This document shows, piece after piece, positions 1 to 64,000 of a DNA stretch of 64,000 bases. Where the stretch lies: positions 1 to 64,000 of the forward strand of contig JRFF01000007.1 in the NCBI GenBank assembly GCA_000753575.1. The letters are read 5' to 3'. Position 1 is the stretch's first letter; each line of letters opens with the position of its first letter. This stretch comes from Candidatus Izimoplasma sp. HR2. Its GTDB lineage: Bacteria > Bacillota_I > Bacilli_A > Izemoplasmatales > Izemoplasmataceae. The position numbers were made by a program, and so were the translations under genes. The notes below the pieces were generated by a model that searched no databases, was not told the origin of the DNA, and was given only the letters and a program-made list of their open reading frames with translations.

Positions 1-341
1 ATTGCTGGAGGTAATTGATTTTGAAAGTCTTTTGAGAATACTTCAAACATCATTCTAGATTCGCTAGCTATTTTGAATAGTACTTTTAATTGAACTTTAA
101 AAGCTTCTTCGAATTTCATGTTTTCAATATTTTCTATTTTTATTATTCTATCTGTATTATTATCTGACATCCTTAATAACGCTTCTTTAATAACATCATC
201 TTTACTTTTAAAATATTCATAAACAGTACTTTTTCCTATATCTACACTTTTCGCAATTTCAGTAATTGTTAAATCTGTTGAAAATCCATCTCTCTTAAAT
301 TTGGAAATTACAGATTCAATAATTTGTTCTTTTCTATTCAA
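1..341 (-). CDS. TetR/AcrR-family transcriptional regulator (partial, 3' end outside window)
   Basis: About 113 codons are visible, read from a TTG start at 341; the C-terminal end lies outside the window. The N-terminus has the TetR helix-turn-helix: residues near 22-50 include ITEIAKSVDIGKSTVYEYF followed by KSKDDV. The TTG is chosen because AAGGAG lies 9 bases upstream; no ATG lies nearby. The gene starts 8 bases inside the end of the RND exporter gene, so the two are probably translated together. TetR proteins repress by binding palindromes, and a perfect 30-bp palindrome lies at the promoter of this same unit (3649-3678), so self-regulation of the exporter operon is likely. The ligand is unknown. 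Confidence 0.9.
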   Translation of the reverse strand, partial: MNRKEQIIESVISKFKRDGFSTDLTITEIAKSVDIGKSTVYEYFKSKDDVIKEALLRMSDNNTDRIIKIENIENMKFEEAFKVQLKVLFKIASESRMMFEVFSKDFQNQLPPA

Positions 342-3300
342 TTGATTCAACTCCTTGTTTAATAACTAATACTAAGTATACTATAACTCCAATAATTAAT
401 AAACCTGAACCAATTAAATATAATATTGATCCTAAGAAGAAGTAAAGTATTCCACCACCAAGTATTAACACAAAGATTGATAATATACTCATAAATATTT
501 TCGCATATTTTGTTACTAAGTAATACATAATAGGAACAACAATTAATGTAAGCATAGTAGCGTAAATTAATCCACCTATTGTAGTTACAGCCATTGGTTG
601 CATCATTTCTGCACCTTCACCAATTGCAAGTGCCATAGCTATTAAAGCAAGTATTGTAGTTAAAGCAGTCATAATGATCGGTCTCATTCTTGTACGTCCT
701 GCTTCAAGTAACGCTTCTTTAACAGTTAAGCCTGTAGCTCTTAATTGATTAGTATAATCTACTAATACAATACCGTTATTTACAACTACTCCTGTCAGGA
801 TTATCAGCCCAATTAGTGATACAACACTAACTGCCATACCAGTAATAAATAGTATCGCGAATCCTCCAGTAAATGCTAGTGGTATCGTAAACATTATAAT
901 AAATGGATAAGATAACGATTGGAACTGTGAAGCCATAATCATATAGATTAATACTACAGCAAGTAAAACAGCTAGTCCTAGTACACCGAAGGCTTCCATA
1001 ATTTCTTCGTTCTCACCTTGTACAGTATATTCATATCCAGTTGGGGCAGTATAATCTTCCATTACATCAGCTACATCTTGAGCTACTAAACTGGCATTAA
1101 ATCCTTCAACAAAATCAGCAGAAATAGTTAATACTCTAGATCCATTTTCACGGCTTATTGTAGAGAATCCTTTTACTATCTCAACATCAGCTACATCATT
1201 TACAGTGACTGGTAATCCAGTCATCATGTGTAATCCCACAATCATATTTTCAATATTAGTTACTGTATATACAGTGTCATCACTTTTAGAGAATTGATCA
1301 TATACATAAACATCATATAATTCACCATTCATAGAAAGCATAGTAACAACTTCTTCTCCACTTAAATTACCAGCAACTGCGCCCATTACTTGCGCAGTAG
1401 TAATTCCAAATTTAATAGCTTCTGCTTTATCAACAGTAATTTTTATTTCATCAGCTTCTTTACCAACACCAGTATCTATCTCTTTTAATCCTTCAACAGA
1501 TTCTAAAAGTGTTGCGATAGCTATAGCTTCATCCTTTAATGTTTCAAGTTCAAATCCAGATAACTGAATTTGTATACCACTACCAGTAAATGCTTGAGTC
1601 ATATCTTGAGATCCTGATATAGAATATTCAATATTTGAATAATCATCATCTAGTAATTCTGTAAGTTCAGCTTGAACATCGATTGTTTCTAACTCTCTAT
1701 CACTAGATAAAATAACATTTATTGTAGCATTATCACTATCTGAAATACCTAAGAAGATCATCTCTCCTCCACCTAAAGTAATACCTACAGTTTCAATATC
1801 ACTGTGTGCCAAGAGATCATCATTTAAATCATCTAATACATCAATAAACTCATCAAAGCTAAGAGGGTCTGTTTTTGGGTTAGAAACACTTATAGTAATT
1901 CCACCTTCATCAGCTGTAGGGAAGTATTCAAATCCATTTGTTGATGCTAACCAAATAGATCCTACAAATAGTATAGCTACAAGTGGTAAAATAATAAATT
2001 TAAAGTTAAATGAGAAGTTAAATACTTTATCATACCAATTTTTAAATTTTTCAAATGCTTTTCCTTCTTTTCCTTCATCTTGTCCTTCTTTAAAGATCTT
2101 AGAAGAGATACTAGGAACAAATGTTAAAGCTATTAACAACGATGCAACTAAACTAAATGTAATAGTTAAAGCCATTTGTAAGAATATTTCTTTAATAAAC
2201 CCTTCAATAAACATAATCGGAATAAATACACTAATAGTAGTTAAAGTAGACGCAGTGATAGCTCCTCCAACTTGAGCAGTACCTTTAATAGCTGCTTCTT
2301 TATTAGATAATCCTTCCTTTTTAAGTCTAAAAATATTTTCCATAACTACAATCGAGTTATCCACTAACATACCAATACCAAGTGCTAATCCACCTAAAGA
2401 CACAATGTTTAAAGTAATACCTGATATATAAATTAAGATAATAGCAAATAATAAACTTATAGGAATTGCTATTCCTACAATAAATGTAGCTCTAAAGTTT
2501 CTTAAGAATATAAATAATATAACTACAGCTAGTATTGCACCATATATTAAGTTATTAACAACACTACCAGTAGCTTGTTCAATATATTTACCTTGATCAA
2601 GTAATATAGTAAAGTCAATTCCTTCAACTTCGGTTATACCTTCTATAACAGAAAGAATTTCTTTAGTTACATCAGTAGTAGCATAGTTACTACTTTTTTG
2701 AACTGTAATAGATATAGCATTATCACCATTTACTTTAGAATATTCTTTATCATTAGCATTAATAAATTCAACACTAGCTATATCACTTAATGTAACTACA
2801 TCAATTAAAGGGCTGAAATCAAAGATTACTAAATCATTGATTTCATCTAAGTTATTAAACTCATCTCCAACTCTAACTAAATAATTTACATTTTCAACAT
2901 TAATATAACCTACAGGAAACTCAAAGTTCTGAGCTTGTAAGATATTACTTATCATTTCTTTATCTAATTGAATATCTTCAACCTCATCTAAAGGATCTAT
3001 AGTTAATAAAGCTGTCCTAATATCTTCATTAACTAAAGCTAAAGCTACATCATCAATAACAACACTTATTTCAGATCCATAAGCACCACTAACTGATACA
3101 CTTGCTACACCTCCTATTCTTTCAATATTTGGAAGTACTTCATCCTCAACAAGTAATGTTAATTCTTGTTGAGTTAATCCTTCTTTAGATACACTAAACT
3201 GCATAATAGGCATCATATCTGGATTTATCTTTATAATCATTGGATTTCCAACTTCATCAGGAAGACTAGATAATACCATATCTAGATTCTCCCTCATCTC

Positions 3301-3621
3301 AATCATTACGCTATCCATATTAGCGCTACTTTCAAACTCTAAAAAGATAATTGAAACATTCTCTTGAGAAGTGGAAGTTAAATTTTTAATATTTGTAGTT
3401 GTTGCAAATGTTTCTTCTAATGGTTTAGAAACAACATCTTCAACCTCAGTAGGACTTGCTCCAATATACGTAGTTACTACTACAGCATAAGGAATATTCA
3501 TACTAGGGAATAAGTCTGTTGTTAATCTTGTAAAAGATACAACCCCAAACACAGCAACTATAATTACTGCCATAAATACTGTTATCGCTTTTTCAACTGA
3601 ATACTTTGCTAAATTCTTCAT
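334..3621 (-). CDS. RND-family efflux transporter, SwrC/AcrB-like (HAE type)
   Basis: A 1,095-residue inner-membrane RND permease of the AcrB/SwrC family, which exports drugs or amphiphiles using the proton gradient. The sequence shows the usual layout of one N-terminal helix, a large extracytoplasmic loop, six helices, a second large loop and six more. TM4 has the family motif GIGMLVDNSIVVMEN; the matching TM10 motif reads VVNNGIVLVDY, so the lysine of AcrB is absent, as in Gram-positive SwrC-like pumps. After TM12 there is an extra hydrophobic hairpin of about 50 residues. No membrane-fusion or outer-membrane partner is adjacent, so it may act alone. The start is the second in-frame ATG, with AGAAGG 7 bases before it; longer starts would run through the operator. 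The 3' end overlaps the TetR gene. Confidence 0.93.
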   Translation of the reverse strand: MKNLAKYSVEKAITVFMAVIIVAVFGVVSFTRLTTDLFPSMNIPYAVVVTTYIGASPTEVEDVVSKPLEETFATTTNIKNLTSTSQENVSIIFLEFESSANMDSVMIEMRENLDMVLSSLPDEVGNPMIIKINPDMMPIMQFSVSKEGLTQQELTLLVEDEVLPNIERIGGVASVSVSGAYGSEISVVIDDVALALVNEDIRTALLTIDPLDEVEDIQLDKEMISNILQAQNFEFPVGYINVENVNYLVRVGDEFNNLDEINDLVIFDFSPLIDVVTLSDIASVEFINANDKEYSKVNGDNAISITVQKSSNYATTDVTKEILSVIEGITEVEGIDFTILLDQGKYIEQATGSVVNNLIYGAILAVVILFIFLRNFRATFIVGIAIPISLLFAIILIYISGITLNIVSLGGLALGIGMLVDNSIVVMENIFRLKKEGLSNKEAAIKGTAQVGGAITASTLTTISVFIPIMFIEGFIKEIFLQMALTITFSLVASLLIALTFVPSISSKIFKEGQDEGKEGKAFEKFKNWYDKVFNFSFNFKFIILPLVAILFVGSIWLASTNGFEYFPTADEGGITISVSNPKTDPLSFDEFIDVLDDLNDDLLAHSDIETVGITLGGGEMIFLGISDSDNATINVILSSDRELETIDVQAELTELLDDDYSNIEYSISGSQDMTQAFTGSGIQIQLSGFELETLKDEAIAIATLLESVEGLKEIDTGVGKEADEIKITVDKAEAIKFGITTAQVMGAVAGNLSGEEVVTMLSMNGELYDVYVYDQFSKSDDTVYTVTNIENMIVGLHMMTGLPVTVNDVADVEIVKGFSTISRENGSRVLTISADFVEGFNASLVAQDVADVMEDYTAPTGYEYTVQGENEEIMEAFGVLGLAVLLAVVLIYMIMASQFQSLSYPFIIMFTIPLAFTGGFAILFITGMAVSVVSLIGLIILTGVVVNNGIVLVDYTNQLRATGLTVKEALLEAGRTRMRPIIMTALTTILALIAMALAIGEGAEMMQPMAVTTIGGLIYATMLTLIVVPIMYYLVTKYAKIFMSILSIFVLILGGGILYFFLGSILYLIGSGLLIIGVIVYLVLVIKQGVESIE

Positions 3622-3648
3622 CAAATGACCTTCTTTCATATAAAAAAA

Positions 3649-3706
3649 TATTACCGACCGAATGTTCGGTCGGTAATAGAATACCACTTATTTTTATTTA
3701 AATCAA
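3649..3706 (-). promoter_or_regulatory. Promoter and TetR-type operator of the RND exporter operon
   Basis: On the minus strand a -35 TTGATT (3701-3706) and -10 TATTCT (3678-3683) are separated by 17 bases. Touching the -10 box is a perfect inverted repeat, arms TATTACCGACCGAA and TTCGGTCGGTAATA around a 2-base centre (3649-3678). Its size, GC-rich core and position over the start point fit a TetR operator. The downstream operon encodes a TetR protein, so autorepression is the simplest reading. Confidence 0.85.
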
Positions 3707-3719
3707 TCCTAAATACAAA

Positions 3720-5225
3720 TTATCTTACGTTTGTATTGATGTCTCCATTTGATGTATCTCTTTCATAAACTGATGGTAAGAAATCTGTATCAGTATTATA
3801 GAATTCAATATCTCCATTTGATGTATCTAAATAAATTTTATCTATATAAACATCATTCATTATAATCTTTCCATTTGATGTATCCGCATCAAATGTAACT
3901 CCATCTTGATTTAATACATTTAAGTTATCTGCATTAATTCTTCCGTTTGATGTATAAAGATCATAATTAAGAAATTCCATATTATCTACTGTGATTGATC
4001 CATTACTAGTTATTACATCTAAGTCATATTGTCCGATAATATTTTTTACAACAACATCTCCATTTGATGTAGTTAAATCAATATTTCCTTCAACAGTTAA
4101 GCCATCTAAAGTGATTCTTCCGTTAAGAACTTCAACACTAATACTCTCTGCACTAATGTTTCTAATATCAACTTGTCCGTTATATGATTTAATATCTATA
4201 TCTCCCAATAATAATGCTTCAGGAACTTCGATAACTATTCTTTCTCCACCGTTTAATAAAGCAAATATTTGTTCAAGGTTAAAGAAAGTAAAACTAGTTT
4301 CAACATTATTTGATATAGTAATTGTATTTGTATCTACATCAACAACTATTTCATAATCATTTTCTTCAATGTAAGTACGAGTAATAATAATTTCATCACC
4401 AGTGATAGGATGAATATCTACTTGCATACTTTCAAAATCAGTAATAATTTGCCATGATTCTCCATCAATAATATCTTGAGTAAGATCTTCTTGATTCACT
4501 TCTGTAAGTTGTGGTTGATTACCATAAACGTCAAATACATTTTCATCTCCGGTAAATAAATAGAATCCAGTATATCCCATAACTACGATAGCCCCAATAA
4601 ATGATACTGACTTAATCATATTTAATAGTTTATGTTTTTTAAACCATTCATCAACACTTATTTTATTTAATCTCTTAGCTACTTTTTCTCTATTTTTAAA
4701 CTTAAATACATTTAGGTGATAGATAAGTATTCTCTTTGTTACCCAAATTGATAGTTCTAATACTAATAATCCAAATAATAATATTAGTATATATGCTCCA
4801 GTTGCGAACCAAAATACCATTGTATCCATTGTAGTAGTTTGACCAAATAACAACCCAAATACACCTATATAAGATACTAATGTTCCAAATATAGAAACTA
4901 CAGTTCCATATAATGTAGGAAGAAGCCATGAAGCTATAAGTACGTCAAATATAATAAGCCAAACAACTCTAGCTGTACTAATATTTGTATATCTCTCTTC
5001 CTTAGTTTTAACAAACTTAGGACTAACTCCATATTCCTCAAGTACATTTCTGGCAATAACTTCAGGTTCTTCAAGTTCACCAATTACTTCTAACTCTGTT
5101 TTGTTTTCATAAATAGTCCCACTATAAAATCTTTCTTCATAGAATGCGAGTATTTCTTTTCTCTCTTCTCTATCTAATAAAGATAACTCTTTATCTAACT
5201 TTCTTAAAAAATCTAACTTATTCAT
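3720..5225 (-). CDS. HAAS-domain (DUF1700) membrane protein with DUF4097 adhesin-like domain
   Basis: 501 residues. Residues 1-60 match a HAAS/DUF1700 domain (starts NKLDFLRKLDKEL, with an EEPEVIARNVL segment), which commonly occurs next to PadR regulators. About three membrane helices follow, then a segment near 240 and a DUF4097 domain to the C-terminus. That domain repeats a TSNGDI/TSNGKI-like turn about seven times at roughly 18-20-residue spacing, as expected of a beta-helix. The start is ATG at 5225 with AGAGGTG 6 bases upstream; an in-frame GTG three codons earlier is part of that site. It overlaps the end of padR by 8 bases. The family is linked to envelope-stress sensing; the substrate is unknown. 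Confidence 0.85.
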   Translation of the reverse strand: MNKLDFLRKLDKELSLLDREERKEILAFYEERFYSGTIYENKTELEVIGELEEPEVIARNVLEEYGVSPKFVKTKEERYTNISTARVVWLIIFDVLIASWLLPTLYGTVVSIFGTLVSYIGVFGLLFGQTTTMDTMVFWFATGAYILILLFGLLVLELSIWVTKRILIYHLNVFKFKNREKVAKRLNKISVDEWFKKHKLLNMIKSVSFIGAIVVMGYTGFYLFTGDENVFDVYGNQPQLTEVNQEDLTQDIIDGESWQIITDFESMQVDIHPITGDEIIITRTYIEENDYEIVVDVDTNTITISNNVETSFTFFNLEQIFALLNGGERIVIEVPEALLLGDIDIKSYNGQVDIRNISAESISVEVLNGRITLDGLTVEGNIDLTTSNGDVVVKNIIGQYDLDVITSNGSITVDNMEFLNYDLYTSNGRINADNLNVLNQDGVTFDADTSNGKIIMNDVYIDKIYLDTSNGDIEFYNTDTDFLPSVYERDTSNGDINTNVR

Positions 5226-5538
5226 ATCTTTCACCTCTAATCATGATATTAACTACTTTCTCAAATTTTTTCCAATCATACTTTAAATCATCAAGTTTTA
5301 ATTTACCAGATCCTGTAATCTTAAAATACTTTCTAGGTGGACCTCCACTCGATTCTCTTAAATATGTATCACACAATCCTTCTTTAGTAAGTTTTCTTAA
5401 TATAGGATAAATAGTACTTTCACTAATACCCATATTCTTATTAACTTCTTGATATATATCGTATCCATATCTGTCTCTTTCATCAATTTTACTAAGAACA
5501 ACCATTTCTAAAACGCCTTTTTTAAGCTGTACGCTCAT
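5218..5538 (-). CDS. PadR-family transcriptional regulator
   Basis: 106 residues, the size of the short PadR subfamily (winged helix plus one dimerisation helix). Recognisable segments are MVVLSKIDERDRYGYDIY, then STIYPILRKLTKEGL and GGPPRKYFKITGSG in the wing. AAGGAGG lies 7 bases before the ATG. The gene is first in a two-gene unit with the HAAS/DUF4097 protein, whose start overlaps its end, an arrangement typical of PadR-DUF1700 pairs. Two inverted repeats in its promoter suggest autoregulation. Confidence 0.92.
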   Translation of the reverse strand: MSVQLKKGVLEMVVLSKIDERDRYGYDIYQEVNKNMGISESTIYPILRKLTKEGLCDTYLRESSGGPPRKYFKITGSGKLKLDDLKYDWKKFEKVVNIMIRGERYE

Positions 5539-5563
5539 AGTATACCTCCTTTACAATGTGTAG

Positions 5564-5605
5564 TACTATATAACGTATAGTAGCATACAATATATAGTAT
5601 GTAAA
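5564..5605 (-). promoter_or_regulatory. padR promoter with two candidate operators
   Basis: -35 TTTACA (5600-5605) and -10 TACTAT (5577-5582) are 17 bases apart. Two inverted repeats overlap them: CATAC-N8-GTATG in the spacer (5584-5601) and TACTATA-N5-TATAGTA over the -10 (5564-5582). The N8 spacing resembles PadR sites of the ATGT-N8-ACAT type. Their assignment to this PadR is inference. Confidence 0.8.
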
Positions 5606-5642
5606 GTGTTTTGGTAAAAATAAGTTAAAATATTTTATTTCA

Positions 5643-5669
5643 ATAAAAAACCCTAACTAAGTTAGGGTT
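5643..5669 (-). terminator. Intrinsic terminator after pyk
   Basis: A perfect stem AACCCTAAC/GTTAGGGTT with a 3-base loop, followed on the minus strand by a T run. It begins in the pyk stop codon and ends the dnaE-pfkA-pyk unit. Confidence 0.9.
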
Positions 5670-7101
5670 ATTTGATATCAATTATTCTAAAACTATTTGT
5701 TTGAGTTCCAATAGGGAATCCACCTGTTACAATAACTCGCTGTCCAACTTTGCAGTTATAAACTTCTTTTGCGAGTATAATTGCTCTTCTAATTAGCTCT
5801 TCAGTATCTTTAACTAATTCAAAGTTAATAGCTTCTACACCGTTATGAATAGCTAAGCTTCTTGCTTTTCTATCACTAGGAGTTAAAGCAATAATTCTAG
5901 CATCAGGTCTAAATTTAGAAATTAATTTAGCTGTATTACCACTAACTGTAGGTGCAATAATTAAATCAACTTCACTTTGTATTACTGTATATGCAACACT
6001 TACTGCAATACTACTTTCAATGTTTTCTCTATTTTCATTATTCTTATTAGCTCTTTTTATAAAAGTACTTCTCTTAAGTTCTCTTTCAATTTTAGAAGCA
6101 ATATTTCCCATTACTTCTACAGACTCAACCGCGTATTTACCAATAGCACTTTCACCTGAAAGCATAATAGCATCAGTTCCGTCATATATAGCGTTAGCTA
6201 CATCACTAACTTCGGCTCTTGTAGGTCTAGGATGTGCAATCATAGATTCTAACATCTGTGTAGCTGTAACACTAACTTTACCTTTATTATGGCATCTTTC
6301 AATAATGTGTTTCTGTATTACAGGTACATCTTCAGCTGGTACCTCAACACCTAAATCTCCACGTGCAATCATAATTCCATCAGACACATCAATAATAGAT
6401 TCTATATTAAGTACTCCTGCTTTATTTTCTATTTTAGATATAATTTGTATATCTTCACTATCATGTTCTTTTAAAATAGCTCTTATTTCTTCAACGTCTC
6501 CTGCATTTCTTACAAAAGAAGCTGCGATGAAATCTACATGTTGTTTACATCCCCAAATAATATCTTCTCTATCTTTTTCAGATATAAATTCTAATTGTAG
6601 TTCAACACCAGGAATATTAATTCCTCTTCTATCTTTAATAGTGTGATCATTTTGAGCTATAGTTTTAATTGTTTTTTTATCTAAATCTGTAGACATTACT
6701 AATAAAGATAAATATCCATCATCTACAATAATTAAATCTCCAGCTTTTACATCTTCATATAATTGATTGTAAGTAACACTAATATTACTTTCATCTCCTA
6801 AAATCTCTTCCATATGGATAGTTACTTCTGAATCTTCCTTAATAGTAACTTTTCCACCTTTAAATAAATGAGTTCTAACTTCGGGTCCTTTAGTATCTAA
6901 TAAACTAGCTACATAAGTACCAAGCTCTTTATTAAGACTTTTAAGTGTTTTAAGTCTCCCTAGATGTTGTTCATGGTTTCCATGAGAAAAGTTCATTCTC
7001 ATAACGTCCATCCCAGCATTAATTAACTTTCTCATTGCTATTTTACTATCAGAAATCGGTCCTATAGTACAAATAATTTTTGTTTGGTTAAAAGGTATCA
7101 T
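5668..7101 (-). CDS. pyk: Pyruvate kinase
   Basis: 477 residues; converts phosphoenolpyruvate and ADP to pyruvate and ATP in the cytoplasm. Visible signatures are TKIICTIGP at the N-terminus, MRMNFSHG, the active-site block IISKIENKAGV with its catalytic Lys, and GIMIARGDLGVEVP. The length fits the classic enzyme; the extra C-terminal PEP-utiliser-like domain found in Bacillus is absent. The ATG at 7101 has AGGAG 8 bases upstream; the GTG three codons earlier belongs to the Shine-Dalgarno stretch. It lies 11 bases after pfkA, so it is co-transcribed, and a terminator overlaps its stop. Confidence 0.97.
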   Translation of the reverse strand: MIPFNQTKIICTIGPISDSKIAMRKLINAGMDVMRMNFSHGNHEQHLGRLKTLKSLNKELGTYVASLLDTKGPEVRTHLFKGGKVTIKEDSEVTIHMEEILGDESNISVTYNQLYEDVKAGDLIIVDDGYLSLLVMSTDLDKKTIKTIAQNDHTIKDRRGINIPGVELQLEFISEKDREDIIWGCKQHVDFIAASFVRNAGDVEEIRAILKEHDSEDIQIISKIENKAGVLNIESIIDVSDGIMIARGDLGVEVPAEDVPVIQKHIIERCHNKGKVSVTATQMLESMIAHPRPTRAEVSDVANAIYDGTDAIMLSGESAIGKYAVESVEVMGNIASKIERELKRSTFIKRANKNNENRENIESSIAVSVAYTVIQSEVDLIIAPTVSGNTAKLISKFRPDARIIALTPSDRKARSLAIHNGVEAINFELVKDTEELIRRAIILAKEVYNCKVGQRVIVTGGFPIGTQTNSFRIIDIK

Positions 7102-7112
7102 ATCTTTCACTC

Positions 7113-8069
7113 CTATTTGAGTCTTCCTACTAAGCCATAACGCTTATTAGGAATTTCTCTTTTTTTATTTAAAGCAAATTCTATATCATAATCCACATAA
7201 TCCATGTTTTTTAGTCCTACTGCTTTTCCGCCTTTACCGAAATGTAATAACTCAACAGCATATTCTCCCATTTCAGTAGCCATTACTCTATCAAAGGCTG
7301 AAGGATCTCCACCACGTTGAACATGTCCTAGTATTGTAGCTCTTGTTTCATAACCAGTATATTCTTCAATCTCTTTAGCTAAATCTAGTACATTTAGCAT
7401 GTGTTCAGTTACTACTACAATAGCATGTCTACGTCCACTACTAAATGATCCATTGATAGCATCTAATGTTCTTTGTTTATCAAACCCAGTTTCAGGAGTA
7501 ATAATGAACTCACTACCACCAGCAATACCAGCGTATAATGCTAAATCTCCACAGTTTCTACCCATCACTTCAACAACACTACATCTTTGATGAGACATTG
7601 ATGTATCTCTTAATTTATCAATTGAATCAACAATTGTTTGTAAAGCTGTTTGAAAACCAATAGTATAATCAGTTGAAGAAATATCATTATCAATAGTACC
7701 AGGTAATCCTATACATTTAATACCCATCTCAGTTAATGCTTGCGCACCTCTATAAGTACCATCTCCACCTATTACTACAATAGCTTCAATTCCAAATTTT
7801 TCTAATTGTTTAACTGCTTGTTTTCTTACTTCTATATCTCTAAATTCAGGATATCTAGCACTACCTAAAATAGTACCACCACTTTTAATTATTCTAGAAA
7901 CATCATTTCTCTCAAGAAGTTCTATGTTTCCTTCACATAATCCTTTATATCCGTACTTAATTCCATATACTTCAAGACCGTAATGAAGCCCACTTCTAAC
8001 AACAGCTCTAATAGCTGCGTTCATACCAGGAGCATCTCCACCAGAGGTCATAACTGCAATCTTTTTCAT
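7113..8069 (-). CDS. pfkA: ATP-dependent 6-phosphofructokinase
   Basis: 318 residues, the usual bacterial PfkA length. It phosphorylates fructose 6-phosphate to the 1,6-bisphosphate. Motifs seen: [16 protein letters not shown] (ATP site), [21 protein letters not shown] with the catalytic Asp region, and [13 protein letters not shown] (substrate and effector loop). The start ATG at 8069 follows GGTGGTGA; an upstream in-frame ATG lacks a site. The order dnaE-pfkA-pyk is common in Bacillota. Confidence 0.98.
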
Positions 8070-8143
8070 AAGTATCACCACCAAATTGATTATATCATAT
8101 TCATTTCTAAAAAACACTCAAACTATAATGTATACGCTTTTAC

Positions 8144-11100
8144 TTACTCTAACTTATGAACTTTTTGTATTACTAGTTGGAAATTCTTATTTCTTTCTTC
8201 AACTTTAACCATAAATAAATATACTTTACTTTGTTCTAACTGATCAATATATTGATTATAAGTAGTAGGGAATAAGACACCTTCAATTTTTAGATACTCA
8301 TCTTGAATAGTAATAAATGCCATATTATCGCCTTTTTTAGTTTTAATAGATTTAACATTAGAAATCATACCTACAACTCTCACAGATTTTCCTATATGAG
8401 TTTTTTCTATTGTAGAAGGTTTTAATAAATTATGTTTCTTAATATAATCGTCATGTTCATTAAGAGGATTAATTACTAAATTAAACCCTAATACTTTTTT
8501 CTCATTTTCTTCTAAAATGCTAAATGGATACTCTTCTAGATTTTCTAAGATAAATTCTTCTTTTGAGATAAAGCTTCCGTATTCACTAAAACTAATAACT
8601 TCATCTAATTTTTCTATCATTGTTCTTTTAGATAACTTGAATTCATCAAGAGCTGAAGCCGAAATAAGTGATTCAATAACTCTTTTATTCAAGAAAGAAT
8701 TTACTCTAGATACAAAATCAAAGTATGATTTAAACTCACCATTTTCTCTTTCATCTAATAATCTAGTTACTGCGTTAATACCTAAATTCTTAACACCTAG
8801 AAGTGGAAATCTTAAATTTCTTTTCTCAGGTAAGTAATAAGAACTTGAATAATTAACTGAAGGAGGTAATATTTTTACTCCTAACTTATTCGATTCATAA
8901 ATATAGTTTCTTGTTTGGCTTTCACTACCTACAACACTACTTAGTAAAACACTAATAAAGTATTTAGGATAATTAGCTTTTAAATAACTCATCCAATAAG
9001 ACACCATACCGTACGCTACTGAATGTGCTCTATTAAATCCATAATTTGCAAACTTTACAAAGTAATCATAAATCTGATTACTAACTTCTTTTGTGTGTCC
9101 ATTTTCAATACTCTTCTTCACAAAATTAGCTCTTTCTTTTTTAAGAACTGATTCTTGTTTCTTAGAAACCGCTCTTCTTAAAACATCTGCTTCACCTAAA
9201 CTATATCCTGCGAATACACTAGCTATTTTTATAATTTGTTCCTGATATATAATTATCCCATTAGTACTTTTCAATATATCTTCAAGTACTTTATGAGGGT
9301 AAGTTACTTTCTCTTTTCTAAATCTTCTTTTAATATAACTAGGAATATTTTCCATAGGTCCAGGTCTAAACAACGCCAGAACAGTAACTATATCTTCAAA
9401 GTTACTAATTTGCATTTGTCCTATTAAACTTCTCATACCTGGAGATTCAAGTTGAAATATCCCAGTAGTTTCAACTCTTTTTAATAACTCGAAAGTTAAT
9501 TTATCATCCATTGGAGTTTTGTATATATCTATATTAGTATTTTCATTTTTATTAATTAAATTTACTATTTTATTTATTGAAGTTAGATTTCTTAATCCTA
9601 AGAAATCTATTTTTAATAACCCTAATTCTTCTAAATCTTTTGCCTCATACTGCGTTTGCATCATATCAAGTAATCCTCTTTGTACAGGAGTGTGATCAGT
9701 TAAATCATTACTTGTGATAATAATTCCTGCGGCATGAGTAGATACATGTTTATGTAATCCTTCAATATTAGAAGCGATAGTTAATAACTCTAAAGCTTTT
9801 TCATCTTTATCCATAATATTATTAAGATCAGTTGAATTGAATATTGCTTCTTTAATACTAGAGTACTTATCAACATGTTTTAATATCTGATTAAGTAACA
9901 TTCCTTCTACTTCAATTACTCTAGCAGTGTCTCTTAAAGCGGACTTAGCTAAGAAAGTACCAAAAGTACATATACTAGCTACCTTATTTATTCCATAAAA
10001 ATCTCTAACGTAAGTTATAACATCATCGCGTTTATCATCAGGTAAATCCATATCAATATCAGGTAGTGTAATTCTTTCAGGATTTAAAAATCTCTCAAAT
10101 ACCAAATCATATTTAATAGAATCTACACTAGTAATACCAAGACAATATGATACTAAACTAGCTGCAGCACTCCCTCTACCTGGACCAACTAAATACTTCT
10201 TACTTTTAGCATACTTCACAAAGTCCCATACAATTAAGAAGTAATCATTATAACCCATATTATTAATAACACTTAACTCATATTTAAGTCTATCTATATA
10301 AACTTTCTTATTAACTTTTTGTCCTCTTAATCTCTTATCTAAGCCTTTATATACAAGTGCACTTAAATATTCTTTAGAACTAACGTCTTGTTTAACATCA
10401 AATGATGGTAAGTGAGTTTTACTAAAATCAATCTTAACATCACACATATCACTTATCACATTAGTATTTTTAATAGCTTTTGGGTAATCCTTAAATTTAA
10501 GAGAAATTTCTTCTTTAGTTTTTAAATGATTTCCTTTATTGTTACTAAATAAATCATTTGTATTTATATTGAATATCTTTTTTAATATATTCGAAACAAC
10601 ATAATCCTCTTCATCCATATAATGAACGAAATCTAAAGCAACACATTTATATTTTCTATATAATAGTCCATTTAGTTCATTATTATTACTTAACCCGAAA
10701 TATAAATCATCCGATAAAGTGAAAAAAGAAGATAAAACTTCCTCATATTCGTGTGTTTGATTATTTGTGAAATATGTTAATATTTCACTTTTATCAGTAT
10801 TAAGAACAAAGATAATACCTTCGTTATGTTTAATTAAATCAGAGATTGTTACTGTCTCATTTAAACTTGACAAACTAGCTAATTTAATAATGTTTTGATA
10901 TCCCATATTGTTTTTAGCATACAATAAGAAGTTATTTGATCTTTCAGGTAGTATACCTATTGAATTAATACTTAATCCTATCAGTGGTTTTATATTGTTT
11001 TTTAAACATTCTTTATAGAACTTCACAGCTCCATACATATACTTATCAGTGATAGCGATAGATTTATATTCAAATTCTACTGCTTTTTGAATAATATCTT

Positions 11101-11164
11101 TAATTTTAATGTTAGAACCATTCATTGAATAATTTGTTTCAACAAATAAATTTGTAAAATTCAT
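8144..11164 (-). CDS. dnaE: DNA polymerase III subunit alpha, DnaE type
   Basis: 1,006 residues, the polymerase subunit of the replicase or, where PolC exists, the primer-extending polymerase. Catalytic aspartates are visible in LPDIDMDLPDD and in LLKIDFLGLRNLTS. The C-terminus has an OB-fold (starting near VRVVGMISNVKS) and no PolC-style 3'-5' exonuclease. The N-terminal PHP domain is recognisable, but the usual HxH metal motif reads VETN, so PHP proofreading is probably lost. AAGGTGGTGAT precedes the ATG, and a TATAAT at 11185-11190 gives a likely promoter with a weak -35. It heads the unit with pfkA and pyk. Confidence 0.96.
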   Translation of the reverse strand: MNFTNLFVETNYSMNGSNIKIKDIIQKAVEFEYKSIAITDKYMYGAVKFYKECLKNNIKPLIGLSINSIGILPERSNNFLLYAKNNMGYQNIIKLASLSSLNETVTISDLIKHNEGIIFVLNTDKSEILTYFTNNQTHEYEEVLSSFFTLSDDLYFGLSNNNELNGLLYRKYKCVALDFVHYMDEEDYVVSNILKKIFNINTNDLFSNNKGNHLKTKEEISLKFKDYPKAIKNTNVISDMCDVKIDFSKTHLPSFDVKQDVSSKEYLSALVYKGLDKRLRGQKVNKKVYIDRLKYELSVINNMGYNDYFLIVWDFVKYAKSKKYLVGPGRGSAAASLVSYCLGITSVDSIKYDLVFERFLNPERITLPDIDMDLPDDKRDDVITYVRDFYGINKVASICTFGTFLAKSALRDTARVIEVEGMLLNQILKHVDKYSSIKEAIFNSTDLNNIMDKDEKALELLTIASNIEGLHKHVSTHAAGIIITSNDLTDHTPVQRGLLDMMQTQYEAKDLEELGLLKIDFLGLRNLTSINKIVNLINKNENTNIDIYKTPMDDKLTFELLKRVETTGIFQLESPGMRSLIGQMQISNFEDIVTVLALFRPGPMENIPSYIKRRFRKEKVTYPHKVLEDILKSTNGIIIYQEQIIKIASVFAGYSLGEADVLRRAVSKKQESVLKKERANFVKKSIENGHTKEVSNQIYDYFVKFANYGFNRAHSVAYGMVSYWMSYLKANYPKYFISVLLSSVVGSESQTRNYIYESNKLGVKILPPSVNYSSSYYLPEKRNLRFPLLGVKNLGINAVTRLLDERENGEFKSYFDFVSRVNSFLNKRVIESLISASALDEFKLSKRTMIEKLDEVISFSEYGSFISKEEFILENLEEYPFSILEENEKKVLGFNLVINPLNEHDDYIKKHNLLKPSTIEKTHIGKSVRVVGMISNVKSIKTKKGDNMAFITIQDEYLKIEGVLFPTTYNQYIDQLEQSKVYLFMVKVEERNKNFQLVIQKVHKLE

Positions 11165-11206
11165 ACTATCACCACCTTGTTAAAATTATACCAAATTTTA
11201 GTCATA

Positions 11207-11245
11207 AAAGAAAAAGAAAAGTAATAAATTACTTTTTCTTTAATA
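11207..11245 (-). terminator. Terminator of the surface-protein gene
   Basis: An AT-rich hairpin with core AAAAGTAAT/ATTACTTTT and a T-rich downstream tract on the minus strand. Its first arm is also the last codons (Lys-Lys-Lys) of the surface-protein gene. Confidence 0.6.
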
Positions 11246-12500
11246 TTATTCCACCACTTACTAAAACAACTACTAAAACTAAGATATCAACCCTTTGAAC
11301 AAAGTCTATAAACCTTGTCTCTTCTTCGATTTTTTCAATTGAGAAGAAGTATGTTTCTAAATAGTTATTTTCTCCATTTATCTTTAAAATATATTCTCCA
11401 TCTTCACTAACTTCATAAGGAGATTCTATATATTGATTATTTAAATAACCTTCTCCGTTAAAGGTTAAAACAACAGGATCAGTATAACTATTATTATTAA
11501 TAATACCTTCTAGATTACTTGTAATAGTAAACGACAACTCAGTAGTGTAGTTATTTGCACCAGTTACAATAAGATCGTAATTACCAGGACTTGTAATTTC
11601 TGTATCAGATATAAACAAATCATTATTAAGAATAATGTTTCCACTATTTATACGTGGAGTAACACTTACTTCATATATAACATCATCTTCTACACCTGTA
11701 ATTATTGGTTCAACAGTAAAGTTATATATTTTATCATTATAAATAAAAATATATTCACCAGGATAATTTATAGATAACCCATTTTCTACATACTCATTAT
11801 TTAAAGTTGCTCCATTTATAAATTCTATTTCTACTTCACCAATATATACTTCCCCCTCAGTAAGATCAATCTCTTCATCATCATTTAGTGTAGTTAAATC
11901 ACTTCTTATTCCAAAATCATAATTTGGACTGCTAGTATATCCAACTAAAATATATTTTTCATTATAACTAAGTCTTCGTATCTGTGAACCTAATTCAATT
12001 GAATCAACATAATTAAAATTAAGATCATATGAAGAAAAATGACTTGCTTCAAATAAATAAGAATAATCAAGGTCTATTGTTTGTTCAATATATGTAATAA
12101 AGATATTATCAATATAAAATATACTCTTAACAATTTCCATACTTCCATAATCTCTTAAATCCTTTTTAATTATATTTCCTGCAGTATCAAACACTATAAA
12201 AAATGCATCATACTCAGTATCTGTATCCAATGTGAATCCATATCCATATAGTATGTAGTAGTCTTCAATTATAGTTACTCCACTTATATAGTAGTATTTC
12301 TCATAATCAATTACTGTTGCAACAAAGGGATTTACCCCAGTTTTCTCAACAGTAAATCCTGATGATCTATCCTGTTTAAAATTAGTAACAATTATTTCAT
12401 AATCATCAATTTCAAATACTTTACCTTGTGTGTGTACTCCGTTAGTCAAATTGAATATAGCTATAACAGCTAACATAAATAAAAAGACAGTTTTTTTCAT
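11229..12500 (-). CDS. Secreted, membrane-anchored surface protein of unknown function
   Basis: 423 residues. The N-terminus is a signal peptide (KK, then a hydrophobic stretch to about residue 20). The C-terminus has one membrane helix followed by KKK, so the protein should be anchored with most of it outside. The region near residues 210-400 looks like about three Ig-like or Big-type beta repeats of some 70-80 residues (recurring phrases such as PGEYIFIYND, PGNYDLIVTG, DGEYILKING). There is no LPxTG motif. AAAAGGAGG precedes the ATG. A 14-bp inverted repeat pairs the upstream leader with codons 2-7 and places the ribosome binding site in the loop. It may be read through from ackA 65 bases upstream. 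Confidence 0.7.
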   Translation of the reverse strand: MKKTVFLFMLAVIAIFNLTNGVHTQGKVFEIDDYEIIVTNFKQDRSSGFTVEKTGVNPFVATVIDYEKYYYISGVTIIEDYYILYGYGFTLDTDTEYDAFFIVFDTAGNIIKKDLRDYGSMEIVKSIFYIDNIFITYIEQTIDLDYSYLFEASHFSSYDLNFNYVDSIELGSQIRRLSYNEKYILVGYTSSPNYDFGIRSDLTTLNDDEEIDLTEGEVYIGEVEIEFINGATLNNEYVENGLSINYPGEYIFIYNDKIYNFTVEPIITGVEDDVIYEVSVTPRINSGNIILNNDLFISDTEITSPGNYDLIVTGANNYTTELSFTITSNLEGIINNNSYTDPVVLTFNGEGYLNNQYIESPYEVSEDGEYILKINGENNYLETYFFSIEKIEEETRFIDFVQRVDILVLVVVLVSGGIILKKK

Positions 12501-12548
12501 ATTATTCCTCCTTTTTATAGGTATAATACTTTTTAAAACTGTCTTTTT
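12481..12548 (-). promoter_or_regulatory. Inverted repeat enclosing the RBS and start codon of the surface-protein gene
   Basis: Arms AAAAAGACAGTTTT (12481-12494) and AAAACTGTCTTTTT (12535-12548) are perfectly complementary, with a 40-base loop containing the AAGGAGG and the ATG. In RNA the leader can pair with the first codons. The second arm ends in a T run on the minus strand, so it could also end ackA transcripts. Confidence 0.6.
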
Positions 12549-12565
12549 CTCATTTAAATATTAAA

Positions 12566-13747
12566 TTATATTAATCTTAATGTATCTCTTGCAATCATTA
12601 CCTCTTCATTAGTTGGAATTGATAAAACAGTAATTTTAGATTCTTTAGTTGAAATAACTGTTTCTTTTCCCTTAATCTCATTAGCTTCTTCATCAAGTAT
12701 TACACCTAATATTTTAATCTTATCAGCAACTAATGTTCTTGTTTCACTTGCGTTTTCCCCTATTCCAGCAGTGAAACAAATAGCATCACAACCTTCTAAA
12801 GTTAAATAGTAAGCACCAATATAATCAGCAATCATTTTTGCTTGTTTCTCAACAGCTAAAATACTTCTCTTATCACCTTTAGCAACAGCTTCCCATAAGT
12901 CTCTTGAATCACTTGAAAATCCGCTTAATCCTAAATATCCTGATCTTTTATTTAAATCATCAATTACTTGATCTAATGTTTCATTTTCTTTTTGAGAAAT
13001 ATACTGAACTATAGCTGGATCAATATCACCACTTCTAGTTCCCATAGCTATTCCTGATAAAGGAGTGAACCCCATAGAAGTATCAATACTCTTTCCACCT
13101 TTAACAGCACATAAACTAGCTCCATTACCAATATGACATACTATCACTTTAGTATCTTCAACTTTTTTACCAAGCATATCAGCAGCTCTTAAACTAACAT
13201 ATTTATGACTAGTACCATGGAATCCATATTTTCTAACTCCATACTTTGTATACCATTCATAAGGAACACTATACATAAACTCTGTTTGTCCCATAGTTTG
13301 ATGGAATGCAGTATCAAATACAGCTACACCTTTAGCTTTTGGTAATGCTTTACTAAAAGCATGTATTCCAGTTAAATTAGCTGGGTTATGTAAAGGTGCA
13401 AGTTCACTTACACTTTCAATTTTCTTAATAACATCATCATTAATTATAATAGAATCTTTAAATAATTCAGCTCCATGAACTACTCTATGTCCTACTCCGG
13501 CTATTTCATCTAATGAATTAATAACCTTTGTATCTACAATCTTTTTAAGTAATAACTCAACAGCTACACCATGATTTGGAATAGAGAGCGTTTGTTTATC
13601 TTTAATATCTGAATATTTAATAGTAAAAATAGAATCTTTAAATCCAATTCTTTCTATAATACCACTAAGTATTAATGCTTCACTTGGCATTTCTAATAAT
13701 TGGAACTTTAATGAAGAACTTCCAGCATTTATAGCCATTATTTTCAT
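12566..13747 (-). CDS. ackA: Acetate kinase
   Basis: 393 residues, the standard length. It makes ATP from acetyl phosphate during fermentation, or the reverse. Motifs: MAINAGSSSLKFQL at the start, GHRVVHGAE, AVFDTAFHQTM, KYGFHGTSHKYV, ICHIGNGASLCA with the active-site region, TRSGDIDP, and CFTAGIGENA. The start ATG at 13747 has GAGGA 8 bases upstream, inside the end of the methyltransferase gene, with only one base between genes. No pta gene is in this window. Confidence 0.97.
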   Translation of the reverse strand: MKIMAINAGSSSLKFQLLEMPSEALILSGIIERIGFKDSIFTIKYSDIKDKQTLSIPNHGVAVELLLKKIVDTKVINSLDEIAGVGHRVVHGAELFKDSIIINDDVIKKIESVSELAPLHNPANLTGIHAFSKALPKAKGVAVFDTAFHQTMGQTEFMYSVPYEWYTKYGVRKYGFHGTSHKYVSLRAADMLGKKVEDTKVIVCHIGNGASLCAVKGGKSIDTSMGFTPLSGIAMGTRSGDIDPAIVQYISQKENETLDQVIDDLNKRSGYLGLSGFSSDSRDLWEAVAKGDKRSILAVEKQAKMIADYIGAYYLTLEGCDAICFTAGIGENASETRTLVADKIKILGVILDEEANEIKGKETVISTKESKITVLSIPTNEEVMIARDTLRLI

Positions 13748-13748
13748 A

Positions 13749-14681
13749 TTATTCTTCCTCTCTACTTTTAAAATATTCATCTATTTTAATGATTGAATTA
13801 TTAATTCCGTCTGTATCATTAAAACTAGGTAAATCTACTAATAAGAATTTCTTTGGTGGCACTTCATTTTCTTTCTTCTTACGAATTAATAAAATACTCT
13901 TAGGATTATTCTTAAATAATGTTTCACTTAATTTAATCAATCCAAACATGTAAGCTTTCTTATTAATTTCTTCTTGGAATATTTTAATATCCTTTTTCTC
14001 AAAGAAATCATTCTCAATTAAAGTGATAAAATACCCACCAATTGCTAGACTATCCAAATGATGATTAATCGCTTTATAAGGGAAATAATCAGCGTCTTCT
14101 ACAATTGGTAAATCAGTTAATATTAAATCAAATCCTTGATCGTAATAACTTAAAGTATCTTGATAGAAAATCTCATTTTTATACTCAAGTAAATCAGCAA
14201 CATTTCTAACTAAATTACAAATTAATAAATCGTTATCAACACCGTATATCTTTGCGTTTTTCTTCATATGATTTAATGCAGCAAATACTAAATTACCACT
14301 ACCAATCATAGGATCTAACACATTTTCTAATTTTTGATTCTTATATAGTTTCTCAATTATATAACCAATAAATATACCAATAGTGTCAGGAGTAATTAAT
14401 GAGTTTGACATATATGCATGTTTATATCCTTTAAGAAGTCCAAGCTGAACTCCTTTACGAACTTCTTCTCTTAAAAATTCGATACTAGAAATTTTAGATT
14501 TAGCATCTTTTAAAATTTCAATATCTTCTTTGCTATACTCTTCTTTAAAGTTATCATCTAACAATAAATTAAAAGCTTCATTCATACCTTCTAAGTACGT
14601 TTTTTGATAGTTTTGGTAAAGTAAGTTTGCAACTTCATCAAAGTAATCATAAAACTTTTCTACATTTAGTTTATTTATCAT
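13749..14681 (-). CDS. Class I SAM-dependent methyltransferase, YtxK-like
   Basis: 310 residues. The N-terminal ~100 residues are helical. A Rossmann methyltransferase core follows, with the SAM-binding segment VLDPMIGSGNLVFAAL and an acidic loop IYGVDNDLL. The usual N6-adenine NPPY/F motif reads TDLPIV, so base methylation activity is doubtful. Placement directly before ackA matches ytxK-ackA in Bacillus, which supports the assignment. GTGGTGATAAT precedes the ATG. The target is unknown. Confidence 0.85.
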   Translation of the reverse strand: MINKLNVEKFYDYFDEVANLLYQNYQKTYLEGMNEAFNLLLDDNFKEEYSKEDIEILKDAKSKISSIEFLREEVRKGVQLGLLKGYKHAYMSNSLITPDTIGIFIGYIIEKLYKNQKLENVLDPMIGSGNLVFAALNHMKKNAKIYGVDNDLLICNLVRNVADLLEYKNEIFYQDTLSYYDQGFDLILTDLPIVEDADYFPYKAINHHLDSLAIGGYFITLIENDFFEKKDIKIFQEEINKKAYMFGLIKLSETLFKNNPKSILLIRKKKENEVPPKKFLLVDLPSFNDTDGINNSIIKIDEYFKSREEE

Positions 14682-14743
14682 ATTATCACCACAAAATCAT
14701 TATAAAGCAACCTACCCTTTTTGTCTATTAAAAGCCACATTTC

Positions 14744-14772
14744 TTGAAGAAAGATATAGTTTTTGATACAAT
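14744..14772 (+). promoter_or_regulatory. Promoter of yidD-bcp
   Basis: -35 TTGAAG (14744-14749), 17-base spacer, -10 TACAAT (14767-14772), 21 bases before the yidD ATG. Confidence 0.75.
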
Positions 14773-14793
14773 CTAAATGAGGAGGTGTCTCCA

Positions 14794-15045
14794 ATGAATA
14801 AACTTATAGTAAAACTTATAAATTTGTATAAGATAAAAACACAAAATAGTAACCCTACATGTCGATATCATCCTACATGTAGTACATATTCAATGAATGC
14901 ATTTAAAAAGCATAATTTCTTTTATGCTTCACTTTTAAGTTTCTGGAGAATCCTTAGATGTAATCCGTTCTCTAAAGGTGGATACGATCCAGTTCCAAAA
15001 ACAAGAAAAGAGAGGAAACACGATCATGAACATGAAATATCTTGA
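14794..15045 (+). CDS. yidD: Membrane protein insertion efficiency factor YidD
   Basis: 83 residues. The family signature [11 protein letters not shown] is present, with [12 protein letters not shown] near the end. YidD is a small peripheral inner-membrane protein that helps YidC/Sec insertion. AGGAGG lies just upstream of the ATG at 14794; the GTG three codons earlier belongs to that site. The gene ends in TGA, direct evidence that UGA is a stop here. It overlaps bcp by 20 bases. Its usual neighbours rnpA and yidC are not here. Confidence 0.93.
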
Positions 15046-15469
15046 TATTAAATTAGAAGCAAGTGATGATTCAACATATTCATTAAGAGATTTTTTAGGG
15101 TCTAAAGTAGTCCTTTATTTCTATCCTAAAGATAATACTTCAGGTTGTACAGTCGAGGCAAAAGACTTTACTAGTTTACAATCACAGTACTTAGAAAAAG
15201 GATATAAAATAATTGGAGTAAGTAGAGACTCAGTTAAATCACATAAAAACTTTATTACAAAACAAGAACTAAACTTACTATTACTTAGTGATATAAATGA
15301 AGAAATGGTAAAAGCGTTTGACGTATTAAAAGAAAAAAGCATGTATGGAAGAACATACATGGGTATAGTTAGAAGTACTTTTGTATTAGATGAAGAAGGT
15401 AAAATTATTAAAGAAGTCCGTAAAGTTAAAGTTAAAGAACATGCACAGATATTATTAAACGAATTATAA
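15026..15469 (+). CDS. bcp: Thioredoxin-dependent peroxiredoxin, Bcp/PrxQ type
   Basis: 147 residues. It reduces hydroperoxides with a peroxidatic Cys in [16 protein letters not shown] (the P-x3-T-x2-C pattern). The resolving Cys found five residues later in many Bcp proteins is replaced by Lys and no other Cys is obvious, so it probably works as a 1-Cys enzyme reduced by an outside thiol. GAGAGG is 9 bases before ATG 15026; a second ATG at 15032 is possible. The gene is translated from the yidD transcript. Confidence 0.93.
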
Positions 15470-15498
15470 AAAAATCAGTTCAATTGAACTGATTTTTA
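15469..15498. terminator. Bidirectional terminator between bcp and the antiporter gene
   Basis: A perfect palindrome centred on AATT, arms AAATCAGTTC/GAACTGATTT, with A and T runs on both sides, between two convergent genes. Confidence 0.9.
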
Positions 15499-15500
15499 TT

Positions 15501-16829
15501 TTATCTACTTTCTGTAACTCTTGATTCTCCTGATTTACCTAAAGCATATTTAACTCCAATAGGTCCAATAAATGCGTAGAATAATGTAGCTATTAAGATT
15601 ACGATAAGAATAGTTACACCTTCACTTGGGAAGTCGGTTCTAGCTTGGTATGCCATACCAAGTGCAACTCCTGCTTGAGGTAGTAAACTTACTCCTAAGT
15701 ACTTTCTAATTACAGGTACAGACTTCATTACTCTAGCTCCTAAGTAAGATCCAAAGATTTTACCAAAGATTCTTAATCCAATATATCCTGAAGTAACAAC
15801 AATCATTGCACCGTAAGCTATATCAGTTTGTCCTAAGAAGGCGATTACTAATTCAGCTCCAGCAATTGTGAAGAATGCGATTAAGATTGGTGGTATAAAT
15901 TTATCAACAGCAAGTTCTGTATCATGTGCGTTTACTCTAGTAATAATATTAGTAACTGTAACACCAAGTACCATCGGTGTTAAGATTGGTGATAAGTGAA
16001 CTGAAATATCTCCAAAGTGAATTCCTAATTTAGCTACTGCAACTGTTAAGAATACTCCAAATACACTAGCTACTAAGAATACTTCATATTTATCATCACT
16101 TTTTTTATCAGATTTTTTAATAATCATAGCTACTATTACCCCAAAGACAATACCAACTAGTAGTGAAAATACTAATTCAAAGAAAGGGTCTGCGATTGTT
16201 TCAAAAAAGCTTAATTGCACTCCTTTTTCTAATGCCTTAGCGACTGATAATAATACACCAAATATAATAATACCAACAGCATCATCTAATCCAACAAGCG
16301 GAATCAATGTATCTGTAAGTGGCCCTTTAGTTTTCATTTTTTTAGTAAGTAACATTATTGAAGCAGGTTCAGTAGCTGTTGCGATAGCACCAAATATTAG
16401 TGCAACTGGAAGTGAAACTCCTAAAAGTAATAATCCAATTGATACTACTGCAGTCGTTAACGCTGCTTGAGCAATTGTAATTACAATTATTTCAGCACCT
16501 GTATGTCTTAATTTGCTAAATACTAACTCTCTACCAATACCATAAGCTATAAATCCAAGAGCAACTGAAGAAATTACTTCTAAGTTGATCATTAAGTCTT
16601 CAAAATTAAGTGCAACTAATATTCCCCCTAATAATAAACCGGCTAAAATATAACCAGTTATGTAAGGTATTCTAACTTTCTCAACTATTTTTCCCATAAA
16701 GAGTCCGAGTAAAACAATAGCACCTAGCACTATTAAACTTTCATAAGTTACTACTCCATCTCCTGATAACATTAAAATATTCACATTTACATCTTCTTTC
16801 ATATTTATATATACTAAATCACTGCACAT
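15501..16829 (-). CDS. CPA2-family cation/proton antiporter (copy 1)
   Basis: 442 residues with 12-13 hydrophobic helices and almost no soluble part. Segments such as IPYITGYILAGLLLGG, IFGAIATATEPASIML and LIPLVGLDDAVGIIIFG match sodium/hydrogen exchangers of the KefB/NhaS class; the Asp pair in LDDAVG is the expected ion-binding region. No RCK/TrkA domain is attached. The start at 16829 is chosen because AGGAG lies 8 bases before it. It is paralogous to the gene just upstream and separated from it by a terminator. The ion (Na+ or K+) cannot be told. Confidence 0.88.
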   Translation of the reverse strand: MCSDLVYINMKEDVNVNILMLSGDGVVTYESLIVLGAIVLLGLFMGKIVEKVRIPYITGYILAGLLLGGILVALNFEDLMINLEVISSVALGFIAYGIGRELVFSKLRHTGAEIIVITIAQAALTTAVVSIGLLLLGVSLPVALIFGAIATATEPASIMLLTKKMKTKGPLTDTLIPLVGLDDAVGIIIFGVLLSVAKALEKGVQLSFFETIADPFFELVFSLLVGIVFGVIVAMIIKKSDKKSDDKYEVFLVASVFGVFLTVAVAKLGIHFGDISVHLSPILTPMVLGVTVTNIITRVNAHDTELAVDKFIPPILIAFFTIAGAELVIAFLGQTDIAYGAMIVVTSGYIGLRIFGKIFGSYLGARVMKSVPVIRKYLGVSLLPQAGVALGMAYQARTDFPSEGVTILIVILIATLFYAFIGPIGVKYALGKSGESRVTESR

Positions 16830-16867
16830 AATTCTACTCCTATGTTTTACATAATGCAAGTAAAAAA

Positions 16868-16896
16868 AGAAAAAAGGTTTCAAAAAGAAACCTTTT
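16868..16896 (-). terminator. Terminator between the two antiporter genes
   Basis: Stem AAAAGGTTTC/GAAACCTTTT with a 5-base loop and a T run on the minus strand, directly after the second antiporter gene. Confidence 0.9.
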
Positions 16897-16905
16897 ATAA
16901 TAATT

Positions 16906-18240
16906 CTAATTACTCCAACCAGTTTTAGCTCCATCAATTTCTCCAGCTCTTGAAAGTGCACTCTTAACTACTACTAGTCCGAGTACCTCATAAATAACTG
17001 TCGCAGCTAATACGATTGTCATGATATTTGTACCTATCATTTCAAATCCAACAAGCTCTTTAAATCGTAACTCTGTGGTTAATGCCATATCTATTGCAAC
17101 CCCAGCCTGTGGGATTAAAGTATATCCTAAATACTTTGTAACAGTAGGTGGAGCGTGGGATATTTTTGCCCCTGTATAAGCCCCAAGTATTTTCCCAAAT
17201 ACTCTAAACATAATATAGATTAAACCAACTATTCCAACTGTTATTAATGCAGATAAATCTAGTTCAGCTCCAGCAAGAGTGAAAAATCCAAGCAAGATTG
17301 GAGCACTAAATAAATCTGTATTTTTTGTTAATCTTTTCTCAAATGCATCATCTATTTGATTAGTTAATACTACTCCAATAGTCATTGGAAGTAATATTGC
17401 AGATAAATAGATTGCTTGGTGAAGACCAAAAAAGTTCATTATAATTGGTACTTGTCCAATACCAATCCCAGCAAAGATAATTCCTAAAGTCATCATTAAC
17501 AGCATTGAATCTGATTCTCTATTAAACTTCTTAACGATAAATGATAATATATATCCTAGAATCAATCCTATTAAAATGGATATTATTATTTCTAATAGCG
17601 GATCTATTATCATTGCAGCAGCACTTACAGTACCACTAATACCAAGTAATGTAGTCCCAAGAGATAACATCATAGCAAACAACATAATTCCAATTGCATC
17701 ATCAAGTGCTACAAGTGGAAGTAATACATCTGTAACAGGTCCTTTTGTTCTAAAGTTTTTAACTACAGCAACGATAGGACCTGGTGCAGTTGCAGTCGCT
17801 ATTGCACCTAAGATTAAAGCATATGTCCAAATATATTCTCCATCAGTAACTGTTAAATACGAACCAACTGCTAATATAACAAATATAGCAGTCATAAATG
17901 CTTGTGTTAATGTAATGATTGTAACTTGTTTTCCTGTTTTCTTAAGTTTTCTAAATTTTAATTCAAGTCCAATTGTATATCCAATAAACCCAATCGCAAC
18001 TTGTCTAATAAGTGTGAATTTTTCTACCATATCATGTGATAAAACTCCTAATACACTTGGCCCAATTAAGATTCCTATTAAGATATAACCTGTAACTTTA
18101 GGAAATCTAATTTGTTCCATTAATTTACCACCAATAAGTGCTAAAACAATTAAAGCTGCAATTCCAAAAACAACATTTGAATGAAGGTTTTCAATCCAGG
18201 ATAAGTCGTTAGCTACCCCAGAGCTTAGTAAATTAATCAT
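16906..18240 (-). CDS. CPA2-family cation/proton antiporter (copy 2)
   Basis: 444 residues, the same fold and motifs as its neighbour: FPKVTGYILIGILIGPSVLG, GAIATATAPGPIVA, LPLVALDDAIGIMLFA. The two copies differ throughout, so this is an old duplication. The ATG shares a TAATG junction with the stop of the GGDEF-EAL gene, so its translation is probably coupled to that protein. AGAGGG lies 8 bases upstream, inside the GGDEF-EAL gene. Confidence 0.88.
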   Translation of the reverse strand: MINLLSSGVANDLSWIENLHSNVVFGIAALIVLALIGGKLMEQIRFPKVTGYILIGILIGPSVLGVLSHDMVEKFTLIRQVAIGFIGYTIGLELKFRKLKKTGKQVTIITLTQAFMTAIFVILAVGSYLTVTDGEYIWTYALILGAIATATAPGPIVAVVKNFRTKGPVTDVLLPLVALDDAIGIMLFAMMLSLGTTLLGISGTVSAAAMIIDPLLEIIISILIGLILGYILSFIVKKFNRESDSMLLMMTLGIIFAGIGIGQVPIIMNFFGLHQAIYLSAILLPMTIGVVLTNQIDDAFEKRLTKNTDLFSAPILLGFFTLAGAELDLSALITVGIVGLIYIMFRVFGKILGAYTGAKISHAPPTVTKYLGYTLIPQAGVAIDMALTTELRFKELVGFEMIGTNIMTIVLAATVIYEVLGLVVVKSALSRAGEIDGAKTGWSN

Positions 18241-19547
18241 TAATTAAACCCTCTTTTTTTCTTATTATTTTTTAAGTACTCTATGAATTCATCTTTAACT
18301 AGGGCTCTTGAGTATAACTTCCCAGATCCAATATGTATATCTAGTTCCTTAATTAATTTTAAATTCTGAATACTATTAATTCCTGTTGATACAACAACAA
18401 GATCAAACTTTTTAGAAATATCTACAATAAACTTATAAATACTATGCATTTTTGTAAATTCTTTATCAGTATCCATTCTATGAAGTAAACATTCATCAAG
18501 TTTTAAGATATCTATATCTAGATTAGCTAAGAATCTTAATGAAGAATGTTTATTATTATATTCATCTATTGCTATTAGGAATCCTTTATTATGAAGTATA
18601 TTAATTTTTTCAACTGCTTCTTCATCTGTAATTATCTCTTCTCTCATTTCAATAATGATTTCAGAAGTAATAACATTATACTTATTTAAAGTTTTCATTA
18701 AGTGCTCACTAAATACTCTTTTCAAAGTATGACCTGAAAAGTTAATAGAAGCCTTAAATCTTGAGGACAATTTAATACTCTTATCTTTTTTTAACTCACT
18801 AAAAAACTTAACAGTTTCTTCAAACATATACATCTCAATTTCATAGATTAAGCCAGTAAATTCAGCTATTTCTAAGAAACTATCAGGTTTAATTTCTATT
18901 CCTCCTAAGTTCCATCTTGAAACAGTTTCAAACCCAACTATGACACCACTAAAAGTATCAACAAATGGTTGAAATTTCGGAAAGAAGTCTTTCTCTTTAA
19001 CTGAATTAAAAATTTCTAATTCAACTTGTTTTTTCTCTAAGTACCTTCTCTTTAATTCGTCATCTGCATAAATTAAATTATTTCTATTATCTTTTTTAGC
19101 TTGATCAATTGAAAATCTCATCATTTTCATAATTGTTACAAATTTTAAACCTGAAAAATCATCATAATCTAAAACACAAATACTCGCATTTATTAAGTAT
19201 TGAACTTTATGATGTTTAATTGGTTGTCTTAAAATTCTTGCTAATTCAGTTGGTTCACACATAAAGTGACTTTCAGTAATCAATAAAAATTGATCTACTC
19301 CAACTCTGTACACTTCTGAATGTCCACAATATGCTACTAGCTTCTCTGATAAAATTACTAAAATATCTTCTACTGCATCAACACCAAATATAGCATTCAT
19401 TTTATTAAATTCATCAATATCGACAAAAATAAAATGAAGATTTTTTAAATCTTTTTTTCCATAAGCGTGTTTTAATCCAGATAAGTTACCTAGTCCTGTT
19501 AACTCGTCAATGTAAGCAACTCTCTCTATTCCATGAAATTCTTGCAA
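18240..19547 (-). CDS. GGDEF-EAL domain protein, catalytic motifs degenerate in both domains
   Basis: 435 residues; no signal peptide or membrane helix. A GGDEF-like domain (residues ~10-165, with DELTGLGNLSGL and FVDIDEFN) has GVDQF where GGDEF should be, so cyclase activity is unlikely. An EAL domain (~190-430) keeps the first Glu (GFETVSRW) and LKLDECLL, but DDFG reads DEYN, the AEGVE block reads STGIN and the usual QG near the end reads GSGK, so phosphodiesterase activity is also unlikely. It may bind c-di-GMP or act as a scaffold. Start is TTG at 19547 with AGGGGTGAT just upstream; no ATG fits. The stop overlaps the antiporter start. Confidence 0.85.
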   Translation of the reverse strand: MQEFHGIERVAYIDELTGLGNLSGLKHAYGKKDLKNLHFIFVDIDEFNKMNAIFGVDAVEDILVILSEKLVAYCGHSEVYRVGVDQFLLITESHFMCEPTELARILRQPIKHHKVQYLINASICVLDYDDFSGLKFVTIMKMMRFSIDQAKKDNRNNLIYADDELKRRYLEKKQVELEIFNSVKEKDFFPKFQPFVDTFSGVIVGFETVSRWNLGGIEIKPDSFLEIAEFTGLIYEIEMYMFEETVKFFSELKKDKSIKLSSRFKASINFSGHTLKRVFSEHLMKTLNKYNVITSEIIIEMREEIITDEEAVEKINILHNKGFLIAIDEYNNKHSSLRFLANLDIDILKLDECLLHRMDTDKEFTKMHSIYKFIVDISKKFDLVVVSTGINSIQNLKLIKELDIHIGSGKLYSRALVKDEFIEYLKNNKKKRGFN

Positions 19548-19572
19548 AGTATCACCCCTATTCGTCAAGAAA

Positions 19573-19600
19573 AGTATATCACAAATAAAATAATAATCAA
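19573..19600 (-). promoter_or_regulatory. Promoter of the GGDEF-EAL/antiporter unit
   Basis: -35 TTGATT (19595-19600) and -10 TATACT (19573-19578) with a 16-base spacer, 25 bases before the TTG start. Confidence 0.75.
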
Positions 19601-19616
19601 AGGTTGATAGTTTAAA

Positions 19617-19808
19617 TTTCAAACAAAAAAGCAATTCACAGAATTGCATAAATTATCAATGGGGTATCATTATGGAGTTTATCCTGTTTTCATTATTGTA
19701 ATTACTAAGATTGTAGTGTTGTCATATATTCACCCCTCAAGTAGAAAAGTGTGTTATTGAGCTGATATATTAAAAAAACAACATAGAATCAATAGGAAGT
19801 GTGTTGTT
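19617..19808 (-). other. Intergenic stretch with two terminator-like hairpins; possible small RNA
   Basis: Between 19601 and 19867 no protein gene longer than a few codons is evident. On the minus strand two hairpins with T runs are seen: GCAATTC/GAATTGC then TTTTTT (19617-19647) and AACAACA/TGTTGTT then a T run (19771-19808). Between them a possible promoter (TTGATT, 17 bases, TATATC) is followed by GAGGGGTGAATATATG opening a 6-codon ORF (MTTLQS), and GGGGT/ACCCC could pair over distance. A short transcript of about 135 bases ending at the first hairpin is possible. No known RNA family was recognised. Confidence 0.4.
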
Positions 19809-19867
19809 TATTACTGGAACGTAAATTCAAATAAAGAACCGTAAAAACTACCTTTTAATTTTTGGTA

Positions 19868-19896
19868 TTGCTTATCCAAAACTGCTGTGATACAAT
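19868..19896 (+). promoter_or_regulatory. Promoter of the cobalamin-riboswitch/yitT unit
   Basis: -35 TTGCTT (19868-19873), 17-base spacer, -10 TACAAT (19891-19896), just before the riboswitch. Confidence 0.8.
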
Positions 19897-19902
19897 GATG
19901 AC

Positions 19903-20130
19903 GATATATAATTGTAGTAAAGTTGAATACTAAAGAAAATAGTATTTATTAAAAGGGAATTCGGTTTAATTCCGTAACAGCCCCCGCTACTGTAATTGGC
20001 TAATAATTTTTCAATATGTCACTGAGATTTTTTTCTTGGGAAGGCGAAAAATTGTGCTTGATGCCATAAGTCAGGAGACCTGCTTTACGCAAGAAAACAA
20101 TGATTTCGGCGGGAAATTAGTTTGATAGTT
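19903..20130 (+). ncRNA. Cobalamin (B12) riboswitch
   Basis: The conserved core of the cobalamin aptamer is present in order: AAGGGAATTCGGTTTAATTC, then ACAGCCCCCGCTACTGTAA (about 19978-19996), CACTGAG, TTGGGAAGGCG, GATGCCATAAGTC, and the B12 box AGTCAGGAGACCTGC near 20070-20085. Exact ends are estimated. It is followed by a strong intrinsic terminator (20163-20196) and then by the yitT pair, so control is probably at the level of transcription ending: bound B12 favours the terminator. Confidence 0.93.
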
Positions 20131-20162
20131 TATCAATCTTTTTTTAGATAAGACTATAAAAC

Positions 20163-20196
20163 AAAAACCTCCAAATCTAGTTTGGAGGTTTTTTTA
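20163..20196 (+). terminator. Riboswitch-controlled intrinsic terminator
   Basis: Stem AAACCTCCAAA/TTTGGAGGTTT followed by seven T, between the B12 aptamer and the first yitT gene; the expression platform of the riboswitch. Confidence 0.92.
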
Positions 20197-20246
20197 TACC
20201 TTTAGACTAGTTCGAAACTAAAAGAAAAGGTTATAGGTATCAAAAA

Positions 20247-21098
20247 ATGAAAAAAAATGTGAAGGATTTTGTATCAATGAATTTAGGAATCATTATGGTA
20301 TCCTCAGGAATGTATTTTTTCTTAATGCCAAACACTTTTGCGACAGGAGGAGCAAATGGGTTAGCCATAATAATAAACCATTTCCTCTCATTTCTTCCTG
20401 TAGGAGTATTAATGATCTTAATAAACATCATATTGTTTATCACAGCCTTTATTTCTATAGGTAAGGCATTTGGTGTGAAAACAATCTACGCTAGTTTAGC
20501 TGTATCTTTATTAGTTCTCCTATTTGAAAACGTAATCCCGTTAAGCCACCCTCTATCAGATGACTTACTACTAGAACTAATCTTTGGAATCTTAATCTCA
20601 GGAACTGGAATGGGAATGGTCTTTAACCAAAACGCTTCTACCGGAGGTACCGATATAAGCGCGAAGATCTTAAATAAATTCTTTAATATCGATTTAGGTA
20701 GAGCCGTATTCTTGTCAGATATCTTGATTACAGTGATGGCAGGATTTATATTTGGTTATAAATTGTCCTTGTATGCTATGTTAGGGGTTCTAATCAATAG
20801 TTTTGTCATCGATAGTATTATAAGAGGATTTAATCTTAGAAAAGAAGTAACCATTATTAGTGAGCAAAGTGAAGACATCAAAAAATATATCATATCGGAT
20901 TTAGATAGAGGGGTTACGGTATATAGAGGAGAAGGTGGTTATTCCAATAACGACCTTAATATCATAGTTGTAATCATCAATAAAAGAGAATTTATAAGGT
21001 TGCGAACCTACATTAACAAAAAAGATTCCAATGCTTTTCTTACAGTGAAAAATACCCATGAAGTATATGGGTATGGATTCATGAAACTACATAGTTGA
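20247..21098 (+). CDS. YitT-family membrane protein (DUF161 plus DUF2179), copy 1, under B12 riboswitch
   Basis: 283 residues. Five or six membrane helices up to about residue 200 (family marks MPNTFATGGANGLAI and NASTGGTDISAKI), then a C-terminal cytoplasmic DUF2179 domain of about 75 residues (RGVTVYRGEGGY). YitT proteins have no settled function; transport is suspected. Being the first gene after a B12 riboswitch, this one may move cobalamin, a precursor or cobalt, or serve a B12-dependent need; this is inference. The ribosome binding site is weak (AGGT about 10 bases before the ATG). The gene uses noticeably more C-ending codons than its neighbours. Confidence 0.88.
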   Translation: MKKNVKDFVSMNLGIIMVSSGMYFFLMPNTFATGGANGLAIIINHFLSFLPVGVLMILINIILFITAFISIGKAFGVKTIYASLAVSLLVLLFENVIPLSHPLSDDLLLELIFGILISGTGMGMVFNQNASTGGTDISAKILNKFFNIDLGRAVFLSDILITVMAGFIFGYKLSLYAMLGVLINSFVIDSIIRGFNLRKEVTIISEQSEDIKKYIISDLDRGVTVYRGEGGYSNNDLNIIVVIINKREFIRLRTYINKKDSNAFLTVKNTHEVYGYGFMKLHS

Positions 21099-21106
21099 GA
21101 TAAAAA

Positions 21107-22036
21107 ATGAATAATAACGTTAAGAGATACACAAACCTATTCTTAGGTAACATCATAAATGCTTATGCAGTTACCTGTATATTAAGACCCAACGGTCTTA
21201 TGTCAGGTGGTTTAACAGGTTTTGCAAGAGTACTAGAAGGAATCACTTTCCAGTTACTAGAACCAAACATTTTTATCGAGAAATACTACTTCAATATCAT
21301 ATACTATTTCTTAACAATAGTAGTACTAATATTAACCTGCATATTTTTAGGAAAAAGTGATGCCCTAAGAATAGTTTTTCTATCGATTTTCTATCCTACA
21401 CTACTATTTGTTTTTACCTTCTTAGACTTACCTACAATTTATGTATTCACACAAACTATAAGCGGAGATTTCTTAAATGATTTACTTGTATTATCAATCA
21501 TATACGGATTTCTAATAGGACTCGGAACTGGACTTGTATTAAAAAGTGGCTTTACATCAGGTGGTACAGACACAATCGCGAAAATAGCCTACCGCAAAAT
21601 CTACCCCTTTTTCAGATATAGCCAAATTCTTTTACTAGTAGACGCAATCATCATCCTTACAGGATTCTTCCTTTTTGGAATCCAAATAACAGTTTATGCG
21701 ATAATTATTAAATATATCGCAACAAAAACAGTAGACATGGTCTTACTAGGTATCAGCAACAAACTAATCAAAATAGAAATCATCAGTACAAGAAACCCCG
21801 AAATAGTAAACTACATTCAAACAGTTATCCATAGAGGTGTTACTTGTATTGAAGTAGAAGGTCAATTCAAAAAAGAAAAAGTAAATCAAATAAACACAAT
21901 CTGTTCCCCAAAGGAAGGTTACAAAATCAAAAACTACATCGCAACAGTAGACGAAAAAGCATTTATTCACCTTATCTATGTTCCATCAGTTTGGGGGAAT
22001 GGATTTAAAAACATCTATAATGATGAACTATCATAG
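21107..22036 (+). CDS. YitT-family membrane protein (DUF161 plus DUF2179), copy 2
   Basis: 309 residues, the same architecture as the gene 8 bases upstream: LRPNGLMSGGLTGFARV in the first repeat, LKSGFTSGGTDTIAKI in the second, and a DUF2179 tail with HRGVTCIEVEG. The pair is in one transcript after the B12 riboswitch, so the two products may form a heteromer. The Shine-Dalgarno sequence is poor (TTGAGAT), suggesting translational coupling. C-ending codons (ATC, TTC, AAC, TAC) are frequent here too. Confidence 0.87.
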   Translation: MNNNVKRYTNLFLGNIINAYAVTCILRPNGLMSGGLTGFARVLEGITFQLLEPNIFIEKYYFNIIYYFLTIVVLILTCIFLGKSDALRIVFLSIFYPTLLFVFTFLDLPTIYVFTQTISGDFLNDLLVLSIIYGFLIGLGTGLVLKSGFTSGGTDTIAKIAYRKIYPFFRYSQILLLVDAIIILTGFFLFGIQITVYAIIIKYIATKTVDMVLLGISNKLIKIEIISTRNPEIVNYIQTVIHRGVTCIEVEGQFKKEKVNQINTICSPKEGYKIKNYIATVDEKAFIHLIYVPSVWGNGFKNIYNDELS

Positions 22037-22069
22037 GAAAAACATTGTAATAGTTAAAATGTAAAAAAG

Positions 22070-22096
22070 GTATAAAAAAAGTTCATTCCCCGAACT
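22070..22096 (-). terminator. Terminator of the Leu-Gln-His tRNA unit
   Basis: Stem AGTTC/GAACT with a GGGGAAT loop, followed by seven T on the minus strand, about 60 bases after tRNA-Leu. Confidence 0.75.
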
Positions 22097-22155
22097 CTGC
22101 TTAACTAAGGCGTTAAGTAGAATATTCATATAGAAATAAACTTTTAGTGTCAACA

Positions 22156-22238
22156 TGGTGCGGGTGACAGGAATTGAACCTGCACTCCGAAGAACTAGAT
22201 CCTAAGTCTAGCGCGTCTGCCAGTTCCGCCACACCCGC
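22156..22238 (-). tRNA. tRNA-Leu (anticodon UAG)
   Basis: The acceptor GCGGGTG pairs with CACCCGC; the anticodon stem CTAGA/TCTAG holds loop CTTAGGA, giving UAG. A T-arm with GGTTCAATTCC and an encoded CCA are seen, with an extended variable arm as expected for Leu. Last of three tRNAs in one unit. Confidence 0.96.
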
Positions 22239-22244
22239 ACATAA

Positions 22245-22319
22245 TGGCTGGGCTAGATAGAGTCGAACTATCGGTCCCGGAGTCAAAGTCCGGTGCCTTA
22301 ACCACTTGGCCATAGCCCA
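22245..22319 (-). tRNA. tRNA-Gln (anticodon UUG)
   Basis: Acceptor TGGGCTA pairs with TAGCCCA; anticodon loop CTTTGAC in stem CCGGA/TCCGG gives UUG. Encoded CCA. Six bases from tRNA-Leu. Confidence 0.96.
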
Positions 22320-22322
22320 ATA

Positions 22323-22399
22323 TGGGGCGACTGATGGGAATCGAACCCACGAATGTCGGCGCCACAAGCCGATGTGTTAACCACTTCACCACAATCGCC
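22323..22399 (-). tRNA. tRNA-His (anticodon GUG)
   Basis: Anticodon loop TTGTGGC in stem TCGGC/GCCGA gives GUG. The acceptor arm has the extra G at -1 facing a C discriminator (8 pairs), diagnostic of His. CCA encoded. First gene of the tRNA unit. Confidence 0.96.
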
Positions 22400-22429
22400 A
22401 TATTAGATCTCAAAAAAGAGACTATATAC

Positions 22430-22458
22430 ATTTTATTAAATATACATAAAATTGTCAA
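22430..22458 (-). promoter_or_regulatory. Promoter of the His-Gln-Leu tRNA unit
   Basis: -35 TTGACA (22453-22458, consensus), 17-base spacer, -10 TAAAAT (22430-22435), 30 bases before tRNA-His. Confidence 0.85.
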
Positions 22459-22525
22459 GCAAAATCGTTTATTAATTCTTTATTAAAAAACACTCTTTTT
22501 TTACATAAATAAAACACTATAGATA

Positions 22526-22554
22526 TTGGACTTTTTCAATAAATCTAGTATAAT
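22526..22554 (+). promoter_or_regulatory. Promoter of the LtaS-like gene
   Basis: -35 TTGGAC (22526-22531), 17-base spacer, -10 TATAAT (22549-22554), 24 bases before the start codon. Confidence 0.8.
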
Positions 22555-22578
22555 ATAAAGCGTTAGGTTGTGATTACT

Positions 22579-24495
22579 ATGGAAAATAGAATATTTAGTT
22601 CTGCAAAACTATTTACTATTATTTTTGTTTCGATACTTTATCTAGAAATTTTATTTAAGGTTCGCGTTTTAAATTTCGAATTTGATTTAACTCTTTTTAG
22701 AATATTCATTTTCTCATTATCTTATTCAATATTGATAATGTTTTTTATAATGTTCTTTAAAGAAAAAGCAGTGAAGATTATGATGTTTTCAATAATATCA
22801 GTAATTACTGGGTTATATTTCAATCAAGAAATATATCATTCATTTGTAGAAGGATTCTACTCTGTAGCAGTTGCTGGTGATTTAACTGCTGGGTTGTCTT
22901 TCCTTGGTGATTATATTCAATCATTTAGATTCTTACATATATTTTACTTATTACCTATAGGTTCTTTATATTTGTTATACAGATTTAAATTTATAAACTT
23001 TAATATTGAATACTGTGCTCTAAAAAGACCACTAATATTACTAATATCTGGTGTTTTCCTATTCTTTATGGGTCTTCAAACAATAGATGAAACAATTGAA
23101 GATTCTGGAGCTTTAGTAACTTATAGTGATATGGATTTATACACATATATGTACAATTCACAAGATGCTCTTAAGAAGTTTGGACTTCTTACCTATACAC
23201 AAAGAGATTTCTTTAGTTTATTTAGATCTGATCCATTGAGTGAATCAGAGTATGAAATTTTAATTGCAGATTATTTTAATACTCAACCAAATCACGATAT
23301 TAATAACTTTTCAGGAATATTTTCTGATAAAAACTTAATATTAATAATGGCTGAGAGTCTTGATACATTTGCTATTAATGAGGAATTAACTCCTAACTTA
23401 TATAGATTAAAAACAGAAAATGCATATTTTGAAAATTATTATTCACCACTATACTATAGAAGTACCGCAGATACTGAGTTTTTAACTCAAACCTCAATGT
23501 ATCCAAATAAGAATGTTACATTAAGTATGGATGCTTATATTGAAAATGATTTCCCTTATACTTTACCTAAATTATTTGAATCACGTGGATATGAAACACT
23601 TTCATTCCATAACTATATAGATTACTTCTATCCTAGATCTACATTCCATTTAGAAGCTTTAGGATATAATAGTTACTATGGTCCTGAAGAAATGGGAATG
23701 ACTGTAAAAAATAGTGATAACGATATAATCTTTAATCACGATTGGCAAAGTGATTATGATATGATGGTTGCTGCAATTCCTGAATTTATTAACGAAGATA
23801 AATTCTTTGTGAATATGCTAACAGTTTCAGGACACTTTAGATATAACTCAGACCATGAAATAGCATCTAAACATGTTCAAGCAGTTATTGATTATGAAAT
23901 AAGAAATGATATTGAACTAGATAGTGAAATTTTCTATTATTTAGCAGCAAATATTGAATTAGATTTAGCAATTGGATATTTATTTGATGAACTAGAAACA
24001 AATAATAAACTTGATGATACTGTTGTTATAATCTTTGGAGATCATTATGCTTATGGAGTAGAGAACTCTACAATATGGGAATATGATGATATGAAAGATG
24101 ATGGTAGTGATATGGATCTACATAATGTTCCTATGTTAATATATTCTGATTCATTTATATTAGATAATACAATTGATAATTATATGTCTTCAATTGATAT
24201 TATGCCTACCCTTGCTAATTTATTTAGTTTACCTTTAAATTATGCACATGTATTTGGAAATGATGCTCTAGCTAATGATGATAATGTTGTACGCTTCGCA
24301 GACTTAAGCTTTGTAAGTAGTACATTTAGTTATGATTCATTATCTGAAGAAATGATTATTCCTGATGGTGTAAATCCTGAATATATAGTATATCTAAGCA
24401 ATATGTTTATAAATGATTATAAATATAATTTACTTGTTCTTGAGTATAATTACTTTAAAGAAGATGAAGATATTGAAGAAGACGAAACAGAATAA
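22579..24495 (+). CDS. LtaS-like lipoteichoic acid synthase / sulfatase-fold phosphotransferase
   Basis: 638 residues: five N-terminal membrane helices (to about residue 180) and an extracellular alkaline-phosphatase-fold domain. Metal and nucleophile sites of LtaS are recognisable: Glu in LILIMAESLD, the nucleophile Thr in the STADTEFLTQTSMYP block, and Asp-His in IIFGDHYAYG. LtaS enzymes add glycerol phosphate from phosphatidylglycerol onto a glycolipid anchor. The C-terminus is very acidic (EDEDIEEDETE). Start ATG 22579 is chosen over the in-frame GTG three codons upstream, which sits in the ribosome binding site. The convergent neighbour is a glycolipid-type glycosyltransferase that could make its anchor. 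Confidence 0.88.
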   Translation: MENRIFSSAKLFTIIFVSILYLEILFKVRVLNFEFDLTLFRIFIFSLSYSILIMFFIMFFKEKAVKIMMFSIISVITGLYFNQEIYHSFVEGFYSVAVAGDLTAGLSFLGDYIQSFRFLHIFYLLPIGSLYLLYRFKFINFNIEYCALKRPLILLISGVFLFFMGLQTIDETIEDSGALVTYSDMDLYTYMYNSQDALKKFGLLTYTQRDFFSLFRSDPLSESEYEILIADYFNTQPNHDINNFSGIFSDKNLILIMAESLDTFAINEELTPNLYRLKTENAYFENYYSPLYYRSTADTEFLTQTSMYPNKNVTLSMDAYIENDFPYTLPKLFESRGYETLSFHNYIDYFYPRSTFHLEALGYNSYYGPEEMGMTVKNSDNDIIFNHDWQSDYDMMVAAIPEFINEDKFFVNMLTVSGHFRYNSDHEIASKHVQAVIDYEIRNDIELDSEIFYYLAANIELDLAIGYLFDELETNNKLDDTVVIIFGDHYAYGVENSTIWEYDDMKDDGSDMDLHNVPMLIYSDSFILDNTIDNYMSSIDIMPTLANLFSLPLNYAHVFGNDALANDDNVVRFADLSFVSSTFSYDSLSEEMIIPDGVNPEYIVYLSNMFINDYKYNLLVLEYNYFKEDEDIEEDETE

Positions 24496-24496
24496 T

Positions 24497-24540
24497 TAAA
24501 AAGAAACTTGGCTTTATGCTAAGTTTCTTTTATTTTTTTA
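24497..24540. terminator. Bidirectional terminator between the LtaS-like and GT4 genes
   Basis: Stem AGAAACTTGGC/GCTAAGTTTCT (near perfect), T run after it on the plus strand and an A run before it, between convergent genes. Confidence 0.85.
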
Positions 24541-25684
24541 ATAAGTCATCGTAAACTTTTAAGACATTTTTAGCAAAGTTCTCTGAACTAAATCTCTGAA
24601 TATCTTTATAAGTATTACATGCAAATTCTTCTAATAATATTTTATTTTTACTAAGTTTATTAAATAAAGAAATAAAATCAGAATTCTTAGTAAAAGAAAA
24701 TCCATTTACTCCATCTTTAATTACACCTTGAAGATTATCATCATATTTTACTAGTAACGGTAATCCTGAAGCTAGCGCTTCAATATATGTTAATCCTTGT
24801 GTTTCAGTAATACTAAAATTAATAAATAGATCAGCTATATGGTAATAAATACCTACATCTTCAGGTTCAACCATGCCTGTGAATATAACTTTATTATTAA
24901 ATCCTAAGTCTTTTGTCTTCTTGTAGAAGTAATCAAAATCAGGTCCATCACCTACTAAAAGTAGTTTAACATTATCATTGGTTGAACAGATATCTTTACA
25001 GTTATCAAGAAGATCATCTATCCCTTTTTCTCTAGACATTCTTCCTAAAAATAACATAACTAGATCATCTTTATTAATATTTAGATCTTTTTTTAATTCT
25101 TCTAAATCTTTATTACTGAAGTTATTTCTTCTGAATTTTTCTAAGTATATTCCTGTAGGAACAATACTTGAATCCTTTAAAAAGCCATAACCATCAAATG
25201 CATTCTTAACTTTAATAGTTGGGAATATCACTGAATCAGCTGAATCAGCGAAACTCTTACTATACTTCTTAGCAGTAAACTTTAATGGCCCAGAAAATAT
25301 TTTTGATATGAAATGAATATAGTCTTCATACATTGTATGATAAGTATGTACAACTGGAATATTCAACTCTTTAGCAGCTTTTCTTCCAAGTCTCCCTATT
25401 GTAAATTCAGTATGACAATGTATTATATCTAGATTTAATTCTTTAATCTTACCAATTTTCTTTTTAGTTACTTTACCTATTCGATACTCACCCATTACTT
25501 TAATAGGTGGTTTTCTTCCCTTTAATCTAATTATACCTTTTGAATCTACCGCATCGTCATGTTCATATGTAACAACAATTACTTCATGTCCCAATTTTAG
25601 TAATTCTGTTCTTAATATATCAACAGAGATAGTTACTCCACTAATGATTGGGTAGTAAGCATCTGTAAATAATCCTATCCTCAT
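24530..25684 (-). CDS. GT4-family glycosyltransferase, probably diacylglycerol glucosyltransferase
   Basis: 384 residues, GT-B fold. The N-terminus MRIGLFTDAYYPIISGVT is typical of the group that includes monoglucosyl-diacylglycerol synthases of Mollicutes and Bacillota. The C-terminal donor domain shows GRMSREKGIDDLL and ETQGLTYIEALASGLP (the EX7E motif). It should transfer a sugar from a nucleotide sugar to diacylglycerol at the inner leaflet. AAGGTGATATT precedes the ATG. Specificity is inferred from family and from the LtaS-like neighbour; another lipid or mannose acceptor is possible. Confidence 0.82.
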   Translation of the reverse strand: MRIGLFTDAYYPIISGVTISVDILRTELLKLGHEVIVVTYEHDDAVDSKGIIRLKGRKPPIKVMGEYRIGKVTKKKIGKIKELNLDIIHCHTEFTIGRLGRKAAKELNIPVVHTYHTMYEDYIHFISKIFSGPLKFTAKKYSKSFADSADSVIFPTIKVKNAFDGYGFLKDSSIVPTGIYLEKFRRNNFSNKDLEELKKDLNINKDDLVMLFLGRMSREKGIDDLLDNCKDICSTNDNVKLLLVGDGPDFDYFYKKTKDLGFNNKVIFTGMVEPEDVGIYYHIADLFINFSITETQGLTYIEALASGLPLLVKYDDNLQGVIKDGVNGFSFTKNSDFISLFNKLSKNKILLEEFACNTYKDIQRFSSENFAKNVLKVYDDLLKK

Positions 25685-25776
25685 AATATCACCTTGTATT
25701 TATTTCTAATGTATTTGTTAATTTAAATATCTAAATATATTTTATCATATTTTTGATAAAATTTAACTTTTTGATA

Positions 25777-25810
25777 AAATAAAAATCACTTTAGATTAAA
25801 GTGATTTTTT
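25777..25810 (-). terminator. Terminator after the degV pair
   Basis: Stem AAAATCACTTTA/TAAAGTGATTTT with a 3-base loop and a T run on the minus strand, directly after the degV stop. Confidence 0.88.
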
Positions 25811-25814
25811 TAAA

Positions 25815-26663
25815 TTACTCAGCAAACCAACTTGTACCATATCCTTTTTTTCCAACATGGATAGAAAATACTGGTCCTAGGTAATTAGTGAAGACTATTT
25901 CCATATCTGGAAACTTATCAGTAATTACTTGTTTAAGTTGTTCAGCACTTTCTTGTGAATTATGTGATGTAATTCTAAAAGTAATTTTCTTTAATCCCTC
26001 TGAATCTTTTAATATATTTTCAACCATATAATTGTGAACTTTTTTATATGTTCTTTCCTTATGTACAACTTCTAGCTTACCATTTATTATCTTAATGATT
26101 GGTTTAATTCTCAATACTGTACCAATAGCAGCTGAAGCACCAGATATTCTTCCACCTTTAACAAGTGAGAATAAATTTTCAACTGTAAACATTTGTCCAG
26201 AAGTTTTAATAATATTATCTATTCTAGTAATGATTTCTTCTGAAGTATTTCCGTCATTAACCATTTTAATTACTTGTTCAGCTATCATTTCAGTTCCGAA
26301 TGCTGCAAGCATAGTATCAAAGATATATACTTTATCAGAATCATCTAACATACTCTTAGCTAAATTCGCTGATTGGTATGTTCCACTAATATTTTTTGAT
26401 AAACAAACAACAAATATTTTTTCATAACCTTTACTAATTAATTCTTCGTAGTTCTCTAAGAATTCTCCTGGAGAAGGTTGGCTTGTTGTAAAACTAGCTC
26501 CTTGAGCTTGTCTATTAAAGATATAATCATTATCAACATCAACTTCTCTTTTTGATACATCTCCTTCAACAACATTTAAAGATACAACCGTTAATTCATT
26601 GTCCTTAATTTGTTTCTCTGTTAAATAAACTGTACTATCAATTACAATTGCATGTTTTTTCAT
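25815..26663 (-). CDS. DegV-family fatty-acid-binding protein (copy 1)
   Basis: 282 residues, the usual DegV length. Seen: VIDSTVYLTEKQI, the conserved TSQPSPGEFLENYEEL (fatty-acid pocket), SKNISGTYQSANLA and VENLFSLVKGGRIS. In other Bacillota, DegV/FakB proteins present fatty acids to the kinase FakA for phospholipid synthesis; FakA is not in this window. AAAAGGAGAAT precedes the ATG. A paralogue lies 15 bases upstream in the same transcript. Confidence 0.92.
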   Translation of the reverse strand: MKKHAIVIDSTVYLTEKQIKDNELTVVSLNVVEGDVSKREVDVDNDYIFNRQAQGASFTTSQPSPGEFLENYEELISKGYEKIFVVCLSKNISGTYQSANLAKSMLDDSDKVYIFDTMLAAFGTEMIAEQVIKMVNDGNTSEEIITRIDNIIKTSGQMFTVENLFSLVKGGRISGASAAIGTVLRIKPIIKIINGKLEVVHKERTYKKVHNYMVENILKDSEGLKKITFRITSHNSQESAEQLKQVITDKFPDMEIVFTNYLGPVFSIHVGKKGYGTSWFAE

Positions 26664-26677
26664 AATTATTCTCCTTT

Positions 26678-27526
26678 TTATTCAGCGCACCAAGATACGC
26701 CGTATCCTCTTTTTCCTAAGTGAAGACTAAATACAGGTCCTAAATATTCATTAAACGATACTTTTACATTATTAAATTTTTCTTTTATTGCTTGTTCTAA
26801 AACCTTTGCTTGTTCTATTGAATTGTGACTTAATATTCTTACATGTATTGTTTTAAATCCTTCAGTTGTTTTATCCATTCTTGAAAGAATTGCTTCTACT
26901 ACACCTTTATGTGTTCTTGGTGATTTAAGTAAATCAAGTTTACCTTCTATCATTTGAATTAAAGGTTTAAGTCTTAATACAGAACCAACAGCTGCTTTAG
27001 CTTTTGAAATTCTTCCTGAACGATATAAGCTAATCATGTTTTCAATTGTAAATATAAGATTAGTTGATTCAAGTAATTTATTAATTCTAGTTATAATCTC
27101 TTCTTCAGTTTTATCTTCTTCAATCATTTTATGGACTTCTAAAGCTAACATTTCATTTCCAAAAGCAGCCATATTAGATTTAAAGATATAAACGCTATCT
27201 GGATTATCTAACATGTTTTTTGCTAAGTTTGCTGATTGGTATGTTCCACTTAGTGGTTCACTCAAACAAACAACAAATACTTTTTCAAATCCTTTTTTAA
27301 ATTGCTTCTCATAAGCATCTAAAAATTCTCCTGGAGAAGGTTGGCTTGTTGTAAGCCTATGTCCGCTATCAAGTTTATCGTAAACAAAATTAACATCAAC
27401 ATCTAATTCTTTATAAGTTTCATCTTTATCAATTATATTAAGACTAACTTGAATAATATCAAAATCCTTTATTTCCTTTTTAGATAAATAAACTGTACTA
27501 TCAATAACCATTCCATAATTTCTCAT
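26678..27526 (-). CDS. DegV-family fatty-acid-binding protein (copy 2)
   Basis: 282 residues, the same length as copy 1 and clearly its duplicate (shared TSQPSPGEFLDAYEKQF, SGTYQSANLAKNMLD, IENMISLYRSGRIS and a matching C-terminus GKRGYGVSW). Two copies side by side may differ in the chain length or saturation they bind, as reported for FakB1 and FakB2. AAAGGAGAAT precedes the ATG. It lies 13 bases after the HlyIII gene. Confidence 0.92.
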   Translation of the reverse strand: MRNYGMVIDSTVYLSKKEIKDFDIIQVSLNIIDKDETYKELDVDVNFVYDKLDSGHRLTTSQPSPGEFLDAYEKQFKKGFEKVFVVCLSEPLSGTYQSANLAKNMLDNPDSVYIFKSNMAAFGNEMLALEVHKMIEEDKTEEEIITRINKLLESTNLIFTIENMISLYRSGRISKAKAAVGSVLRLKPLIQMIEGKLDLLKSPRTHKGVVEAILSRMDKTTEGFKTIHVRILSHNSIEQAKVLEQAIKEKFNNVKVSFNEYLGPVFSLHLGKRGYGVSWCAE

Positions 27527-27539
27527 TTTTTATTCTCCT

Positions 27540-28160
27540 TTATAATAGATATCCATACACAGCTATAAAGTGAAATATAGTTCCACCTAAAACGAATAAA
27601 TGCCATACAAAATGATTATACTTAAATTTTGCGACATAAAACCCGACTCCAACTGTATAACTAATCCCTCCAAGAAGCACAAATAGAAATACATCTCCAA
27701 TTCCATAATACACTTCATTGATAATAAATAAAATACTCCATCCCATAAATAAGTATATTGCTAAATGAATAAACTTAAATTTATGAATCCAAATCGATTT
27801 CATCACTATACCAAATATTGTAACTGTCCAAAGGATAATTAACAATATATAAGCTTCTTTTGTTCCTACTAATAAAACCAAGAAAGGTGTATAAGTTCCT
27901 GATATCAATAAAAATATACTCGAGTGATCAAGTCGCTGAAATACTGAAGAAACTCTTTCCATCTTTTCTGGGAAAGAATGAAACAATGTACTTGAAAAAT
28001 ATAAAATTACCATAGCTACTCCAAATGCAACACTTGATAATGTCTCACTTGTTGTATCAGATTTTACTAATAATAACACCAATGCAACAATTGCAAAAGA
28101 TGCTCCAACTCCATGTGAAATTGCATTCGCAATCAATTCTCCGAGTGAAGTTTTTCTCAT
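27540..28160 (-). CDS. Hemolysin III / PAQR-family membrane protein (YqfA-like)
   Basis: 206 residues with seven membrane helices. Family marks: NAISHGVGA, SSTLFHSF, the metal-site segment RLDHSSIFLLISGTYTPF, and a last helix with HFVWHLFVLGGTIFHF; these His and Asp residues bind zinc in PAQR proteins. The bacterial role is unsettled, with links to lipid and membrane homeostasis, which fits the two DegV genes that follow. The ATG at 28160 is preferred because AAGGA lies about 10 bases upstream; an in-frame GTG three codons before would sit against it. Confidence 0.9.
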   Translation of the reverse strand: MRKTSLGELIANAISHGVGASFAIVALVLLLVKSDTTSETLSSVAFGVAMVILYFSSTLFHSFPEKMERVSSVFQRLDHSSIFLLISGTYTPFLVLLVGTKEAYILLIILWTVTIFGIVMKSIWIHKFKFIHLAIYLFMGWSILFIINEVYYGIGDVFLFVLLGGISYTVGVGFYVAKFKYNHFVWHLFVLGGTIFHFIAVYGYLL

Positions 28161-28243
28161 ATTATGCACGTCCTTCCGATTACTCTATCACACATAATAA
28201 TTTACCAAATATTACTCTATCTGTCAAGGTAATTTATAAAGAA

Positions 28244-28267
28244 AAAGAAAAAGTCCCGACAGGGACT
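28244..28267 (-). terminator. Terminator of the GT8 gene
   Basis: Stem AGTCCC/GGGACT with a 4-base loop and a T-rich tract on the minus strand, right after the stop codon. Confidence 0.85.
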
Positions 28268-29284
28268 CTATTTAAAAAAGTGATTTAAATGATCAATATT
28301 AAATTTATTAAATTTATATTTTTCTAGTTCTAAAAGATCTTTTGTAAACACATATAATTTCTTTAGTTTATTATTTTCTAATAAACGAGAATTACTTTCA
28401 CACATTTTTAAATATGTGTAATACCATAATTTATAGTCATCAAATCTTCCAAATGATTTTAATGATTTATTCTTAATATTCCACGGTTTAAGACCTGCGA
28501 AATGAATTCCATTTAAATATTTAATATCTGGGTATCCATTAAATGATGAGAATTTTAGATCTATATTTGTCCACTTTCCACTTAACTTTAAAGTTATATA
28601 CTGCATCTCAGGCCAATTATATAAACTAATTTCCTTTTGTATATCCTTATTATCAAGATCATCCATTATTGAATTATATAGCTTCATTGTAGGATTAAAC
28701 AACATTAAACTAGCATTTACACCCATATTAGTTTTATCGTTTATTATTCTATCTGTGATTTCTTTGGGAATTGATGTTCCATGTGGAACATCATTGTAGA
28801 TGTTATGCCAATTCCAAGTTCCTTTTTCATTTAGTGAATCTGGAATTGTATATCTTCCTTCATCATTATATTCCATGCAATACTCTTTCTTCTCATTAAT
28901 AATTCCCGCAGGAGCTTTTAAATTAAATAAATCATCATAGTTATGAAGAGGTAAAATATCGCAGTCTGCGATAATGATTTTTTCATACTTTTTATTAAGG
29001 TCCCCATCAGTTCCTAATCTAAATGCATTAAACCTAGAAAATAGAAATGGTCTATCTTGCCTCTCGTGTCTTCTCTCATGAGGAACGTACACTTCATTCA
29101 TCACAATAACATCATCATATACTTCTTTTAAACTAGAAATTGCCTTTAAACTAATATTGTCAGACACAATACAAATCAAATCTGAACTAGTTTTTTGAAG
29201 TCTTAAAGCATACCCAAAAACTAAAGCTCCAGGTAGGTAAGAATCATTTCTTATAATGAATGTTACATAAGCAAATTTATTCAT
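28268..29284 (-). CDS. GT8-family (glycogenin-like) glycosyltransferase
   Basis: 338 residues, GT-A fold. The DxD metal motif is seen as IIIADCDILPL, and the C-terminal HFAGLKPW matches the H-x-x-G-x-KPW motif of GT8. Members transfer glucose or galactose from UDP-sugar; the acceptor here is unknown, perhaps a glycolipid, protein or surface polymer. AAGGAATGATATT precedes the ATG. It is a single-gene unit with its own terminator. Confidence 0.85.
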   Translation of the reverse strand: MNKFAYVTFIIRNDSYLPGALVFGYALRLQKTSSDLICIVSDNISLKAISSLKEVYDDVIVMNEVYVPHERRHERQDRPFLFSRFNAFRLGTDGDLNKKYEKIIIADCDILPLHNYDDLFNLKAPAGIINEKKEYCMEYNDEGRYTIPDSLNEKGTWNWHNIYNDVPHGTSIPKEITDRIINDKTNMGVNASLMLFNPTMKLYNSIMDDLDNKDIQKEISLYNWPEMQYITLKLSGKWTNIDLKFSSFNGYPDIKYLNGIHFAGLKPWNIKNKSLKSFGRFDDYKLWYYTYLKMCESNSRLLENNKLKKLYVFTKDLLELEKYKFNKFNIDHLNHFFK

Positions 29285-29372
29285 AATATCATTCCTTAAA
29301 AATAGTTTGTCGAAATCATTTATTTAATCATATATATATTATACAATAATTAATATAGAATAGGTGATGAAT

Positions 29373-29594
29373 ATGAACAAAAGAGATGCATACATTGAAA
29401 TAAAACAAGAACAAGCCATTAAAGATGGTGTTTTATGTGTATGTAAACAAGTAACTGAAAGAAAAATAAGGAAAGTAGTAAGAGAAGGTCGTAAAAGATT
29501 TATAAGTGTTAAACAAGCGACAGAAGCTGGTAGTGGTTGTGGTCTTTGCCAACCTATCATGCAAGATATTATAGATGATGAATTAAAAAAGTAA
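29373..29594 (+). CDS. BFD-like [2Fe-2S]-binding protein
   Basis: 73 residues. The cysteine pattern is that of bacterioferritin-associated ferredoxin domains: CVC in VLCVCKQVTE and CGLC in GSGCGLCQPIM, about 34 residues apart. Such domains carry an electron cluster and often assist iron or redox enzymes. The start is uncertain: GTG 29364, ATG 29367 and ATG 29373 are all in frame; the last fits the AGGTGAT site best. No obvious partner enzyme is adjacent. Confidence 0.85.
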   Translation: MNKRDAYIEIKQEQAIKDGVLCVCKQVTERKIRKVVREGRKRFISVKQATEAGSGCGLCQPIMQDIIDDELKK

Positions 29595-29617
29595 GTTCAA
29601 ATGAACTTACTTTTATT
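29585..29617. terminator. Terminator after the BFD-like gene, possibly bidirectional
   Basis: Perfect stem GTAAGTTCA/TGAACTTAC with a 2-base centre, A run before and T run after; it can serve the BFD-like gene and the hut operon coming the other way. Confidence 0.88.
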
Positions 29618-29662
29618 TTATCTTTTTATATAAAAATTTAACTGTGTATGCTTTCATTATCT

Positions 29663-30301
29663 TTATAATTTGTTTTTAACTTTCTTTACTACACTGTTTT
29701 TTAATAATATCGCTTCTTCTAATATTCTGGCAGAATTAGTATTATAAAAATTGATCATTTCTTCATCTACTAGACCAGGTAAATTAATTTCAACATTTAA
29801 CAGAGAACCTTCAACACCACTACATAACATTAATGCCCCAACTCCAACATCTGATGCTGCATTAACATTGCCATATTCTAAAATAAAATCAATGTCTTTT
29901 AAAGCTACTAAAGAAATCTCTGCGATTCTATAAGGAACCTTTATAGCTTCAATAGTTCCATCAAGTATTGCTTGTTTTCTAACTGCTTTATCATCACTAG
30001 TTTCTTTAGGTAATCTAAAAGCTGACATAATTAAATTAAAAGCATCTGTATCTTTATCCACTAATTCAATTAATTCCTCTTTTACACTAAGCAAACTATT
30101 AACTACATTATTATACTTATCTTGAATACCTTGATCTAAAGCTCTAAACTTCTTTTTATTAACTGTTACATGTCCTACCATTCTAACAAGCGCAACACCT
30201 ATACTTGAAGCAAGTGCACTAACGCTACCTCCACCTGGAGTTACTGCTTTAGAATCTACTGCATTAATAAATTCTGTTACTTTTAAATCTACAAGTTTCA
30301 T
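29663..30301 (-). CDS. fchA: Methenyl-tetrahydrofolate cyclohydrolase / formimino-THF cyclodeaminase (FchA-like)
   Basis: 212 residues, matching the cyclodeaminase domain of formiminotransferase-cyclodeaminase. Marks: TPGGGSVSALASSIGVAL near the N-terminus and NAASDVGVGALMLCSG in the C-terminal half. It should convert formimino-THF to methenyl-THF plus ammonia, the step after FtcD in histidine breakdown. AGGAGG precedes the ATG. It is the last gene of the hut operon, 9 bases after hutI. Confidence 0.9.
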   Translation of the reverse strand: MKLVDLKVTEFINAVDSKAVTPGGGSVSALASSIGVALVRMVGHVTVNKKKFRALDQGIQDKYNNVVNSLLSVKEELIELVDKDTDAFNLIMSAFRLPKETSDDKAVRKQAILDGTIEAIKVPYRIAEISLVALKDIDFILEYGNVNAASDVGVGALMLCSGVEGSLLNVEINLPGLVDEEMINFYNTNSARILEEAILLKNSVVKKVKNKL

Positions 30302-30310
30302 AATTACCTC

Positions 30311-31564
30311 CTATATAAACTGTTTGTTATGAACAACTAACTGTCCATTTTTAAATACATCTTTAACATGATTAATTCCATAATGATACATAATATATTC
30401 TAAATTAAAACTATCCATAATTACTAAGTCTGCTTTCTTACCAATTTCAATAGAACCAACTTCCTTATCAATTCTTAAATGATAAGCAGCGTTTATTGTA
30501 ACTGCGTTTAAGATTTCACTAGGACTCATTTTTAATTTATTAGCCCCTAACTGCATTGAAAACTGTAAGTTTTCACTAGGACTACTTCCAGGATTATAAT
30601 CACTTGATATAGCAAGTGCACAACCTTCTTTAATCATAAGTCTTGCATTAGCATAATCTTTATTTAAGTAAAATGAAGTACTAGGTAATAGATTAGCAAC
30701 TACATTAGAACCAGCTATTTTTTTAATGTCTTCAACGCTTACTGCCATTAAATGATCAGCACTACTAGCATCTAACTCTACAGCTAACCCTCCGCCACCA
30801 AGAGATACTATCTCATCAGCATGTATCTTAACTTCAAATCCTAATTTTTTAGCTTCACTTAATATTCTTCTACTATCTTCTAAATTAAAGACACTATCTT
30901 CACAAAAGATATCAACAAATTTAGCTAAACCTTTTTCTTTAATTACTTCAAGGTCTTTAATAACACTTTCAATGTATTCATCTTTTCTACCTTTATATTC
31001 AAGCGGTGTAGCATGTGCTCCTAAATAAGTAGAAATAATATCAATATTTTGATATGTATCTAGTTCTTTCGCCACTTCTAATTGTTTTACTTCTGTTTCT
31101 AAATTAAGACCATATCCACTTTTAGCTTCAATAGTAGTAACACCTAACTTTAACATCTCATTCAAAGAATAATAGGCCTTATTGCAAAGGTCTTTTTTCG
31201 AGCTCTCTCTTGTACTTTTTACAGTACTAAGAATACCTCCACCATTTGCTAAAATCTCTAAATAAGGAACACCAGCCATCTTTAAAGCAAATTCATGTTC
31301 ACGACTTCCTGCGTGAATTAAATGAGTATGAGAATCAATTAATCCGGGTAAGACTAATTTACCATCCGCATCATGAATTATAGTTTTTTTATTAATATAT
31401 TTACTATATTCTCCCTCACCAAAATCAAGGATTAATCCATCCTTAATAGCGATAAATGCATTTGATAAACTTTTAACTTTATTCATATCTTCCCCTTTGA
31501 CAGGTGGAACGATATATGGAGTAACTAAACTTCCGATATTCAATATGACTAAATCGGCGCTCAT
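30311..31564 (-). CDS. hutI: Imidazolonepropionase
   Basis: 417 residues, standard length. An amidohydrolase-fold zinc or iron enzyme that opens imidazolone-propionate to formiminoglutamate. Metal ligands are visible in DSHTHLIHAGSREHEF, in KIHADEIVSLGG, and in ISSDYNPGSSPSEN. CTAGGAGG lies before the ATG. It is the fourth gene of the hut operon, 11 bases after ftcD. Confidence 0.97.
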   Translation of the reverse strand: MSADLVILNIGSLVTPYIVPPVKGEDMNKVKSLSNAFIAIKDGLILDFGEGEYSKYINKKTIIHDADGKLVLPGLIDSHTHLIHAGSREHEFALKMAGVPYLEILANGGGILSTVKSTRESSKKDLCNKAYYSLNEMLKLGVTTIEAKSGYGLNLETEVKQLEVAKELDTYQNIDIISTYLGAHATPLEYKGRKDEYIESVIKDLEVIKEKGLAKFVDIFCEDSVFNLEDSRRILSEAKKLGFEVKIHADEIVSLGGGGLAVELDASSADHLMAVSVEDIKKIAGSNVVANLLPSTSFYLNKDYANARLMIKEGCALAISSDYNPGSSPSENLQFSMQLGANKLKMSPSEILNAVTINAAYHLRIDKEVGSIEIGKKADLVIMDSFNLEYIMYHYGINHVKDVFKNGQLVVHNKQFI

Positions 31565-31575
31565 ATAAAAACCTC

Positions 31576-32538
31576 CTAGATATTTGCTTCTATAATTTTT
31601 AAATTATCAAAATCTCTAAATACTAAATACTTAATTGCGTATTTAGTAATCTCATCAAAACTCATTTCTTTATTAAACTCAATTCCTTCAGATTTAAAAT
31701 AATATCTCAAAGATCTAATTAAAGTATCTCTAGGTATTAATCCAACTAACTCTGAATTAGTAACTTCTACTTGATATCTTTTTGCTTCCATTTTAACAGT
31801 TTCAAAGATTCTATAAATTGGATTCTTTTTATAATTCAAGATATTCATCGTAACTTGACAATGTCCTCTTGAATCTAAATAGACAGGTCCAGCTTGAACA
31901 AATCTAAATCCACCACTAGAAAATCTAATAGCTTTTGCAATGTTCCCTGCAATCTTTGTATCAGTTGTATCTAAATCAATATTATAAGCAATAAGCGGAA
32001 TTCTAGCACCAACACCAATAACTCCAAAAGTAGGATGTATTTCTGCTTTCCCATAATCAGGTGCCCAGTTTTCTAACTTAATCTTATCTTTCATTCCTTC
32101 AAATTCACCTTTACGAATATTAGGTAATTTAACTCTATCTTTCTTATTAGCAGCTTCTGCGTACATGAATATAGGTATATCATATTTAAGATTTATCTTC
32201 TTAGCAACAACATTCGCATATTCAATACATTCATCCATAGTTACTTCTTCAATAGGGATAAACGGAATAACATCAACAGCTCCCATTCTAGCATGTTCAC
32301 CACTTTGGAAGTTCATATCAATATTAGATAATACTTTCCCAGTAAATTCAACTAATGCATCAATTATATATTCAGGATCTCCAAGTAAAGTTACAACAGT
32401 TCTATTATAATCCCCATCAGGTTCATAACTAACCATTTTAAATCCTTCTTTATTTTTTAATACACTAACAATATCTTCAATCTTACTATTATCTCTACCT
32501 TCACTAAAATTAGGTACACACTGAACTATTCTCGCCAT
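31576..32538 (-). CDS. ftcD: Glutamate formimidoyltransferase
   Basis: 320 residues, the stand-alone transferase without the cyclodeaminase domain, which is a separate gene in this operon. It moves the formimino group of formiminoglutamate to tetrahydrofolate, leaving glutamate. Marks: VQCVPNFSEGRD at the N-terminus, SGEHARMGAVDVIPFIP, and HPTFGVIGVGAR. The start ATG follows AAAGGCGGATATTAAAG, a modest site. The route thus ends in glutamate and C1-folate, not in free formamide. Confidence 0.96.
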   Translation of the reverse strand: MARIVQCVPNFSEGRDNSKIEDIVSVLKNKEGFKMVSYEPDGDYNRTVVTLLGDPEYIIDALVEFTGKVLSNIDMNFQSGEHARMGAVDVIPFIPIEEVTMDECIEYANVVAKKINLKYDIPIFMYAEAANKKDRVKLPNIRKGEFEGMKDKIKLENWAPDYGKAEIHPTFGVIGVGARIPLIAYNIDLDTTDTKIAGNIAKAIRFSSGGFRFVQAGPVYLDSRGHCQVTMNILNYKKNPIYRIFETVKMEAKRYQVEVTNSELVGLIPRDTLIRSLRYYFKSEGIEFNKEMSFDEITKYAIKYLVFRDFDNLKIIEANI

Positions 32539-32540
32539 CT

Positions 32541-34565
32541 TTAATATCCGCCTTTTATATATTTATCATTAACTAATTTAGTTAACATTGTTTCATCACT
32601 TAAATAAGGAATTGTAATATAACTATTATTATCTTCTTTATTATACTCTTTACTAGTACTAAGTGCATTTTCATTACGTGCCCAAGCACGTCTTGAAACT
32701 CCACCCATAACATCAAACAACATCGCAGTTTTTAATATCTCATCTTTTTCATAACTACCGTCAAGTACTAATCCATACCCACCATTTAATGCTTTTGATA
32801 TACCTACTCCACCACCGTTATGTAAAGCAACAAGGCTCATTCCGCGACTAGCGTTACCTAGTGCTACATGAGTAGCCATCTCAGCCATAACATTTGATCC
32901 ATCTTTAATATTAGATGTTTCTCTAAATGGAGAATCAGTACCTCCAGTATCATGATGGTCTCTTCCTAACATGATAGGACCAACCTTACCATCTCTTACC
33001 ATCTCATTAAATTTAAGTGCAATCTTTAATCTTCCATAAGCATCTTGATATAAGATACGAGCTCTAGTTCCTACAACTAACTTATTTTTCTTAGCATCTT
33101 TTATCCAGTTGTAGTTATCTAAATCTTGGAATCTTCTATCTTTATCAATTGCTTCCATTGCAGCATTATCAGTCATATCTAAATCACTATCTTTACCACT
33201 TAGACATACCCATCTAAAAGGACCATATCCATAATCAAATAATATAGGACCCATAATATCTTCAACATAACTTGGCCAAATAAATCCATCCAAATCATTT
33301 TTCTTATTCTTACATATCTCAATAACACCAGCATCATAAATTGCTTTCATAAAACTATTACCATAATCAAAGAAATAAGTTCCTTTACTTGATATTGCTT
33401 TAATAGCTTTATAATGTCTTATTAAACCTTCATCAACTAATTTAATAAATTTCTCTTTATCAGATTTTAATAACTCAGTTCTTTCTTCAAAACTAATAGA
33501 AGCAGGACAATATCCTCCTGAGTAAACTGCATGACAACTTGTTTGATCACTTAATAAATCAATATGCTTATTTTCTTTAACTGCGTACTCAAGTAAATCA
33601 ACTATATTACCACTATAAGCGATAGCTAGTGGTAATAATTTATTCATATACTCTTCTGCCTTATCAAATGCTTCTTTAGGAGTATTTGCGACATAACTTA
33701 CCCATCCTTGACTAAATCTTGTTTCAATTCTTGATTTGTCAACCTCAGCAATTATTCCAACTCCACCTGATATTTCGACAGCTTTACCTTGAGCCCCACT
33801 CATACCACCAAGTCCTGAAGTAACAAATAGTTTTCCCTTTAAATCTTCTTTTTCAGGAATTCCTAACTTACTTCTACCTGCGTTTAATAATGTACTATAA
33901 GTACCATGAACAATACCTTGAGGACCAATATACATCCAACCTCCAGCAGTCATTTGTCCATAACTAGCTACACCAAGCTCTGCTGCTCTATTCCAGTTAT
34001 CAATATCATTAAATGCTCCAATCATTAATCCGTTAGTAATCATTACTCTAGGTGCATTCTTAGGCGCACTAAATAATCCTAAAGGATGTCCTGACATTAA
34101 CACTAATGTTTGGTTATCATTTAAATTTTCTAAATATTTCTTAACTAAGTGATACTGCATCCAGTTTTGCATAACTCTACCAGTTTCACCATAAGTAACA
34201 AGTTCGTAAGGATATAAAGATATTTCAAAATCAAGATTATTATCAATCATTACTTGAAATGCTTTTCCTTCAACTATATTACCTTTATACTCATCAATTC
34301 CTTTAGCATAAATTCTACCTACAGGTCTAAATCTAAATCCATAAATTCTACCTAAAGTCTGAAGTTCTTCTAAAAATTCAGGAGCAAGTACATCATGCCA
34401 CTCTTTAGGAATATATCTTAAAGCATTCTTAAGAGCAAGAACTGTTTCATCCTTACTTAAATTAAATTCCCTTTTAGGTGCTCTCCTGAAACCTGTATCA
34501 AAAGTAGGATATTCAGGTAATTCTTTAAAGATATCACCTATATTAAAAGTTAACTCTAAATTCAT
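32541..34565 (-). CDS. hutU: Urocanate hydratase, long form
   Basis: 674 residues, about 120 more than the Bacillus/Pseudomonas enzyme and close to the long type that includes vertebrate urocanase. It hydrates urocanate to imidazolone-propionate with a tightly bound NAD+. Marks: SGHPLGLF, MITNGLMIG, YGQMTAGGWMYIGPQGIVHGT, GGMSGAQGKA, and SCHAVYSGGYCPA. GAGGAGG precedes ATG 34565; a longer start lacks a site. Second gene of the hut operon. Confidence 0.96.
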   Translation of the reverse strand: MNLELTFNIGDIFKELPEYPTFDTGFRRAPKREFNLSKDETVLALKNALRYIPKEWHDVLAPEFLEELQTLGRIYGFRFRPVGRIYAKGIDEYKGNIVEGKAFQVMIDNNLDFEISLYPYELVTYGETGRVMQNWMQYHLVKKYLENLNDNQTLVLMSGHPLGLFSAPKNAPRVMITNGLMIGAFNDIDNWNRAAELGVASYGQMTAGGWMYIGPQGIVHGTYSTLLNAGRSKLGIPEKEDLKGKLFVTSGLGGMSGAQGKAVEISGGVGIIAEVDKSRIETRFSQGWVSYVANTPKEAFDKAEEYMNKLLPLAIAYSGNIVDLLEYAVKENKHIDLLSDQTSCHAVYSGGYCPASISFEERTELLKSDKEKFIKLVDEGLIRHYKAIKAISSKGTYFFDYGNSFMKAIYDAGVIEICKNKKNDLDGFIWPSYVEDIMGPILFDYGYGPFRWVCLSGKDSDLDMTDNAAMEAIDKDRRFQDLDNYNWIKDAKKNKLVVGTRARILYQDAYGRLKIALKFNEMVRDGKVGPIMLGRDHHDTGGTDSPFRETSNIKDGSNVMAEMATHVALGNASRGMSLVALHNGGGVGISKALNGGYGLVLDGSYEKDEILKTAMLFDVMGGVSRRAWARNENALSTSKEYNKEDNNSYITIPYLSDETMLTKLVNDKYIKGGY

Positions 34566-34566
34566 G

Positions 34567-36081
34567 TTATTCCTCCTCAAATATAGAATCAAATAACTCT
34601 TCACTAACTAATAAATCATCTACAGTGTGAATATATTTATACATAATCTTATCATTTTTAATAAATGGTATATATTCTCTAACTTTATTATAAGCTTTTT
34701 GTGTATTATTACCAAGCTTTCTCGCACCTCTTAAATCAATTGCTTGACAGGCAGTAAATATTTCCATAGCAATAACTTTTCTAACATTATCTAAAATAGA
34801 AGTTGCCTTTCTTGCACCAATTGTACCCATAGATACATGATCCTCTTGATTAGCGCTTGAAGGAATACTATCAACACTTGAAGGATGAGCTAAAACTTTA
34901 TTCTCACTCACTAGTGAAGCTGCGCTATATTGTACAATCATAAACCCTGAATTAATACCTGGGTTTTCTACCAAAAATGCAGGTAATCCATTTGATAAAC
35001 TAGGGTTTACCATTCTTTCAATTCTTCTTTCAGAAATATTCCCCATTTCTGAAATAGCAATGCCTAAATAATCAAATGGCATTGCAAGTGGTTCACCATG
35101 GAAGTTCCCAGCACTTATCGCAATTCCGTCTTCAGTAAAGATAATTGGATTATCAGTTACTGCGTTCATTTCAATTTCTACTTTTTCTTTTACAAAGTTA
35201 AGAGCATCAAGTGTTGCCCCGTGAACTTGAGGTGCACATCTTATAGAATATGCATCTTGCATTCTTAGTTCACCTTGTTTAGTAGTATACATACTGCCTT
35301 CCAAGTTAATTAATATTTCTTTAGCTGCGTCTATTTGTCCAAGGTGTCCACGTATAACATGTACTCTAGGATCAAACGCATCAACTATTCCGTTAGTTGC
35401 TTCGATAGTCATTGATAAAGATATATTAGATAATTTATATAAACGAAGTGCATCATATACAGCAATTGCCCCAACACTTGTCATTGCTTGAGTTCCGTTA
35501 ATTAAACTAAGTCCTTCTTTTGCTCTTAAACTTTCAATAGGTAAAATATCAGCTTCAAGAAATGCATCTTTAGTATCCATTCTTTTACCTTTATAAAATA
35601 CTTCTCCAAGTCCAATAATCGGTAAAGACATATGTGATAACGGAGCTAAATCTCCACTAGCTCCAAGTGATCCTTTTTCAAATACTACAGGACTTACATT
35701 TTTATTAAGTAATTCAACTAACTTATTTAAGGTTTCTATTTTTATTCCACTATATCCCTTAATAAGAGCGTTGATTCTTAAAACCATCATCCCTCTTACT
35801 ATTTCATCACTAAAAGGAGACCCTACTCCACAAGCGTGACTCATAAGTAAATTCTTTTGAAGTTCTCCTACATCATTCTTATCAATTGATACATCTGAAA
35901 GTTTACCGAATCCAGTATTAATTCCATATACTGGTAATTCACTTTCAACAACACCTTCCACAAACTCTGAAGCTCTATTTACTAGTAAAATGCTTTCTTC
36001 ACTAATAGATACTTCTTCATTGTATCTAGCTACCTTAATAAAACTATTTAAATCTAAATTATTTCCGTTTAATATAATCAT
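34567..36081 (-). CDS. hutH: Histidine ammonia-lyase
   Basis: 504 residues, standard length. It removes ammonia from histidine to give urocanate, using the MIO group formed from Ala-Ser-Gly, seen in GSLGASGDLAPLSHM. Other marks: VYGINTGFG and the active-site QDAYSIRCAPQVHGA. The ATG at 36081 has GGAG 8 bases upstream; the GTG three codons earlier lies in that site. First gene of the five-gene hut operon; TATAAT at 36111-36116 is a likely -10, and an inverted repeat lies further upstream. Confidence 0.97.
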   Translation of the reverse strand: MIILNGNNLDLNSFIKVARYNEEVSISEESILLVNRASEFVEGVVESELPVYGINTGFGKLSDVSIDKNDVGELQKNLLMSHACGVGSPFSDEIVRGMMVLRINALIKGYSGIKIETLNKLVELLNKNVSPVVFEKGSLGASGDLAPLSHMSLPIIGLGEVFYKGKRMDTKDAFLEADILPIESLRAKEGLSLINGTQAMTSVGAIAVYDALRLYKLSNISLSMTIEATNGIVDAFDPRVHVIRGHLGQIDAAKEILINLEGSMYTTKQGELRMQDAYSIRCAPQVHGATLDALNFVKEKVEIEMNAVTDNPIIFTEDGIAISAGNFHGEPLAMPFDYLGIAISEMGNISERRIERMVNPSLSNGLPAFLVENPGINSGFMIVQYSAASLVSENKVLAHPSSVDSIPSSANQEDHVSMGTIGARKATSILDNVRKVIAMEIFTACQAIDLRGARKLGNNTQKAYNKVREYIPFIKNDKIMYKYIHTVDDLLVSEELFDSIFEEE

Positions 36082-36165
36082 ATTTATCACTCCATTTTTA
36101 AGTTATCTATATTATACCAATAATTTTAGCAAATTAAAAGCGTTTTCTATGAGTTTACGGCTTAG

Positions 36166-36195
36166 TTTAGCGCTTTGTATCGATAAAGCGCTAAA
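36166..36195. promoter_or_regulatory. Inverted repeat upstream of the hut operon (candidate operator)
   Basis: Arms TTTAGCGCTTT and AAAGCGCTAAA are perfectly complementary around an 8-base centre. It lies beyond the terminator of the upstream gene and about 50 bases upstream of the hutH -10. The T run expected of a terminator is missing, so a protein site is more likely. No hut regulator gene is in this window. Confidence 0.6.
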
Positions 36196-36204
36196 GTGCC
36201 ATCC

Positions 36205-36236
36205 ATAAAAAAAGACTCTCATTTCTGAGAATCTTT
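36205..36236 (-). terminator. Terminator of the YbgC-like thioesterase gene
   Basis: Stem AGATTCTC/GAGAGTCT (one mismatch) with seven T after it on the minus strand; it overlaps the last codons of the gene. Confidence 0.8.
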
Positions 36237-36635
36237 AAGATAAGCATCATAAATTTCAGGCATTCTTTCATCCATTTTAATAACCTTAAATGTTATTTTA
36301 TCTACACATACTACAGTAGTATATCCACTAGCTTTTAATTCACCTTCACTATTATATATTTCATGAAAGTAAGTTGTTTTAACTTTTGTTAGTTTATGAA
36401 CTCTAGTTAATAAATGTATTTCTTCACCGTACATTATCGATTTAATAAACTTTCCAGAAACATCTCTTATTGGGAATATTATCCCATTCTTTTCCACATC
36501 ACTATATTCAAAACCTAGATCTCTTAAGTATTTAGTTCTACCTTGTTCATAAAAACTAAAATAATTCGCATGGTATATAACACCCATTTGATCACTATCT
36601 GCATATCTAAGTTGTATATCTAATCTTGAAATCAT
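36219..36635 (-). CDS. Acyl-CoA thioesterase, YbgC/4HBT hot-dog family
   Basis: 138 residues. The active-site segment RYADSDQMGVIYHANYFSFYE is the 4-hydroxybenzoyl-CoA thioesterase signature with its catalytic Asp. It should cleave acyl-CoA thioesters, substrate unknown. TGGTGGTGAGAAA precedes the ATG. Single-gene unit with its own terminator. Confidence 0.9.
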   Translation of the reverse strand: MISRLDIQLRYADSDQMGVIYHANYFSFYEQGRTKYLRDLGFEYSDVEKNGIIFPIRDVSGKFIKSIMYGEEIHLLTRVHKLTKVKTTYFHEIYNSEGELKASGYTTVVCVDKITFKVIKMDERMPEIYDAYLKDSQK

Positions 36636-36675
36636 TTTCTCACCACCAAAGTATATTTATATTATAAAGTATATC

Positions 36676-36708
36676 ACAAAAAAAGAATCCAAGTGGATTC
36701 TTTATTTG
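36676..36708 (-). terminator. Terminator of the 143-residue membrane-protein gene
   Basis: Perfect stem AAAGAATCC/GGATTCTTT with a 4-base loop and a T run on the minus strand. Confidence 0.88.
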
Positions 36709-37140
36709 TTATTTGTAGAATAAATCAGAAATATACACTTTCTTAGGATTATCCTTATCAACTACTAAGTTAATAGTTTTCATCTTAGCTAATTTCAATT
36801 TTAATAGTGGACCAATTAGCAATCCAACTCTTTTGTTATAAATTTCCCCGTTAAATTCATACTTAAATGAAACATAAAAATTACCATTATTTCTCATTGT
36901 ATTCGTAACTTCGCCTAATATTTTATTGTCTTTAATTCTAACTAAAACTTTTTTAATTCCTAATGCTCTATACACTATTAATCCCACAAGTATAACAACT
37001 ACGGGTAATATGATTTCTATTCCTGTGAAGCCACCAATAGTTACAATTGCGAGTAAAAGTAATATAGCTACAAATGCGATCAGAAATAAAAACTTCGTGA
37101 AGTAATCAAATCTTATAATGTTCTTAATGCTTGCCTTCAT
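36709..37140 (-). CDS. Small membrane protein of unknown function
   Basis: 143 residues. Two membrane helices fill residues ~15-55 and a soluble, mostly beta C-terminal half follows (KVLVRIKDNKILGEV, then VSFKYEFNGEIYNKRV), resembling DUF3592-type extracytoplasmic domains. I do not recognise a specific family. AAAGGAGG lies before the ATG. It stands alone between terminators, divergent from the secreted protein at 37298. Confidence 0.65.
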   Translation of the reverse strand: MKASIKNIIRFDYFTKFLFLIAFVAILLLLAIVTIGGFTGIEIILPVVVILVGLIVYRALGIKKVLVRIKDNKILGEVTNTMRNNGNFYVSFKYEFNGEIYNKRVGLLIGPLLKLKLAKMKTINLVVDKDNPKKVYISDLFYK

Positions 37141-37233
37141 GTGTATCCTCCTTTTCCTTATATATTATTATACAACATAAGTGAATGAGTATCAAATACT
37201 GATAATTCTATCTTTCATAAGTCTCTCACAACA

Positions 37234-37262
37234 TTATCACGAGTTCATCATATCATTATTAT
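37234..37262 (+). promoter_or_regulatory. Promoter of the secreted acidic protein gene
   Basis: -35 TTATCA (37234-37239), 17-base spacer, -10 TATTAT (37257-37262), 36 bases before the ATG. Confidence 0.55.
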
Positions 37263-37297
37263 ATACTTGAATCATCAAACACAAGGAGGAAACAAAT

Positions 37298-37807
37298 ATG
37301 AACGGATTAATAATCGCAACACTCGTATTCGGTGGAGGATCTGCTGTCGCAATGCAAAACGAAGAAATCAATGAAACAGTAACTAACGTTGTTACTCAGA
37401 CTGCATCTAAAGTACAAAATATGTTTAAGGGTGCTAACCCAGCTAGAATTACTGAAGAAGGACTTCCTTACCCAAGCGAAGAATACCTAGCTACATTAAC
37501 TGAAGATCAAGCGTTCCAAGTTGTATCAGCTATTGACGTTATTAACGCAAGTTATGACTGGGCTAATATGACTGATGAAGAAATCATGGTAGCTTTAGGT
37601 GAAATCAAACTAGAACTTCAAGCATTATACACAGAACTTGGAATTGAAGGACCTATTGTACAAACTCAACAACGTAGAGGACAAACTGAGGGTAGAGGAA
37701 AAGGCGGAGGAAGAATGAATGAAGATTTCATTCCAAACGGCGACGGTATACCTGATGAAGATTGTGACATAGATGAAACAGTTCCAACCGAAGACGACCA
37801 AGTTTAA
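37298..37807 (+). CDS. Small acidic protein, probably exported, unknown function
   Basis: 169 residues. A short hydrophobic N-terminus (about residues 2-18) ends in SAVAM, a plausible signal-peptidase site or a membrane anchor. The middle is helical (EEYLATLTEDQAFQVVSAI and EEIMVALGEIKLELQALY); then comes a basic Gly/Arg run (RRGQTEGRGKGGGR) and a strongly acidic tail (GDGIPDEDCDIDETVPTED), which could bind divalent metal. AAGGAGG precedes the ATG. The gene is visibly richer in G and C than its neighbours, consistent with high expression or transfer. No known family recognised. Confidence 0.7.
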   Translation: MNGLIIATLVFGGGSAVAMQNEEINETVTNVVTQTASKVQNMFKGANPARITEEGLPYPSEEYLATLTEDQAFQVVSAIDVINASYDWANMTDEEIMVALGEIKLELQALYTELGIEGPIVQTQQRRGQTEGRGKGGGRMNEDFIPNGDGIPDEDCDIDETVPTEDDQV

Positions 37808-37813
37808 TAAGAA

Positions 37814-37850
37814 CTAAAAAAGATTGTGAATTAATCACAATCTTTTTTTT
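37814..37850. terminator. Bidirectional terminator after the acidic-protein gene
   Basis: Stem AAAAGATTGTGA/TCACAATCTTTT with a 5-base loop, followed by T on the plus strand and preceded by A. Confidence 0.88.
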
Positions 37851-37851
37851 G

Positions 37852-38064
37852 TTATAATCTTCCTTGACGCTTAAAACATATCATATAAACTACAAGAACA
37901 ACTATCAATATTAATAGATGATAGATATTTCCAAATTCAATAATAAGATAGAATGCACCTACAGCTAATAAGAATGCAATTAAGGCAAAGTAAACTGTAG
38001 TCCATCTATATGCACCACAAAACGCTGCTTTAAAGAAATTACCAATCTTTTTAATTACAGTCAT
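37852..38064 (-). CDS. Very small two-helix membrane protein, unknown function
   Basis: 70 residues with two membrane helices (about 27-47 and 50-65) and a basic tail (FKRQGRL). GAGGGG lies just before ATG 38064; a start six codons earlier would overlap that site and the upstream gene. It follows the PH-like membrane protein gene directly, so the two form one unit. No family recognised. Confidence 0.6.
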   Translation of the reverse strand: MTVIKKIGNFFKAAFCGAYRWTTVYFALIAFLLAVGAFYLIIEFGNIYHLLILIVVLVVYMICFKRQGRL

Positions 38065-38078
38065 ATCTACCCCTCTTT

Positions 38079-38702
38079 TCATTTCAAATATTCAATATTT
38101 GATTTTAGTAAAAATATTCTATAGAACTTTTGTAATCTATTAAATGCTTCAAAGTACATTTCAGGTGGTAAGTTAACTTTAATACATTTTATTATTACAA
38201 CAAAATCTTTTAAAGTTATATCCAAAATTAATTTATTACCTTTAGGATCACTTATTCCTATATAGTTATATACCCAGTTAAATTCAACCTTATCAACATC
38301 TTCAAAACTCATACTTTGTTTTTTATTATTTAGATATACAACTGAAATATTTTTTTTAGTAACTACAATACTATTTCTTTTCATTGATGTGTATACATAA
38401 ACATAAAGAATTACTATTACCAAAATATTTACAATGAAAATAATAATACCAAAGTTATAAGCTAATCCTAAAAACGGCATAATAATCATTGGTGCAAAAT
38501 ACGCAGTCTTCTTCTCTTTTAAAATATATTCTTCTTTTACTTCCTTGATGCTAGATTCTAAGTTAAGAGCTGATTGAGCTACTAATATTAAGTAGATCAA
38601 TACTAATGTAATATCAAAGTAAACGTTAGTATAAAATAATATATCGAAACTTAGAATAAAGAATAAAATAGTTAAAACTATCATTACATATATATTCCTC
38701 AT
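38079..38702 (-). CDS. Membrane protein with bacterial PH-like domain
   Basis: 207 residues. Four hydrophobic helices lie in the first ~120 residues. The C-terminal part, starting near NSIVVTKKNISVVYLNNKK and running through MSFEDVDKVEFNW, reads like a bacterial pleckstrin-homology (bPH) beta-sandwich. Function unknown. TAGGAGG lies before ATG 38702; an upstream start lacks a site. A divergent gene at 38853 encodes a protein of similar design. Confidence 0.65.
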   Translation of the reverse strand: MRNIYVMIVLTILFFILSFDILFYTNVYFDITLVLIYLILVAQSALNLESSIKEVKEEYILKEKKTAYFAPMIIMPFLGLAYNFGIIIFIVNILVIVILYVYVYTSMKRNSIVVTKKNISVVYLNNKKQSMSFEDVDKVEFNWVYNYIGISDPKGNKLILDITLKDFVVIIKCIKVNLPPEMYFEAFNRLQKFYRIFLLKSNIEYLK

Positions 38703-38852
38703 AATATTACCTCCTATACTTCTCCTATCTACCTTAATTTTAATATGATTTAGTTTGAAAGTCAAAGTATAAACTAAAGTAAGTAATAATATTAATTAAA
38801 TATGTTATAATATCTAAGACAGTTAATATAAGAAAGATTATAGGTGAAATAA

Positions 38853-39296
38853 ATGAAAAAAGAATACTATAGTAAAAATGGACTTTGGTTAATAATAACT
38901 ACCGGGTTAATATACCTAGTAACAATTTATTTTATGTTAGATGAATCAATAGATACCATTGCTGAATATTTACCATTTATAGGAATATTAGGGCTAAACA
39001 GTGCTATGTTATTACTATATGGGAGAGAGTTATTCTCAAAGAAACCTTTACTTATTTTAGAAGAAGACAAGATGACTATTCGTGGGATGCTTAAAACACA
39101 TATAGTCAATTATGAAGATATACAAAAAATACAAAGAACATATAATGGTAGTAAAAAGCATAAACAAGTAAATAGAATAGGTGTTAAGTTAAAAGATATT
39201 GAAAAACCTATTTATATAGTTATTCAGTCTATTGATTATGATCCTGAGAAATTATTTAAAGATATAACTCAATTTGCATATAAGAAAAGAAGCTAG
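38853..39296 (+). CDS. Two-helix membrane protein with PH-like domain
   Basis: 147 residues: two membrane helices (about 10-30 and 40-58), then a short PH-like domain (KPLLILEEDKMTIRG, then VNYEDIQKIQRTYNG). It resembles the divergent 207-residue protein in design, suggesting a functional pair. TATAAT at 38806-38811 is a likely -10; TAGGTGAAATAA precedes the ATG. Role unknown. Confidence 0.65.
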   Translation: MKKEYYSKNGLWLIITTGLIYLVTIYFMLDESIDTIAEYLPFIGILGLNSAMLLLYGRELFSKKPLLILEEDKMTIRGMLKTHIVNYEDIQKIQRTYNGSKKHKQVNRIGVKLKDIEKPIYIVIQSIDYDPEKLFKDITQFAYKKRS

Positions 39297-39332
39297 AAGG
39301 AAAGTATAACCTTAAAACAGACACAAAAAAGA

Positions 39333-39372
39333 AAAGAGTCATACTAGATGAGAATCTAGTATGACTTTTTGA
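39333..39372. terminator. Bidirectional terminator
   Basis: Perfect stem AGTCATACTAGAT/ATCTAGTATGACT with a 4-base loop, A before and T after, between convergent genes. Confidence 0.92.
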
Positions 39373-39410
39373 TATACTTAGAATAAAAGAAAGGAATGAG
39401 AAGATTATCT

Positions 39411-39950
39411 TCATTTAGATGGTATTTCAAAAACTATTTCAATTTCATCTCCACTACTATGAAGATTAATAATGAGATTGTCATCTTCGATATAATAATC
39501 ACATAACAAAGCATGGTTCTGTCTACAAGATGCAAATTCTTTAGAGAGTCCATAGTTATCTTTATAATAAAACTTTATTTCCCCTGAAATAAGGTTCTTA
39601 TTATCAATTACGAGAATCTTATGATTACTCTCCTCATAAAAATAACTAGTAGTAACACTATTAAATTCTGACTTTATACTAAGACCTATATAAGTACCTA
39701 AAATAACCAAAAAGATTATTAAGTAGTAGGTTCTATATAAAATAGTAAAATATAGAATTTCAATAAAAATAATTATTAAAAATAAAAGCCATACTATCAT
39801 AAGTAAAGATATAGTTGTGTTTCCTTGAATCCATAAAATATATTCATTATTTCTCCCATAATTCAAACCAAATAATAGTATTAATAAGAATACAGGAGGT
39901 ATTGTGTATCTATTCACAAGTATCATATCCCTTCTTATAGATTCTATCAT
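39411..39950 (-). CDS. Membrane protein of unknown function
   Basis: About 170-179 residues: three membrane helices in the first ~95, then a beta-rich extracytoplasmic part with two Cys (ASCRQNHALLCDYY). The start is uncertain. The ATG at 39950 has no site and overlaps the upstream terminator; AAGGGAT at about 39930 would better serve ATG 39926 or the GTG at 39917. No family recognised. Confidence 0.55.
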   Translation of the reverse strand: MIESIRRDMILVNRYTIPPVFLLILLFGLNYGRNNEYILWIQGNTTISLLMIVWLLFLIIIFIEILYFTILYRTYYLIIFLVILGTYIGLSIKSEFNSVTTSYFYEESNHKILVIDNKNLISGEIKFYYKDNYGLSKEFASCRQNHALLCDYYIEDDNLIINLHSSGDEIEIVFEIPSK

Positions 39951-39952
39951 AA

Positions 39953-39980
39953 AAAAAGAAGTCAGTAAATGACTTCTAAA
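39953..39980 (-). terminator. Terminator of the 144-residue membrane-protein gene
   Basis: Stem AGAAGTCA/TGACTTCT with a 5-base loop and seven T on the minus strand. Confidence 0.85.
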
Positions 39981-39988
39981 TTGTACTA

Positions 39989-40015
39989 ACGGTGTTGGAG
40001 ACCTTTAATGCAAAT
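39989..40015 (-). pseudogene. Fragment of tRNA-Trp (anticodon arm)
   Basis: Fifteen bases (ACGGTGTTGGAGACC, 39989-40003) are identical, in the same orientation, to the anticodon arm of the intact tRNA-Trp at 40638-40652, and weaker similarity continues about 12 bases to the right. No tRNA can fold here. The two copies flank a 144-residue membrane-protein gene. Confidence 0.6.
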
Positions 40016-40016
40016 C

Positions 40017-40451
40017 CTAATCTCTAGATATAACAAATAAATATAATAAAAAAATATGATAAAGATATATTATTCCTAATAATTCAGATATATCTACATT
40101 TTCTATATACAGTCCAAATAAATAGCCAATACCATAATTTATGAACAATGCAATAACTCCAAAAGTAATTATAAATGGAACACTTAAAGCTATTGATTTC
40201 TTTAATATATCAACAGTAAAAGAATCTGATTGTTCAAACTTAATTGTTCGTAATATTCCTAACATAAAAGCTGGAAGTATAAACGAAGTTATAATAACTA
40301 ATCCAATTAAAATATTTAAATAATTTTCATCAAACCTATCTTGAAATATTCTAGATAATGAAATTGGTGTTGCAATGCAAAATAATAAAACTATAAAAAA
40401 TAGTGTATTTAATTTAGTATAAAACTTTTTGTGAGCTTCTGTCAGGCTCAT
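40017..40451 (-). CDS. Four-helix membrane protein of unknown function
   Basis: 144 residues, almost entirely hydrophobic, with four predicted helices (about 18-36, 46-65, 85-110, 122-140). GGAAGAGAGATGATATT precedes the ATG. The gene sits between a tRNA-Trp fragment and the intact tRNA-Trp and could have arrived with an inserted segment. No family recognised. Confidence 0.6.
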   Translation of the reverse strand: MSLTEAHKKFYTKLNTLFFIVLLFCIATPISLSRIFQDRFDENYLNILIGLVIITSFILPAFMLGILRTIKFEQSDSFTVDILKKSIALSVPFIITFGVIALFINYGIGYLFGLYIENVDISELLGIIYLYHIFLLYLFVISRD

Positions 40452-40552
40452 AATATCATCTCTCTTCCGTTACATATTTTAACATATAAACAGAAGAGAG
40501 TAAATACACCTTTCTATAGGTCCAATAAACTGGGGTGCACCTTTTTCACGCA

Positions 40553-40598
40553 AATAAAAAAAACAACTAAATACCATATATGGCTTAGTTGTTTTATC
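40553..40598 (-). terminator. Terminator of the Tyr-Trp tRNA unit
   Basis: Stem AAAACAACTAA/TTAGTTGTTTT with a 14-base AT-rich loop and a T run on the minus strand, just after tRNA-Trp. Confidence 0.85.
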
Positions 40599-40604
40599 TT
40601 TTAA

Positions 40605-40679
40605 ATGGCAGGGGCGTACGGGATCGAACCGTAGTAGACGGTGTTGGAGACCGTTGCATAACCATTTTGCTACGCCCCT
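40605..40679 (-). tRNA. tRNA-Trp (anticodon CCA)
   Basis: Acceptor AGGGGCG pairs with CGCCCCT; anticodon loop CTCCAAC in stem ACGGT/ACCGT gives CCA. CCA end encoded. It reads UGG only, in line with UGA as stop. Confidence 0.96.
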
Positions 40680-40686
40680 GTGTTAA

Positions 40687-40770
40687 TGGTGGAGGGGGAC
40701 GGATTCGAACCGCCGAACCCTAAGGAACAGAGTTACAGTCTGTCGCGTTTAGCCTCTTCGCTACCCCTCC
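40687..40770 (-). tRNA. tRNA-Tyr (anticodon GUA)
   Basis: Acceptor GGAGGGG pairs with the 3' strand; anticodon loop CTGTAAC gives GUA; long variable arm (CTTAGGGTTCG region) as in bacterial tRNA-Tyr; CCA encoded. First of the two-tRNA unit. Confidence 0.96.
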
Positions 40771-40813
40771 AACAAGGTGGCTAATTAATCCTTACTTTCT
40801 TTAGCGCTATTAT

Positions 40814-40842
40814 ATTATAGCAAAGCCCTTTTTAAAAAGCAA
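40814..40842 (-). promoter_or_regulatory. Promoter of the Tyr-Trp tRNA unit
   Basis: -35 TTGCTT (40837-40842), 17-base spacer, -10 TATAAT (40814-40819). Confidence 0.8.
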
Positions 40843-40865
40843 CATAAAAGAACAAAAGATATGGG

Positions 40866-40894
40866 TTGACAAAACTATGTTAAAATCATATATT
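40866..40894 (+). promoter_or_regulatory. Promoter of the AhpD-like gene
   Basis: -35 TTGACA (40866-40871), 17-base spacer, -10 TATATT (40889-40894), divergent from the tRNA promoter. Confidence 0.85.
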
Positions 40895-40930
40895 TAAAAT
40901 ACTGAGTAACTAACTAACGGAGTGATATTA

Positions 40931-41500
40931 ATGGAATATAAATATAATAAAAGACTTTTTAGCTTTCTAGAGTTTATTAAGATCTTAGATTTATCAACTT
41001 ATTCAATTGTAAAACATAGAAAAGATCTTAAACTAATAAGTAAAAGCTTTAGAAGTAACATCATGCTTTCAGTAACTGAAGTTAACGGATGTTTCTACTG
41101 TTCTTACTATCATACAAAAATAGCTTATGAAACAGGAATTACTGAAGATGAACTAGAAAGTTTACTTTCAGGGAATCTTAAAGTTGTTAAAAAAGAAGAG
41201 CACCTTGCATTACTATTTGCACAACACTACGCTGATGTAGAAGGAAAATATGATAAAGGAATGTATAAAAAAGTAATTGAAATATATGGAGATATTATTG
41301 CTAAAGGAATACTATCAAACATTAGATTAATAATGATGGGTAATGCTTATGGTATAGCTGCTAACTGTTTTAAACTTAGATTATCTTTTAAAAAAGTTAA
41401 AGGTAGTAAACTAATAAATGAGTTATTGATATTACTAGGTATTGGATTATTTTTACCATTACTACTTATTAAAAATGTATTTACTAAATTAAGAGATTAA
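40931..41500 (+). CDS. AhpD/carboxymuconolactone-decarboxylase-family protein
   Basis: 189 residues. The core has the AhpD-type redox motif: CFYCSYYHTKIA (C-x2-C then His three residues later), preceded by SVTEVNG with the conserved Glu. Such proteins act as thiol peroxidases or reductase partners. A C-terminal hydrophobic helix (about 165-182) suggests membrane attachment, which is not usual in the family. ATG 40931 follows GGAGTGAT; the GTG three codons earlier is in that site. Confidence 0.85.
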   Translation: MEYKYNKRLFSFLEFIKILDLSTYSIVKHRKDLKLISKSFRSNIMLSVTEVNGCFYCSYYHTKIAYETGITEDELESLLSGNLKVVKKEEHLALLFAQHYADVEGKYDKGMYKKVIEIYGDIIAKGILSNIRLIMMGNAYGIAANCFKLRLSFKKVKGSKLINELLILLGIGLFLPLLLIKNVFTKLRD

Positions 41501-41535
41501 AAAATGATGATTCAAATTGAATCATCATTTTTATT
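41501..41535. terminator. Bidirectional terminator between the AhpD-like gene and copA
   Basis: Stem ATGATGATTCAA/TTGAATCATCAT (near-perfect palindrome) with A before and T after, between convergent genes. Confidence 0.9.
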
Positions 41536-41537
41536 TA

Positions 41538-41729
41538 TTATAATTTAACTGTATATCCTTTTGCTTCAATGATACTAACCACTTCTTTAATATCTTTTCC
41601 TTTTAAATCAAGTTCAACAGTGCGATCATCTAAGTTAATGTCTACATTATCAAAGCCTTTTTCACCTAATGCTTTTTTAATAGTCATTTCACAATGTCCA
41701 CATGTCATATCAGTAACGTTTACTTTCAT
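41538..41729 (-). CDS. copZ: Nested in-frame copper chaperone CopZ, from an internal start in copA
   Basis: 63 residues, starting MKVNVTDMTCGHCEMT, a complete CopZ-like heavy-metal domain with the CxxC metal site. The ATG at 41729 is preceded by AAAGGAGGTG at a proper distance, inside the copA frame; the site is translated as the linker KGG-V-H. Such a strong site is unlikely by chance at exactly a domain boundary. The simplest reading is that one mRNA gives both fused CopA-CopZ and free chaperone. The alternative is a recent fusion of two genes with a leftover site. Confidence 0.7.
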   Translation of the reverse strand: MKVNVTDMTCGHCEMTIKKALGEKGFDNVDINLDDRTVELDLKGKDIKEVVSIIEAKGYTVKL

Positions 41730-43961
41730 ATGTACACCTCCTTTATCTTCTTTAGTATCTAATGCTGTATCTTGTACTTCACTTGTAAATTCTGGTAATT
41801 TATATGTTTTTAATCTTAATGCATTTAATACAACCATAATAGAACTGAATGCCATAGCTGACGCTGCTAGTACCATTGATAATCTTCCTGTTGCTGCTAG
41901 TGGTATTGCTACTAAATTGTATGAGAATGCCCAGAAGAAGTTTTGATAGATATTTCTTAAAGTTGCTTTTGACATATCTATTGCTTTAATTACTAATCCT
42001 AAATCATGACTCATTAATGTAACATCACTTGAATCAATCGCAATATCAGTTCCATTACCCATAGCAAATCCAATATCTGCGAGTTTTAATGCAGGTGCAT
42101 CATTTATACCGTCACCCACAAATGCTATAACTATTCCTTCTTTTTGAATATCAGATATAATCTTTGCTTTTTCATGTGGTAGCACTTCTGAATACACTTT
42201 AGTTATACCTAACTCTTTCGCAATTGCGTTAGCTACAACACTATTATCTCCCGTAATCATATAAGGCTCTAAGTTACGTTTTTTCATTTCAGTAATAACT
42301 TTAAGTGATGTATCTTTTATTTCATCTCTAACAGCATATAATGCTTCTACTTTATTATTTACTATAACGAAGTTTGTTGTTTTAGCTTCGTTTAATAATT
42401 TATTATAATCAACTTCAAATTCTTTATAATCAAGTTTTAAATCTTTTAGTATTTTAACTGATCCTATATATACTAAATCATTATTAATATTCGCTTTTAT
42501 ACCTTTTCCTTCTAGTGTTTCAAAGTTTGATACTTTTAATATTTTAGCGTTATTCTCTTCACCATATTCTTTTACTGCCTGGCTAATAGGGTGAGTTGAT
42601 TCACGTTCTATACTATAAACTATATCTAATACATTTTCATTACCTACAAAGTTAGTAACTATTGGTTTCCCAATAGTGAGTGTTCCTGTTTTATCAAAAG
42701 CTATTGCTTCTATTTTATTAGCTAGTTCAAAGAACTCTCCACCTTTATATAATATATGGTTTTGTGCAGCTTTTCCGTTACCTACTAATATACTTGTAGG
42801 AGTTGCAAGGCCTAAGGCACATGGACAACTAATTACTAAAATAGCAACTGTTGTTGTAAAACTAAATGTGAATAAGTCTCCTAATATAAAGTAATGAACT
42901 AAGAAGTTAATTACTGCGACTGAGACTACGATAGGTACAAAGTATGAAGCTATCTTATCCGCAGTTCTTTGGATAGGTGGTTTCTCAGCACTTGTTTCTT
43001 CTACTGTACTAATAATTTGAGAAAGCATTGTGTCACTACCTATTTTAGTTGCTTCTATTATTAGTTTTTCTCTACTGTTTATAGTTGCCCCTATTACTGA
43101 AGATCCTTTTAGTTTCTTAATAGGAATTGATTCACCAGTAATCATTGATTCATCTACATAACTAGTTCCTTCAATAACGACTCCGTCAACTGGGATTTTT
43201 TCATTAGCTAGAACTACAATGTAATCTCCTAAGAATACTTCATCAATATCTATCATTGATTCAATACCGTCTTTTAGAACTCTTGCTTCTTTAGCCCCTA
43301 AGTTAATAAGTTCAACCAGAGCGTCAGTGGTTCTTTCTTTTGCTATATGTTCAATGTAGTTACCAATAAGTACCATTGAAATAATTAATGCACTTATTTC
43401 AAAGTAATACATTGGATGCATTACAGCATCTCCAAATAACTGAACTGAAAGTAAATACATACTATATAGATAAGCACTTGTAGTACCCATTACCACTAGT
43501 ATATCCATACCAAGTACTTTCTTCTTAATACTCTTATAAGCAGCGATATAAAATCTTTTACCTATATAAAACTGAACTACTCCTGATACTATTAACTGGA
43601 ATATTCCATCTTTTAAAAGCTCTGGGACATAAACAAAATCAAACCAAGTTAGATGTCCAAACATTGCCCATAGTAATGGAATACTGAAGAATACAGATAT
43701 ATATATTTCTTTTCTTAGTTTAAGTCTTAGTCTTTTATTATCTTCTAAAGACTCTTCTAAGATAGGTTCATAACCTATTTGTTTTACAATATCTGCGATA
43801 GATACTAGATTATAAACTGAATCATCATATTCAAATAATACTTTTCCTGCCCCTACATTTACTTTAGCTGATATACTATCATAGTTATCAAAAGTATTTG
43901 TAATTGTTTTAGCACACATTGCACAAGTCATCCCATCAACTCTCATTGATTTCTTGATCAT
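41538..43961 (-). CDS. copA: Copper-exporting P1B-type ATPase with N- and C-terminal heavy-metal domains
   Basis: 807 residues. N-terminal HMA domain (DGMTCAMCAKTIT), eight membrane helices with the Cu(I) motif CPC in ISCPCALGLATP, the phosphorylation motif AFDKTGTLTIGK, ESTHPISQAVKE (HP motif), and GDGINDAPALKLAD. It pumps Cu(I) out of the cytoplasm. Unusually, after the last helices there is a second HMA domain (VTDMTCGHCEMTIKKAL) joined through residues encoded by a perfect ribosome binding site, so a free CopZ may also be made. The ATG shares a TAATG junction with the arsR stop. Confidence 0.96.
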   Translation of the reverse strand: MIKKSMRVDGMTCAMCAKTITNTFDNYDSISAKVNVGAGKVLFEYDDSVYNLVSIADIVKQIGYEPILEESLEDNKRLRLKLRKEIYISVFFSIPLLWAMFGHLTWFDFVYVPELLKDGIFQLIVSGVVQFYIGKRFYIAAYKSIKKKVLGMDILVVMGTTSAYLYSMYLLSVQLFGDAVMHPMYYFEISALIISMVLIGNYIEHIAKERTTDALVELINLGAKEARVLKDGIESMIDIDEVFLGDYIVVLANEKIPVDGVVIEGTSYVDESMITGESIPIKKLKGSSVIGATINSREKLIIEATKIGSDTMLSQIISTVEETSAEKPPIQRTADKIASYFVPIVVSVAVINFLVHYFILGDLFTFSFTTTVAILVISCPCALGLATPTSILVGNGKAAQNHILYKGGEFFELANKIEAIAFDKTGTLTIGKPIVTNFVGNENVLDIVYSIERESTHPISQAVKEYGEENNAKILKVSNFETLEGKGIKANINNDLVYIGSVKILKDLKLDYKEFEVDYNKLLNEAKTTNFVIVNNKVEALYAVRDEIKDTSLKVITEMKKRNLEPYMITGDNSVVANAIAKELGITKVYSEVLPHEKAKIISDIQKEGIVIAFVGDGINDAPALKLADIGFAMGNGTDIAIDSSDVTLMSHDLGLVIKAIDMSKATLRNIYQNFFWAFSYNLVAIPLAATGRLSMVLAASAMAFSSIMVVLNALRLKTYKLPEFTSEVQDTALDTKEDKGGVHMKVNVTDMTCGHCEMTIKKALGEKGFDNVDINLDDRTVELDLKGKDIKEVVSIIEAKGYTVKL

Positions 43962-44329
43962 TATTTTGCCTCATTTCTAAACGCGTGACAAACATAAACG
44001 TTGTCATCTTTTACATCTTCATGTTTTAGATACTCTTTGTAATCATTTATTAATACTCCTTCAACATTTACTAAATCCTTAATGTGAAGAATTAAATTAA
44101 TGTTACTTTTAAAATCTTTAGTTAGTGAATAGAAACCACGTTGCTTCTCTCTTCTAACTTCAACTATACCTACATCCTTCAAACTAATTAAGTTCTTTGA
44201 AATGTTTACTTGTTTAATTAAAGTAATCTCTTCAAGTTCACATACACAAAGCTCTCCATTTAAAAGTAGGCTTATAAGCCTTAGTTTTGTAGGATTACTA
44301 ATACTTTTTAAATATTCTAGACTCTTCAT
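43961..44329 (-). CDS. ArsR/SmtB-family metal-sensing repressor
   Basis: 122 residues with a winged helix-turn-helix. The segment GELCVCELEEI matches the alpha-3 Cys site (CVC) that binds thiol-loving metals such as As(III), Cu(I) or Cd(II); another Cys is in YVCHAF. Being coupled to copA by TAATG, it probably senses Cu(I) and represses this unit; the usual copper sensors CsoR and CopY are not seen. AAGGAGG precedes the ATG. Confidence 0.9.
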   Translation of the reverse strand: MKSLEYLKSISNPTKLRLISLLLNGELCVCELEEITLIKQVNISKNLISLKDVGIVEVRREKQRGFYSLTKDFKSNINLILHIKDLVNVEGVLINDYKEYLKHEDVKDDNVYVCHAFRNEAK

Positions 44330-44354
44330 ATATAGTCCCTCCTTAGGTAGTTTT

Positions 44355-44383
44355 ATATTACTACTTCGTTATATTCCGTACAA
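44355..44383 (-). promoter_or_regulatory. Promoter of the arsR-copA operon
   Basis: -35 TTGTAC (44378-44383), 17-base spacer, -10 TAATAT (44355-44360), 25 bases before the ATG. Confidence 0.75.
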
Positions 44384-44431
44384 GGCATATACAAAGAATT
44401 ATAAATACGAATTTGTTTTATAATGTAGTGC

Positions 44432-44460
44432 TTGACATTACATAAATTAGTTTGTATACT
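44432..44460 (+). promoter_or_regulatory. Promoter of the ferredoxin-thioredoxin unit
   Basis: -35 TTGACA (44432-44437), 17-base spacer, -10 TATACT (44455-44460). Short inverted arms ATGTA/TACAT flank the -35 (44423-44443), possibly a regulator site shared with the divergent arsR promoter. Confidence 0.85.
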
Positions 44461-44483
44461 ATCTATCTAATTGAGGTGTTATT

Positions 44484-44678
44484 ATGTCATTGACAATTGA
44501 AGTAATAAAAGAAAAGTGTGTAGGATGCGGAAGATGTGTTAGAGTATGTAAAACAGGAACCCTTAAAATGGACAGAACTACAGGTTTAGTTTATAATACA
44601 GGAGAAGCTTGTGATAACTGTTGGGACTGTATATATGCATGTCCAACTAAAGCTTTAGATATAATGGAGGCAGAATAA
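44484..44678 (+). CDS. 2[4Fe-4S] ferredoxin-like protein
   Basis: 64 residues with two cluster motifs: CVGCGRCVRVC and CDNCWDCIYACP. An electron carrier for redox enzymes. GAGGTG precedes the ATG. Its stop overlaps the thioredoxin-like gene start (TAATG), so the pair probably works together. It is divergent from arsR-copA. Confidence 0.92.
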   Translation: MSLTIEVIKEKCVGCGRCVRVCKTGTLKMDRTTGLVYNTGEACDNCWDCIYACPTKALDIMEAE

Positions 44679-44992
44679 TGGTAAATGTAATTGAAAAATA
44701 TAGTGATGTTGAAAAAGTAATTAATAAAGAATTAGTAATGGTAATAGCTAAAACACATACATGTTATAGCTGTAATTCTATTGCTAGTATATTAGATAAT
44801 AGTATGAATCACTTTGATAAGATTGATAAATATAATATCTATGTAGATGATATTGATCAGTTTAGAGGAGAGTACTTAATATTTAGTGTTCCTACTGTAT
44901 TAATATTTAGTGAAGGAAAAGAATTATTAAGACAATCAAGATATTTTGATTATGCTAAAATTGATCGTTTGATCGAAATGTTTACAAATTAA
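44678..44992 (+). CDS. Thioredoxin-like protein (CxxC)
   Basis: 104 residues, thioredoxin fold. The redox motif is CYSC in AKTHTCYSCNSIA, not the usual CGPC, and the cis-Pro is in FSVPTVLIF. Being coupled to the ferredoxin gene suggests it may receive electrons from a ferredoxin-linked reductase; its target is unknown. AATGGAGG lies in the end of the ferredoxin gene. Confidence 0.85.
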   Translation: MVNVIEKYSDVEKVINKELVMVIAKTHTCYSCNSIASILDNSMNHFDKIDKYNIYVDDIDQFRGEYLIFSVPTVLIFSEGKELLRQSRYFDYAKIDRLIEMFTN

Positions 44993-45021
44993 AAGTGTAG
45001 AAAATTTCTACACTTTTTTTA
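44991..45021. terminator. Bidirectional terminator
   Basis: Stem AAGTGTAGAAA/TTTCTACACTT, A before and T after, between convergent genes. Confidence 0.9.
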
Positions 45022-45024
45022 TTA

Positions 45025-45246
45025 TCATATAAACATCAAAATCAATAATATAATTCCTAAGACAATTAGTTGTCCCCACCAAGGAAGAAAACTAAGTAAA
45101 CTACTTAGACCGTAGCCTCCTCTGCCGCTTCTTGAACTTCTATAAGATGATCCACTAGATCTACTTGAAAAAGATCCTCTTGAACCTCTGAATCCACTAC
45201 TTCTTGAACCTCCGCTTCGACTTCTACCACTTGATACTCTCTTCAT
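45025..45246 (-). CDS. Ser/Arg/Gly-rich small protein with PWWG and C-terminal membrane anchor (copy 1)
   Basis: 73 residues. The first ~45 are low complexity with many Ser, Arg and Gly (RVSSGRSRSGGSRSSGFRG) and a strong positive charge. Then LSFLPWWGQ leads into one membrane helix that ends the protein. This is a tail-anchored layout: the basic part should stay in the cytoplasm, where it could touch nucleic acid, ribosomes or acidic lipids. The neighbour upstream has the same design. GGAGGGATTAAAT precedes the ATG. I do not recognise a family. Confidence 0.7.
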   Translation of the reverse strand: MKRVSSGRSRSGGSRSSGFRGSRGSFSSRSSGSSYRSSRSGRGGYGLSSLLSFLPWWGQLIVLGIILLILMFI

Positions 45247-45258
45247 ATTTAATCCCTC

Positions 45259-45618
45259 CTAAAATCCTACTATCAATATAATTAAAATTACAAAAATAAT
45301 AAATACAAATCTTCCCCACCAAGGAACATCATCAAGAAATCCACTTCCTTCTCTGTAATGTGAACTATGATACCCATAATGTTTCTTCGGGCTATCAGTT
45401 GATTTAGGGGCGCTATCAAAACTATCTTTTGATTTACCAAATATTGATTTACTTAAAGGTGTTCTTTTTAAACCTTTAAACCCACTTGATGATTTTGTAA
45501 AACTTTTAAATCCTCCTGAAGATCTTCCAAATGATGATCTACTTGAGGATGATGACCTTGAACCTTTGAATCCTCCACCTGAGGATCCTCTACTTCTACT
45601 ACTTGATGATTTTTTCAT
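45259..45618 (-). CDS. Ser/Arg/Gly/Lys-rich small protein with PWWG and C-terminal membrane anchor (copy 2)
   Basis: 119 residues. Residues 1-50 are rich in Ser, Arg, Gly, Phe (repeats like GGGFKGSRSSSSS and SSGFKGLKR); a Lys/Ser/Pro linker and a Tyr/His patch (HYGYHSSHY) follow. The end is DDVPWWGR plus one membrane helix of about 20 residues. It shares design and the PWWG mark with the gene 12 bases downstream, so the two are diverged duplicates in one transcript. AGGAGGGGA precedes the ATG. Function unknown. Confidence 0.7.
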   Translation of the reverse strand: MKKSSSSRSRGSSGGGFKGSRSSSSSRSSFGRSSGGFKSFTKSSSGFKGLKRTPLSKSIFGKSKDSFDSAPKSTDSPKKHYGYHSSHYREGSGFLDDVPWWGRFVFIIFVILIILIVGF

Positions 45619-45690
45619 ACTTGTCCCCTCCTATAATTATCCCTATCATTAATAATATCATAATTACATATAAAATTAAATATAAAATCT

Positions 45691-46410
45691 TTATCCCAAG
45701 CTTAAATTAATTTGTGATAAAACTGTATCACCTTTCTTAATTTCAAAGTATAAATTATTCTCAAGATTTCTTCCTTCAATTAATAATTCATCGTTAATTA
45801 CACATTCTTTCTTAAATGTAATTCTTATCTTTTTAATAAAGTTATCATCAAGTAAATTATGAGGAATTGTGTTATAGGCTAGTTTAAGGTAATAAACATT
45901 ATTCATATGTTTATATATATCAATATATGTATTCTTCACTGTATCCGTTGATGTATAAATTACTTCTGATTTTAATGGTTTATTTTTACTAATAGGTAAT
46001 GCAATTTGTTCTTTCCAAACATCCTTAAAGATATCAATTAACTCTTGATCAGGTGTTACTATCTCTTTAGTATTTATATCTAAAAGTAAAAACTTAGCTT
46101 TGGCTTCAGCAAGTAGTTTACCGCTTTTATCTCTCATCTCCCAGATTCTATATCCATAAAATCTTTTAAATGAATATGGTGATGTTCCACATGAAACATA
46201 GGTTTTGCCTTTTGGTAATTCATAGATGTCTATTTCATAATCTATTAATACCCAAAATAATTCTTTTTCTAAATGATAATCACTACTAGCTCCAAATGAA
46301 TCAACATTATGAACCATTACATCTTGAAAGAAATTAAGTAAAGATGTAACTAATAATCTCCCATTTTTATCTACTTCATATGTGTGAATATAAAAATCTT
46401 TTACGTACAT
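45691..46410 (-). CDS. Acyl-ACP thioesterase (FatA-like)
   Basis: 239 residues, two hot-dog domains in tandem as in the acyl-ACP thioesterase family. Marks: SLLNFFQDVMVHN, WVLIDYEIDIYE and, in the second half, NTYIDIYKHMNNVYYLKLA. It releases fatty acids from acyl carrier protein. ATG 46410 follows GAGGTGAT by 5 bases; the GTG three codons before lies in the site. Free fatty acids could feed the DegV proteins found elsewhere in the window. Confidence 0.88.
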   Translation of the reverse strand: MYVKDFYIHTYEVDKNGRLLVTSLLNFFQDVMVHNVDSFGASSDYHLEKELFWVLIDYEIDIYELPKGKTYVSCGTSPYSFKRFYGYRIWEMRDKSGKLLAEAKAKFLLLDINTKEIVTPDQELIDIFKDVWKEQIALPISKNKPLKSEVIYTSTDTVKNTYIDIYKHMNNVYYLKLAYNTIPHNLLDDNFIKKIRITFKKECVINDELLIEGRNLENNLYFEIKKGDTVLSQINLSLG

Positions 46411-46504
46411 AAAAATCACCTCATTATCAAAATTATACCATATCTTATCAAAAACAATATTAAAGATATTAAAGTTATAGTATAATCATATTTGAGGTGA
46501 TGAA

Positions 46505-46867
46505 ATGAATATTGCATTAATAGCACATAACAAAATGAAACCAGAATTAATTGCATTCTGCGTGAGACATGAGAATACTCTAAGTAAACATAATCTTTTC
46601 GCAACCGGAACTTCTGGTGAAGTTGTAATGGCTGCTACAAAATTAGATATACATTGTTTTAAATCCGGTCCACTTGGTGGAGACCAAATGATTGGAGCAA
46701 AAGTTGCTAATGGAGAAATAGATTTAATTATTTTCTTTAGAGATCCTTTAACTGCTCAACCACATGAACCTGATATTTCAGCATTGTTTAGATTGAGTGA
46801 TGTTTATAAAATACCACTTGCATCTAATGTAAATACTGCAGAATTATTCTTTAAAACTTTAATATAA
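46505..46867 (+). CDS. mgsA: Methylglyoxal synthase
   Basis: 120 residues, the normal bacterial core length. It converts dihydroxyacetone phosphate to methylglyoxal and phosphate, a phosphate-starvation bypass of lower glycolysis. Marks: [10 protein letters not shown] at the start, ATGTSGEVV, the phosphate site [11 protein letters not shown], and [16 protein letters not shown] with the catalytic Asp. GAGGTGATGAA precedes the ATG; TATAAT near 46480 is a likely -10. Confidence 0.96.
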
Positions 46868-46894
46868 AAGAAGATGAAAATTCATCTTCTTTTT
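46863..46894. terminator. Bidirectional terminator after mgsA
   Basis: Stem AAGAAGATGAA/TTCATCTTCTT with T after and A before, between convergent genes. Confidence 0.88.
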
Positions 46895-47663
46895 ATATGT
46901 TTTGTTTATTAAATTTTATTAATGATAAGTAAATAAATCCTATTGATATAATTAATGTTACTCCAACATTAATTAACACATCACTCACTACTTCATTACC
47001 TAATAAGATATCAACTGAACTATTTCCAATAACGCCTGGTAAGTACTTGAATATTGAGACTTCTATAATAGTTAACATAGATGTAAATATATAAATTCCA
47101 AATGTAACTGATACCGCAGCTAAATATGATTTAAAGTGTGTCGCAGTAAATAGTGATATTGATAATATATATAATACATACACAAAGAATAATAATGACA
47201 TTATTAATACACCAAGCATATCTACTTCTTCAAATATGAAGTAAGTATAATAACTAAATACTAAGTATCCTATTAATAAAGATACAAGTATTAAAATACT
47301 GAGTGATATATATTTAGACAATAAGTATTTAACTCTATTAATTGGTTTACTAAGTATTAATGGAAGTAATCCTTTTGTTTTATCTTTAATAAAGAATCCA
47401 ACTCCAACGAATAATACAACAAACATTACTGTTTCATATAGATTTCCAAGATATTGATAATAACTATCATATACAGATACTCTAGGAAAAGACAAACCTA
47501 TTCCTTCAGCCATATCTATTCCAAGAGCCATCTCAAGTATCTCATTCATGTATCTGGCTGTGAGTGGACTTAGAATTGCAAATATTACTATTACTACTGG
47601 GAATATAATGAATTTAGATGTTTTACGTAAATGATAAAAATCGTATTTAAGTAACTTTACCAT
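46893..47663 (-). CDS. ABC-2-type transporter permease
   Basis: 256 residues with six membrane helices and the usual layout of ABC-2 exporter permeases: a large extracytoplasmic loop after TM1, then IKDKTKGLLPLILSKPINR, the coupling-helix region. It overlaps the ATPase gene by 17 bases. With the ATPase and the small PLDc_N protein it matches the YxlE-YxlF-YxlG layout of Bacillus. The substrate is unknown. Confidence 0.88.
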   Translation of the reverse strand: MVKLLKYDFYHLRKTSKFIIFPVVIVIFAILSPLTARYMNEILEMALGIDMAEGIGLSFPRVSVYDSYYQYLGNLYETVMFVVLFVGVGFFIKDKTKGLLPLILSKPINRVKYLLSKYISLSILILVSLLIGYLVFSYYTYFIFEEVDMLGVLIMSLLFFVYVLYILSISLFTATHFKSYLAAVSVTFGIYIFTSMLTIIEVSIFKYLPGVIGNSSVDILLGNEVVSDVLINVGVTLIISIGFIYLSLIKFNKQNI

Positions 47664-48567
47664 TAGTTAACCTTATAAAGACGTCTTCTAAGCTAGTTTT
47701 GACTTTACTAAATTCTACAATAGTTTCATCTAATTCCATTAATTTCTTAAGTAATGTATTCTCATCTATTTTCCCATTTAAATTGCATATTACTCCATTT
47801 TGTTCTATTCTTGCATTTTCAACTAATTTACTACTTATTATTTTTTCTAGTAAATATTTTGATTCATTTTTAGTTTCTATATATATCTTATTGTTATAAT
47901 AAGCTTTTTTTATATTTTCTAAAGTATCTTCAACTAAGAGAACTCCATTATCTAATATTCCAATCTTATCACATACTCTTTCCACATCTTCTAAGATATG
48001 AGTTGAATAAAATATTGTTTTACTTCCTCTTAGTTTATAGATTATGTTCATGACATCATTTCTCCCAATAGGATCAAGTGCTGAGGTTGGTTCATCCATA
48101 ATTAAAATCTCAGGATTATGAATTAATGCTTGCGCAATCGCAAGACGCTGTTTCATACCTCTAGAAAATGAACTTATCTTCTTTTTATTATTAGGAAGAT
48201 CAACAAAGTCTAAAATATCTTGTATCTTAATATTGTAATCCCCTATCTTCATATTAAAGATATCTAAAGTATAAGCTAGATACTCTTTAGATGTCATATA
48301 ACCAGGAAAAGTAGGTACGTCAGGAACATACCCTATTTTTCTTTTATATAATTGATCTTGAAACTTTATTTCTTTTTCGTTAATGAATATAGTTCCTTGA
48401 TCTGAGTTTAACAAAGATAGTATTAAGTTAATAGTAGTAGTTTTCCCTGCCCCATTTTTACCAATGAAGCCATAAACCTCACCCTTTTTAACAGTAAGAT
48501 TTAGACTATGTAGGACAGTTACTTGATTATAAGATTTGGATAAATCAACAGTTTTAATTACTTCCAT
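47647..48567 (-). CDS. ABC transporter ATP-binding protein
   Basis: 306 residues. Walker A GFIGKNGAGKTTTIN, signature FSRGMKQRLAIAQAL (a variant of LSGGQ), Walker B ILIMDEPTSALDP, and the His switch in IFYSTHILEDV. The last ~80 residues are an extra domain common in this subfamily of drug and antibiotic exporters. The start overlaps the stop of the PLDc_N gene (TAATG). Confidence 0.95.
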   Translation of the reverse strand: MEVIKTVDLSKSYNQVTVLHSLNLTVKKGEVYGFIGKNGAGKTTTINLILSLLNSDQGTIFINEKEIKFQDQLYKRKIGYVPDVPTFPGYMTSKEYLAYTLDIFNMKIGDYNIKIQDILDFVDLPNNKKKISSFSRGMKQRLAIAQALIHNPEILIMDEPTSALDPIGRNDVMNIIYKLRGSKTIFYSTHILEDVERVCDKIGILDNGVLLVEDTLENIKKAYYNNKIYIETKNESKYLLEKIISSKLVENARIEQNGVICNLNGKIDENTLLKKLMELDETIVEFSKVKTSLEDVFIRLTNGKVT

Positions 48568-48773
48568 TATTCATCTTTCCCAAAGATTAAATAAATAACC
48601 CATCCAAAATTAATAACCATACTTACTACTATCCAAACAATCTTATTTCCACCCTTAACTTTTCTATCTTCTTTTAATATATCAACAATTACATAAATCT
48701 TAAATATCCAATCAATTAATATAATTGGAATTAATAGCGGTAACATATCAAAAAATATTGTAAATGTATCCAT
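48567..48773 (-). CDS. PLDc_N-domain small membrane protein (YxlE-like)
   Basis: 68 residues, two membrane helices, with the pattern IDWIFKIYVIVDILKEDRKV and a second helix ending in IYLIFGKDE typical of the phospholipase-D N-terminal-like family. In Bacillus YxlE sits in front of an ABC exporter in the sigY operon; the same order here suggests an accessory role. AGGAGGTAACAA precedes the ATG. Its position 10 bases after the next upstream gene suggests a longer unit. Confidence 0.8.
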   Translation of the reverse strand: MDTFTIFFDMLPLLIPIILIDWIFKIYVIVDILKEDRKVKGGNKIVWIVVSMVINFGWVIYLIFGKDE

Positions 48774-48783
48774 TTGTTACCTC

Positions 48784-49224
48784 CTATATACCATCTCTCA
48801 CTTCAATAATGTCTTTTCTTCCGTTATATCCTTGTACACCTGAAATTAAATATAAAATACCAGTGATTTGGTTCATTACTAAATTAATACCGCCCCAAAT
48901 AGCTTGGTATAAATATATTTTCTTAGCTTGTTCTTCTGTGTATTTCCCCTTCATAAGCCTTGGGAAAAGATATAAATTCAGAATAAGGAACACTCCAAGT
49001 ACAATTGTCACGACTAAAATAAAGTATCCTATCCAGTCCATCCACTTTATCATTTCAAGATATTCTTCTTGCGATAAATCAGCTTCAATCGCATTTCTAA
49101 ACCCAACCATGTTCTTAATACTTAACATAAATATTGATGTTCCAGCAAGTACAACAACAGCTATACCTTCCATTACTAATCCTATAATAGTAATTATCAT
49201 AGGTGTATTCTCCATTTTATGCAT
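48784..49224 (-). CDS. Four-helix membrane protein (DUF4064-like), unknown function
   Basis: 146 residues, four membrane helices (about 9-32, 62-84, 103-118, 118-135 by eye) with an acidic loop after the first (AIEADLSQEEYLEMI). The shape resembles DUF4064 proteins. AAGGAGG lies 7 bases before the ATG at 49224. It is probably in the same transcript as the ABC genes that follow and the YbjQ gene before it. Confidence 0.65.
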   Translation of the reverse strand: MHKMENTPMIITIIGLVMEGIAVVVLAGTSIFMLSIKNMVGFRNAIEADLSQEEYLEMIKWMDWIGYFILVVTIVLGVFLILNLYLFPRLMKGKYTEEQAKKIYLYQAIWGGINLVMNQITGILYLISGVQGYNGRKDIIEVRDGI

Positions 49225-49249
49225 AAGTAAACCTCCTTATGAATAATTT

Positions 49250-49576
49250 TTATTCAAATTTAACAGCAGTACCATAAGCAATAATTTCAGCAGCTCCACC
49301 CATTACTCCCGATGTTTGAAGTCTTAAACCAACAACTCCGTTAGCTCCCATTGCTTCAGCATCTTTTAATAATCTTTCAGTAGCAACTTTTCTAGCTTCA
49401 TTCATCATGTCAGTATATCCTACTATTTCTCCACCAACTATGCTTTTTAATCCAGCCATAAAATCTCTACCAATATTCTTAGTTTGAACAGTAGAACCTT
49501 TAACATAACCTAATACTTCAATTACTTTTCTTCCTGGTACTTCATTTATTGTATATAAATCTTTTCTAGTAATCAT
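49250..49576 (-). CDS. YbjQ/UPF0145 family protein
   Basis: 108 residues, close to the family length, with GYVKGSTVQTKNIGRDF, NEARKVATERLLKDAEAMGANGVVGLR and the C-terminal AEIIAYGTAV. The family forms pentamers and is often called heavy-metal-binding, though the function is unproven. AAGGGGAAC precedes the ATG. A small palindrome GACACAGTGTC (49616-49626) lies upstream. Confidence 0.92.
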   Translation of the reverse strand: MITRKDLYTINEVPGRKVIEVLGYVKGSTVQTKNIGRDFMAGLKSIVGGEIVGYTDMMNEARKVATERLLKDAEAMGANGVVGLRLQTSGVMGGAAEIIAYGTAVKFE

Positions 49577-49727
49577 AATTGTTCCCCTTTCAAAATACTT
49601 ATAGTATATGAAATAGACACAGTGTCATTCATATCCAACTTAATTATATAGCTGATTACAAATTAATTCAAGTAAATTATTTTTAATTATTTTTTATAAC
49701 CGAAAAACGTTTTTTGTACATAATCCC

Positions 49728-49762
49728 ATAAAAAAGGAATATCAAATTGATATTCCTTTTAC
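49728..49762 (-). terminator. Terminator of the GNAT gene unit
   Basis: Stem AAGGAATATCA/TGATATTCCTT with a short loop and T run on the minus strand. The stretch 49577-49727 to its left otherwise holds only the upstream region of the YbjQ gene. Confidence 0.85.
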
Positions 49763-49764
49763 AT

Positions 49765-50229
49765 CTATATAACTTCTTTTATTAATATTTGAGCAGGATT
49801 ATGACTATCAAAAATATCATCATTTTGATAGAAATCAACAAATCCCATTTTAAGATAGAATTTCCTTGTTAATGAGTATTCATAGTTATTTGCTTTTTTA
49901 GCCAAAGTTATAACCATCATATATTTATACTTCTTTACCTTAGCGTAATCATTAACATATTCTTGAAGTTTAGTTCCTACACCTTTGTTGTGATATTTCT
50001 TTAATACTCCAAGTACGTACATATCAAGTGTATCTTTATTCTCTTCTCTTAAAGAATAGAACCCAGCTACTTCACCTTTAATGTGAGCTGCGATAAAAGG
50101 ATAGTTAACTACTTTATCTATATATTCTTTTGTAGATTCTTCAATCCCAAACCATTCTGGTAGATCTCTTAATACTTTTCTTGTAATTTCTTGTTTTAAT
50201 GTATTGTCTTTAATTTCTTTAATTTCCAT
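49765..50229 (-). CDS. GNAT-family N-acetyltransferase
   Basis: 154 residues. The acetyl-CoA loop is seen as YHNKGVGTKLQEYVN, after the beta-4 strand LDMYVLGVLKKY. The substrate is unknown. GGAGG is before the ATG. It follows the nucleoside phosphorylase gene by 25 bases and probably shares its transcript. Confidence 0.88.
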   Translation of the reverse strand: MEIKEIKDNTLKQEITRKVLRDLPEWFGIEESTKEYIDKVVNYPFIAAHIKGEVAGFYSLREENKDTLDMYVLGVLKKYHNKGVGTKLQEYVNDYAKVKKYKYMMVITLAKKANNYEYSLTRKFYLKMGFVDFYQNDDIFDSHNPAQILIKEVI

Positions 50230-50254
50230 AAGCTACCTCCAAGATGCAACACCA

Positions 50255-51013
50255 TTAAATCTTTTGTGCAATACTTATTACTACTTCATTGATTTTTTGT
50301 TTTATGTTTGGTCTTTCTTCTAAAAAACCACTCCAAGCATCTTGTTTAACAATATCAGAAAAATATAATAATTGTGAAAATTGGATATTGCGATACTTAG
50401 CTACAGCAGCAAGTCCAGCACATTCCATCTCAACAGCTATTGCTCCTTCTTTCTTTCTAATTTCTACTCTTGTTTTTGTTTCTCTGTAAAATGCATCAGT
50501 AGTCCAGGTTATTCCTTCTTGATACTTGAGATTCATTTTATCTAGTTCAATACTTATTAAATTATTTAACTCTTCACTTGTTTCAACATAAGTTGATGGC
50601 TCTAAATAATGATAAGATAACCCTTCGTCTCTAATAGCCTTGTTTACAAGTAAGAAATTACTAGGATCAAAATCACCTACTAATCCACTACTACCACAAG
50701 CAATAACTTTTTTAATTCCAAAAGTTAATAACTCTTCAAGTAATCCAGCAGCTGCCGCACTTCCTAAAGGTGCATAAGATACTACAATACTATCTTTATA
50801 AATATACTGAGGGATAATAAACGAAGCTCCTACAAAATTAAAAAGTAATTTACAGTGCTTAAGTATCTTCTCACTTGGACTTTTATCAAATAACATTACT
50901 GCTACAGTAATATGTTTTGGTAATTTCTCGTATTCACTTAATAGCATTTCTGCAGTGATTATTCCTTTTTCATCTAATCCTCTTGTTTCTATAATTGGTA
51001 TATTATTTTCCAT
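50255..51013 (-). CDS. Nucleoside phosphorylase (PNP/uridine phosphorylase family)
   Basis: 252 residues. Marks: IVVSYAPLGSAAAAGLLEEL (phosphate-binding region), KVIACGSSGLVG, TDAFYRET and AVEMECAGLAAVAKYRN (ribose-binding Glu-Met-Glu block). It splits a nucleoside with phosphate; base preference cannot be read by eye. ATG 51013 follows GGGGTGAT by 5 bases; the GTG three codons earlier is in the site. The family usually salvages nucleosides, which fits a scavenger of nucleic acids. Confidence 0.88.
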   Translation of the reverse strand: MENNIPIIETRGLDEKGIITAEMLLSEYEKLPKHITVAVMLFDKSPSEKILKHCKLLFNFVGASFIIPQYIYKDSIVVSYAPLGSAAAAGLLEELLTFGIKKVIACGSSGLVGDFDPSNFLLVNKAIRDEGLSYHYLEPSTYVETSEELNNLISIELDKMNLKYQEGITWTTDAFYRETKTRVEIRKKEGAIAVEMECAGLAAVAKYRNIQFSQLLYFSDIVKQDAWSGFLEERPNIKQKINEVVISIAQKI

Positions 51014-51037
51014 AATTATCACCCCTTTTATTCACTT

Positions 51038-51646
51038 TTATATATAAGACATATCACTAATACCTTTAACAAAGTGAATTCCTTCATTGTTTTCTACAAA
51101 CTTAGAAACTCCACCTGCTTTACCATGAATATTAATACTATTTAAATCTTCTACTTTCATTTTTAACCACATTGCATTAAATAAACTTAATGTCCCTCCA
51201 TGTGAAAATATAATTATATTTTCATCTTTAGAGTTGATAATTTCATTATAAACAATTAATAACCTTCCCCAATGTTCTCTAACTGATTCAGCGTCTACTA
51301 AACATTTATGATCAATATCAAACTTAAATGGAAGTGCATTATCCTTCATCCAAGTAACTGGTTTACCTACTGCGGTGCTCCCTAAGTTTCTTTCCCTAAG
51401 TTCAGGTCTAACAATAGGTTTTATATCTAAATAAGAAGATACAATTTCCGCAGTTTGTGATGCTCTCTTTAAATCAGATGTATAAATGATATAATCTTTA
51501 TCTTTTATTTCTTTAGATAATCTCTTCCCAATATTATGCGCTTGTTTTACACCAAGTTCACTTAAGTCCCAATCAGTCCATGATCCAACCATTCCATTAG
51601 TATGATGAATAGATTCAGTATGTTGAATCGTTATTATATTTTTCAT
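51038..51646 (-). CDS. Histidine phosphatase family (phosphoglycerate-mutase-like) protein
   Basis: 202 residues. The family's RHGET motif reads QHTES here, keeping the catalytic His but not the Arg before it; the second His is in IIIFSHGGTLSLF. ELRERNLGSTAVGKP matches the acid/base region. The altered first motif may lower or change activity. GAGGAGATGGTAAT precedes the ATG. Probably co-transcribed with the phosphorylase. Confidence 0.82.
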   Translation of the reverse strand: MKNIITIQHTESIHHTNGMVGSWTDWDLSELGVKQAHNIGKRLSKEIKDKDYIIYTSDLKRASQTAEIVSSYLDIKPIVRPELRERNLGSTAVGKPVTWMKDNALPFKFDIDHKCLVDAESVREHWGRLLIVYNEIINSKDENIIIFSHGGTLSLFNAMWLKMKVEDLNSINIHGKAGGVSKFVENNEGIHFVKGISDMSYI

Positions 51647-51675
51647 ATTACCATCTCCTCACCATCATATTTTTA

Positions 51676-52182
51676 TTACACTAGTTTCTTTTCAATAACT
51701 ATTCTAGAAAACTTAATACCCCAAGATTCTACAACATCTTTTAAAGAATCTTTGATATTAGTTTCAATTTCAATTATTTCATTTCCTAAATCTTCATAAT
51801 TTATTTTTAAAATCTCTTTCTTTAGAGAATCTAAAAAGATTTCTGAAATTGCTTTATCAACGTTCTTAACACCATAATGGAATAATTTAATATCAGCAAC
51901 TAAATAATATCCTTTATATTCAAGCTTTAATTCCTTGTCATCCTTAGTAATTAACTTAGTATCTTTTATAGATGTTACTTTTTCAGTATTATCAACCTTG
52001 ACAGCAACTCTCTCAGCAAAAGGCACAATAAAATGTAATCCTACCCCTAGTATTCTATCGTATACACCTAACTTCTCAATAATTGCTTGTTCACCTTCTC
52101 TAATAATTTGTAGTCCCGTACTCATAATAATCATAACTATAACTAATAATCCAAACAATAAGAAACCATTCACTTCTCCCAT
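51676..52182 (-). CDS. Short SPFH/band-7 (stomatin-like) membrane protein
   Basis: 168 residues: one N-terminal membrane helix (about 5-25), then a band-7 domain (LQIIREGEQAIIEKLGVYDRIL, the segment GLHFIVPFAERV, and a C-terminal WGIKFSRIVIEKKLV). It stops where other family members continue into a coiled coil, so it is much shorter than usual. SPFH proteins make membrane scaffolds. ATG 52182 follows AAGGAG; the GTG three codons earlier lies in the site. Confidence 0.82.
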   Translation of the reverse strand: MGEVNGFLLFGLLVIVMIIMSTGLQIIREGEQAIIEKLGVYDRILGVGLHFIVPFAERVAVKVDNTEKVTSIKDTKLITKDDKELKLEYKGYYLVADIKLFHYGVKNVDKAISEIFLDSLKKEILKINYEDLGNEIIEIETNIKDSLKDVVESWGIKFSRIVIEKKLV

Positions 52183-52262
52183 AATATCCACTCCTTCTTT
52201 TTGTATAAATGTAATTATATTATAACATGTAAAATAAGAAAAAAGACACAGTAATGTGTCTT

Positions 52263-53210
52263 TTAGTGTTTATGTTCTAGATAATCCTCAATAGCAATTG
52301 CTGCCATCTTACCTTCACCAATAGCGTATTTAATTAGACTTTGTCCACGTCTTGCATCACCACAAATAAAGATATTTTCTTTATTAGTAGTAAATATTTG
52401 TGTATCTCTATTATGTTTTGATTTATCAATTTCAATATCAAATGCATCTAATCCTTCTTCAATAGGTCCTAAGAAACCTATAGCTACAAAGATTAAATCA
52501 GCTTCAATTTCACCATGTTGATTTTGAAACTCTAATTTAGATCCATTTTCGTCTCTTACAAATTCAACATGATCAGTAACTATTTTTGATACACTACCGT
52601 CTTCATCAATAAACTTAACTGCAGTTGATTCATATAGTTTTATTTCATCTTCGTCAAAATCATATGAATTTTTCTTGCGTTCTTTGTTCTTAGAATGAAT
52701 CTCTAGTTGTTTAACACTTTTAGCTCCTTGGCTAATAGCTGTAGCTACACAGTCATTAGATGTATCTCCACCACCAAGTATTACAACATGTTTACCTTTA
52801 GCGTCTATTTCAAGTGGTGTTCCATCTAGTAAGTGTTTAGTGTTATCTTTCAAATATTCCATTGCGAAGAATATATTGTTTAACTGTCTTCCATCAATAG
52901 ATATATCTCTAGCCTTTTCAGCTCCTGTTGCAATTAGTACTGCGTCAAACTCTTCAGATATTTTTGAAGCAACTTCTTGTTTTTCTACAAGTGTATTTAA
53001 TATAAACTTAACTCCTAAATTTCTTAATACGTCAGCTTTTTTTATTATATTGTTTTTATTTAATTTCATATGTGGTATTCCATACATTAAAATTCCACCA
53101 GGTCTATCAGCTTTATCGTACATTGTAACTGAATATCCATCAATTGCTAAAGCCTGAGCTGCAGCCATTCCTGAGGGACCTGTTCCAATAATTGCTACTT
53201 TTGGATTCAT
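52263..53210 (-). CDS. FAD-dependent oxidoreductase, GltD-like, lacking the N-terminal Fe-S domain
   Basis: 315 residues. FAD-binding GTGPSGMAAAQALA at the N-terminus, RPGGILMYGIPHMKL, a second Rossmann motif VILGGGDTSNDCVATA for NADPH, and a C-terminal FICGDARRGQSLIKYAIGEG. These match the glutamate synthase small subunit, but its usual ~140-residue ferredoxin-like start is absent. No gltB is nearby, so the partner is unknown. AAAGGATGGTACC precedes ATG 53210; a longer start lacks a site. Confidence 0.9.
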   Translation of the reverse strand: MNPKVAIIGTGPSGMAAAQALAIDGYSVTMYDKADRPGGILMYGIPHMKLNKNNIIKKADVLRNLGVKFILNTLVEKQEVASKISEEFDAVLIATGAEKARDISIDGRQLNNIFFAMEYLKDNTKHLLDGTPLEIDAKGKHVVILGGGDTSNDCVATAISQGAKSVKQLEIHSKNKERKKNSYDFDEDEIKLYESTAVKFIDEDGSVSKIVTDHVEFVRDENGSKLEFQNQHGEIEADLIFVAIGFLGPIEEGLDAFDIEIDKSKHNRDTQIFTTNKENIFICGDARRGQSLIKYAIGEGKMAAIAIEDYLEHKH

Positions 53211-53322
53211 GGTACCATCCTTTCTATTTATAAAATTATTAAATAACAAGATTATTATATCATATAAAATTCAACATATAAAACGACATAATAATTTATT
53301 TTTTAAAACTATTTAAATAGAA

Positions 53323-53877
53323 TTACTTTATGTGTTCAATAATTAGAGTTTGTTTAGCTATATTATCTCTTACTTCTTTTGATTTAAGAATTTTTATAAG
53401 ATGCAATGCAAAGTCATTCACATACCCTATTCCTCTTCCTGTAATAATATTCCCAGACTGAACTACACCTATTTTTTTATATTTTCCTTTAGGCGCAAAC
53501 TGTTCAAAACTTGGGAAACAAGTAAACTCAATATTATCTAATATTCCTAGTTTTCCCAGTATTAAAGGCGCAGCACAAATAGCTGCTATATACTTATCTT
53601 GAATATTAAACTCTACAACAATTTCTTTTAAAAGAATACTTTCGTCAAGAGCTTTTACTCCACCTCCACCAGGTAGAAATACTAAATCATAATCTTTAAC
53701 ATTAACTTCTTCTATTAACTTATTAAGTAATATATTTATCCCTGATCCTGATTTTACAGTAATATCTTTAATACTTACTAAATCAATTTCTATCTTCGCT
53801 CTTCTTAAAAGATCTACCACAGTAAATGCTTCTATATCTTCAAAGCCGTCTGCGAGAAATACTAATACTTTCTTCAT
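53323..53877 (-). CDS. DJ-1/PfpI family protein
   Basis: 184 residues. The nucleophile Cys is in IAAICAAPLILG and the conserved Glu in DGFEDIEAF, as in DJ-1/YajL. Proposed roles are glyoxalase or deglycase and stress protection; methylglyoxal synthase is in the same window. GGGGATGATAA lies before the ATG. It is a single-gene unit. Confidence 0.93.
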   Translation of the reverse strand: MKKVLVFLADGFEDIEAFTVVDLLRRAKIEIDLVSIKDITVKSGSGINILLNKLIEEVNVKDYDLVFLPGGGGVKALDESILLKEIVVEFNIQDKYIAAICAAPLILGKLGILDNIEFTCFPSFEQFAPKGKYKKIGVVQSGNIITGRGIGYVNDFALHLIKILKSKEVRDNIAKQTLIIEHIK

Positions 53878-53945
53878 TATTTATCATCCCCTTGTCTATA
53901 GTATACTAAATACAGGAAACAATTTCAAAAGTCAAAATAATGTAA

Positions 53946-53985
53946 ACAAAAACCCAAGACCTTTTTAAGGTTCTTGGGTTAACTT
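53946..53985 (-). terminator. Terminator of the helicase-DUF1294 unit
   Basis: Stem AACCCAAGAACCTT/AAGGTCTTGGGTT (one gap) with T run on the minus strand. Confidence 0.88.
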
Positions 53986-53997
53986 TTCTTTTACTAT

Positions 53998-54267
53998 TTA
54001 AAAGAAATTATTATAGACAAGATATAATCCCGCAATTGATAATAACGTTAAGAATGGTACCCCAAATCTGAATTTAAACTTAAGTGTTTTATGTTTAAAT
54101 ACTTCCATACCAATCAATGATCCTATTCCACCACCAACAAATGAATATAACAACAAAGTACTTTCAGGTATTCTCCATCCACCTTTAATTGCTTTATTCT
54201 TGTCTACTCCAAAAGCCATATAAGCTAATAGATTAATCATAACTAAATAAAATATTAGAAATTCCAT
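53998..54267 (-). CDS. DUF1294 family small membrane protein
   Basis: 89 residues, three membrane helices. The pattern FGVDKNKAIKGGWRIPESTLLLYSF followed by GGIGSLIGMEVFKHKTLKFKF is that of DUF1294 (YsdA-like); function unknown. Its ATG overlaps the stop of the large helicase gene (TAATG), so it is coupled to it. Confidence 0.9.
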   Translation of the reverse strand: MEFLIFYLVMINLLAYMAFGVDKNKAIKGGWRIPESTLLLYSFVGGGIGSLIGMEVFKHKTLKFKFRFGVPFLTLLSIAGLYLVYNNFF

Positions 54268-57200
54268 TATTTCAACAACTCTCTGATGCTTCTCATCTCT
54301 TTATTTGGGTTAGTATACCAGTTAGATGCAAATACTCTATATATAACCCAATTCCTTGCGTTTAGATACTTTTCTTGATGAAGAAGGTCTCTTCTTGCAT
54401 TAGATACCTTAGACTCGCTTACATCACAAATTATTCCTAATTTAAATGATGTTGATTCTTCATCGTATACTCCTATATTAATACTTTCACTACCTATTCC
54501 TAGTGATGTCTTAACTATAAAGTTATTTTTTTCTAATCTTTTTTTAATATCTATAATCAAATCTGATAATTCAGTTTGATTTACTATATCCTCACTTGAA
54601 TGAAGTCTAGATAAAACTTCTTTTGCTAATTCAGGCTTATTATTAGAAATGAAATAACAATATCTCATATAATCTTTTAATAGCTTTGGACCAGTACTTT
54701 TTAAATCTTCAACTTTTAATTCTTCAGGATATAATGACGAAACAAAATATATTTTTTGTTTAGCTCTACTAATAGCTACATTTAATCTGTTTTGTCCACC
54801 ATCATTATTAAGCCATCCAAATCTTCTTCTAATATATCCGAAAGGATCTCTACCATATCCCATAGAGAAGATAATTATATCTCTTTCATCCCCTTGAACA
54901 TTTTCAATATTCTTAATGAACAAACTAGTATCTTCACCTTCATCAGTTCTAAATAACTCTTTTTCAAACTGTTTCTGGTAAACACTTCTTTTAAATAGTT
55001 CTTCATCAATATGATTTTCAATTAAGTCTCTTTGAGTACTATTAAAGGTGATTACACCAATAGTCTCATTATTTTCTCTATTTTTAAATATCTTTTTAAT
55101 AAGCTTAACAACAGCTTTAGCTTCTTCTTCATTTCTTCTATTTTCAAAGATACCATCTTTAACATAAATATATTCAATAGGTGGTTTTTTACTAGTATAT
55201 TGATTTGGAGATACTATTAATCTTCCTTCATAAAATGCATGATTAGAAAAAGCAATTAATTCTTCATACTTAGATCTATAATGATAATTAAGAATAGTTT
55301 CATCAAATTTATAACGAGCTAAATCTAATAAACTCTTCGCATCCATTGAAATATCTTTAAGTATTTCATCTTCATAATACTCATCATCATCTTCTAATCT
55401 ACCAATACCAAGACTAGATGGACGTAGTTGTTTAGTATCCCCTGCGATTACTACTTTCTTAGCTCTGTATATGGCAGGAATCCCTTTTTCAACAAACATC
55501 TGTGACGCTTCATCAAAGATTACTAAATCAAACATACCATAAACTAAAGGTATGATTGCACTTACTACTTCAGGAGTCATCATCCAAATTCTAACATTAT
55601 TCATTAGTTCAAGTTGGAACATATCAATAAATGCTTTAACACTAATTTTTCGACTACTTTCTAGTATTCTCTTAATATCCATAATACGTTTAGAATTAGA
55701 GAAATCTAATGCGTGTTTATATAATTCCATCTCAAATGATTCTATAGTTACTTTTTTCTTTTCTTCCATTAATTCATTTAGTTCTTCAATTTTCTCTTGA
55801 TACTTATCAAATATATATAAGTACTTTTGATTCTTAGCTTTGATATCTTCTAAGTAGCCAGTGAAAAATGCATCAAATAAATAATGACGATATTTAGCTA
55901 TATCCTTAACATCTCTTAATAATGGATTATGTTGAATCATATCTAAGAATATTAAATCATTCTTAGTAAGTTTTTCATGTTTAGCTTTTAATTTATTTAA
56001 TGTGTTAATATTTCTTCTAATATATTTATGTAAAGAATCATCACTTAAAAGTAGTTTTATATACTTATTATCAATAGATTTCTTTTTAGTAAAGAATAGT
56101 AACCTTTTAGTATTAAGCTCAATAAACTCTTTTTTTAGTTTTCTTCTTTTAAAGAATCCAGCTTGCATTCTTCTGAATTTGTAAATATCAAATTTATTAG
56201 AAAACTCTTCAAACTCTATTTTATTACTACGACTAATCTTTGTTTCTAATTTCAATAATAATGGGAATTGATCAACTATTTTAATAAAACTTAAATAATC
56301 ATTCAAATGATTATATTTATCAAAAGTCTTTTCAATAGCGTTAAGTTCCTTAAATATCGGTTTACCAAAAACATTTCTAAACATTTGGTGTACTCTTTTA
56401 GGACTTAGTTCATTTATTACATCTTTATCCTTAACGTATCTAACATATAGTTTATGAATAGGTACATCTTGAATTGATTGGTTATATAGTAAATCAAGAG
56501 ATTTATCCATAGTATGTAGTATCTCTTTAATTTCTTCTTCTAATTGATATATATCATTATTAAGAGTTCTTTGTGGAGGTACTGGATTAATAAACTCTTT
56601 TAGTTTATGATAAAAATCCTGTTTATTTTCAGAGTCATCAATAAACATAGCATATTTAGATGTATTTTTAAGTCTTGAGTAGATAACATCTAAAGCAACT
56701 TTTTTCTCACTTACTATTAATACATTCTCACCTTTTAAAACACTTGAAGCAATTAAACTTGTTATTGTTTGGCTCTTACCTGTACCAGGTGGACCCCAAA
56801 TAACTAGTTTCTGTTCAGTATTTAAAAGATCAATTACTTTTTCTTGACTATAATTAATTTCATTAATATATGATAATCTTGTTTCTTTTACTTTTCCTTT
56901 AGTTTCTGTATATACTACATCTTTTTCTTTAGAGTATAGATTACTTTCATCAATTAATCCTTCAAGGAGTTCATTGTATCTACTTGAATCTAAAATTAAA
57001 CTCATATCTTTTTGAATCATTGATGAATATAGTTTATATCTACCTACAGTAATAAATTCTTTTAATGTGAAGACACCTTTTTTTCTTTTAACAAAATCGT
57101 CTTTTAAATCACTTTTATAATTCTCAAAATAGAAGTTTAATGACTCTTCTTTTATGTTAATTCCATTCATTCTATAGTAAGGAATAACAGTATCAGATAA

Positions 57201-57983
57201 TGTCTTTTTATTAAAGTTACTAATAAATGGAACATTAGAATCTATTTCATTTTTTTCCATTTTAGAAGTTGCCAGTAATAAATCACGGTTATAGATAATA
57301 TCTTTATCTCTATCCTTTACAATACTAAACTCATGTTTACTTCTCTTTAGTTTCACAGGGAAATAAAGTAATGGAGCCTTAATAGCAAAGTTATCTTTTT
57401 TAAAAACTCCTTCAATATACGGGTAAGCTATATAAAAATCATAAGATCCTGTTTCTTTTTCATACTTGTTAGTTTCTCTATAAAGAGTTGTGATATGTCT
57501 CTCAAGTAGCTCTCCATTAGCTATTGAATCAAATTTAAATCTTAAAGTACTTATCTTACTATTAATAAGAAAAGCTCTTATGTCTTCTTCAATTTTTAAT
57601 AAAGCTATATCAAAACTAATTCTTTTAGATATTTTACCCATATATAAATTTGGGTTTCTTCTAGAAATATTACTTAGTCTATCTTTATAATGATCTAGCA
57701 CCTTATGTGCACTCTTTGATAATTTTACATCCTTTACTGATGCGGTTTGATGTTTTAAAACAATTTTTAAGAATCTAGAAGAATACTCATCCATGAAATT
57801 TTTACCAATTCCTGATATAGCTAAAAAATCACTTGTTTTAAGTGGTCTTTTTGTTGATATCTCTTTTAGAACCTTATCTGTACAAACAGATGGTGTTCTC
57901 CCGGTTTTATCAAATTCTTCTAATTTTATTGTTTCTCTTAACTTATCTAACTCATTAAGTAATTTGTCTTTTTTTAACGCCAT
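54267..57983 (-). CDS. Large SF1 helicase with N-terminal HRDC-like and C-terminal nuclease-like domains
   Basis: 1,238 residues. Residues ~25-85 resemble an HRDC domain (KRPLKTSDFLAISGIGKNF). A DUF4011-like part leads to the helicase: Walker A IWGPPGTGKSQTITSL, Walker B DLVIFDEASQ, GDTKQLRPSS, LNYHYRS, ENVQGDERDIIIFS, and RLNVAISRAK. The final ~100 residues (KNNFIVKTSLGIGSESINIGVYD, ending in a Vsr/DUF559-like fold) look like a nuclease domain whose catalytic residues I cannot place with certainty. This order is known from DUF4011-helicase-Vsr proteins, some linked to phage defence. ATG 57983 follows TAGGAG. Confidence 0.85.
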   Translation of the reverse strand: MALKKDKLLNELDKLRETIKLEEFDKTGRTPSVCTDKVLKEISTKRPLKTSDFLAISGIGKNFMDEYSSRFLKIVLKHQTASVKDVKLSKSAHKVLDHYKDRLSNISRRNPNLYMGKISKRISFDIALLKIEEDIRAFLINSKISTLRFKFDSIANGELLERHITTLYRETNKYEKETGSYDFYIAYPYIEGVFKKDNFAIKAPLLYFPVKLKRSKHEFSIVKDRDKDIIYNRDLLLATSKMEKNEIDSNVPFISNFNKKTLSDTVIPYYRMNGINIKEESLNFYFENYKSDLKDDFVKRKKGVFTLKEFITVGRYKLYSSMIQKDMSLILDSSRYNELLEGLIDESNLYSKEKDVVYTETKGKVKETRLSYINEINYSQEKVIDLLNTEQKLVIWGPPGTGKSQTITSLIASSVLKGENVLIVSEKKVALDVIYSRLKNTSKYAMFIDDSENKQDFYHKLKEFINPVPPQRTLNNDIYQLEEEIKEILHTMDKSLDLLYNQSIQDVPIHKLYVRYVKDKDVINELSPKRVHQMFRNVFGKPIFKELNAIEKTFDKYNHLNDYLSFIKIVDQFPLLLKLETKISRSNKIEFEEFSNKFDIYKFRRMQAGFFKRRKLKKEFIELNTKRLLFFTKKKSIDNKYIKLLLSDDSLHKYIRRNINTLNKLKAKHEKLTKNDLIFLDMIQHNPLLRDVKDIAKYRHYLFDAFFTGYLEDIKAKNQKYLYIFDKYQEKIEELNELMEEKKKVTIESFEMELYKHALDFSNSKRIMDIKRILESSRKISVKAFIDMFQLELMNNVRIWMMTPEVVSAIIPLVYGMFDLVIFDEASQMFVEKGIPAIYRAKKVVIAGDTKQLRPSSLGIGRLEDDDEYYEDEILKDISMDAKSLLDLARYKFDETILNYHYRSKYEELIAFSNHAFYEGRLIVSPNQYTSKKPPIEYIYVKDGIFENRRNEEEAKAVVKLIKKIFKNRENNETIGVITFNSTQRDLIENHIDEELFKRSVYQKQFEKELFRTDEGEDTSLFIKNIENVQGDERDIIIFSMGYGRDPFGYIRRRFGWLNNDGGQNRLNVAISRAKQKIYFVSSLYPEELKVEDLKSTGPKLLKDYMRYCYFISNNKPELAKEVLSRLHSSEDIVNQTELSDLIIDIKKRLEKNNFIVKTSLGIGSESINIGVYDEESTSFKLGIICDVSESKVSNARRDLLHQEKYLNARNWVIYRVFASNWYTNPNKEMRSIRELLK

Positions 57984-58203
57984 ATTCCCACTCCTAGTAA
58001 ATAACATATAGTATAGTTTATCACTTTTGTATAAAAAAATATAGTATATATATATTACTTAATACGTTATATATAGTTAAAACGTGAGCAGTAAAAGATA
58101 TCCCACTATCCAACTTTTTTTAATAAAATGATACTTTAGTATCCTATGATTATAATCTGTCAAGCTATATGATATACTTAAATATGATAAGGAGGTAATT
58201 AAT

Positions 58204-59217
58204 ATGAATGTAGCAATTTATGGGGCTGGAGCTATGGGGACTATTTTAGGTGCTTATATTACAAAGGCAGGATATGATATAGATTTAATTAACAGAAATA
58301 TAGATCATATTAAATCATTAAAAAAAGATGGTGCTAAAGTTATTGGTAAAATAGAGTTTTCTCAACCAGTAAAGGCTTTACTGCCTGAAGAAATGACTAA
58401 AGAATATGATATAATCTTCTTAATGACTAAACAGAGATTTAATAAAGAAATAGTTGAAAGTTTAGTTCCTTTCTTAAGTGAGAAAGGAGTAGTGTGTACT
58501 ATGCAAAATGGAATGCCAGAACTTAGTGTAGCTAACGTTATCGGTAAAAATAAAACAATAGGGTGCACTATGAGCTGGGGTGCAACATTTAAAGGTAATG
58601 GTATAAGTGAATTAACATCAGAGGCTTCAAGAGATACTTTAACTTTTAGTATCGGTAAATTTGGAAATAATGATGATGATTTATTTAATTATATTGTTGA
58701 ATTATTAGATACAATGGGTGATGTGAAAGTTGAAGAAAACTTTATAGGTGCAAGATGGGCTAAACTATTAATCAATTCAGCCTTTAGTGGGTTATCAGTA
58801 GTGACAAATGCTAATTTTGGAGAAATTGTAAAAGATAAGAAAACAAGACTACTTGCATTACATGCTATAAAAGAATGTATTGATGTAGCGCATGCAAACA
58901 ATATTAAAATAGAACCTATACAAGGAAAAGACGTTGTTAAATTAATGAATTATAATAACATCTTTAAAAAACAATTTAGTTTATTCTTACTTCCTATAGC
59001 TATGAAAAAACATAAGTTAATTAAATCAAGTATGTTAAGGGATTTAGAAAAAGGAAGAAAAACTGAAGTTGATACAATAAACGGAGTTGTTTGTGAATAC
59101 GGTATTAAAGCAAATATAAAAACTCCTATAAATGATAAGATTGTAGAGATTGTTAGGTTAATAGAAAATAATGAATTAAAACCTGAATGGAACAATATAA
59201 AACTATTCAACAGTTAA
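58204..59217 (+). CDS. 2-dehydropantoate 2-reductase family protein (PanE/ApbA-like)
   Basis: 337 residues. NADP-binding IYGAGAMGTILGAYI at the N-terminus, the central CTMQNGMPEL, and a C-terminal domain with GARWAKLLINSAFSGLS and RDLEKGRKTEVDTINGVV, which holds the catalytic Lys and Glu region. It may reduce ketopantoate for CoA synthesis, but many relatives act on other ketoacids and no other pantothenate gene is nearby. AAGGAGG precedes the ATG. Between 57984 and 58203 only the promoter region is seen, with a 14-bp palindrome GATACTTTAGTATC near 58130-58145. Confidence 0.88.
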   Translation: MNVAIYGAGAMGTILGAYITKAGYDIDLINRNIDHIKSLKKDGAKVIGKIEFSQPVKALLPEEMTKEYDIIFLMTKQRFNKEIVESLVPFLSEKGVVCTMQNGMPELSVANVIGKNKTIGCTMSWGATFKGNGISELTSEASRDTLTFSIGKFGNNDDDLFNYIVELLDTMGDVKVEENFIGARWAKLLINSAFSGLSVVTNANFGEIVKDKKTRLLALHAIKECIDVAHANNIKIEPIQGKDVVKLMNYNNIFKKQFSLFLLPIAMKKHKLIKSSMLRDLEKGRKTEVDTINGVVCEYGIKANIKTPINDKIVEIVRLIENNELKPEWNNIKLFNS

Positions 59218-59256
59218 TAAAAAAGCAGATAACTTAAAAGTATCTGCTTTTTTATT
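59218..59256 (+). terminator. Terminator after the PanE-like gene
   Basis: Stem AAAAGCAGATA/TATCTGCTTTT followed by T on the plus strand. Confidence 0.88.
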
Positions 59257-59261
59257 TAGAC

Positions 59262-59309
59262 TTGCATAATAATCTAAAATAAGTTAAAATATTATCGAAT
59301 AACGATAAT
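59262..59309 (+). promoter_or_regulatory. Promoter with candidate repressor site for the yoaS/yozG-like unit
   Basis: -35 TTGCAT (59262-59267), 17-base spacer, -10 TAAAAT (59285-59290). Immediately after it lies a perfect inverted repeat, ATTATCG-N5-CGATAAT (59291-59309), over the start point. The unit encodes a small Cro/C1-type regulator, the natural candidate to bind it. Confidence 0.75.
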
Positions 59310-59324
59310 TTAAGGGGTGGCACT

Positions 59325-60122
59325 ATGAAAAATAGAATTATTATTATTTCAGTTATATCAATATCATTAATTACTATATTTATCACAATTATAATGACAT
59401 CTGATAAAGCTGGAATTGAAATATTTAACTTTGATAGATATGATGAACATATGATAGAAATAGGATTAAATCCTGAAGATTTCTTATCATCTCAGAAACA
59501 ACCTCTATCTGATTATAACTGGATATATGTTAAAGAGTTTAAAGATGCGGAATACATTCTTCCATCTACACAAAATGTTATGTATAGCAGGTCTTGGAGT
59601 ATTTCATCTAAAGTTGATGAAAACGCAGAATCTATTATTAATCCAGATGTATATTTATTTGAAAACTCTAATATGTATTATATGATGGCAACTTTTGTGA
59701 TTCCATATAGTTATAATTCAACACCGCAAGATATAGGTTTTATAGATATTGGATATTCAAACAATTTTAAATTGTCTTGTTACTATTCTATTTCTTATAT
59801 GGATAACGATAAAGAGTATCTACTACAAAATGGTGTTTTAAGTTTTGTTGATGAAACAACTATTCCAATAAAACAAAATACAAATTCTATTGGATTTGTT
59901 AGCTTATCTGACCTTATATACACTTACACTTGTTCAGCTTATCCAACTGAAGATAATGATTTATTGAATGATATGTACTTCAGTGTAGATTTAGATTTCT
60001 ATATGCTAAAGAATATCTATGTTGAAAAAGTACAAGTTGGATTTAATGAGTTTCTTGTTAATAAAAACTATGATATCTACTCAGTTATAAGAAAAAGTGT
60101 AACCTACAAAGGGGGAGTATAA
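59325..60122 (+). CDS. Membrane-anchored extracytoplasmic protein, unknown function
   Basis: 265 residues. One N-terminal membrane helix (about 3-25), then a soluble part outside the cell. I see no domain I know; Tyr, Asp and Ser are frequent and the C-terminal part is beta-rich (MYFSVDLDFYMLKNIYVEKVQVGF). AAGGGGTGGCACT precedes the ATG. It is the first gene of a four-gene unit with a DUF2975 membrane protein and a small HTH protein. Confidence 0.65.
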   Translation: MKNRIIIISVISISLITIFITIIMTSDKAGIEIFNFDRYDEHMIEIGLNPEDFLSSQKQPLSDYNWIYVKEFKDAEYILPSTQNVMYSRSWSISSKVDENAESIINPDVYLFENSNMYYMMATFVIPYSYNSTPQDIGFIDIGYSNNFKLSCYYSISYMDNDKEYLLQNGVLSFVDETTIPIKQNTNSIGFVSLSDLIYTYTCSAYPTEDNDLLNDMYFSVDLDFYMLKNIYVEKVQVGFNEFLVNKNYDIYSVIRKSVTYKGGV

Positions 60123-60124
60123 TA

Positions 60125-60676
60125 ATGCAATTTCTATTTTATATGCTAGTTATAGCAGCAATAGTATTTACAATATTCATAATATACATTATCAATATAA
60201 TTAAAACCGGAGATTGGGATACATCTTTAAAGATATTAAATATATTTGTTAAGTATGGCTTAATAATATTCATATTATCTCAAATAATATTATCTATATT
60301 TTCATTATTCTATATTGGAGATGGACTGTTAATATTTGTATTTGTAATAAAACAACTAATAGTAACTACATTCTTTATCTTTATATACTTTAAAACAATG
60401 AATTTACTAGATAATCTAAATAACAACAATATATTCTTGGATATAAATGCTAAGCTATCACAAGAAATTGGATTATATTTCCTTTATTTATCTGTGACTG
60501 AGATAGTTATAGGCTTTATCTTAGGTTTTTCGCTAATTAGTTCTAGTGGTTCATTTAACATTGCTACTAACAACACAATATTTGTATATATAATAGTTGG
60601 TCTTGTTCTACAAATTATTTCTAAGATATTACAAAAAGCAACAGAGATATATGAAGAAAACCAATTAACTATATGA
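60125..60676 (+). CDS. DUF2975 family membrane protein (YoaS-like)
   Basis: 183 residues with four membrane helices. The pattern around FFIFIYFKTMNLLDNLNN and the following NIFLDINAKLSQEIGLYF is that of DUF2975, whose genes usually precede a YozG-type HTH gene, as here. Function unknown. GGGGGAGTATAAT precedes the ATG. Overlaps the HTH gene by 4 bases. Confidence 0.82.
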   Translation: MQFLFYMLVIAAIVFTIFIIYIINIIKTGDWDTSLKILNIFVKYGLIIFILSQIILSIFSLFYIGDGLLIFVFVIKQLIVTTFFIFIYFKTMNLLDNLNNNNIFLDINAKLSQEIGLYFLYLSVTEIVIGFILGFSLISSSGSFNIATNNTIFVYIIVGLVLQIISKILQKATEIYEENQLTI

Positions 60677-60888
60677 TCAAAATAGAATTAACAACTATAT
60701 TAAAAGAAAAGAACATGACCTCTAAACAATTAGTAAAACTTATTGGAATTACAGAAGCTAATCTATCAATTCTAAGAAGTGGGAAAGCAAAAGCAATTAG
60801 ATTTACAACACTAAATGCAATTTGTAAGGCTTTAAATTGTACACCAGGGGATATTTTAAAATTTAAGGAAGGTGATAAAAATGTATAA
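60673..60888 (+). CDS. Small Cro/C1-type HTH regulator (YozG-like)
   Basis: 71 residues, one helix-turn-helix domain (KNMTSKQLVKLIGITEANLS, then LNAICKALNCTPGDILKF). The YozG group pairs with DUF2975 proteins. It overlaps its partner gene at the start (ATGATC) and the next gene at the end. Likely autoregulator through the inverted repeat at 59291-59309. Confidence 0.92.
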   Translation: MIKIELTTILKEKNMTSKQLVKLIGITEANLSILRSGKAKAIRFTTLNAICKALNCTPGDILKFKEGDKNV

Positions 60889-61909
60889 TTTTTATGGTGA
60901 AATTTTATTTATTGTAGTGGTTATAGCTGCAATTGTTTATACAATATACTTTACTTTCATAACTCATCAAAAAGAAAAATTAAAATACTTAACTCCACTA
61001 TATTTAATAATTTTTATAGTAGCTATCAGCTTAGTAGTTAATATAATTCAATATAGACACTACGAATATGATATACATCAAGTAGTTTTTGAAGATGAAT
61101 TAAATTTATCAATAGTTAAAACTGAAGATAGGAATTTTCTTTATAATAAGATAACAAATAAGGAAGTTACTTATATTAATGTTTATGAGAAGACCCCTTA
61201 TAAAAGTAATAATCTACAACCTATATACTTCAAAGATATAGGAGACTATTACTTAGTTGTATTTAGTCCAGATAACAAAAGAATAATTGAAAATGAACGT
61301 TTCTTACAAGGGGATTATGAAAGAAATGAAATTGATCATTTAGTCTTAATCGAAAAAGAAACTGGTTATATATTTGATACCCAGGAATATGAGTTAATTG
61401 GACTTGAGATAGACCTAACTAGTTTTCAGTTTGGTAATAACTTAATTGTATTTGGTGTCTTTATCCCTTATGAAAACAATATTAGTTTCTATCAATATAT
61501 CAATATACAAGATGAGTACTCTATAGAAGATGTTATGAGTTTGCATGAAAATTATTATAGTGATAACATTGGAGATTGGACTCATCCTTCAATTCATTTT
61601 CATACATTAGGCGATCCTTCTGAAATAACAGCTTTTGGTATTTCAGGAAGATACTTATATTACCAAGATAGTTATAATCGTATCTATATAGGAGCTTATA
61701 ATAATGATACTTACGGTGTTAACTTTAGTTTCTATGAAACTCTTATGGATGAAGAATTAGCTAAAGAGGGATATATCAAAGTAACAGATACTGGAATATA
61801 TTACTTATCAAATGATGGTCATCTATATAAAACACGAGGTTATAATATTCGTAGTTTAATAGAAATAAATGTATCTAAAGATGATTTTGAATCTTATATA
61901 TTTGAATAA
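60881..61909 (+). CDS. Membrane-anchored protein of unknown function
   Basis: 342 residues: two N-terminal membrane helices (about 6-26 and 38-58), then a large extracytoplasmic part, mostly beta with many Tyr, possibly a propeller-like fold (KDIGDYYLVVFSPDN, VLIEKETGYIFDTQEYEL, TDTGIYYLSNDGHLYK). ATG 60881 follows AAGGAAGGTGAT; the GTG three codons earlier is in the site. Last gene of the YoaS/YozG-like unit. Confidence 0.65.
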   Translation: MYNFYGEILFIVVVIAAIVYTIYFTFITHQKEKLKYLTPLYLIIFIVAISLVVNIIQYRHYEYDIHQVVFEDELNLSIVKTEDRNFLYNKITNKEVTYINVYEKTPYKSNNLQPIYFKDIGDYYLVVFSPDNKRIIENERFLQGDYERNEIDHLVLIEKETGYIFDTQEYELIGLEIDLTSFQFGNNLIVFGVFIPYENNISFYQYINIQDEYSIEDVMSLHENYYSDNIGDWTHPSIHFHTLGDPSEITAFGISGRYLYYQDSYNRIYIGAYNNDTYGVNFSFYETLMDEELAKEGYIKVTDTGIYYLSNDGHLYKTRGYNIRSLIEINVSKDDFESYIFE

Positions 61910-61910
61910 T

Positions 61911-61945
61911 AAAAAGAAGACACTTCAAAAGCGTCTTCTTTTTTC
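61911..61945. terminator. Terminator, possibly bidirectional
   Basis: Stem AAGAAGAC/GTCTTCTT with an 11-base loop and T run, between convergent genes. Confidence 0.8.
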
Positions 61946-61967
61946 CATTCTAAACTTTAAAATCTAT

Positions 61968-62288
61968 CTACTTACATATTTCCTTTTCACATAGCCTTTT
62001 TAGATTCTCAAACATATGTCCTTGACAACTAGAATTAAATTCTTTTCTCATAAAATCAATTCTTGAATTATAGTCTTCACAGTCTCCGATTTCCCAACTA
62101 AACTTATTTATTTCAATATCTTTTTTTCTAATTATACACCCTAGTATTAATTTGAAACATTTTAATGTATCATCATTTTCTGAATCAGAACAATCATTAG
62201 ACATTAAAAACTCATAAGCTTGTTTATACTGCTTTTGATCAACTAATTTAAGTATATTAGCTATTAATGTTTCCTTACTCATTTCCAT
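61968..62288 (-). CDS. Small soluble protein of unknown function
   Basis: 106 residues, mainly helical (ETLIANILKLVDQKQYKQAYEFL at the N-terminus), no membrane helix. It has six Cys (DCSD, KCF, GCI, DCED, SCQ, LCE), high for this size and suggesting metal binding or redox sensitivity. AAAGGGGG precedes the ATG. The leader upstream carries a terminator-like hairpin overlapping a 17-codon ORF. No family recognised. Confidence 0.6.
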   Translation of the reverse strand: MEMSKETLIANILKLVDQKQYKQAYEFLMSNDCSDSENDDTLKCFKLILGCIIRKKDIEINKFSWEIGDCEDYNSRIDFMRKEFNSSCQGHMFENLKRLCEKEICK

Positions 62289-62301
62289 AATTATTCCCCC
62301 T

Positions 62302-62435
62302 TTAAATAAAATAAGAAGACTAAAAAGATTAGTCTTCTTTGTAATTCCAGGTAATAAATATTCTTAAAAAGCACTCTCTCATATACTGCTGGTTCCTTCT
62401 AATTTAATTATAATCAAACATATAAATAATTACAA
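62302..62435 (-). promoter_or_regulatory. Attenuator-like leader with a 17-codon ORF
   Basis: Promoter: -35 TTGTAA (62430-62435), 17-base spacer, -10 TATAAT (62407-62412). A short transcript leads to the hairpin AAGAAGACTAA/TTAGTCTTCTT (62313-62339) and a T-rich tract, then to the 106-residue gene. In the leader, AAGGA precedes ATG 62382, opening MRECFLRIFITWNYKED, whose TAA stop (62329-62331) lies in the hairpin stem. Translation to the stop could open the hairpin. A stand-alone small RNA is the alternative. Confidence 0.45.
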
Positions 62436-62475
62436 GTAGTTTCAATATCAAACTATTTTAAAGGTGGTTCACAAA

Positions 62476-62507
62476 TAAAAAAAGCCACTTAATTAAGTGA
62501 CTTTTTG
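62476..62507 (-). terminator. Terminator of the cyclophilin lipoprotein gene
   Basis: Stem AAAGTCACTTAA/TTAAGTGGCTTT (one G-T pair) with T run on the minus strand. Confidence 0.88.
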
Positions 62508-62511
62508 TTTG

Positions 62512-63570
62512 TTAATCTGCGCACACAGGATCTGTCGGTACATATCCTCGTAAGTTAACAGTAATACTTTCAATTATTACCTCAGTGTACGGTGCATCAT
62601 TTGCATCTGTATTAACCCCGGCAATATAATCTAATATATTAAACCCACTTGTTACTCCTCCAAATGCAGCATAATAAGTATCTAAGTAATGTGAGTCTTT
62701 GTGTACTATAAAGAATTGAGTTGTAGCACTATCTTTAACGTCAGTTCTTGCCATTGATATAACACCACGGTAATGAAGTAAATCATTAGTAAAGTCATTT
62801 ACAGAGAATTCACCAGCAATCGGACACTGAGAACTTGCTTCTGATCCACCTTGTATCATAAATTGATCAATTACTCTGTGGAATGAATTAAGATCATATT
62901 CACTATCTTGAATATAGCTAATAAAGTTATTCACAGTATTGGGAGCTACACTAGGAAATAATTCTATTGTTATTGCTCCAATATTTAATACTTCTATAGT
63001 AACTATAGGATTAGTACTATTCATATATTCATAGTACGGAAGTGTAGTAATATCAATTACACCTTCATCAGGAATATTAATAACACCAATTTCTTCCCAT
63101 CTTGCATAAACAGTTTTATCATCCATTAATGCTAAATGAGTTTGTACTTTATTCTCAAAAGTTGGTTCAGTATACCATCCTCTAAAAATATATCCTTCTT
63201 CTTCAAATATTGGCAGTAATATCCAGTCATAATAGAATAACTCCATATCATGAGTGTATCCACCAATTTCAGAGATTAAGTGAAGTGTTGATTGATGAGG
63301 TAGCCATTTTGCATATATTGATGTATCTTCAGTTATTGCAACATCAAATGCATATACTTCAGTTAAATCAATATCAGAATACCATCCATCAAAAGTATAT
63401 CCTATTCTACTAGGTTCGGTTGGTTCTTCTGCATCTTTACCATCTTTTACTAAAGCTGTCTCAGGTTCTAATCCACCATATCCTTCAAATGTAATTGTAA
63501 ATTCTTCTTTTGGTGTACAACCTGATAGTATTAATGTAATAAACATTAAACTAATTAATAATTTTTTCAT
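62512..63570 (-). CDS. Lipoprotein with InlB-type repeats and a cyclophilin peptidyl-prolyl isomerase domain
   Basis: 352 residues. Signal peptide with lipobox LILSGC (Cys 18). Two InlB B-type beta repeats follow (about 22-90 and 90-140), each with the GYTFDGWYSD / GYIFRGWYTE mark. From about 180 on comes a cyclophilin domain: SFHRVIDQFMIQGG, RTDVKDSATTQFFIVH and YAAFGGVTSGFNILD. The isomerase would act outside the membrane on exported proteins. GGAGG precedes ATG 63570; TATAAT at 63603-63608 is a likely -10. Confidence 0.9.
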   Translation of the reverse strand: MKKLLISLMFITLILSGCTPKEEFTITFEGYGGLEPETALVKDGKDAEEPTEPSRIGYTFDGWYSDIDLTEVYAFDVAITEDTSIYAKWLPHQSTLHLISEIGGYTHDMELFYYDWILLPIFEEEGYIFRGWYTEPTFENKVQTHLALMDDKTVYARWEEIGVINIPDEGVIDITTLPYYEYMNSTNPIVTIEVLNIGAITIELFPSVAPNTVNNFISYIQDSEYDLNSFHRVIDQFMIQGGSEASSQCPIAGEFSVNDFTNDLLHYRGVISMARTDVKDSATTQFFIVHKDSHYLDTYYAAFGGVTSGFNILDYIAGVNTDANDAPYTEVIIESITVNLRGYVPTDPVCAD

Positions 63571-63671
63571 AATAGATTCCTCCATGTAGTTCATTAAAAA
63601 TTATTATAACATAAAACTAATTAAAAGTATCAAACTCTCACATAACATTCACAACTTAATTAATCTTTCAT

Positions 63672-63711
63672 GTATAAAACAGGTAGTCCCGTTTATTTGG
63701 GACTACCTGTT
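63672..63711 (-). terminator. Terminator of the [FeFe]-hydrogenase gene
   Basis: Perfect stem AACAGGTAGTCCC/GGGACTACCTGTT with an 8-base loop, followed by T on the minus strand. Confidence 0.92.
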
Positions 63712-63712
63712 A

Positions 63713-64000
63713 CTAAATATTTTTTGGACTATATTTTGTATGTAATAAGTGATGTGCCATAGAAGAATTCGGCTCAATCAAATAATCTTTATACAATTTT
63801 TTAATACTTGGATTCTCATGAGATTTTCTATATACCATATTTCCATCAACAAGATATGTTGATGCAATTCGTTCTAATCTAACTTCGTTTGTAGTTCCGT
63901 ATGGTTGTCCTCCACCACCTATACATCCACCAGGGCAAGCCATAATTTCTATAAATGAATATGGTGATGTCCCAGCAATAACTTCCTCAATTAATATTCT
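63713..64000 (-). CDS. [FeFe] hydrogenase, catalytic subunit C-terminal end (partial)
   Basis: The last 95 residues are visible; the gene runs off the window. The H-cluster motif FIEIMACPGGCIGGGGQP includes two of the Cys ligands, and the tail SIKKLYKDYLIEPNSSMAHHLLHTKY matches the small-subunit domain at the C-terminus of monomeric [FeFe] hydrogenases. The enzyme makes H2 from reduced ferredoxin (or an NADH/ferredoxin mix), so the organism is anaerobic. Where these proteins usually have an Asn (CINGGGQP) there is a Gly. Confidence 0.93.
   Translation of the reverse strand, partial: RILIEEVIAGTSPYSFIEIMACPGGCIGGGGQPYGTTNEVRLERIASTYLVDGNMVYRKSHENPSIKKLYKDYLIEPNSSMAHHLLHTKYSPKNI

Follow-up and report, generated by a model that had tools for sequence, protein, structure and literature searches.

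To our knowledge, YitT proteins (YitT/DUF161 family; PF02588 and PF10035, COG1284) have no agreed function and no known substrate. The two proteins described here match both Pfam models and share the predicted six helices and DUF2179 domain of the family. Most members lack a riboswitch (none was found at 120 other loci), whereas protein 1 of this locus belongs to a group linked to B12. Class-I cobalamin riboswitches control regulons such as btuFCD and cbiMNQO. The present locus has in common with them the aptamer, a terminator-type expression platform and membrane-protein targets, with the OFF logic assumed, but it differs in that its target, YitT, is a family without assigned function. The main text of a survey of these regulons (PMC3766115) makes no mention of YitT. 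Our search of the open literature found no papers linking YitT with B12, and the link is unreported as far as this literature shows.

Two further systems are close to the locus in part. The CbiMN components of cobalt ECF transporters are under the same riboswitch class and in one genome share an operon with a YitT gene, but no sequence or fold match was found between them and YitT. The DUF2179 structure 3hlu and, more weakly, the PII-like regulators SbtB, PstA and DarA match the fold of the C-terminal domain, which is here fused to a membrane domain without a solved relative.

A cobalamin riboswitch upstream of two YitT genes

The window analysed comprises 64,000 nt of a contig of Candidatus Izimoplasma sp. 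HR2, in which an Rfam scan revealed one cobalamin riboswitch. This class-I aptamer (RF00174; 19903-20101, + strand) is full length, with model positions 1-189 covered, and its score of 121.3 bits (E 6.5e-30) compares with a gathering cutoff of 31.5 bits. Directly 3' of it lies a P13-like hairpin (20101-20119, + strand; predicted -4.6 kcal/mol), and an intrinsic terminator follows at 20163-20198 (+ strand), with a 14-bp stem (20163-20193, -16.4 kcal/mol) and a U-run of 7 T. Both the B12 aptamer and the intrinsic terminator had been called in a first-pass annotation of this DNA, and both calls are borne out. The 5' arm of the P13-like hairpin (20102-20113) is predicted to pair alternatively with the 5' arm of the terminator, forming an antiterminator of -8.9 kcal/mol. 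Of 19-mers drawn at random from the window, only 0.85% reach an equally good pairing. No further ORF is found between the aptamer and the first gene. By prediction, then, the aptamer is followed by an expression platform as in other RF00174 members, and the layout appears to be that of the usual transcription-terminating OFF switch, in which the ligand-bound state means stop. Binding of adenosylcobalamin or a related corrinoid would allow the P13-like hairpin to form, leaving the terminator 5' arm free, and transcription would end before the YitT genes. When corrinoid is short, pairing of 20102-20113 with the terminator 5' arm would lead to read-through and to synthesis of both YitT proteins.

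The same annotation had given the unit its own promoter. A candidate with an extended -10 (TTGCTT-17-TGaTACAAT) was recognized by eye at 19868-19896 on the + strand, the -10 ending at 19896. Its -35 (TTGCTT, 19868-19873; 17-nt spacer) is poor, with 3 of 6 consensus matches, and the candidate is absent from the output of a consensus promoter scan. An own promoter is thus plausible only.

The two genes, in the order initially described, code for proteins of 283 (protein 1; 20247-21098) and 309 residues (protein 2; 21107-22036), both on the + strand and 8 bases apart. Both proteins belong to the YitT family, as claimed, with YitT_membrane (PF02588; 196.6 bits for protein 1 and 104.5 for protein 2) and DUF2179 (PF10035; 66.7 and 42.7 bits) domains scoring above the curated cutoffs. 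They are 28% identical, and protein 2 belongs to another subfamily than protein 1. Neither matches the components of BtuFCD or other corrinoid ABC importers (FecCD permease, ATPase, binding protein). Nor did either protein give a Pfam match to an ECF S component, and in the fold search of the membrane domain the biotin S component was reached at E 3.4 only. A viral scan with protein 1 revealed no relatives, and phage records contained distant YitTs only, at about 27-30% for protein 2.

The AlphaFold2 model of protein 1 (mean pLDDT 91.2, pTM 0.83; 92.3 and 0.88 for the membrane domain alone) shows six membrane helices arranged in two similar halves, each composed of three long helices and a short one. 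The short helices come after GG motifs at positions 34-35 and 133-134. The internal repeat is weak by sequence (hhalign of the halves: E 0.0025, probability 4.8%), with the GG motifs aligned. Among the highly conserved polar residues are S131, T135, D136, K140, K144, D158 and D189. DUF2179 dominated the fold matches of the complete model, and the membrane domain by itself had no significant match among solved structures (best E 1.2). The C-terminal domain matches 3hlu (E 2.5e-4), with weaker matches to PII-like folds (E 0.003-0.03). This architecture is suggestive of a solute that is small and either polar or ionic, with regulation through a small ligand.

An insertion at a tRNA-Leu gene

The whole unit is held in an insertion of 2,492 bp (19663-22154). 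In a relative with 97% identity (locus L095 of genome G002), position 19662 of the window is joined straight to 22155, so that 19663-22154 is present in the host and absent there. The insert is missing beside tRNA-Leu in all 11 relatives tested, G002 and ten more. The only repeat at its edges is a 4-bp ATGG (19659-19662 and 22155-22158), no recombinase is encoded within its 2,492 bp, and its GC content of 31.7% exceeds that of the window (28.7%). It abuts exactly the 3' CCA end of the tRNA-Leu gene (22156-22238, - strand), which was identified by ARAGORN (anticodon tag) and Rfam. The aptamer is unlike the two other cobalamin riboswitches of the host, and the closest aptamers detected by blastn are those of Clostridium. 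Horizontal arrival of the insert would be the simplest reading.

On the tRNA side, the insert carries a terminator-like hairpin, AGTTCGGGGAATGAACT, followed by 7 T (22073-22096, - strand; read from the sequence). It supplies this hairpin to the tRNA operon, whose own hairpin has been pushed away by 2.5 kb. An integron-type cassette was considered and rejected by eye, the CTTAAC-GTTAAG hairpin near 22105 being too short for an attC site. Two other tandem paralog pairs were seen by eye in the window, coding for antiporter-like membrane proteins (15501-18240) and DegV-like proteins (25815-27526).

Recurrence of the riboswitch-YitT link

We scanned named bacterial genomes with a profile built from the alignment of the protein 1 clade, which yielded the 80 loci nearest to protein 1; an earlier genome scan with protein 2 alone as the query had found no loci. 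Rfam analyses of all 80 loci revealed an RF00174 aptamer directly upstream of YitT on the same strand in six of them, from Clostridium frigidicarnis, C. ihumii, C. tagluense, C. simiarum, an uncultured Clostridiaceae bin and Bacillota McBI.64. Among the 80 loci, RF00174 was the sole Rfam riboswitch class located directly upstream of YitT. The riboswitch-free orthologs of protein 2, and those of protein 1 in Izemoplasma, had suggested a link unique to the host, an idea that was dropped on the evidence of these linked loci. Each linked Clostridium genome has 7-14 cobalamin riboswitches, and in three of these genomes another of the riboswitches precedes a second YitT that differs from the first. 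At the L254 locus, a RAGATH-18 RNA (4824-4885, - strand; 62.9 bits) lies between the cobalamin riboswitch and the downstream YitT gene.

The family of C. simiarum was then sampled with 39 Clostridiaceae genomes, which contain at least 162 RF00174 matches and 149 YitT genes. The genome scan for riboswitches upstream of YitT that the first-pass annotation had suggested gave a positive result here: at least 11 YitT genes, in at least 9 of the 39 genomes, directly follow an RF00174 aptamer on the same strand, whereas the number expected by chance is 0.06 when calculated from length and 0.22 when calculated from gene number. Two of these 11 genes are from C. simiarum, the seed genome of the sample, where the link was already known, and because of shared ancestry the 11 do not represent as many independent events. 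The aptamer and the YitT domain are 180-546 nt apart in the 11 linked genes. None of 120 further YitT loci in a profile scan, covering about 1 kb upstream where the contig allowed, has a cobalamin riboswitch. The regulatory link between B12 and YitT thus extends beyond the host genome.

In a quick tree of all sampled YitTs, the riboswitch-linked proteins fall mainly into two ortholog groups. All eight Clostridium members of the group that includes protein 1 are in riboswitch operons, and only its Mycoplasmatota members are without; genomes labelled Mycoplasmatota/Tenericutes belong to the same order as the host. All seven members of the second group are linked, as are 8 of 12 when this group is taken more widely. 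Nevertheless, a wider locus set contains two Clostridium-clade YitTs (L109 and L114) without a correctly oriented riboswitch, and the two groups are therefore almost wholly, not wholly, riboswitch-controlled. Isolated linked YitTs occur outside both groups (L171, L254, L255 and L257), and a careful tree of a selected set required at least seven changes of riboswitch label. Among relatives of the Izemoplasma type, those closest to protein 1 lack a riboswitch. At L114 (Firmicutes bacterium UBA4845), a YitT of the protein 1 group is immediately followed by a cobalamin riboswitch on the other strand (3408-3558, - strand), whose transcript would cross this gene antisense toward a NifH-like gene.

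Protein 2 belongs to neither linked group. Its orthologs (46-53% identity) are found in another family of the class (f10), where they have no riboswitch. At L069-L074, they regularly adjoin an MprF-like LPG_synthase_TM gene, not B12 genes, which hints at a different role for this subfamily.

The first-pass annotation had also proposed that the two YitTs might act as a heteromer. The same architecture, a riboswitch followed by two tandem YitTs, was found in one other genome (G349). Since riboswitched YitTs are almost always single genes, a heteromer as the general form is not supported.

Gene neighbourhoods, host corrinoid economy and possible roles

The host assembly is a 2.1-Mb draft (93% complete, 1.3% contamination). 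One of its other cobalamin riboswitches (C26) heads btuF, btuC, btuD, cbiP, cbiB, cobD, cobC, cbiA, a gene for an ECF S component, cobU and cobS. The second (C22) heads genes for two DUF4430 proteins, the second of which scores slightly too low for the Pfam cutoff, and for a small membrane protein that matches no family. No corrin-ring methyltransferase was found in the assembly, whose sole TP_methylase is the rRNA enzyme RsmI, and the host thus apparently lacks corrin ring synthesis. Judging from its gene content, it requires AdoCbl for three mutases (glutamate mutase S subunit, lysine 5,6-aminomutase beta and ornithine aminomutase OraE) and probably ferments amino acids. With BtuFCD and salvage genes, and ring synthesis apparently absent, the host is thus a salvager of corrinoids that possesses a canonical importer.

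The notion that the pair stands in for an absent B12 importer is therefore not supported: BtuFCD, the salvage genes and the DUF4430 locus are under other riboswitches, and the YitT pair is an addition to BtuFCD, not a substitute for it. The first-pass annotation had also asked whether linked genomes lack btuFCD. C. frigidicarnis and C. tagluense have BtuFCD behind riboswitches besides their riboswitched YitTs. This touches on an observation that the first-pass annotation had itself named as counting against its proposal.

We collected the neighbours of the linked YitT genes. In G360, a single operon is composed of the riboswitch, cbiM, cbiN and YitT, with cbiQO not beside it. Within 9 kb, C. 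tagluense harbours a riboswitched btuR, cbiQ-cbiO-cbiM-cbiN, YitT with a sigma-54 activator gene, and a further riboswitched gene. At another C. tagluense locus (L108, 1164-1737), a cobalamin riboswitch is followed only by a 60-residue Fis-type helix-turn-helix fragment, which may be what is left of a second YitT/sigma-54 unit. A YitT tandem lies tail-to-tail with cobT, cbiX, cbiQ, cbiN and cbiM in Peptoclostridium acidaminophilum, and a BtuD-like gene adjoins the riboswitched YitT of G350, with aconitase/icd genes also alongside. In C. frigidicarnis, C. simiarum and G358, the order is riboswitch, YitT, sigma-54 activator and an HpaB-family gene, which we take from its sequence to code for a 4-hydroxybutyryl-CoA dehydratase. 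The riboswitch-YitT-sigma-54 activator unit adjoins a CoA-transferase gene in C. ihumii and the aconitase/icd genes in G350, and riboswitch, YitT and nrdA follow one another in G337. YitT is the constant partner, and genes for B12 supply and for B12 bypass are both found around it.

We consider that the YitTs are B12-repressed membrane transporters of corrinoid shortage, with the substrate left unspecified, and give this reading a probability of roughly 45%. They would most likely be small secondary transporters or channels, whose membrane part could be gated by the PII-like cytoplasmic DUF2179 domain. Topology and regulon together point to a transport role and to a tie with corrinoid supply: most likely, the YitTs would work beside BtuFCD and help to provide corrinoid, or else a small precursor or counter-ion required together with it. 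We propose more tentatively that the two YitT subfamilies represent an unrecognised class of B12-regulon transporters, with a membrane fold absent from the PDB and a PII-like gate, that move a corrinoid, a precursor or cobalt.

Several observations count against corrinoid supply. BtuFCD and the DUF4430 system are already under separate riboswitches, and a corrinoid, at about 1,350 Da, would be a large solute for a membrane domain of 196 residues. In addition, some riboswitched YitTs lie beside nrdA, sigma-54 activator and 4-hydroxybutyrate, or aconitase/icd genes, and the riboswitch-free Izemoplasma relatives of protein 1 and the MprF-like neighbour of the protein 2 orthologs also weigh on this side. 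The original proposal of transport of cobalamin, a corrinoid precursor or cobalt survives in part. The B12 link recurs, sometimes beside cobalt or B12 genes, but uptake of cobalt for de novo B12 synthesis is unlikely in the host, and movement of cobalamin itself is possible but weakened because BtuFCD is present in the same genomes.

The second-ranking reading, which we regard as rather unlikely, is that the YitTs import or export a metabolite such as an amino acid, an organic acid or a nucleoside when B12-dependent enzymes stop. The neighbouring nrdA (G337), HpaB-family (C. frigidicarnis, C. simiarum and G358), CoA-transferase (C. ihumii) and aconitase/icd (G350) genes are consistent with such a bypass, as are the three AdoCbl mutases and the probable amino acid fermentation of the host. 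B12-independent isozymes are already known under cobalamin riboswitches, isozymes of B12-dependent enzymes being treated as an accepted class of the regulon in the survey text cited above (PMC3766115). However, these neighbours vary by genome while YitT is constant, and the cbiMN-YitT operon and the C. tagluense cluster indicate supply.

Those same two loci, the G360 operon without adjacent cbiQO and the C. tagluense cluster with cbiMNQO, might instead suggest that YitT is a permease for cobalt or another divalent metal, alone or with CbiMN. We find this improbable: with no corrin-ring methyltransferase in its 93% complete assembly, the host would have little need of cobalt for B12, and other cbiMN loci hold a CbiQ-like gene where YitT stands. 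Least probable, and already disfavoured, is a riboswitch that came to the pair by chance with the insertion and has little meaning, for although the insertion at the tRNA end is private to the host and the aptamer differs from its two others, at least 11 links against 0.06-0.22 expected were observed in an independent family and in at least two ortholog groups.

Transporters of corrinoid shortage thus remain our preferred reading. YitT genes are common, with 149 in the 39 Clostridiaceae genomes, and the riboswitch is the first metabolite handle on the family known to us. It singles out particular YitT members, and corrinoid limitation as the condition, for tests in culturable Clostridium species. 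As the link recurs in many Clostridium genomes, it offers a direct route to the role of some YitT proteins.
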